Source: a virus. From it: DNA of 23,627 nt. Under the pieces are notes generated by a model. The model saw only the letters and a list, made by a program, of their open reading frames with translations. It did no database searches and had not been told where the DNA came from. Both the position numbers and the translations under genes were made by a program. Shown here piece after piece: positions 1-23,627 of this stretch (positions are counted from its first letter, which is position 1; each line of letters starts with the position of its first letter). The stretch lies in IMG/VR virus record IMGVR_UViG_3300023170_000174, positions 1-23,627 of that record. One strand, written 5' to 3'.

Positions 1-409
1 CCATAATTTGTTTATTGGTTTGTCCAGTAATAATACCTCTTAACATTGCATTTTTTAGTTGATCCGAATATTGTCTTACTTGTCCAGTTAAATAAGTCAA
101 TTCAAACTCTTTTAATTGTCTTAAAGTATCGACACTTGCTGCTGGAACTTGTGCTAATTGTCTTCTATTCAGTTCTCCAAAGATTGATGTAATCTCGTCG
201 TCATAATTACGACTAACTCTTGATAAAAGTTGAGTATAACCCAACTGTTCCATTTCAGCAAAGAAGTCGATTTGTTTTGCTAATTGCAATACTTCGGTAT
301 CACTTAATCGTGATAATCCAACGATTACATTGTCTAATTTGTCAAATAACTCTTGTTGTATCTTGGCTAATTCTTCATTGTAGAAGTCTAAATTAGCCAA
401 CTCGTTCAC
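1..409 (-). CDS. Minor head / head morphogenesis protein, N-terminal part (cut by window edge)
   Basis: An open frame of 136 codons runs off the left edge. It follows the portal gene and overlaps its end by 17 bases, which is the usual place for the SPP1 gp7-like minor head protein that acts in capsid assembly and DNA ejection. The visible part is helical and polar and ends with the motif GIITGQTNKQIM, which resembles the ITGxxxxxI turn of this family. No ATG lies near the front. The chosen start is GTG at 409; TTG at 400 has a better spaced AGG upstream and is an alternative. The catalytic or zinc regions of some family members would lie outside the window. The family call rests mainly on position and the TGQT motif. 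Confidence 0.6.
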   Translation of the reverse strand, partial: MNELANLDFYNEELAKIQQELFDKLDNVIVGLSRLSDTEVLQLAKQIDFFAEMEQLGYTQLLSRVSRNYDDEITSIFGELNRRQLAQVPAASVDTLRQLKEFELTYLTGQVRQYSDQLKNAMLRGIITGQTNKQIM

Positions 410-1724
410 CTATTCTATCTAATATAGTTTGGGTTTCATTTGCTTGTTGAGGTTGTTCAGTATCAATCTGCTCAATGATCCCATCAATTTCTTCTTGTTC
501 TAAGTCAGGGTTTTTCTTTCTTAGATAAGATTGTCTTGTTTCTAAATTATTTTTAAATGCCCAATCATAGTATTTGATTTCTTCATCGGCACTCATTGGT
601 ACTTCTCTTTCTGCAAAGTCAATACTAAATTGATCTCCAAGATTAATACCACCTGATACTTCACAGATTCTTTGTGCAATTCTAAATTGTTCTTTTTCAA
701 AAGGACGATAGATTTGTTCTACATCACTTCTTAAAGCATCCATTAAATCTAATTGACTCATCTTTTTAGATAGTCCACTTTCCTGGCTCTTATCTGCCCA
801 ATTAATTCTAACATTGTTTGCTTGTGCAATAGAATCCACCATATACTTAGTAGATTCAATCATTGCCTGGACATTGGCATTAGGTGTCGCATAACTAAAG
901 TTAGCCCCTTCAGGTAACACTAAAGCTTTATCTTGTCCTAAAGTAATTCTTTGTTCAGAATCCAATCCTGTAAAGACTGGTTGTCCTAATTGGAATCTTC
1001 CATGCAAAGCAAGTTCAGTTAGCATAATATTAATGGATCGCATACCATTGACAAGATCACTTGCACCTTCTCTAAAGAAATCTCTTGTAAAAGGGTGTCT
1101 ATGGGCTATGTTAAATGGTAAGATATCTCCATAAGGGTTTCTATCGTTTGGCACAACAGAAGTAATCTTACCTCTTGATGATATCATAAAGTGTTTGCCT
1201 TCCATATCTTCAGTATCTTTTGACCAAAACATATATTGAGCATCTTCTGTTCTTGCTTGTAGTTGAGATTCTGCTTGGTACATAATAGCAAATGGCTCAT
1301 CATCTCCTGGTTTAAAGAATGGGGTAAAGAAGTGAATAGGACGATATTTTAATTTCTTTCTATTGTCGTCCCAATGGGTGTATAAAGCTTCTGTTCCTAA
1401 TAAATAGGTTAGTTGTTCAAATTGTTTCATTACACTATCTAAGCCACCAATGACTTCATTGTATTTGTCATTGTAACGAACTGGTGCTTGTTGATAGACA
1501 AGAGTTCTTCTTGAAATAATGTTTCGTACTAAGTTGATATACATAGGAGGTATTTGTGAAAGAGATTCACTATCAAAATATCCTTTAATATCGTTTTCTA
1601 AGTTTAACCCTTCATAGTAGTCTAAGAGTCGTTCTCTTTCTTCCATTTCCTTGTTATGTCCATCTTCTATGGTTTCCATTAACAAGCTATGTAACATCTT
1701 TTCAGTTAAATTGTAAATTATCAT
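393..1724 (-). CDS. Portal protein
   Basis: This 443-aa protein sits between the large terminase and the minor head gene, where siphoviruses encode the portal, the dodecameric ring at the capsid vertex through which DNA is packaged and which docks the tail. Its length fits the SPP1 gp6-like portal group. The N-terminal part (about residues 20-90) is charged and helical and includes YINLVRNIISRRTLVYQQ, typical of the portal wing and clip start. A long helical stretch near residues 290-350 (NNVRINWADKSQESGLSKKM) resembles the stem and crown helices. The C-terminus is Glu/Gln-rich. The start ATG is preceded by AAAAGG and overlaps the stop of the upstream small membrane gene as ATGA, suggesting translational coupling. 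Confidence 0.8.
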   Translation of the reverse strand: MIIYNLTEKMLHSLLMETIEDGHNKEMEERERLLDYYEGLNLENDIKGYFDSESLSQIPPMYINLVRNIISRRTLVYQQAPVRYNDKYNEVIGGLDSVMKQFEQLTYLLGTEALYTHWDDNRKKLKYRPIHFFTPFFKPGDDEPFAIMYQAESQLQARTEDAQYMFWSKDTEDMEGKHFMISSRGKITSVVPNDRNPYGDILPFNIAHRHPFTRDFFREGASDLVNGMRSINIMLTELALHGRFQLGQPVFTGLDSEQRITLGQDKALVLPEGANFSYATPNANVQAMIESTKYMVDSIAQANNVRINWADKSQESGLSKKMSQLDLMDALRSDVEQIYRPFEKEQFRIAQRICEVSGGINLGDQFSIDFAEREVPMSADEEIKYYDWAFKNNLETRQSYLRKKNPDLEQEEIDGIIEQIDTEQPQQANETQTILDRIGERVG

Positions 1725-1900
1725 GATTCGTACCTTTTATAAAATTTTTGTTCTTGAGTTTCCACTAATCTATCCTGGAAATCTCGTATCATCTCCCTAC
1801 TTAGTTCTTCTTCTTTTATACTTAATCGGTGTCCCCACATGATAGCCCCAGTCATACTTAGGATCACCCCAACACATAGTCCTAAGATAAACATTACCAT
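1721..1900 (-). CDS. Small membrane protein between terminase and portal (59 aa)
   Basis: This 59-codon gene overlaps the terminase end by 7 bases and the portal start by 4 bases (ATGA). Its ATG is preceded by AAAGG with a 7-base gap. The product has a single hydrophobic segment at residues 3-22 (MFILGLCVGVILSMTGAIMW), then a charged, probably coiled-coil tail rich in Glu, Arg and Gln. A type I or signal-anchor inner-membrane protein is the simplest reading. Both overlaps and the ribosome binding site support it as a real gene. The function is unknown. A spanin- or holin-like lysis role is possible but not supported by position. Confidence 0.7.
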   Translation of the reverse strand: MVMFILGLCVGVILSMTGAIMWGHRLSIKEEELSREMIRDFQDRLVETQEQKFYKRYES

Positions 1901-3087
1901 TCGATTGCCTTTGCTTGTCCTTTGAATCCATAACGATATTCAATCGGATACATTAAACCATCTAAGAAGTGAGATAAGGTTTCTGTCTTTAGGATTTGTC
2001 CATTCTCTAAAGTACATAACTCTAAATCCCTAATTAGATTCTTACATTTTGGATTCACAAATAGTTTATGTTTTCCTGTGGCATCTTCTAACATTCTATT
2101 TAAAGCATTCATTCTGTCCTTTTGAGTTGGATTGGCTTTTTTACTAATCACAGTAAACCCTGCTTCTTGTAAGATAATATGATCTGACTTGGTAGAGTTC
2201 GAAGTTCTTGCTTTACCAGCTGGATCAGGATAACAAGGAAGTCCAGGTGCTATTTGTTTCATTCGTTGTGCCAATTCAAATGTGTTACTATTTTGTAATC
2301 CAATCTCATCAAAAACATAGATTTCTCCTGCTGTGTTTTCACACATCAATACAGCAGTCATATAACTTGCTACCCCAAAGTCCACACCCCAAAACATTCT
2401 TGGACTTTTCTCCATTACTTTACAATGGATATCTCTATTAAAGTTATAAGCTACTCTATTCGCAGCAGTAAGAAATGATGCTTCATATTCTTGTTGAAAA
2501 GTTCTTTTATCTAAATTCTTTTTGGCATTCTCTACTTCTTCTGCCGAAATAAAGCCACCATCTAAGGTAGTAAACTGCCAGGACTTATAATCTCCACCTT
2601 CTGATTGTCCTTTGACAAATAGATCATAAAAGTGGTTTTGAACTCCAGTTGGAGTCCCTACAAATAATGCTGATCCTTTGGTTTCAGCTAAAGTTGGTTG
2701 GATAATTTCTCCCCATACATTTTCTTTCATATAACTGTACTCATCAAGTACTACCATTGTTGTAGAAATCCCACGAAGTGAGTCGGGTTTGTCTGCACCT
2801 TTGAGTTCGACTTTTGCTCCATTACTAAGTGTAATTGATAATTCAGTTTCATTGATAGATACTTGCTTACCTGCAAAAATGTTTTTGAGGATACTCCAAG
2901 ATACCATTTTAGCTTGTCTATATGTAGGAAAGATAACCCATCTTCTTTCATTCGCTTTAAAAGGTTTGTGCAATAGGTACATAAGCGAGAAATAACTCTT
3001 ACCCCATCTTCTACCACTACAAATGACTTTATATCTTGTAGGATCTTGGAGAATTGATTTCCTGGTTGCATCAATTGTCCAATCCAT
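1894..3087 (-). CDS. terL: Terminase large subunit (packaging ATPase and nuclease)
   Basis: This 397-aa protein is the motor that pumps DNA into the prohead and cuts the concatemer. The ATPase domain shows Walker A CSGRRWGKS (residues 23-31), Walker B MVVLDE with the catalytic Glu at 116, and a coupling motif GTPTG (144-148). The RNase H-like nuclease domain carries the expected acidic residues: Asp236 in GVDFG, Asp288 in YPDPAG and Asp376 in HFLDGL. Its size is at the compact end of the family but all motifs are present, so it looks intact. It overlaps the small subunit gene upstream by 17 bases and the small membrane gene downstream by 7 bases. Confidence 0.95.
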   Translation of the reverse strand: MDWTIDATRKSILQDPTRYKVICSGRRWGKSYFSLMYLLHKPFKANERRWVIFPTYRQAKMVSWSILKNIFAGKQVSINETELSITLSNGAKVELKGADKPDSLRGISTTMVVLDEYSYMKENVWGEIIQPTLAETKGSALFVGTPTGVQNHFYDLFVKGQSEGGDYKSWQFTTLDGGFISAEEVENAKKNLDKRTFQQEYEASFLTAANRVAYNFNRDIHCKVMEKSPRMFWGVDFGVASYMTAVLMCENTAGEIYVFDEIGLQNSNTFELAQRMKQIAPGLPCYPDPAGKARTSNSTKSDHIILQEAGFTVISKKANPTQKDRMNALNRMLEDATGKHKLFVNPKCKNLIRDLELCTLENGQILKTETLSHFLDGLMYPIEYRYGFKGQAKAIEW

Positions 3088-3424
3088 CTATATCAAATAC
3101 CTTAATTGGCTCATCTGAAATATCTTTAATCCCTATACTTTGACTCGGTTTACCCAACACTCGGTCTGCCAGGAAGTTAATTGCAGTCATATTCCCATCT
3201 AATGCTTCTTCATATACCTTAGCAACAACTGCTTCTAACATAGTCTTTTTATCTTCAAGTTCTACATTAGCAAGATTGGTGATATATTCATTTAGGGCAA
3301 ATCCTGATTTAGGTCGCCCATTAGGGTTTCCTGATTGCCCTTTTTTCCATTGGTGTTTTACCAAATGATCTTTGTTGCTGTTTTTTTGCTGTTTTACAGC
3401 AGTTTTCGTTTTAGCTGCAGCCAA
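3071..3424 (-). CDS. Terminase small subunit-like DUF5681 protein, TTG start
   Basis: This 117-aa protein directly precedes the large terminase. It has a very basic N-terminus and the motif KKGQSGNPNGRPKSG (about residues 28-42), the signature of DUF5681, a domain often found at the front of phage genes next to terL and likely to bind DNA. The remaining helical part would serve in oligomerisation. The frame is closed by an in-frame TGA three codons upstream and has no ATG before residue 62, so the start must be a rare codon. TTG at 3424 follows GGGGTG at suitable distance. The gene heads the packaging and head operon. The small terminase role is inferred from domain and position. Confidence 0.75.
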   Translation of the reverse strand: MAAAKTKTAVKQQKNSNKDHLVKHQWKKGQSGNPNGRPKSGFALNEYITNLANVELEDKKTMLEAVVAKVYEEALDGNMTAINFLADRVLGKPSQSIGIKDISDEPIKVFDIDGLDN

Positions 3425-3455
3425 ACTTAATCACCCCATATTGTTGAAGGTTATG

Positions 3456-3471
3456 TTCGTTATGAAACGAA
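3456..3471 (-). promoter_or_regulatory. Small hairpin in the terminase operon leader
   Basis: A perfect 6-bp inverted repeat (TTCGTT, loop ATGA on the plus strand, AACGAA) lies in the predicted 5' leader of the packaging operon, about 32 bases before the TTG start. It could protect the transcript, affect translation, or be a protein site. It has no T-run, so it is not a terminator. Confidence 0.3.
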
Positions 3472-3496
3472 AGTGTGGGACTTATGATTGCCCTCT

Positions 3497-3525
3497 ACTA
3501 TATAGGGTAAAAGACTACAAGAATC
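3497..3525 (-). promoter_or_regulatory. Candidate promoter of the packaging/head operon
   Basis: On the minus strand a TATAGT -10-like hexamer (3502 to 3497) lies about 70 bases upstream of the terminase TTG start. No recognisable -35 hexamer is found 15-18 bases further upstream. Instead the spacer holds one copy of a repeated decamer (TTGTAGTCTT). This is the pattern expected of an activator-dependent late promoter. It lies just downstream of the terminator that closes the preceding operon, so a promoter in this 170-base gap is needed. The exact hexamer is uncertain. Confidence 0.4.
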
Positions 3526-3597
3526 GCTTGTTTTAAGCTTATGATTTAGTGTAAGTGTTGATATTACTAAGAAAAAAAAGTTTTATTAAGACTACAA
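3511..3597 (-). repeat. Direct repeat pair TTGTAGTCTT upstream of the terminase operon
   Basis: The decamer TTGTAGTCTT (minus strand; AAGACTACAA on plus) occurs at 3511-3520 and 3588-3597, with starts 77 bases apart. One copy overlaps the candidate -35/spacer region and the other touches the upstream terminator. I noticed no further copy in the window. They may be binding sites for a regulator of late transcription or for the terminase. Confidence 0.35.
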
Positions 3598-3621
3598 AAA
3601 ACCCCTAATTAAAGGGGTTTT
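3591..3621 (-). terminator. Rho-independent terminator closing the methyltransferase/nuclease operon
   Basis: A 9-bp stem (AAAACCCCT / AGGGGTTTT, 3598-3621) with a six-base loop AATTAA is followed on the minus strand by a T-run. It lies 77 bases after the stop of the 218-aa gene. On the plus strand the T-run is only four bases, so it acts mainly on leftward transcripts. The interval from 3622 to 3698 is AT-rich and shows nothing else. Confidence 0.85.
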
Positions 3622-3698
3622 CTGCTTGTTTAATGTATAACCAATATGTTATTATTAATATAAGAAACATATTAAAATAGTTATTATAATAGATTATG

Positions 3699-4355
3699 TC
3701 AATAAAATAACGAAATTATTTTTTCAGGTAAATCATGGGTAAAGTTATATACCTTCATATCTTTAGGTAGTTCATTGATATAATATCGGTAGCCATACTT
3801 CTTTATAGTTTCTGTGCTAAAGTCTTCGATTAAGACAAATTCTCCTAATTCTATTTCTTGGGGAGAGAATAGTATGATTTCAGGGTGGATCAGATTTAAT
3901 TGCAATAGATGACTGTTATTGGTTATCATCTTTTTGGCTTTATGTTCTTTTATATGAAAGTAGGGTATGTTTGCATATAAGGATTGTACTTCCATTGAAA
4001 TCGTTTTGTTTTGGTAGGTAATTTTAAAGTCAGGTTTAGAACTAATTTCTTTTCGTAATACTCTTATAATTCTATCTTTATCGTGATTGTCAAATTGTAA
4101 AGTTAAGTCATTATAGGTAGGCATCATAAATAAGTAGGCAAATAAATCTTCTACTAACCACCCTCTACATATATCGATAAAGTGTTCTTGGGGAGTTCTA
4201 TTGTCTTGTATGTATGCCATTTCTTGATCTAATTGATTATCAATGGTTTCTAATTGGTTTTTATATTCCTGGTATTTAAGTCTTAGATAATTATGATATT
4301 CTTTTTTTTCTGAAAGATTATATAGGGATTGATATGCTTTATCTAATTTATTCAT
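3699..4355 (-). CDS. PD-(D/E)XK-like nuclease of unknown role
   Basis: I do not recognise a named family for this 218-aa protein, but its middle part fits the PD-(D/E)XK nuclease core. A helix with Glu69 (GWLVEDLFAYLF) is followed by a Pro108-Asp109 strand (SKPDFKITYQNK), then Glu122-Val-Gln124 (ISMEVQS), then a lysine-rich helix (HIKEHKAKKM). The usual Lys of the E-x-K motif is Gln124, a variant in which a lysine from the following helix may substitute. The N-terminal 50 residues look coiled-coil. It is the last gene of the methyltransferase, HTH and HNH operon and is followed by a terminator. It could be a restriction-like or repair nuclease, or a packaging accessory. The fold call is by eye only. 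Confidence 0.5.
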   Translation of the reverse strand: MNKLDKAYQSLYNLSEKKEYHNYLRLKYQEYKNQLETIDNQLDQEMAYIQDNRTPQEHFIDICRGWLVEDLFAYLFMMPTYNDLTLQFDNHDKDRIIRVLRKEISSKPDFKITYQNKTISMEVQSLYANIPYFHIKEHKAKKMITNNSHLLQLNLIHPEIILFSPQEIELGEFVLIEDFSTETIKKYGYRYYINELPKDMKVYNFTHDLPEKIISLFY

Positions 4356-4369
4356 TGATTCATATTTCG

Positions 4370-4885
4370 TTATTCTTGCTCATTTTCTTGTTGTGCTAAT
4401 ATCTTGTCAGTAATATTGATTTGTTTTCTTTGGTAGTTCAATATTTTTTCTACTCGTTCTAAGAAATCTGTAAACAACATTTTACCCTTCATATAATTAC
4501 AATTAGCATGGGTAGGGTGCATATTACTTAGATTATTATTAATCCCTTGTGATTTTGGATAGATATGGTCTAAGTCATATGTGTCGTGTAAGATATCTAA
4601 TTTATCTCCACAGATGTAACAAAATGCTTTTTTAGAAGTATGTTCAATTAAATCTTGGGTAGACATTCCTTTTATATCGAATTCTCTTTGAACTTTTCTT
4701 CTAAATCTTGATTCAGGTTTTTGTCTATATTGTTTTGTTCTTTTCTTTTGTTTTTCTTTACCATCTTTTGAAAACCAATAATTTAGTGTTCCTTTACTAA
4801 TACCAAGTTCTTTATTAATTCTTCTATAAGAATAACCTTGTTCTCGCATTTTAAATGCTTGGTATTGTATTTCAGGATCAATCAT
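4370..4885 (-). CDS. HNH endonuclease with N-terminal helix-turn-helix
   Basis: This 171-aa protein has two parts. Residues 8-38 (KMREQGYSYRRINKELGISK, then TLNYWF) read as a helix-turn-helix for DNA targeting. A basic linker follows. Residues 89-134 form an HNH nuclease: Cys89-x2-Cys92, the catalytic DLDHIYP (Asp106-His107), Asn121 in LSNMHP, His126, and the second zinc pair region ending NCNYMKGK (Cys129). All key residues are present, so it should be active on double-stranded DNA. It overlaps the preceding HTH gene by 8 bases. HNH proteins beside terminase genes can assist packaging cuts. Others are free-standing homing endonucleases or restriction enzymes, and the HTH-HNH layout fits either. 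Confidence 0.85.
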   Translation of the reverse strand: MIDPEIQYQAFKMREQGYSYRRINKELGISKGTLNYWFSKDGKEKQKKRTKQYRQKPESRFRRKVQREFDIKGMSTQDLIEHTSKKAFCYICGDKLDILHDTYDLDHIYPKSQGINNNLSNMHPTHANCNYMKGKMLFTDFLERVEKILNYQRKQINITDKILAQQENEQE

Positions 4886-5174
4886 CTTCTAACTTTGCTT
4901 TCAGTCTTGAAGCTTCTGCAGCTAATTTTTTAGTGGCTCTTTCAAAATAGGTTTTAGCAGTAGATTCGGTAATCCCCATATTGTAAGCAATATCGCCAAA
5001 AGGTTTCATAGTCAATGCTCGTTCTATAAAAACTTGATATTCTTGATCTGATAGTTGCCTACCACCTATTACTCCAGTTAAGGTATATCGAAGTTGTTTG
5101 ATGATTCGTTGTTGTTCTACTTCGATTTCATCAATCAAGTCTTGATACCCTTTTGCTTCGTTTTCTATATTCAA
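4878..5174 (-). CDS. Sigma-70 region 4 / LuxR-like HTH protein, possible late transcription regulator
   Basis: This 98-aa protein starts with an acidic coiled-coil stretch (residues 1-32) followed by a helix-turn-helix of sigma region 4 or LuxR type at residues 41-84. The motifs LSDQEYQVFIERAL and DIAYNMGITESTAKTYF carry the typical IA..MGI(T/S)..T pattern. Small proteins of this shape include ArpU/RinA-type late activators, which lie just upstream of the terminase genes, as here. It is tied into the operon by an ATGA overlap with the methyltransferase upstream and an 8-base overlap with the HNH gene downstream. It might instead regulate the methyltransferase/nuclease unit, as controller proteins do. 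DNA binding is well supported; the target is inference. Confidence 0.6.
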   Translation of the reverse strand: MNIENEAKGYQDLIDEIEVEQQRIIKQLRYTLTGVIGGRQLSDQEYQVFIERALTMKPFGDIAYNMGITESTAKTYFERATKKLAAEASRLKAKLEDD

Positions 5175-6406
5175 AATATTTCTCCCTGAACTTTAACTGC
5201 TTTTAATCTTGCTTCTGCTATATCACAATATTCTTGCTCTCTTTCTATGCCTATATAATTAAACCCTTGTTGCTTACAAGCGATTAATGTTGTTCCACTA
5301 CCTGCAAAGGGTTCTAATACGATTCCTTCTTTGGGTGTTACCAGTCTTACTAAATATTCCATTAGTTTTATTGGTTTTACTGTTGGGTGGTAGTTTTTTC
5401 TTAATTGAGATTTTCTGTTATTATCTCGTAAAGCACCCACACCTGCAAGTTTACCTTCAAAATCATCTAACCCCATATTTCGTTCTGCTTTACTTGCTTT
5501 GGCACAATAAAAGAATCTTGCTGCTGTTCCACCATTATCTCCAGTTATTTTAGGGTTTCTTTTTCCTATTCCACCAATTCCAAACATAGAATTTCCAGAA
5601 GTTATTTTACTTTTTTTCAAATTTCCTGCTTGTTTTGTTTCAGGAAATATCTCTAATACTTCTTCACTTCCATCGTGGATTATGTTTGCAGGGAATCTTC
5701 CTTGTGTTTTATCCCATTCTCCACCACCAAAGTTCTTTCCATATACTTTATTTTTGTCATTAGGTATATATTCTTTTTTTTCTTTATTAGTTCCTGTCCC
5801 AACTCTACACTCATCTATGTTTATTCCACCTGTGCCATGTGTTAAGACATTTTCTGCTACTGATGTGTTAAATGGTTTTCTTGCCATTACAATAGGTTCA
5901 TGTGCAGGTTTTAGTGCAGTTCCCCAACCTTCCCATTCTGAATTGCCTTTGGTTATTTCACCTTCTCTTGGCTCTCCAAATGCACCTGCACCTATCGTTG
6001 TTCTTTCTTCTGCAACTCTAACACCTTTTTGTGAATGAATTTTTTTTCCAACAACTTCTCTTTCGTTTCCTTGTAGTTTATCTACTGCTTTTCCAATATT
6101 ATGTGATTTTGGAAAGCCACTACCATATAACCACCCTAACATATCTCTTATTTCAAATCCAGCATCTTCTATATTGACTGCCATTCTATGATAAGTTCTA
6201 CTACCTGCAAATGATAATATATGCCCACCTGGTTTTAGGACACGATATACTTCTTTCCATAATTCTACTTGTGGAACATCATAATCCCAAGATTTGCCCA
6301 TAAAGGAAAGTCCATAAGGTGGGTCAGTAACTACACTATCAAAATAGTTATCTTCAAAGTCTTTTAGGACTTCTAAGCTATCTCCACAGATGATTTTATT
6401 TTTCAT
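5171..6406 (-). CDS. DNA methyltransferase, beta class (N6-adenine or N4-cytosine)
   Basis: This 411-aa enzyme transfers a methyl group from S-adenosylmethionine to an exocyclic amino group in DNA. The catalytic motif IV TDPPYG is at residues 27-32 and the cofactor motif I EPFAGSGTT is near the C-terminus (FAGSG at 367-371), an order that defines the beta class. HPTVKPIKLMEYLVRLVTP precedes motif I, as is usual. The long middle part (about 35-330) includes the target recognition region and ends with FFYCAKASKAERN. It appears complete. It heads an operon with a candidate promoter 50 bases upstream. ATG at 6406 has only a loose AACAGGG upstream. A role in protecting phage DNA from restriction is likely; a partner nuclease downstream is possible. 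Confidence 0.9.
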   Translation of the reverse strand: MKNKIICGDSLEVLKDFEDNYFDSVVTDPPYGLSFMGKSWDYDVPQVELWKEVYRVLKPGGHILSFAGSRTYHRMAVNIEDAGFEIRDMLGWLYGSGFPKSHNIGKAVDKLQGNEREVVGKKIHSQKGVRVAEERTTIGAGAFGEPREGEITKGNSEWEGWGTALKPAHEPIVMARKPFNTSVAENVLTHGTGGINIDECRVGTGTNKEKKEYIPNDKNKVYGKNFGGGEWDKTQGRFPANIIHDGSEEVLEIFPETKQAGNLKKSKITSGNSMFGIGGIGKRNPKITGDNGGTAARFFYCAKASKAERNMGLDDFEGKLAGVGALRDNNRKSQLRKNYHPTVKPIKLMEYLVRLVTPKEGIVLEPFAGSGTTLIACKQQGFNYIGIEREQEYCDIAEARLKAVKVQGEIF

Positions 6407-6459
6407 AATTTTTTTGCTACCCTGTTAATATTTTACAATTTTTGCTTACCTGTTCGTAA

Positions 6460-6489
6460 ATCATACCAACTTTTTAAATATTAAAACAA
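6460..6489 (-). promoter_or_regulatory. Candidate promoter for the methyltransferase/HTH/HNH operon
   Basis: On the minus strand, TTGTTT (6489-6484) and TATGAT (6465-6460) are separated by 18 bases, and TGG before the -10 makes an extended -10 element. Transcription would start near 6453, giving a leader of about 47 bases before the methyltransferase ATG. The 157-base gap it occupies is unusually large for this compact region, which supports a regulatory role. Confidence 0.45.
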
Positions 6490-6550
6490 GTGAATCTCGT
6501 GGATTGGATACCACGATGTGTCCTTGTTCACATATTTGGGTAGCAATCAT
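6461..6550 (-). CDS. Possible 29-aa peptide in the intercistronic gap (doubtful)
   Basis: A short frame starting MIATQICEQGHIVVSN follows the stop of the replication-organiser-like gene, with AAAGG ten bases before its ATG. It ends at a TGA that overlaps another ATG (a further 15-codon frame, 6417-6464). The N-terminal reading has some feel of a truncated nuclease-fold start, but the same stretch holds the inverted repeat and candidate promoter, so it may be non-coding. No function can be given. Confidence 0.25.
   Translation of the reverse strand: MIATQICEQGHIVVSNPRDSLVLIFKKLV
6497..6516. repeat. Inverted repeat upstream of the methyltransferase promoter
   Basis: A perfect 6-bp inverted repeat (TCGTGG, 8-base spacer, CCACGA) lies immediately upstream of the candidate -35 element. 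Its GC content stands out from the AT-rich surroundings. It could be an operator or a small stem-loop in the transcript of the early operon. It has no T-run. Confidence 0.35.
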
Positions 6551-6563
6551 AAATACTTTACCT

Positions 6564-6923
6564 TTAAAAATCTTCCACTAATTCAGGGAAATGTTGATCT
6601 AATCCCTTGTTTACAATTCGTTCTATGATTCTTTTATGCACAACTGCTTGGGGTTTTAAAGTTCCATATTGAAAGCTAATATAGTTCTTTAAAAGATATT
6701 GACTATCATCAACAGCTATCATTCCAAGTTTTTCTTTAATGATTTCAGGTATTTCTCCATTGAATCCATTGCATTCAAATTTAATTCTTTGTGGATCATA
6801 TTCCCAAAAGCCATCAAAAGAACAATTAGAAACTATAAATAACCACAATACTTTTTCTTTTGCAGTTAGTTGTCTAAACCATTGTTTAGTGAATATATCT
6901 TTATCTAAGAATGCCTTTTTCAT
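6564..6923 (-). CDS. Phage replication-organiser-like winged-helix protein (N-terminal domain only)
   Basis: The 119-aa product begins MKKAFLDKDIFTKQWFRQL and continues VLWLFIVSNCSFDGFWEYDP, which resembles the N-terminal winged-helix domain of phage replication initiator or replisome-organiser proteins that bind the origin. Full-length relatives usually carry a second domain of about 100 residues or more that contacts the host helicase loader; this one stops after the first domain. The ribosome binding site is strong (ACAAAGGAGA, 8 bases before ATG). It follows the zinc-ribbon genes with a 23-base overlap and is the last well-supported gene of the early operon. It could be a minimal initiator for the origin-like region at 11.6 kb or a DNA-binding regulator derived from one. 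Confidence 0.5.
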   Translation of the reverse strand: MKKAFLDKDIFTKQWFRQLTAKEKVLWLFIVSNCSFDGFWEYDPQRIKFECNGFNGEIPEIIKEKLGMIAVDDSQYLLKNYISFQYGTLKPQAVVHKRIIERIVNKGLDQHFPELVEDF

Positions 6924-7089
6924 TCTGTATCTCCTTTGTTTTGTTTTTCTTTATCATTTTTTCAGTATTAAATATATCATATTTTTTAGTATCATAGCAA
7001 TCTTTACATACTGCAATATTGTCATTATCAACAAAATAACAAGTTGAAAAATCAATTAATGTTTTACAAATGTTACAATTCGTTTTCAT
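6901..7089 (-). CDS. Small zinc-ribbon protein (62 aa)
   Basis: This product has two Cys-x2-Cys pairs (CNIC at residues 5-8 and CKDC at 28-31), a compact zinc ribbon, followed by a lysine-rich tail. The start is set at ATG 7089 because GGAG lies 9 bases upstream. The frame extends further but would enter deeply into the preceding gene. The ATG overlaps the end of the 155-aa zinc protein gene by 17 bases, and the gene end overlaps the next start by 23 bases. Zinc ribbons of this kind bind nucleic acid or RNA polymerase. The role here is unknown. Confidence 0.6.
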   Translation of the reverse strand: MKTNCNICKTLIDFSTCYFVDNDNIAVCKDCYDTKKYDIFNTEKMIKKNKTKEIQNEKGILR

Positions 7090-7540
7090 AAACAAATTCT
7101 CCAAAATCTTTACAACCTGAACACATTGCAATATACATATCATCATCTTTCATTGGCTCGGATTGAGGTTTTCCATTGGTACAAATAGTGCAAACTAAAT
7201 CGCCTTTATCTTGATCTTCATAAATCTTTTCTTTTTTTGGTCTGCCTTGTTGTTTCTTTGTTTTTAAATATGCCATAGTATCAGGATCATATACTCTATA
7301 TTGTTCTATCCAAGTTGGCTCAATATTATATGAATAAGTTTGATTGTCAAAAATCCACCAACCACGACCATATTTTTCGTGCCACATCTTTATTTCTTCT
7401 TCAGTCCAGGATTTAAAATTTGCTAATCGTTCTTTGTGAGTGTCAGTTGGTTTTAGATAAGCTGAATATCTACAATCCTCACAATAAATACCAACATCAA
7501 ATTCAACTTCTGTTTGGCAATCTTTACATTGATAAATCAT
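7073..7540 (-). CDS. Protein with two zinc ribbons and an AT-hook-like motif
   Basis: I do not recognise this 155-aa protein as a named family. It has two Cys-x2-Cys pairs near the N-terminus (Cys5, 8, 20, 23) and two more near the C-terminus (Cys117, 120, 140, 143), suggesting two zinc ribbons. Between them is an aromatic stretch (WHEKYGRGWWIFDNQTYSY) and a QGRPKK segment that resembles an AT-hook. This layout points to binding of DNA or of the transcription machinery. The start ATG lacks a clear ribosome binding site and overlaps the end of the upstream gene by 17 bases, so translation is probably coupled. Confidence 0.6.
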   Translation of the reverse strand: MIYQCKDCQTEVEFDVGIYCEDCRYSAYLKPTDTHKERLANFKSWTEEEIKMWHEKYGRGWWIFDNQTYSYNIEPTWIEQYRVYDPDTMAYLKTKKQQGRPKKEKIYEDQDKGDLVCTICTNGKPQSEPMKDDDMYIAMCSGCKDFGEFVYENEL

Positions 7541-8030
7541 TTTGCTTTTTCTTTATAATATTTAAAATTTTATTATTTTTAGATTCTATAATTTTATCAT
7601 ATTCGTTTTGATAATAATTTTTACGAAAATTATAATCAGCAAAATTATTTTCTAAATATTTTTCATCTTCATAATTTTTTCTAAAAAAATCATTAGAAAT
7701 ATTAGTTAAATATAATTCTGCATCTAATTTATCTTCATCTTTGTATAATTTTGATAAGTTTTCAAAATATTTTTTCAAATCATTTAATACTTCTAATTTT
7801 GCATAAAAATCATTTAAAAACTTTTTAGAGGTGTCATTTATATGCAAAGAATTAAAATATTTAACTCTATTAGAATGTACTGTTATCTTTTCTTTTTTAG
7901 ATTTGAATTCATTTTCAATAAATATTTTATGAAAGTTCTCAAATAATTTTTTATATATTAGAATTTCATTATCAATAAAGTTTTCAGAAAATTTTATCAT
8001 TTTTAATCTTTGATTATGTTTATATCCCAT
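7524..8030 (-). CDS. Hypothetical Lys/Asn/Phe/Tyr-rich helical protein
   Basis: Nothing in this 168-aa protein matches a family I know. It is strongly enriched in Lys, Asn, Phe, Tyr, Ile and Glu, with stretches such as NDLKKYFENLSKLYKDEDK that look helical and possibly coiled-coil. Its DNA is even more AT-rich than that of its neighbours, which may indicate later acquisition or low constraint. AAGGAAC precedes the ATG at a suitable distance. It lies between a RecB-like nuclease gene (11-base gap) and the zinc-ribbon gene (17-base overlap), within the early operon. Confidence 0.6.
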   Translation of the reverse strand: MGYKHNQRLKMIKFSENFIDNEILIYKKLFENFHKIFIENEFKSKKEKITVHSNRVKYFNSLHINDTSKKFLNDFYAKLEVLNDLKKYFENLSKLYKDEDKLDAELYLTNISNDFFRKNYEDEKYLENNFADYNFRKNYYQNEYDKIIESKNNKILNIIKKKQNDLSM

Positions 8031-8041
8031 ATTATGTTCCT

Positions 8042-8674
8042 TTATTTCTTTTTTTCCTGAAGTTTTAATAATAGTTTAAAAATAGATAATCCTTGATTCA
8101 AGTCTTTTAATGTTAATTTCTTTTCTTCATACATCGTTACATCTTTGCTTAGCTTTAAAATAATAGCACCATGAATCTTAATGTTAGGATTATATTCTTG
8201 CCAAAGTTGATGATAAGCTCCTAACTGGATTTCATATTCTTGATATATATCATTGGAAGTTTTGAAATCGACTAAATAGTTTTTGTTGTTGATTTTTGCA
8301 ATAGCATCGAATGTTCCACCGAATTGATATTTCTCGGATACTAAACTCAATTCAGTAGCTATAAATTTAGGTTTATATTTTCTATGCCAGGCACAGAAAC
8401 TGTTATAAGCAATTCGTGCTTGGATTTGTTCATTGGCAGTAAATTCTGATTGATCCACAGGTTTATTAGTAATATATGCTTCAATTAATATGTGGGCTAA
8501 AGTTCCTATTCTACCTGCTATTTGCAATTCAACATAAGGGTCTTGTCCTGACATTGCTAATTTGGTATACCAAGCAATTAATGCTTGTTTATTCCAACCT
8601 AATTGATTTCCTATAATGGTGGTTACCGACCTTAATCGTTTTCCACTTTTGTTTTTATATTTTACTAATGGCAT
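8042..8674 (-). CDS. PD-(D/E)XK exonuclease, RecB/Cas4-like
   Basis: The 210-aa product carries the ordered motifs of RecB-type nucleases: His61 in GTLAH, Glu108 in the following helix region, Asp123 in GGTFDA, Asp136-x-Lys138 in LVDFKTS, and Gln150/Tyr154 in QLGAYHQLW. These residues form the metal-binding active site and QhxxY motif of single-domain exonucleases. Such phage enzymes process DNA ends for recombination or replication, often with an SSB or annealing protein, and an SSB-like gene lies two kb upstream in the same operon. The start is supported by AAAGGAG. The protein looks complete. Confidence 0.85.
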   Translation of the reverse strand: MPLVKYKNKSGKRLRSVTTIIGNQLGWNKQALIAWYTKLAMSGQDPYVELQIAGRIGTLAHILIEAYITNKPVDQSEFTANEQIQARIAYNSFCAWHRKYKPKFIATELSLVSEKYQFGGTFDAIAKINNKNYLVDFKTSNDIYQEYEIQLGAYHQLWQEYNPNIKIHGAIILKLSKDVTMYEEKKLTLKDLNQGLSIFKLLLKLQEKKK

Positions 8675-8692
8675 TGCATTCTCCTTTGTTTT

Positions 8693-8863
8693 TTAATCTT
8701 CTTTTATCTCAAAAGTAATATTTCCTTTAACTTGTAGATCACAATGAATGACTACTTTGTTATCTTCTACTTTTATGGTTTTAGATATCTTTTTAAGATT
8801 TTCTTTTAACTTGTCATTTTCTTCTTTTAAGATACCTAATAGTCTTTTTTCATTTTCAGTCAT
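8693..8863 (-). CDS. Small coiled-coil plus beta protein (56 aa)
   Basis: A 56-codon gene whose ATG overlaps the TGA of the NinG-like gene (ATGA). The first 30 residues (NEKRLLGILKEENDKLKENL) are a good coiled-coil, and the rest (VVIHCDLQVKGNITFEIKED) reads as a beta hairpin. It is followed after 18 bases by the RecB-like nuclease gene. Translational coupling and clean coding character support it. The function is unknown; a partner of either neighbouring nuclease is possible. Confidence 0.6.
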   Translation of the reverse strand: MTENEKRLLGILKEENDKLKENLKKISKTIKVEDNKVVIHCDLQVKGNITFEIKED

Positions 8864-9285
8864 GGTGTTTCCTCCAGTCCATCATTATAATCTGCTGCTT
8901 GTCTAAATTGTAAGTAGGTTATTTTTTCTTCTACTTCTTTTCTAAATTCTTTGGATAAAAGATATTTTTTTTCACCTGCTTTTAAAGAGGTATTTCTTCT
9001 TTGTTGTAAAGCATCAAATTCTTTTTGTCCTAAACGATTTAAAACAAATTCTCTATGCTCTTGTGGATTGCCACCTAAATAGCTGTGGCAGCCATAGCAA
9101 AGAGCCATTGTGTTTTTGGGGCAATACCTGACACTCCAATTACCTCTTGACCAAAAATGTGAACAGTGTAAAGCAGAAGTAGGTGGTGTATATTTTTTAT
9201 TACATCTTTGACAAGTCCAATTATCTCTTGTTCGGATATATTTACTCCAAACAACATCGCTTGGAAACAGTTTAAGTTTAGGCAT
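8860..9285 (-). CDS. HNH-fold recombination protein, NinG/Rap-like
   Basis: The start is set at ATG 9285, where AAGGAG lies 10 bases upstream; the frame is open further but would run into the methyltransferase gene. The 141-aa product shows Cys25-x2-Cys28, a LHCSHFWSRG segment (His40, His43), Asn58, and Cys63-x2-Cys66-His67, followed by YLGGNPQEHREFVLNRLG. This arrangement, with GN.xEyRxgLxxriG after the zinc site, resembles lambda NinG (Rap), a structure-specific endonuclease that acts on recombination intermediates. It ends in an ATGA overlap with the coiled-coil gene. A generic HNH role is certain enough; the NinG relation is from memory of the motif. Confidence 0.65.
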   Translation of the reverse strand: MPKLKLFPSDVVWSKYIRTRDNWTCQRCNKKYTPPTSALHCSHFWSRGNWSVRYCPKNTMALCYGCHSYLGGNPQEHREFVLNRLGQKEFDALQQRRNTSLKAGEKKYLLSKEFRKEVEEKITYLQFRQAADYNDGLEETP

Positions 9286-9286
9286 T

Positions 9287-9952
9287 TTAATTGTTCTCCT
9301 TGAATAATTGTAACAAAGCATTAAGCTGTGCTTGTCCCATTTCATTAAATAATTCTTCAAAAAGTTCAGATGGTATTTGACTTTTTTCGTATGATCCTTT
9401 TAATCCTTGTGTTCCAGTTCTACTACCTCTTGGTGCAGGTTGGTGATGACATTCTCTATTTCCATTTTTACACATTTGCTTTGGTATCCATTTGAGATTT
9501 GTCCAAATATCAGTAGGTTTCATTCTCATATCGCCATAAGAACAATAGGTAATAGTTTTTCTTGGTAAATCTTTAACTACATCTAATTTTCTTAATTTAC
9601 CTCTTGGATTTTCTATAAACCAAAACATTGGTTTTATTTCTTTAATGATATCAATAGTTCTTTGAACAATATCAACACCTAATAATGCTTCTTTAGTTTT
9701 TGGTGTATGGTTTGGATACCAATGACGACCTATTGATGCTACTGAAAAATAAGTACATGGAGGACTTGCCCAAATAACATTTGGTTTACCACCAAGACTA
9801 TCAATGGCTTTATCAATATCAAAATCAAAAATATCACATACCTGGTCTATTTTATCGAATGGATAAATATCAGTAGTATAAGTTCTAAAGCCACGATTTT
9901 CTGCAACTTTTGTAAAACTGCGACTACCTGCAAACAATTCTAAAGTTTTCAT
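9287..9952 (-). CDS. DNA cytosine-5 methyltransferase-like protein
   Basis: This 221-aa protein has the landmarks of C5 methyltransferases: cofactor motif LELFAGSRSF (residues 4-13), the Cys66 catalytic loop WASPPCTYFS, and the ENPRG motif (Glu114-Asn115) that stacks with the target base. It lacks the large target recognition domain of restriction-linked enzymes and is about two thirds their size, a form often seen in phages. The C-terminal half has a Cys/His patch (MCKNGNRECHH) that may bind zinc. The ribosome binding site is strong (ACAAAGGAGA). The likely role is to modify phage DNA against host restriction or to mark it. Activity is likely but not certain. Confidence 0.8.
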   Translation of the reverse strand: MKTLELFAGSRSFTKVAENRGFRTYTTDIYPFDKIDQVCDIFDFDIDKAIDSLGGKPNVIWASPPCTYFSVASIGRHWYPNHTPKTKEALLGVDIVQRTIDIIKEIKPMFWFIENPRGKLRKLDVVKDLPRKTITYCSYGDMRMKPTDIWTNLKWIPKQMCKNGNRECHHQPAPRGSRTGTQGLKGSYEKSQIPSELFEELFNEMGQAQLNALLQLFKENN

Positions 9953-10035
9953 GAAATCTCCTTTGTTGAAAAAGGGGCAACCACTATGTGATCTGTAGTT
10001 AACAAAGGAAATAAATAAGAAGTAGCTGCCCCCAT
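9949..10035 (-). CDS. Possible 28-aa peptide (doubtful)
   Basis: A short frame beginning MGAATSYLFPLL starts two bases after the stop of the small membrane gene, with GGTGG 8 bases upstream, and ends in an ATGA overlap with the methyltransferase start. The layout is that of a coupled gene, but the peptide has no recognisable features. The frame is open upstream through the membrane gene as well. It may simply be leader sequence carrying the methyltransferase ribosome binding site. Confidence 0.3.
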   Translation of the reverse strand: MGAATSYLFPLLTTDHIVVAPFSTKEIS

Positions 10036-10037
10036 TT

Positions 10038-10136
10038 TTATACCACCAACAAGACTATTAGTGATAAGAATGCAATCATTAAAATTAATAATAGAATTAC
10101 TAAAATCAAAATTGCAAATATATTTCCCAATTCCAT
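10038..10136 (-). CDS. 32-aa single-span membrane peptide
   Basis: The ATG overlaps the stop of the SSB-like gene as TAATG. The product begins MELGNIFAILILVILLLILM and is almost wholly hydrophobic, a clear single membrane span with essentially no soluble part. A longer frame in another register covers the same bases but has no such coherent character. Phage peptides of this type include small holin or toxin-like pieces and inhibitors of host membrane proteins. No specific role can be given. Confidence 0.6.
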   Translation of the reverse strand: MELGNIFAILILVILLLILMIAFLSLIVLLVV

Positions 10137-10738
10137 TAGAATGGTAATTCGTCGTTATCGTATTGAACTGTATCTTGCATATCACGACTTATTGGCTCAT
10201 TGTCTTTGGTAGCCAAAGGTAATGTTGCAGGATTTTCACAAGCTTCTAACCAACCTTCTACTCGTTTATAAGCATTGACAAATTCTTCAGTAGTCCATAC
10301 TTGGTTATTAGCAATATACAATTTGACCACATTATTGAAAATCATACCATTTCTTGCAGGATTAGCAACACTCGGTGTTGATTGCTGTGATACTGCTTTT
10401 ACTGGATTAGCACCATTCTTAACAGGTGCTTTGACATTTTCATATTGTGGTTGCTCAAACAACTCTACTTTCCAATAGTTTCTTAATTCACCTTCATTGG
10501 AAGTAAATTCTTCCCAAGATAAATTAAAAGTAGAATTAGGCTCAAGAGTATTGAGTTTTTTATGCAAACTATCTGTTGCATCTAAAGAATAGACTGATCC
10601 ATCTTGTATGACTTCATATTTAAAGTTGTTCCAAGATTTACCATTATATTCTTTCTTTTCAAAGACACCACCTGAATTAAGAGTTAAAGTAATTTCTTGT
10701 CCAGGATTCTCTTTAAGGGTTTTTAAGTTAATGAACAT
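10136..10738 (-). CDS. Single-stranded DNA-binding-like protein
   Basis: This 200-aa product has a beta-rich N-terminal part (about residues 1-100, with KSWNNFKYEVIQDGSVYSLD and FNLSWEEFTSN) that fits an OB-like fold. It has a Pro/Ser/Asn-rich linker (about 105-128), a short helical segment, and an acidic tip ending DNDELPF. The acidic tail with a terminal Pro-Phe is the hallmark of SSB proteins, where it docks partner enzymes. The gene has a strong ribosome binding site (ACAAAGGAGA) and lies in the DNA-metabolism operon near nuclease genes. It probably protects single-stranded DNA in replication or recombination. The fold assignment is by eye; the tail is the strongest evidence. Confidence 0.65.
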   Translation of the reverse strand: MFINLKTLKENPGQEITLTLNSGGVFEKKEYNGKSWNNFKYEVIQDGSVYSLDATDSLHKKLNTLEPNSTFNLSWEEFTSNEGELRNYWKVELFEQPQYENVKAPVKNGANPVKAVSQQSTPSVANPARNGMIFNNVVKLYIANNQVWTTEEFVNAYKRVEGWLEACENPATLPLATKDNEPISRDMQDTVQYDNDELPF

Positions 10739-10751
10739 AGTTTCTCCTTTG

Positions 10752-10988
10752 TTAGTCTTGTTCGTTTATGTTTACTGGATTAGGAGTTAATCGCTGACTT
10801 TCATCAGGTTTCTTTCCTTGTTCTTCCAATCGTTGATCTAATGCAATTTGATATTCTTTACGAAGTTGATTGAATTTTTTTCTGCATTCTTCTTTTCGTT
10901 GTTTAGAAGGATTGCCATTATTTAAGACTTCAATCAAGGTGTCAAAAATATCAATATCGATGTTTTTAATAGTTATAGGTGCTTTCAT
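10752..10988 (-). CDS. Hypothetical charged small protein (78 aa)
   Basis: The product starts with a beta-like stretch (MKAPITIKNIDIDIFDTL), then a basic helical middle (KQRKEECRKKFNQLRKEY), and ends with a polar proline-containing tail. No family is recognised. The ATG follows directly on the stop of the 42-aa membrane gene, with TTGGAG before it, so the two are probably translated together. It lies 13 bases before the SSB-like gene. Confidence 0.6.
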   Translation of the reverse strand: MKAPITIKNIDIDIFDTLIEVLNNGNPSKQRKEECRKKFNQLRKEYQIALDQRLEEQGKKPDESQRLTPNPVNINEQD

Positions 10989-11117
10989 TTAAGACTCCAA
11001 CAGTATAACCATTACAAAAGATATATAAAAAAGACTCATTACAAAGACGATATAAAAGCCATATAAGAGTCCTTTAAATATATCTCTAATTGTAAAACTA
11101 TAATCTAACCATTTCAT
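10989..11117 (-). CDS. 42-aa membrane protein
   Basis: A 42-codon gene with AGGAGA 6 bases before its ATG and an ATGA overlap with the preceding 30-aa gene. After a short polar front (MKWLDYSFTIRDIFKG) the product is continuously hydrophobic and aromatic (LLYGFYIVFVMSLFYISFVM), one membrane span of about 22-25 residues. Its stop touches the next start. Function unknown; it is well supported as a gene by its ribosome binding site and coupling. Confidence 0.7.
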   Translation of the reverse strand: MKWLDYSFTIRDIFKGLLYGFYIVFVMSLFYISFVMVILLES

Positions 11118-11206
11118 AGTATTTCTCTCCTTTGATACATTGATATTAAATCTTTACGAAGTTCTTTTAGAAACTTGAGAAAGTCAACCCAAAAATTTTT
11201 AAACAT
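11114..11206 (-). CDS. 30-aa amphipathic peptide
   Basis: The start is a TAATG overlap with the stop of the 78-aa gene upstream and the stop is an ATGA overlap with the membrane gene downstream. The product (MFKNFWVDFLKFLKELRKDL at its front) is a strongly amphipathic basic helix. It may be a real membrane-associated peptide or mainly a coupling cistron that carries ribosomes to the next gene, whose ribosome binding site lies inside its last codons. Confidence 0.5.
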   Translation of the reverse strand: MFKNFWVDFLKFLKELRKDLISMYQRREIL

Positions 11207-11442
11207 TATAATCCTTCTTTTAGATTAGTGATTTCTCTTGTTTTAGCTATTTCTTTAATGAATTTCATATCATAATCTTGTTCTTTAAGTTTATGAATTT
11301 CATAATGATCCTCAAGTTTTTGGATTTCATCAAAAATCCATTCTAAAGCATCAAATTGATCTCCTAAATCCATATAATTTTCTGCTGTTGAAATAGCATC
11401 TTGGATATCTTCGAATATTTCTTTTTTAGTTAATAATTTCAT
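11206..11442 (-). CDS. Hypothetical acidic helical protein, first gene of the early operon (78 aa)
   Basis: This acidic all-helical protein (KKEIFEDIQDAISTAENYMD and LEWIFDEIQKLEDHYEIHKL) has no recognised family. It is the first gene leftward from the origin-like region, with a strong ribosome binding site (ACAAAGGAGA) and a candidate promoter just upstream, so it should be made early and in quantity. Early phage proteins of this size and charge often bind host proteins. That is inference only. Confidence 0.65.
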   Translation of the reverse strand: MKLLTKKEIFEDIQDAISTAENYMDLGDQFDALEWIFDEIQKLEDHYEIHKLKEQDYDMKFIKEIAKTREITNLKEGL

Positions 11443-11467
11443 TTAATCTCCTTTGTTGTTATAAGAG

Positions 11468-11495
11468 TTTAAAATCAAACTTTCCAACTTGTCAA
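11468..11495 (-). promoter_or_regulatory. Candidate leftward early promoter
   Basis: A consensus -35 hexamer TTGACA (11495-11490, minus strand) is followed after 16 bases by TTTAAA (11473-11468), giving a leader of roughly 20 bases before the 78-aa gene. TTGGAA with TATAAC 18 bases on (near 11459-11464) is an alternative but leaves almost no leader. The -35 is good and the -10 is weak. Confidence 0.4.
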
Positions 11496-11496
11496 G

Positions 11497-11562
11497 TTTC
11501 TTTTTCTTCTTCTTATTCTTTTTATTCTTCTTCTTCTTTATCTTCTTCTTTTTCTTTTTCTT
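11497..11562. repeat. Polypyrimidine tract beside the origin-like region
   Basis: Sixty-six bases of C and T on the plus strand are interrupted by only three A and no G, built from irregular TTC and TTTTTC units. It is purine-only on the leftward transcript template's complement. Such tracts may form triplex or unwound DNA, affect nucleoid protein binding, or act as a UP-like element for the leftward promoter. It does not make a plausible protein. Confidence 0.55.
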
Positions 11563-11575
11563 ACAGGGTACCCCC

Positions 11576-11604
11576 TACCCTATTTATCCACATTCAATAG
11601 GGTA
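11576..11604. repeat. 9-bp inverted repeat enclosing a DnaA box
   Basis: TACCCTATT (11576-11584) and AATAGGGTA (11596-11604) are perfect inverted copies around an 11-base loop that holds almost all of the first DnaA box. A partial third copy, AGGGTAC, occurs at 11565-11571. It may be an initiator or repressor site or a cruciform. Confidence 0.6.
11584..11592 (+). promoter_or_regulatory. DnaA box 1
   Basis: TTATCCACA is an exact match to the consensus DnaA box. It lies in the intergenic region and inside the loop of the inverted repeat. Confidence 0.65.
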
Positions 11605-11605
11605 C

Positions 11606-11614
11606 TTATCCACA
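11606..11614 (+). promoter_or_regulatory. DnaA box 2
   Basis: A second exact TTATCCACA in the same orientation, 22 bases from the first, so both face the same side of the helix. It borders the AT-rich segment. Confidence 0.65.
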
Positions 11615-11658
11615 AAGTTATTAACAATTTTGCTTAAAAAAATATTTTTCTAAATATG

Positions 11659-11687
11659 TTGACTTTAATTGTATTATCATTTATTTT
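11659..11687 (+). promoter_or_regulatory. Candidate promoter for the plus-strand gene
   Basis: TTGACT (11659-11664) and TATTTT (11682-11687) are spaced by 17 bases and would start a transcript about 25 bases before the ATG at 11720. The -35 matches 5 of 6 consensus bases; the -10 is weaker. Confidence 0.4.
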
Positions 11688-11719
11688 ATTTTTATAGTTA
11701 ACAAAACAAAGGAAAAAAA

Positions 11720-11932
11720 ATGAAAATAAATAATGAAATTGTAAATGAGAAGTTGGATAAATTGTTTCATGGATTATCAGAAATACAAGAAAACATACAA
11801 CTTTGCAGTTCTAATACACCTGATTCTGTAAAACTTCCTTTAGGTTATAAAGTTAATAGTAATCTAAAGCAATCAGTAACAGAATTAAGAGAATTAAGAA
11901 ATATGTTAAAGGAATTATCAGATTTGATTTAA
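11720..11932 (+). CDS. Hypothetical coiled-coil protein, the only plus-strand gene (70 aa)
   Basis: This 70-aa product has two helical segments (VNEKLDKLFHGLSEIQENIQ and VTELRELRNMLKELSDL) around a loop with a single Cys, probably forming a helical hairpin or dimer. The ribosome binding site is AAAGGA in the same ACAAAGGA context used by the early minus-strand genes. It has its own candidate promoter next to the origin-like region and a terminator 31 bases after its stop, so it is a complete single-gene unit. No family is recognised. Its place suggests an early regulator or an accessory gene. Confidence 0.65.
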   Translation: MKINNEIVNEKLDKLFHGLSEIQENIQLCSSNTPDSVKLPLGYKVNSNLKQSVTELRELRNMLKELSDLI

Positions 11933-11962
11933 AGATAATTATACTACCTCTTAGATACAAAG

Positions 11963-11988
11963 AACCCCCTAAAATAAGGGGGTTTTTT
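11963..11988 (+). terminator. Terminator between the plus-strand gene and the tail operon
   Basis: An 8-bp stem AACCCCCT / AGGGGGTT with loop AAAATA is followed by a run of six T on the plus strand. The minus-strand copy also has a short T-containing tail, so it can end both the rightward gene and the leftward tail operon that stops at 12029. Confidence 0.85.
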
Positions 11989-12028
11989 GTTTATGGGGTG
12001 ATTATTACACTTTTCAGTATAAAAGTCT

Positions 12029-12796
12029 TTATTGGATTTGTTGTCGCATAGTTATTTGTGTTGAGAATCTACCATCTGCTATTTCAACAAATGTTAATGG
12101 TTTATCTAATCGTACCCAATGATAGTTTGTTCCATCATACCAAACGAATTTCTTTGATTCTCCTTTTAGATGATCCTGCATAGTGATTAAATCAGATTTA
12201 AAGGTGCTTGATATATTTTGGAAACTAATAGTAAATACTTCTTGTCCTGGATTAACATTAATGGCATACTCAACTCCACCTAAACTTCTGTTGATCTCAT
12301 TTTGGTAATCAATAGAAGATTGGATATTGACATCAGGCTCTATTTCAAAATTTAGTTTTTTACCAATTAATATTTCGGCTACAATACTATCTGAAATACT
12401 TGCATTAAATTCTGTATAAAATTTTGTTTTTGTGCTTTCAGTTAAACTGGCTATTTGCCACCCTGCTGCACTTACTGCTGATATTGTTCCAATGCTTGAG
12501 CCAACAGTAGTATCATTACTGGCATAAAAAGTCATAATAGTACCACTTGCAACTCCATCATCACCTAAAAAATATACTGCTGCTGCATCGGCAGTACTTG
12601 ATGATCCAACTGCATATTGGATTGCATCAGTACTTATAATACCACTAATACCAGTTCCAATATTTTGATCTGATGCTCTTTCGTGATTGGTTACAGTAGT
12701 TCCTGTGCTAAAAGTTCCTGCACTAATTGTTCCTTCTGAATCAGTATTATCTGAACGATACATATTAATAGAATCATAAATAAAATATGATGCCAT
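12029..12796 (-). CDS. Tail-tip / distal tail structural protein
   Basis: This 255-aa protein is rich in Ser, Thr, Gly and Ala with few charges in its first half (SAGTFSTGTTVTNHERASDQ), typical of exposed virion proteins. The last 80 residues (FTISFQNISSTFKSD and KKFVWYDGTNYHWVRLDKPL) form a beta-rich domain like those of tail-tip connectors. It is the last gene of the late operon, directly after the larger tail hub-like gene. Its start is set by AGGGAGG, which lies inside the last codons of that gene. The exact tail-tip role is not settled. Confidence 0.55.
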   Translation of the reverse strand: MASYFIYDSINMYRSDNTDSEGTISAGTFSTGTTVTNHERASDQNIGTGISGIISTDAIQYAVGSSSTADAAAVYFLGDDGVASGTIMTFYASNDTTVGSSIGTISAVSAAGWQIASLTESTKTKFYTEFNASISDSIVAEILIGKKLNFEIEPDVNIQSSIDYQNEINRSLGGVEYAINVNPGQEVFTISFQNISSTFKSDLITMQDHLKGESKKFVWYDGTNYHWVRLDKPLTFVEIADGRFSTQITMRQQIQ

Positions 12797-15097
12797 CTAA
12801 ACCTCCCTACATTGAACACTTACTTTTCCAGGTGTTCGTTTTAAATTTGTTATTATAAATTTCTTACCACTCCAAGCATCTTTAAATAATCTTGTAGGCA
12901 TAGCAACAAAACTATCAAAGGTGTCGCTTATACTATCAAATGGAGTACCAAGTTCACTAAAAGTAATTTCTCCAAAGTCTAAGAAATCGCCAACTTGTAA
13001 CATTCCATATTTTTCAGGATTTACTAATGTTGCACTAACAGTAGTTTTATATTCACCGAAAAGACTTTTTCTAAAGTTTATCCAACTGGAATTTCTTGAT
13101 CCTACAACATCATCTACTGCATCATATAAATAGTCTAAATCAATTTCTTGTTTTTGATGTTCAGTATTAGCAAAAATAGTAGTGTGAGTTGATGCTGTAA
13201 ATTCATCTTGTTTTAAATATTGATTTTCTGCAGGGTGTGGTTTATAGTTCACGATTAAGTGAGTTTCTAAATCTTGTGCAGGGGTTATTCCCAATTCATA
13301 ATCAGAAATATCATTTTGTGATAAATCTGCTGCAGCAGTTACACTATCTTCAATCGTAAAGTATCGTAATGGTGTAACACCACTAATTGCTGTTTGTTGT
13401 GCTTGGGGACTAAACTCAAAAAAGAAACACCCTTCATATTGTAGCTTACCCATAATATCTTCTAAAGATTCTTTTTCTTGTATTTGTAATCTTGTTTTCC
13501 AATGGGTAGATGTTGGAGAAGTCAAAGTAGAATCTCTTAATTCAGCTACTGTTTTAAATCCTGAATTTTCTATTTCAGTATCTCCAGTAAAATCTGCAAT
13601 ATTAATATCATCTAATAATTGTCTATGAATAGCTACTGGATTATTTAGATCACCAATCGTAGTAGCTGTTGTATGTTCAGTAAATCCAGGTGTTAAAATA
13701 TCTCTACCTAAATAAACAACTTCTACTCCTGCATTAAATGTAGTAGATGCTACTGGCTCATTTGTTAAGTCATTTTGTGCAGTTATAGTAAAATAAAGAT
13801 TCTTTAAAATAACATCAAAGCTATCAATATTTGGATTACCTGAATCTGCATTAAATCGAAAACTTAAATAAAGATTTTGGGGTAAAGTATTATTATCCAA
13901 TATACCTGATACATCTGTTGAAGTTGGTAAAGCAGTATTAGTTTGGTCTGTATAAATACCACTTACTAAAACAACATCTCCTGCTGTACTTCCCCAACCA
14001 CCACTTAATGCAGTTGCTAAATTAAAGAATGGTCCATCATTTCCACTTGGACTACCAGTCATTGTTACTGAATATGTGCCACTAAGATTTAAAGTTATTG
14101 CTGTAATTTTTCCTGTTACTTGTGGTAAAATTAATTTGGCTACAAAACCTCTACTTTCTGAACTAAAACTTACTGCAGGGGTAGTAGATACTGTTCCATT
14201 TGTACCAGTATCTCCATCATACATATTAGCTACCGATCCTGAACTTAATGATACATCATCACCAATAATATCTATACTATTGGAAGTTCCTACATCATCT
14301 AAAATATCATCAGGGAAAAAGTTAGCTTGTCTAATCATTGCTTTTGGAACTGATAATGTTTTAGCCCCATCTACTGTTGCAATGGTTGTATTGGTATTGA
14401 TTAATTCTAAGAATCGTTTTAATCCTTTATCATAAAATTCTAATTTATCTGTTCCACTTGTGCCTTCAGGAACTATATAAATAAAATTTGCACCATCATT
14501 TTTTAAGAATGGACAAGCATAAACATCTTGCCCATTAGTAAAGGAAGTATTGGCAGTATAATCTCCATAGACTAAAGGAATTAATTTATTATTGTATTGT
14601 GGATTGGTTGTATTGGTTGTTCTTCCAGTTGGTAAAGATACATTTTGAAAAGGTCTATTAGAAATAATATTAACTACTATTGTATTGCCCCTATATCCGA
14701 AGCTTGAAATTTTTCCACTAAATAATTGCAAAGCATTATTCGCAGTATTGTCATTATCAATTTGTGATAAAATATTAACATGACCATTAATATATTCGTT
14801 TCCTAATAATCCAAGCAAAGTCGTTCCATCAAGATCAATATTAGCTAAATTCAAAGTAACATTGCCTGTTTTAGTAGTGAATCCTTTTAAATCTAATGAA
14901 TAAGAAACACTTGGTTTATTTAAGATAGCAGGATAGTATTGTAAACTATTATAAGTAGTTTCTGAAAAGCTAAATCTTAAATCAGGAGTATCAGTTGTTG
15001 CAATACTACTATTATTGTTCTTGAATATTTGCACCAACCAATTTTCTGTCATTGTTGGTGATAACTTTGCTTGATAATTAGAATTTACAAAACTCAT
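12797..15097 (-). CDS. Tail-tip hub / tail-associated protein
   Basis: This 766-aa protein is the largest in the window and lies downstream of the tape measure, where siphoviruses encode tail hub or tail-associated proteins. The sequence is Asn/Thr/Ser-rich and beta-structured throughout, with an N-terminal part (SFSETTYNSLQYYPAILNKP) and a C-terminal part (KKFIITNLKRTPGKVSVQCR) resembling hub domains of tail tips. A central low-charge region (about 290-450) may be a carbohydrate-binding or jelly-roll insert. No peptidase or glycosidase motif is evident. AAGGAT precedes the ATG. Its place and size support a virion role in host contact. Confidence 0.6.
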   Translation of the reverse strand: MSFVNSNYQAKLSPTMTENWLVQIFKNNNSSIATTDTPDLRFSFSETTYNSLQYYPAILNKPSVSYSLDLKGFTTKTGNVTLNLANIDLDGTTLLGLLGNEYINGHVNILSQIDNDNTANNALQLFSGKISSFGYRGNTIVVNIISNRPFQNVSLPTGRTTNTTNPQYNNKLIPLVYGDYTANTSFTNGQDVYACPFLKNDGANFIYIVPEGTSGTDKLEFYDKGLKRFLELINTNTTIATVDGAKTLSVPKAMIRQANFFPDDILDDVGTSNSIDIIGDDVSLSSGSVANMYDGDTGTNGTVSTTPAVSFSSESRGFVAKLILPQVTGKITAITLNLSGTYSVTMTGSPSGNDGPFFNLATALSGGWGSTAGDVVLVSGIYTDQTNTALPTSTDVSGILDNNTLPQNLYLSFRFNADSGNPNIDSFDVILKNLYFTITAQNDLTNEPVASTTFNAGVEVVYLGRDILTPGFTEHTTATTIGDLNNPVAIHRQLLDDINIADFTGDTEIENSGFKTVAELRDSTLTSPTSTHWKTRLQIQEKESLEDIMGKLQYEGCFFFEFSPQAQQTAISGVTPLRYFTIEDSVTAAADLSQNDISDYELGITPAQDLETHLIVNYKPHPAENQYLKQDEFTASTHTTIFANTEHQKQEIDLDYLYDAVDDVVGSRNSSWINFRKSLFGEYKTTVSATLVNPEKYGMLQVGDFLDFGEITFSELGTPFDSISDTFDSFVAMPTRLFKDAWSGKKFIITNLKRTPGKVSVQCREV

Positions 15098-15106
15098 ATT
15101 ATATCC

Positions 15107-15328
15107 TTATTTTAATAATGTTAAAGCCATTGTTAATAAAAAAACAATTACTCCAGCTACACCCTTCCATTTGGCAATTTGTTCTTCATTTTTACGAACT
15201 CTACCATTTTGGATTTCTAATAAGTGTTTAATATCTTTCACATGATGATAGATATTATCAATATTAGTTTCTAAACTTGATAATCTTTCTTCTACTTCTT
15301 GTCTGTGTTGTGTTACTGTTTTTTTCAT
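15107..15328 (-). CDS. XhlA-like hemolysin/holin-accessory membrane protein
   Basis: The 73-aa product has an N-terminal coiled-coil (VEERLSSLETNIDNIYHHVK), the stretch LLEIQNGRVRKNEEQIAKWK, and a C-terminal membrane span (GVAGVIVFLLTMALTLL). This architecture matches the XhlA family, which works with holins to lyse the cell or anchors at the membrane. Its ATG overlaps the preceding 45-aa gene as ATGA. It lies among the tail genes, six kb from the endolysin gene, so if it is part of lysis the module is split. An inner-membrane anchor for tail assembly is an alternative. Confidence 0.6.
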   Translation of the reverse strand: MKKTVTQHRQEVEERLSSLETNIDNIYHHVKDIKHLLEIQNGRVRKNEEQIAKWKGVAGVIVFLLTMALTLLK

Positions 15329-15462
15329 TTTCTTTTTCTTTTAGTTGTTTTTGCAATATCTAAAGCAATCGCTATTGCTTGTTTTCTTGGTTTCTTTTCT
15401 TTCAATAATCTTTCGATATTTTTAGAAATACTTTTTTTTGAGTACCCTTTTATTAATGGCAT
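15325..15462 (-). CDS. Conserved small basic phage protein (45 aa)
   Basis: The product starts MPLIKGYSKKSISKNIERLL and continues KEKKPRKQAIAIALDIAKTT, ending in a Lys/Arg run. Small basic proteins of this pattern (GxSxKxISKNI ... PxKQAxAIAL) recur in many phages, in my recollection especially marine ones, as a protein of unknown function. TTAGGAGAGATTA gives it a good ribosome binding site within the preceding gene. It overlaps that gene by 41 bases and the XhlA-like gene by 4 bases. Confidence 0.75.
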   Translation of the reverse strand: MPLIKGYSKKSISKNIERLLKEKKPRKQAIAIALDIAKTTKRKRK

Positions 15463-15559
15463 TAATCTCTCCTAATTTCTTTTTAATACTTTTGGTTTTC
15501 ATTCCAAATAATTTTTTAGGAATATAAGCTGCTGCAGTTGTTTTGGTTACATTGCTCAT
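15422..15559 (-). CDS. Small basic protein (45 aa)
   Basis: The product begins MSNVTKTTAAAYIPKKLFGM and is lysine-rich to the end. AAAGGTGGGG precedes its ATG, which overlaps the upstream peptide gene as ATGA. No family is recognised. Its overlap of 41 bases with the next small gene, in another frame, is long for this genome. Coding potential is supported by the ribosome binding site and coupling only. Confidence 0.55.
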   Translation of the reverse strand: MSNVTKTTAAAYIPKKLFGMKTKSIKKKLGEINAINKRVLKKKYF

Positions 15560-15636
15560 AATCCCCACCTTTGTACATCTTTATACCATAAGTAAACAAT
15601 ATAACCTATACAACCTAATATGAAGAATTCTTTCAT
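15556..15636 (-). CDS. 26-aa membrane peptide
   Basis: This short frame begins MKEFFILGCIGYIVYLWYKD, a single hydrophobic span followed by a basic tail. It starts one base after the tape measure stop and ends in an ATGA overlap with the next small gene. The ribosome binding site is weak, so it depends on ribosomes leaving the tape measure gene. Function unknown. Confidence 0.5.
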   Translation of the reverse strand: MKEFFILGCIGYIVYLWYKDVQRWGL

Positions 15637-15637
15637 T

Positions 15638-17203
15638 TTATAGTCCTAATTTTTCTGCTCTCCTAATAGCAGGAATAATATGATCCACTACTGTTTCATC
15701 AACAAGAGGTGCAGATATGTAAATATTAATGTTTCTATCATTAGCTCCTGGTGGGGCAGGTAATGGGGTTACATCAATTCGTTCCATACCACTTGCATTA
15801 TCTCCTACCATTACTCCATTTCCAATTGGTAATGTTGTTCTACCTTTAGCAATAAAGCTACCACCAGTTGCAAAAGAGGAGAATAATTGATCTGTTACTT
15901 TACCTACCATACCACCTGCACCTGCTGCTAAAGCTAAATTTAATGGAAAAGGAACTGCTTGCATAATTTTTGTAATTAAAGATGCAGTTGACTTAGCTAT
16001 TTCTGCTTTTATTACTGAAACACCTGCTTGTTTTGCAGATTGACCTTGTAAAATTGCCATTTGAAGATTTTGTTGTATTCTTTCTTTATGTTCTTGTTCA
16101 CGAAGTTTTTTTCTTTGTTTAATATTTTCTTCAATAAAATTAGTGTAAGTATCTTCCATTTCAATTAGTGGCTCTAAATCTAAATCACCAAGAATGTCAA
16201 TTCCATCTTCTCCTGATATTTCTGATTGTATTGTACTTCTTATTGAATCTATTGCATCTGTTAATTGAGGTCCAGTTGGTTGTGCATAAGTAAACATTAT
16301 TTCTTGTTCTTTACCAATAGATTTTAATGCATCGTCTACTTGTGATGGAAATCTTTTTATACCATCTATCATTCCATCAACAAAATTATCAACATATTCA
16401 ATTACACCTGGAATTGTTTGCAAAACATTAGATAAAAAATTTATAAAAGATACACCAGGTCCTTCTACAAATTCACCGAAAGCAATTTTGAGATTTTCCA
16501 TAGCAACATCTAATTGTGCAATCGTATCATTAGTATCTAAAGTTTCCTCTCCTAATTCTGCTACTTTTGATGCAGTAGATTCTAATGCTGCTTGAATAAA
16601 TGCTTGTTTTCTTTCATTTTCATCTAAATCTTTTACTGCTTTACCATTGGCTTGTGCAAATTTTTCATAAGCTAAATTGGTATCTAATACAATCCCCAAG
16701 TTATCCAACATAAGTTTAGATTGACGACCAATACCAGTTGTTAATGATTCAATACCAAATAAGGCATCTTGTCCAACTGCTTTTGCTAATCGTTGTGCAT
16801 TGTCAATTAACTCTGCAAAAGCTTCATCATTTTCAACGATACCAAGCAACATAGCATTATTAGCTTGTATCATTAGATCAACATCAGATACAGTTCCATT
16901 GGTGGCTTGTCTAAATTTATTTAAAGAATCTTCATTGAAACCAACTGATGATCCTAAATTTTTAAAAGCAATATTTAAAGAATCTGCTCTTGCTTTTAAT
17001 ATTAAAGACTCTTTTGAAAAATTAGCTATTGCTCTAACTGCAAAAGCACTAACAATAGTTTTACCTAAACCAATGAAACTTTGTTTTAATTTATCATTTT
17101 CTTTTTTGATATTCTTTTGACTATCAACAAATTTCTTTAGTCTTTGTTCGGCTTCTTTTATTTCTGCCTGGATATACAGCTTTATTTTTTTATCTACTGC
17201 CAT
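15638..17203 (-). CDS. Tape measure protein
   Basis: This 521-aa protein follows the chaperone pair and precedes the tail-tip genes, the standard place for the protein that sets tail length. It starts with a coiled-coil (IKEAEQRLKKFVDSQKNIKK) and has extended helical parts with Ala-rich stretches. It contains GQDALFGIESLTTGIGRQS, a segment common in this family, and a hydrophobic region near the C-terminus (LNLALAAGAGGMVGKV). It is short for the family: at about 1.5 angstrom per residue it predicts a tail near 80 nm, shorter than many siphovirus tails. No lytic domain is visible. Confidence 0.8.
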   Translation of the reverse strand: MAVDKKIKLYIQAEIKEAEQRLKKFVDSQKNIKKENDKLKQSFIGLGKTIVSAFAVRAIANFSKESLILKARADSLNIAFKNLGSSVGFNEDSLNKFRQATNGTVSDVDLMIQANNAMLLGIVENDEAFAELIDNAQRLAKAVGQDALFGIESLTTGIGRQSKLMLDNLGIVLDTNLAYEKFAQANGKAVKDLDENERKQAFIQAALESTASKVAELGEETLDTNDTIAQLDVAMENLKIAFGEFVEGPGVSFINFLSNVLQTIPGVIEYVDNFVDGMIDGIKRFPSQVDDALKSIGKEQEIMFTYAQPTGPQLTDAIDSIRSTIQSEISGEDGIDILGDLDLEPLIEMEDTYTNFIEENIKQRKKLREQEHKERIQQNLQMAILQGQSAKQAGVSVIKAEIAKSTASLITKIMQAVPFPLNLALAAGAGGMVGKVTDQLFSSFATGGSFIAKGRTTLPIGNGVMVGDNASGMERIDVTPLPAPPGANDRNINIYISAPLVDETVVDHIIPAIRRAEKLGL

Positions 17204-17597
17204 TCTTATTTACCTCATACTCCTTAATAGAGTTTAATTCATTATCTATAATCAATAAATTATCAATTAAAATTGCATCTGCTTCATACAGATTACTTGC
17301 AATCGGAATATTGAATTGTTTAATCAATTTATACTCCTTGATAACTTCCCCAATCCATTCTTCATAAAGACATCGTGGATCACAAAAAAGTGGTAAAATA
17401 AAATATAGGTTTCTTCCCATTGAAAATTTTGATTTTTCATATTTATCAAAAACCTTATCAATTTCATCTAACACTTCTTCCTGGTTGTTATATGTCCTTA
17501 CTTTATTGGTTATAGGACTTTGCCTTTTATAAGGAAACTCTTTGTCGAAGTGTGGATAGCCATAGTGACTAAACCACACATACGACGACAAAGCCAT
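17190..17597 (-). CDS. Tail assembly chaperone, second (GT/T-like) part
   Basis: This 135-aa frame lies between the first chaperone gene and the tape measure and starts in a TAATG overlap with the chaperone stop. It is in the -1 frame relative to that gene, and a run of seven A lies just before the stop, so it is best read as the T part of a G/GT programmed frameshift, giving a fusion of about 226 aa. A free start at ATG 17597 with AAAGG upstream is also possible. The sequence (YVWFSHYGYPHFDKEFPY; EEWIGEVIKEYKLIKQF) has no other recognisable domain. Such proteins recruit the tape measure and tube subunits during assembly. Confidence 0.6.
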   Translation of the reverse strand: MALSSYVWFSHYGYPHFDKEFPYKRQSPITNKVRTYNNQEEVLDEIDKVFDKYEKSKFSMGRNLYFILPLFCDPRCLYEEWIGEVIKEYKLIKQFNIPIASNLYEADAILIDNLLIIDNELNSIKEYEVNKNGSR

Positions 17598-17869
17598 TAA
17601 CCTTTTTTTGAAACATCTAAAAATTCACTTAGAAGTTTCGATAGCAGAGCATCAATCTCTCCCATTGTTAAGGGCTTATCTTTGGCAACATAATCACTTT
17701 CGGATAAGCCACTTATTTTTTCCACTAACTCTAAACAATCATAGAATTTATCAGTATCTACTTTACCAGTAGAATCTAATGCACTCATTCTTGCTCTTTG
17801 TAGTTTTCGTTTTTCTTCATAAGTAGGATTCTTCACTTCCCACTCTTTATCGAACATTTTTACCTTCAT
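17597..17869 (-). CDS. Tail assembly chaperone, first (G-like) part
   Basis: The 90-aa product (VKMFDKEWEVKNPTYEEKRK at its front; LTMGEIDALLSKLLSEFLDV near its end) is helical and has the length and place of lambda gpG-like chaperones, between the tail tube and the tape measure. It ends DVSKKG, where codons TCA AAA AAA GGT TAA make a slippery heptamer two codons before the stop. It is made in excess over the frameshifted form in related phages. Confidence 0.65.
   Translation of the reverse strand: MKVKMFDKEWEVKNPTYEEKRKLQRARMSALDSTGKVDTDKFYDCLELVEKISGLSESDYVAKDKPLTMGEIDALLSKLLSEFLDVSKKG
17603..17609 (-). promoter_or_regulatory. Slippery site for -1 programmed frameshift in the tail chaperone
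   Basis: Seven A on the minus strand, read as A AAA AAA in the zero frame, sit directly before GGT TAA. A -1 shift reads through as Arg-Leu-Met-Ala-Leu into the second chaperone frame, which stays open for 135 codons. A conserved G/GT shift is known at this gene pair in many siphoviruses. Confidence 0.65.
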
Positions 17870-17880
17870 TGTTTACTCCT

Positions 17881-18999
17881 TTACCAACTTGTGTCAGATT
17901 TATTATCAGCATATTCAAACTTAAATGCTGTACCACTTGGTGATCCACTTGAAGTAGGTTGTACTACTTTAAATGGAATAGTAATAATTGCACCTGTGTC
18001 TGCATTTAGATCATAATTAACAGCAGTTGAATATATTTCTGCAGTAATATTTAATTCTCCTGCAGATGATACTGTTCCATCACCTTGTTGTAATATTAAT
18101 GTTGCAGGTGTGCCATCTAAGAAATCTTGGATAACATTACTTGCACCATCATTAAAGTTATCATCATACATTATAGAAATCTCTCCTGTAATATTTACAG
18201 ATGGGATTCCAAAAGCATAATTTTCAGCATCGCCATTACTATCTCTACCAACTCTTGCTAAGTTATTTTCAAAAGTAAAAGATACTCCTGTTATAATAGC
18301 ATTGGTTGCTGATCCACCGATATCTAAGGTTTTAGTATCGAAATAAGATTCAATTTGAGTTGGTGCAGTATGCATCAATGTTGGCTCTTGACTATTTGCA
18401 GTTAAGTCTTGTCCTACTAAGAAAGTAGTTGAACTTGCAAATCCTGAATAGAATGTTCCACTAAGTAAACATCTACCATCAGACATATCAAAGTTCATTG
18501 TTAGACTTTGTAAAACTGCACTTGTGATTAGTTTATCTTCATCATCAGCTGGACCATATAAACCAATATCAAATAATAGTGGTATTCCATCTGAGTTATC
18601 ATCAACTGCATCAAAATCAGGTCTTGATAAAGCATAAGTTGAAGATGCTTCGATTGTATGAACATAAGGACCTGCCCCTGTTTCAGTATGATCTTGTAAA
18701 ACACTTGCTAATAATCTGACAATTCCTTCTCTTTCAGCAGGAACTTCAAAATCTAAGGTTACAAAACCACCTTTTCTTGTTCTAAATTGGTCGAAATCAG
18801 TTTCAATCATACCTGCATTGTTGCTTCGTATCTCCCCACTTTCTACAAGATTGAGGACTGGTGAAGATACATTGATAACAGGTAATAATTGATATGCAGT
18901 ATCAGTCGCAGCTGGTGTATAAAAATAAATTGATGAATTATCAACAGCTTTTCTTTTGATACCTATTGCATACTGACTTTTGCCATATACTTTAGCCAT
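17881..18999 (-). CDS. Major tail tube protein
   Basis: This 372-aa protein lies after the tail terminator-like gene and before the chaperones, the standard position of the subunit that polymerises into the tail tube. The sequence is beta-rich, acidic, and rich in Ser, Thr and Asn. It has the front MAKVYGKSQYAIGIKRK and a middle (SLTMNFDMSDGRCLLSGTFY; NITGEISIMYDDNF) typical of the phage tube protein fold shared with Hcp. It is long for a simple tube subunit, so an added surface domain is likely. GAGGAG precedes the start. Confidence 0.75.
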   Translation of the reverse strand: MAKVYGKSQYAIGIKRKAVDNSSIYFYTPAATDTAYQLLPVINVSSPVLNLVESGEIRSNNAGMIETDFDQFRTRKGGFVTLDFEVPAEREGIVRLLASVLQDHTETGAGPYVHTIEASSTYALSRPDFDAVDDNSDGIPLLFDIGLYGPADDEDKLITSAVLQSLTMNFDMSDGRCLLSGTFYSGFASSTTFLVGQDLTANSQEPTLMHTAPTQIESYFDTKTLDIGGSATNAIITGVSFTFENNLARVGRDSNGDAENYAFGIPSVNITGEISIMYDDNFNDGASNVIQDFLDGTPATLILQQGDGTVSSAGELNITAEIYSTAVNYDLNADTGAIITIPFKVVQPTSSGSPSGTAFKFEYADNKSDTSW

Positions 19000-19201
19000 T
19001 TGTTAGTTTCTCCTCTTTTTTAGGTTTTTTTACTTTTTTCTCGATTGGCTCAACTTGAACACCTAATGATTCAAATTCTGCCAAATTTTCTTCAGTTAAG
19101 ACTACTGCTTTCCCTTCTAATAATTCACGAATCTTTTGATTCGGTGTTTTTAGATAAGCTGGTTTTTGTAGTTGTAGTCCTTTTATATGTTTATACTTCA
19201 T
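18992..19201 (-). CDS. Hypothetical small basic protein (69 aa)
   Basis: The product starts MKYKHIKGLQLQKPAYLKTP, has an acidic-to-neutral helical middle (LLEGKAVVLTEENLAEFESL), and ends in a lysine-rich tail (KKVKKPKKEEK). No family is recognised. It is coupled to the tail completion gene by ATGA and overlaps the tube gene by 8 bases. A small accessory of tail-tube assembly is plausible from position. Confidence 0.6.
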   Translation of the reverse strand: MKYKHIKGLQLQKPAYLKTPNQKIRELLEGKAVVLTEENLAEFESLGVQVEPIEKKVKKPKKEEKLTNG

Positions 19202-19638
19202 GCGATTACCTCGTGTGATTTACATTCAAAAGTTAATATGACTCTATTCTTTTCTCGTTCTTCTTCATCTCGTTCATAAATAATTTCGGATACATTGCCA
19301 TTATACCATTGGGTAACTTCTAAGAGTTCTAAATCTCGGTTATCAAATAGAGTTCTTTTGACTAATTCTGCAATATCAGTTAGTCGTTTTAAATCTTTGT
19401 CCCTTGTAAATTCTGATCCACTATAAATTTGGAAACTAATTTGAGTTTCATATTCTCTTATATGACTATTACTTGCAAAGTCTAAAAAAGTATCGCTTAT
19501 GGGGGTAATCAAAAAGCTTTCTTGTCCTTTGTGTTCATCATAAGAAATGGGGATACCAGGAATTACTTGTTTAATTAATTTTTGAATATTATCTAATATT
19601 CTACCTTTATAAATGTTTTCAAATTCTAATCGTGCCAT
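19198..19638 (-). CDS. Tail terminator / tail completion-like protein
   Basis: This 146-aa alpha/beta protein (LIKQVIPGIPISYDEHKGQE; YETQISFQIYSGSEFTRDKD; NRVILTFECKSHEVIA) has the length and alternation of gpU or HK97 gp10-type tail terminators that cap the tube at the head-proximal end. Its place after the connector and basic proteins and before the tube gene agrees. It starts in a TAATG overlap and ends in an ATGA overlap. The call relies on order and secondary structure pattern. Confidence 0.55.
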   Translation of the reverse strand: MARLEFENIYKGRILDNIQKLIKQVIPGIPISYDEHKGQESFLITPISDTFLDFASNSHIREYETQISFQIYSGSEFTRDKDLKRLTDIAELVKRTLFDNRDLELLEVTQWYNGNVSEIIYERDEEEREKNRVILTFECKSHEVIA

Positions 19639-19964
19639 TATTTCTTCCCTATTACTCGTTTTTGTGATCTTGGTGGATTCTTTTTACTTCCTCCTGGACT
19701 CCATAAGAACTTATCTGCCCAATATGCAGGACTACTTGGTCCTCTTGCAATATTTCTTTTGTGTCTTGCTTTAAATGCTGCTCTTGCCCCTGCACTATAA
19801 TTATGTCCCATACCTTGAGCACCAAAACGAATGACTTTTAATTTGTGTCCTGTTTCGGCTACCACGATTGCTTTTTTAGTAGGGTGGCTTGGTGTCATCT
19901 TTGGGCGATTGACAGCTTTCAATCCATATTTCTTTAAGAGTTTCTTTTTTCTATCTAAATGCAT
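19638..19964 (-). CDS. Conserved basic phage protein with FKARH motif (108 aa)
   Basis: The protein is strongly basic. It contains VVVAETGHKLKVIRFGAQG-like sequence (here AIVVAETGHKLKVIRFGAQG), then ARAAFKARHKRNIARGPSSP and AYWADKFLW. This combination, RFG.QG followed by S/AFKARH.kNIA.G..s.AYWA.k..W, is one I recall as a conserved protein of unknown function in marine cyanophages and related phages. It lies between the head-tail connector and the tail terminator-like gene. It overlaps the 49-aa gene by 14 bases. The conserved basic core suggests DNA or RNA contact, perhaps in the virion neck. Confidence 0.7.
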   Translation of the reverse strand: MHLDRKKKLLKKYGLKAVNRPKMTPSHPTKKAIVVAETGHKLKVIRFGAQGMGHNYSAGARAAFKARHKRNIARGPSSPAYWADKFLWSPGGSKKNPPRSQKRVIGKK

Positions 19965-20100
19965 TTCTTCTCAATGGTAATTTTAGTGGTTTATGATTGC
20001 TATCAGACATTAATTGACCATTAGGCATAATATGAAAACCCTTTGGTGCTTTTCTTGTCTTTTTTGGTTTGGTTTTAAAAGTTGTTTTAAAATAATTCAC
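19951..20100 (-). CDS. Conserved small basic protein, GTG start (49 aa)
   Basis: A 49-codon gene starting with GTG at 20100 that overlaps the preceding 12-aa peptide gene as GTGA. The product has a basic front (FKTTFKTKPKKTRKAPKGF) and the motif GFHIMPNGQLMSDSNH, close to the GYHYMPDGxLMKDSxH pattern of small phage proteins that I recall from marine phages. No ATG is available upstream in the frame, and the motif begins soon after the GTG, so the rare start is well supported. Confidence 0.65.
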   Translation of the reverse strand: MNYFKTTFKTKPKKTRKAPKGFHIMPNGQLMSDSNHKPLKLPLRRNAFR

Positions 20101-20135
20101 TTTTTCTTTTTCTTTCCTTTTTTATGATAAGGCAT
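20097..20135 (-). CDS. 12-aa lysine-rich micro-gene (MPYHKKGKKKKK)
   Basis: A 12-codon frame with a near-perfect ribosome binding site, AAAAAGGAGA, ends in a GTGA overlap with the 49-aa gene. Short MPY(K/H)KK... poly-lysine peptides turn up in other phages, so it may be a real peptide. It may equally serve to load ribosomes for the GTG start that follows. Confidence 0.5.
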   Translation of the reverse strand: MPYHKKGKKKKK

Positions 20136-20137
20136 TC

Positions 20138-21124
20138 TTATCTCCTTTTTAATTGGATAGTTTCTATTCCACCACCACTTGTGTGATCTAATCCTGATAC
20201 TTCTACTTCCCATTCATCATTGGCTACATATAATCCAGTAGAGAATCGTACATAGACTCCATGTCCAACAGGTTGGAATGATCCATCGATTACTTCGGCT
20301 TCTTGAACTTGATTAACTTTGAGTCCTGAATCATCACCAACAAAAGATTTATAAGTTACTGTTGATGTTGTTCCTGCACTAAAAGTACCCCCTGTTTCAA
20401 TAATGACTTTGATTCTATCATAAGACACTTGTGGATAACCATAAGTATCAACAATTGCACCTGTGGTAGTTGCATCAACTGCTACTTCTTTAACGATTTT
20501 ATCTCTACCATCTTCATCTTGGTCTAATGATATAACTCCTTTACGAATCATATCTAATAGTCCAGTATTGGTTTCAGGGTTGTATGCTTGATCTTGTAAC
20601 CTTAAACCATTGGCTTCATCATAAGGTAATATTGCCATCGAAGCAGCCATTAAAGCAGTAGCTCTAACAATTACTTCAGGATAGTCCCTACCTAAACTAT
20701 CCCCAGTTCCGACACCCTTGTTCTTGTAGATGGGTTTGTTGATATAAGAACGAACAAAGTCAGAACTTCGCTTGATAAACTCATTAAAGAGTGTTTGATT
20801 ATCCCTTCCTGCAGTCATTACAACATCAAAATTAGGATTGTTGTTAGAAGTGGGTCTGAAGTAAACAACATCAGCAGCTTCATCAAAGTAGTATTTCCCA
20901 TCTGCATTTATACTTGGAATGTCAGCTACTTCGGTTTGTTCGATGTCATTTTCGTAAAGCATTGTGAATTTTCCTACACTACCTGCTTTAAAGATTTCAG
21001 TTCCACCACTTCCTGAATGACTTACCCAGTTTGTGATAGTTCGTTTCCTGTCGTAATCGAAGACAAATGGGGCTACCAGTTGTATATCTTCGATGGTGCA
21101 ATATGTATCAAGATATGTACTCAT
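20138..21124 (-). CDS. Head-tail connector protein
   Basis: The 328-aa product contains a helical core (about residues 110-205: LFNEFIKRSSDFVRSYINKP; EVIVRATALMAASMAILPYD; GLLDMIRKGVISLDQ) that resembles the four-helix fold of SPP1 gp15 / HK97 gp6 adaptors, which join portal to tail. It is flanked by beta-rich N- and C-terminal parts (FKAGSVGKFTMLYEND; GHGVYVRFSTGLYVANDEW). It is longer than simple adaptors, and the extra C-terminal beta domain may be a neck decoration. Its place ahead of the tail completion genes agrees with the call. Confidence 0.6.
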   Translation of the reverse strand: MSTYLDTYCTIEDIQLVAPFVFDYDRKRTITNWVSHSGSGGTEIFKAGSVGKFTMLYENDIEQTEVADIPSINADGKYYFDEAADVVYFRPTSNNNPNFDVVMTAGRDNQTLFNEFIKRSSDFVRSYINKPIYKNKGVGTGDSLGRDYPEVIVRATALMAASMAILPYDEANGLRLQDQAYNPETNTGLLDMIRKGVISLDQDEDGRDKIVKEVAVDATTTGAIVDTYGYPQVSYDRIKVIIETGGTFSAGTTSTVTYKSFVGDDSGLKVNQVQEAEVIDGSFQPVGHGVYVRFSTGLYVANDEWEVEVSGLDHTSGGGIETIQLKRR

Positions 21125-21278
21125 TATTAAAATCTCCTATTAGTTGAGGTATTTCAAGACTATCAATCAATCGTAATAATTCAGGCAGATATACTCGTTT
21201 TTCTGTATCTGATATTGTTTTTACTTGTAGCATTGCTCCAAGTTCTTTGATTCTTCTGATTGTTTCTGATAAGTCCAT
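21108..21278 (-). CDS. Hypothetical small protein (56 aa)
   Basis: A 56-codon gene with AGAGGAG before its ATG and a 17-base overlap with the connector gene. The product (MDLSETIRRIKELGAMLQVK; VYLPELLRLIDSLEIPQL) is helical and amphipathic, and begins and ends with leucine-rich helices. No family is recognised. It lies 15 bases after the endolysin gene. Confidence 0.6.
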   Translation of the reverse strand: MDLSETIRRIKELGAMLQVKTISDTEKRVYLPELLRLIDSLEIPQLIGDFNNEYIS

Positions 21279-21293
21279 ATTCTCCTCTATTGT

Positions 21294-21779
21294 TTATATA
21301 CTGGTTGCTCTTTTAAACCACCCATAATAAAATCGTTCTTGGGTTGGCTTTTGATGTACTAACTTTGCATAAAATAAGCATCTATAAGCTTGTAATCGTT
21401 GTTTTGATACGACTTGTGAATGTTCTATCGTATTTGGTCCAATCAAGCCATCTTCGGCTATTTTTGTTTGTTTTTTGCTATTAATAGCTTTTTGTAAGAC
21501 TTTAACTGCTTGTGATTGTCCCATATTAACACACATATCGAAATAGGTGGCTTTCAAATCTTCAGGAAGTTGATCTGCTTTGCTTGGTTTCCAATAGCTA
21601 TGATAATAAATATCAATCGCTTGGTGTTTGGTTAGATTTTTAATATCTAATTCAGGAAACCATCGTTTTGCAATTCCAAAGTTTGTTTCACCACCTTTAT
21701 CGTAGGGATCATTCACATAACCCCCTTCATGTTCAATGACTTGTGAAATAATTGTTTCGAATGTTCTATCGTAAGACAT
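21294..21779 (-). CDS. Endolysin, GH108 N-acetylmuramidase
   Basis: This 161-aa protein degrades peptidoglycan at the end of infection. The front VIEHEGGYVNDPYDKGGETN carries the EGGY motif with the catalytic Glu18, followed by FGIAKRWFP, the GH108 (DUF847-type) core. Residues near 113-119 (EDGLIGPNT) match the small peptidoglycan-binding domain that ends this family. The usual length is about 160-180 aa, so it is complete. No signal peptide is visible; export would need a holin. Two small genes, one hydrophobic, lie just upstream. Confidence 0.9.
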   Translation of the reverse strand: MSYDRTFETIISQVIEHEGGYVNDPYDKGGETNFGIAKRWFPELDIKNLTKHQAIDIYYHSYWKPSKADQLPEDLKATYFDMCVNMGQSQAVKVLQKAINSKKQTKIAEDGLIGPNTIEHSQVVSKQRLQAYRCLFYAKLVHQKPTQERFYYGWFKRATSI

Positions 21780-21784
21780 TACAA

Positions 21785-21940
21785 CTATTTCTTTAGTGCC
21801 TTTTTTACTTCAATCCAAATTTCGTCATCTAATTGATTAGAAGATTTGGATACTAAGTGATCTCCTAATTTCAATAATACAGAAATCAAGATTTTTTCAC
21901 TTAATAGGGTTGTTAATAATTTACTTACTATCAGATTCAT
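21785..21940 (-). CDS. Small amphipathic/hydrophobic protein next to endolysin (51 aa)
   Basis: A 51-codon gene with GAGGAGAG before its ATG, 5 bases upstream of the endolysin gene. Its first half is a hydrophobic helix (LIVSKLLTTLLSEKILISVL), and the second half is a charged helix (LDDEIWIEVKKALKK). It could associate with the membrane and act as a holin-like partner of the endolysin, but the span is interrupted by Ser-Glu-Lys, so a plain amphipathic helix is as likely. It overlaps the 77-aa gene by 20 bases. Confidence 0.6.
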   Translation of the reverse strand: MNLIVSKLLTTLLSEKILISVLLKLGDHLVSKSSNQLDDEIWIEVKKALKK

Positions 21941-22154
21941 CTTTACTCTCCTCTTTGTCGTTTTTATTAAACGATTCAGTTAGCATTTTAGCAAAAGCAC
22001 CTTCAGCAACAGATTCTCTATCTAACTGAAATGCTAAGTTTGCTTTGTTTCTACGACAATTCTCTATGTGGTCTACAAGAATCTTTTGTTCTTGTGACAA
22101 CTCATCATAATTATAGTCTTTGTCGTTGATTGTTATTTTTCTTTCTTCACTCAT
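21921..22154 (-). CDS. Small DUF6447-like phage protein (77 aa)
   Basis: The product reads RKITINDKDYNYDELSQEQK followed by a helix (VDHIENCRRNKANLAFQLDR) and an acidic Lys/Asp/Ser tail. The layout, a short beta hairpin ITI(D/N)..(D/E)Y then DLS.E.k and a helix counting residues per subunit, resembles small phage proteins of the DUF6447 kind. The function is unknown. It lies in the late operon between a virion protein gene and the 51-aa gene. Confidence 0.6.
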   Translation of the reverse strand: MSEERKITINDKDYNYDELSQEQKILVDHIENCRRNKANLAFQLDRESVAEGAFAKMLTESFNKNDKEESKDESDSK

Positions 22155-22185
22155 TACATAACCTCATGTTGTTTGTTAAAAAATC

Positions 22186-22779
22186 TTATGCACCCACATA
22201 TCCATCGGTATCGGCTGCTCTACCTGATCCTGCATTTGTATAAAAAGTATCTTTCATGCCAATATTAGTAGTATTCAATCCATATCCAGTTCCTAATTCA
22301 TCTGCTTGTAACCAAGAAGTTAAATATCCATACACTTCTATTAATCCACCACCTATATCTAAATTAGTAGGATAAACATACTCTACAAATGGATTAGCAT
22401 AATAAATAGTAGCACCTGAATTGTGTTCATCTCCTATCAATCCATCTCCAGTAGGGTCTTCTGCATTTTCTAAACTACTTTCGTTTCTTTTTACTGTTAA
22501 AGTATTAGTAGAAATATTTTGGATAAACATAATTTCTGTTCCAATAACTATATATTGTCCTATTGAAAATGCACTACCATCGCTAACATCTACACCAGTT
22601 TCTGAAGTAGTTAATGTTTCTGCTAAAGTTTCTCCACTATTAGTGTGAGTCATTGTTAAATCTCCACCACTTCCTGCACGAAGTCCATTTAAACTTAAAT
22701 TAGTTTGTATATCAACTCCACAAGCTACAGCTAAGTCAGACATTCCAATATTAGTGGCTGGTACTACTGGTAATGCCAT
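22186..22779 (-). CDS. Putative virion / tail fibre-associated structural protein
   Basis: The 197-aa product is rich in Gly, Thr, Asn and Ser with few basic residues, typical of exposed virion proteins. The segment LTTSETGVDVSDGSAFSIGQ followed by YIVIGTEIMFIQNISTNTL and VKRNESS is a small beta domain seen in several phage tail proteins. It starts in a TAATG overlap with the coiled-coil gene. Its place right after the S74 fibre suggests a partner of that fibre. No named family is certain. Confidence 0.5.
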   Translation of the reverse strand: MALPVVPATNIGMSDLAVACGVDIQTNLSLNGLRAGSGGDLTMTHTNSGETLAETLTTSETGVDVSDGSAFSIGQYIVIGTEIMFIQNISTNTLTVKRNESSLENAEDPTGDGLIGDEHNSGATIYYANPFVEYVYPTNLDIGGGLIEVYGYLTSWLQADELGTGYGLNTTNIGMKDTFYTNAGSGRAADTDGYVGA

Positions 22780-23030
22780 TATTCAGCATCTCTAATTGCT
22801 ATATAGTCTGCTAATTCTGATTCACACTCAGTAAGTTGTGCTTGTAAATTAGCTTTATGTGCTTCACATTGTGATATAGCATCATCTACTGATTTTACAT
22901 CAGTATAATCCACTACTTCTACATCATTTCCTGATGCATCTTGCATCGTTCTTGTATGCTTGATCTCTACCATTTTAGGTGAATCAACTTGTACTTGTTC
23001 TTGTACTTTTTCTGCGATTACTTTAGCCAT
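22779..23030 (-). CDS. Coiled-coil protein next to the fibre (83 aa)
   Basis: The product begins with a polar stretch (KVIAEKVQEQVQVDSPKMVE), has a short beta hairpin with an ASGNDVEVVDY turn, and ends in a helical coiled-coil (ISQCEAHKANLQAQLTECES) with two cysteines at like spacing. It overlaps the fibre gene by 8 bases. It may be a trimeric accessory or chaperone of the fibre. No family is recognised. Confidence 0.55.
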   Translation of the reverse strand: MAKVIAEKVQEQVQVDSPKMVEIKHTRTMQDASGNDVEVVDYTDVKSVDDAISQCEAHKANLQAQLTECESELADYIAIRDAE

Positions 23031-23610
23031 TTAACCTCTCCTTAAGTTCGTTAATTTGTTGTTGTTGTTCTTTTATTGCCTCTATAAGTAGAGGTACAAT
23101 TTTTTCATATTTAACTGCTTTATATCCAGTATCTCTTGTAGTAACTACTTCAGGTAGGACTTCTTCTATTTCTTGTGCTATAACACCTACATCGTGTCCT
23201 TCATTACCATGTATAGTTTTCTTTTCTTCTTTAGTTAATTCTTTCCAATCAAATTCTACACCATTAATCTGTAACACTTTATCTAATGCACTATCTAATG
23301 GTTTGATGTTTTCTTTTAATCTTTTGTCAGAAGTTGAATAAGCTACTACATCATTACTACAATCTAATCTTCCTGATGTACCACTTGGTGTTACATTAAT
23401 ACCTACTGAACCACCAAATTCAGCACTATTAGCACTTCTATCAAATTTTAAATGTGCAAAACTTCCATCCCAAAATTCAAAATCTTCACTTCCACCACCT
23501 GTTAGTCCAAATCTCCAAAGTTCTGTACCACTTTCATTTGCTAATTGTATTTGACTTCTACCAGTTGATGAACTTCTTTCAATTTTTAGATATTGAGATA
23601 CACCACTCAT
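23023..23610 (-). CDS. Tail fibre/spike protein with S74 intramolecular chaperone
   Basis: This 195-aa protein has a Gly/Ser-rich beta N-terminal part (about residues 5-90) and a C-terminal S74 (intramolecular chaperone auto-processing) domain from about 92: YSTSDKRLKENIKPL with Ser94 and Lys99 as the expected dyad, then VEFDWKEL, HDVGVIAQEIEEVLPEVV, and a final coiled-coil ending EQQQQINELKERLNG. In relatives the domain trimerises the fibre and cuts itself off next to the Ser. The gene lies at the right edge and is complete. It is short, so it is probably a fibre tip or a trimeric adaptor rather than a whole fibre. Confidence 0.85.
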   Translation of the reverse strand: MSGVSQYLKIERSSSTGRSQIQLANESGTELWRFGLTGGGSEDFEFWDGSFAHLKFDRSANSAEFGGSVGINVTPSGTSGRLDCSNDVVAYSTSDKRLKENIKPLDSALDKVLQINGVEFDWKELTKEEKKTIHGNEGHDVGVIAQEIEEVLPEVVTTRDTGYKAVKYEKIVPLLIEAIKEQQQQINELKERLNG

Positions 23611-23627
23611 TTTTATATCTAATTTTG

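Follow-up and report, generated by a model that had tools for sequence, protein, structure and literature searches.

How DNA synthesis starts in small uncultured phages that have no detectable replication enzymes is mostly unknown, and the question is raised by a tailed phage in IMG/VR whose record, 23,627 bases long and classified as linear, was analysed over its whole length (the window). The original prediction held that the gap between two divergent genes in this record is origin-like, and that the phage uses the DnaA and replisome of its host. The sequence of the gap, its counterparts in related phages and the genes that accompany it are examined here with respect to both claims.

The phage is marked as tailed by its terminase, tape measure and tail genes. 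Its head/tail-fibre region is cut by the record ends (23023-23627 and 1-409), and gene-content comparison indicates that the capsid region of two relatives, G003 and G004, is missing from the window. These relatives, of 30.4 kb and 30.0 kb, appear near-complete by gene content, although a search for terminal repeats found none; the record appears to cover some four fifths of a ~30-kb genome. Relatives by TerL are abundant in IMG/VR, while annotated phages gave no nucleotide, portal or SSB match and a TerL identity of at most ~39%, and the family thus appears to be uncultured. The host is probably a marine bacterium; a TerL search of genome contigs gave no match, and one Lachnospiraceae MAG which matched the cassette pattern was treated as chance. 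As nearly all genes lie on one strand and cumulative GC skew is near-monotonic along the window, skew is uninformative on the position of an origin. A small sigma-70 region-4-like protein (4878-5174), possibly a late-gene regulator, is conserved across the family. The early region encodes N6/N4-type and C5-type DNA methyltransferases and an HNH endonuclease (5171-6406, 9287-9952, 4370-4885), the methyltransferase position being one of variable cargo among relatives.

Paired DnaA boxes within a conserved three-part unit

The features named in the original prediction are all present (Table 1). The gap at 11443-11719 is the only divergent one in the chosen gene set, and it holds two exact tandem DnaA boxes, TTATCCACA, 22 bp apart at 11584 and 11606. 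The 9-bp inverted repeat noted at one box is perfect (TACCCTATT at 11576-11584 and AATAGGGTA at 11596-11604) and flanks box 1, which sits between the arms and has one base in common with the left one. The pyrimidine tract (~11496-11563) and the AT-rich stretch (11627-11719) were likewise found. In first-order Markov simulations, exact boxes are expected by chance 0.36 times per window and 0.0023 times in the gap, and two exact boxes close together arose in 0 runs. A further exact TTATCCACA at 20430-20438 (-) lies inside a structural gene and was set aside as probably a coding coincidence. Three relatives (G001, G003 and G004) carry a lone exact TTATCCACA in a different tail gene, the homologue of 17190-17597; the sequence of the window there, at 17551, is CTATCCACA.

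Table 1. Positions of the candidate origin elements and associated genes in the window
Feature	Position	Strand	Remarks
DnaA box 1, TTATCCACA	11584..11592	+	exact; exact at same place in almost all gap-reaching relatives
DnaA box 2, TTATCCACA	11606..11614	+	exact; 22 bp start to start from box 1
Degenerate DnaA box 3, TTATTAACA	11618..11626	+	two mismatched positions; 12 bp from box 2, start to start
Half-site AATAGGGTA	11596..11604	+	flanked by boxes 1 and 2; forms the right arm of the 9-bp inverted repeat
GC repeat type A, dyad AGGGTA-CCCCC-TACCCT	11565..11581		candidate initiator site; left of box 1
T-rich hexamer array	11496..11563	+	candidate DNA unwinding element; TTNNNC in relatives, degenerate in window
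AT-rich stretch right of boxes	11627..11719		rightward promoter-like site at 11659-11687
Leftward early promoter-like site, TTGACA-18-TAAACT	11466..11495	-	
Winged-helix protein, 119 aa	6564..6923	-	candidate origin-binding initiator (replisome-organizer-like)
PD-(D/E)XK exonuclease	8042..8674	-	
NinG/Rap-type junction endonuclease	8860..9360	-	
SSB-like protein	10136..10738	-	OB-fold N-terminal part; acidic C-terminal tip DNDELPF
Small gene, 70 aa	11720..11932	+	accessory; absent or unrelated in relatives
Bidirectional terminator	11963..11984		between small gene and converging tail operon

Conservation of the boxes in related phages was the refutation test attached to the original prediction, and they passed it. 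A search with the SSB-like protein of the window alone gave no matches, and an SSB alignment yielded 48 loci, of which 44 were examined for boxes. In 33 of the 44, TTATCCACA occurs within 2.6 kb upstream of the SSB gene, usually in tandem and at the same position; three loci are fully covered yet lack TTATCCACA (lineage C), and in the other eight the contigs end within ~1.5 kb. Some of the loci are near-duplicates, and statistics were therefore computed on 26 distinct sequences. In the first TerL set, all exact boxes fall in the same gap. The second box of the relatives lies 12 bp away, 21-22 bp away (as in L098, L100, L102 and L133) or is convergent, and by alignment TTATTAACA at 11618 is the counterpart of that second box, which reads TTATCCACA, TTATACACA or TTATTAACA. 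As the boxes keep their position, come in pairs and belong to a unit conserved across the family, the assignment of the gap as a replication origin is well supported at the level of sequence.

The unit is larger than originally noted, being laid out as a TTNNNC hexamer array of ~10 units, GC-rich repeats and DnaA boxes, in that order. What had been taken as a plain pyrimidine tract is the regular hexamer array: among the 26 distinct relatives, lag identity is 0.62 at 6 and 0.60 at 12, against 0.38-0.45 at lags outside this period, the hexamer composition and TTNNNC register being read in 27 sequences. The average duplex stability is lowest at ~-60, within the tract, and at ~+100, the difference between positions being shallow; conservation suggests that the hexamer array is the side that would unwind. 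The AT-rich stretch to the right of the boxes is not retained as such in L098, L100, L102, L110 and L119, where the rightward gene and its promoter are gone and the boxes abut the terminator of the tail operon. Relatives repeat TTGTCA (+ strand) at the place of the leftward promoter-like site, and L135/G016 carries the complete unit at the same site in reverse orientation. Since the right flank is missing in five loci and the unit can be inverted, the hexamers, repeats and boxes evidently move as one block, and this pattern indicates that the unit is not simply the parts of one promoter.

The GC-rich repeats come in different types. Type A (ACCCCC core) is found in the window and in L099, L101 and L103-L105, and type B (AACCCTT) in all other box-bearing loci, most cleanly as 11-bp tandems in L133. 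The repeats of the window are a dyad plus a half-site, not clean tandem iterons, with three AGGGTA half-sites clustering at 11565 (+), 11576 (-) and 11599 (+); the homologous 12-mer, GTACCCCCTACT, is in tandem in L099, L101 and L105 and inverted in L103. In two closely related loci, L101 (G003) and L103 (G001), the type A GC block ~35 bp left of box 1 has opposite orientations and looks inverted in place, and type B units likewise flip between CCCTT and AAGGG.

Exact boxes are missing in one lineage only, lineage C (L138, L140, L141, L178 and L181), which retains the hexamer array with differing repeats (AACTGT...); L181 also retains TTATACACA. As the remainder of the unit persists here where exact boxes are gone, DnaA looks like a helper in what can be read from these sequences.

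Replication genes and the link between repeats and a winged-helix protein

The claim that the phage relies on the host replisome is supported. No DnaB_C match occurs in the 20 records searched, and searches of nine records for DNA_pol_A and IstB/DnaC-type proteins were likewise negative; several of the searched records are near-complete (28–33 kb). The reliance appears not to be on DnaA alone, as the phage encodes SSB-like and winged-helix proteins, to which the exact-box-free lineage C may be added. The SSB-like protein of the relatives ends in DDLPF or DELPF, as in SSB. The winged-helix protein is conserved in relatives and has a predicted winged-helix fold (pLDDT 87). Several of its BFVD fold matches (E 1e-5 to 1e-2) are named as replisome organizers, one as a DnaD-like replication protein and one as a replication initiator, the top three matches being nameless, and its PDB fold matches are weak. 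By sequence, family libraries gave no match above cut-off, and the PDB gave nothing meaningful and no detectable homology to a solved Rep protein. The gene is 5 kb away from the origin, which would be atypical for a rep gene.

An indication of what this protein may do comes from its linkage to the repeats, as type A repeats are found only alongside the type A winged-helix protein. G001 and G003 carry type A repeats, yet share 90-100% identity with type B phages in most core genes, including those for SSB, NinG and exonuclease, all three situated in the interval that separates the origin from the winged-helix gene. Their winged-helix protein has at most 66% identity to any type B one and 71% to that of the window, and among the core genes common to both groups it alone departs from type B towards the window; variable genes (methyltransferase, tail proteins) of these two phages also differ. 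Placed on trees, repeat type changes twice for the winged-helix protein, the minimum for three types, against four times for SSB, exonuclease and the sigma-like protein and three times for TerL, and type A forms a clade with support of 98 in the winged-helix tree. In AU tests, type A monophyly was rejected outright only for exonuclease; the slower genes do not formally rule it out, SSB giving p 0.34 and TerL and the sigma-like gene borderline values of 0.066 and 0.055. The linkage fits a protein that would read the repeats, and it is strong, though it amounts to one exchange (mosaic) event and one separate lineage and is not repeated. In the predicted structures, the recognition helix hardly differs between types A and B, and the discriminating residues are placed in other helices and a loop.

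A proposed origin mechanism and its alternatives

The stretch 11465-11626 is probably a phage replication origin of the iteron-plus-DnaA type, served by a phage initiator and host DnaA. The phage winged-helix protein would bind the GC-rich repeats and host DnaA the adjoining tandem boxes, and the two may jointly open the neighbouring T-rich hexamer array, where the host replicative helicase and then the rest of the host replisome would be loaded, while phage SSB would coat the exposed strand. We infer this order of events, and likewise the direction of replication, from sequence, the basis being the three-part unit, the failure to find helicase or polymerase genes, the two encoded proteins (SSB-like and winged-helix), and the agreement of repeat type with the winged-helix tree.

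The layout is like that of the RK2 oriV, in which boxes are followed by initiator repeats and an AT-rich region with T-rich repeats, and in which a winged-helix initiator acts with host DnaA and without a plasmid helicase, as proposed here (PMC4081077, PMC4980987). Assisted by DnaA, TrfA contacts the iterons and also one of the two strands of the AT-rich 13-mers (PMC4081077, PMC4980987). RK2 differs in having four boxes, iterons, 13-mers and a TrfA-type Rep with two winged-helix domains, whereas the phages have between one and three boxes, repeats that are 11-12 bp long or form dyads, hexamers and a single small winged-helix protein encoded 5 kb away. In ori2 of Vibrio cholerae, RctB uses 11-/12-mer head-to-tail sites one helical turn apart, accompanied by a DnaA box and by AT-rich DNA that unwinds (PMC6090056), and the 11-bp tandem repeats next to the boxes in type B relatives such as L133 are similar. 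However, RctB is a large multi-domain protein with GATC in its sites and cell-cycle control, none of which is seen in the phage. Measured against iteron origins in general (RK2, F, P1 and ori2), repeats beside a T-rich array are found in lineages A, B and C and DnaA boxes are found as well, exact ones being absent in lineage C; an initiator with two winged-helix domains, as iteron-type initiators have, is not found, a single such domain being predicted in the 119 aa.

Among phage systems, the lambda origin is alike in that a phage initiator (O) acts on repeats beside an AT-rich region with repeated motifs. The lambda origin lies inside gene O, and lambda supplies the helicase loader P; neither an origin inside the initiator gene nor a helicase loader is seen here. 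The AT-rich region of lambda contains repeats (PMC4081077). Predicted structures named as replisome organizers and DnaD-like proteins match the fold of the candidate initiator, but most named matches are of 200-490 aa against ~119 aa, and the domains beyond the winged helix, such as an extra C-terminal domain, are missing, while no helicase loader or helicase was matched in the records searched. No report of such an origin type in phages was found in the open-access literature.

It is unlikely that the gap is a chromosome-like origin of the BUS style, acted on by host DnaA alone, with the GC repeats and winged-helix protein serving gene control. In many relatives the boxes stand in tandem in the same orientation, separated by 3 bp and with the left one matching better, as described for the Bacillus subtilis BUS (PMC8287927), boxes 2 and 3 of the window fall within the same spacing (<=3 bp), and no helicase gene was found in the records searched. 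Against this, no above-chance DnaA-trio run lies within 16 bp beyond the boxes, the runs to their right averaging 3.1 versus 3.0 in shuffled sequences (26 sequences), and a trio-like register is instead found on the far side, in the pyrimidine tract. Trios in that tract were considered and rejected: the in-register run is 18 versus 6.7 shuffled in the window, but only 10 of 27 sequences reach p <0.05, and the side is wrong. The B. subtilis origin is inactivated by box reversal (PMC6669920), and this published requirement for polarity, together with the misplaced register, makes the BUS-type reading less likely. An origin driven by DnaA alone also sits poorly with type C phages that lack exact boxes and with a repeat type that tracks the winged-helix protein.

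An improbable alternative is a transcription switch, in which an early regulator has its operators in the GC repeats, host DnaA tunes the early promoter through the boxes, and replication starts elsewhere or by recombination. The gap is divergent with promoter-like sites on both strands, the winged-helix and sigma-like proteins could be regulators, and the exonuclease and NinG suggest a recombination pathway. However, the repeats are upstream of the leftward -35 site at a distance of ~70-100 bp, several relatives do without the rightward gene, and L135 has the unit in reverse orientation; nor is it obvious what a hexamer array would do in a switch, and the fold matches of the winged-helix protein bear replication names. 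That the boxes are a decoy which titrates DnaA and starves the host oriC is very improbable; high-affinity boxes are retained in nearly all relatives, but each genome has only one to three, in a single place, and a decoy requires no repeats, hexamer array or fixed spacing.

A more specific model is offered tentatively, as a possibility short of an even chance: the core may be a minimal single winged-helix initiator and a hexamer unwinding element, with the specificities of repeats and initiator changing together and with host-DnaA docking an optional module, retained by most lineages and lost in one. If true, the family would be a natural series on the gain and loss of DnaA dependence by replicons. 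On the iteron-plus-DnaA reading, the unit would be a compact, modular origin common to the family and closer to plasmid than to usual phage origins, with a likely initiator named. Because natural swaps exist in repeat type (A, B and C), in the presence of boxes and in the orientation of the unit, the family allows direct tests of initiator specificity and of DnaA dependence, and the conserved TTNNNC array could reveal recognition of single-stranded DNA by the initiator.

As a separate observation on gene content, phages of the lineage that lacks exact boxes (L138/L179, G011) carry extra early genes that by eye resemble those for dUTPase, deoxycytidylate deaminase and thymidylate synthase.
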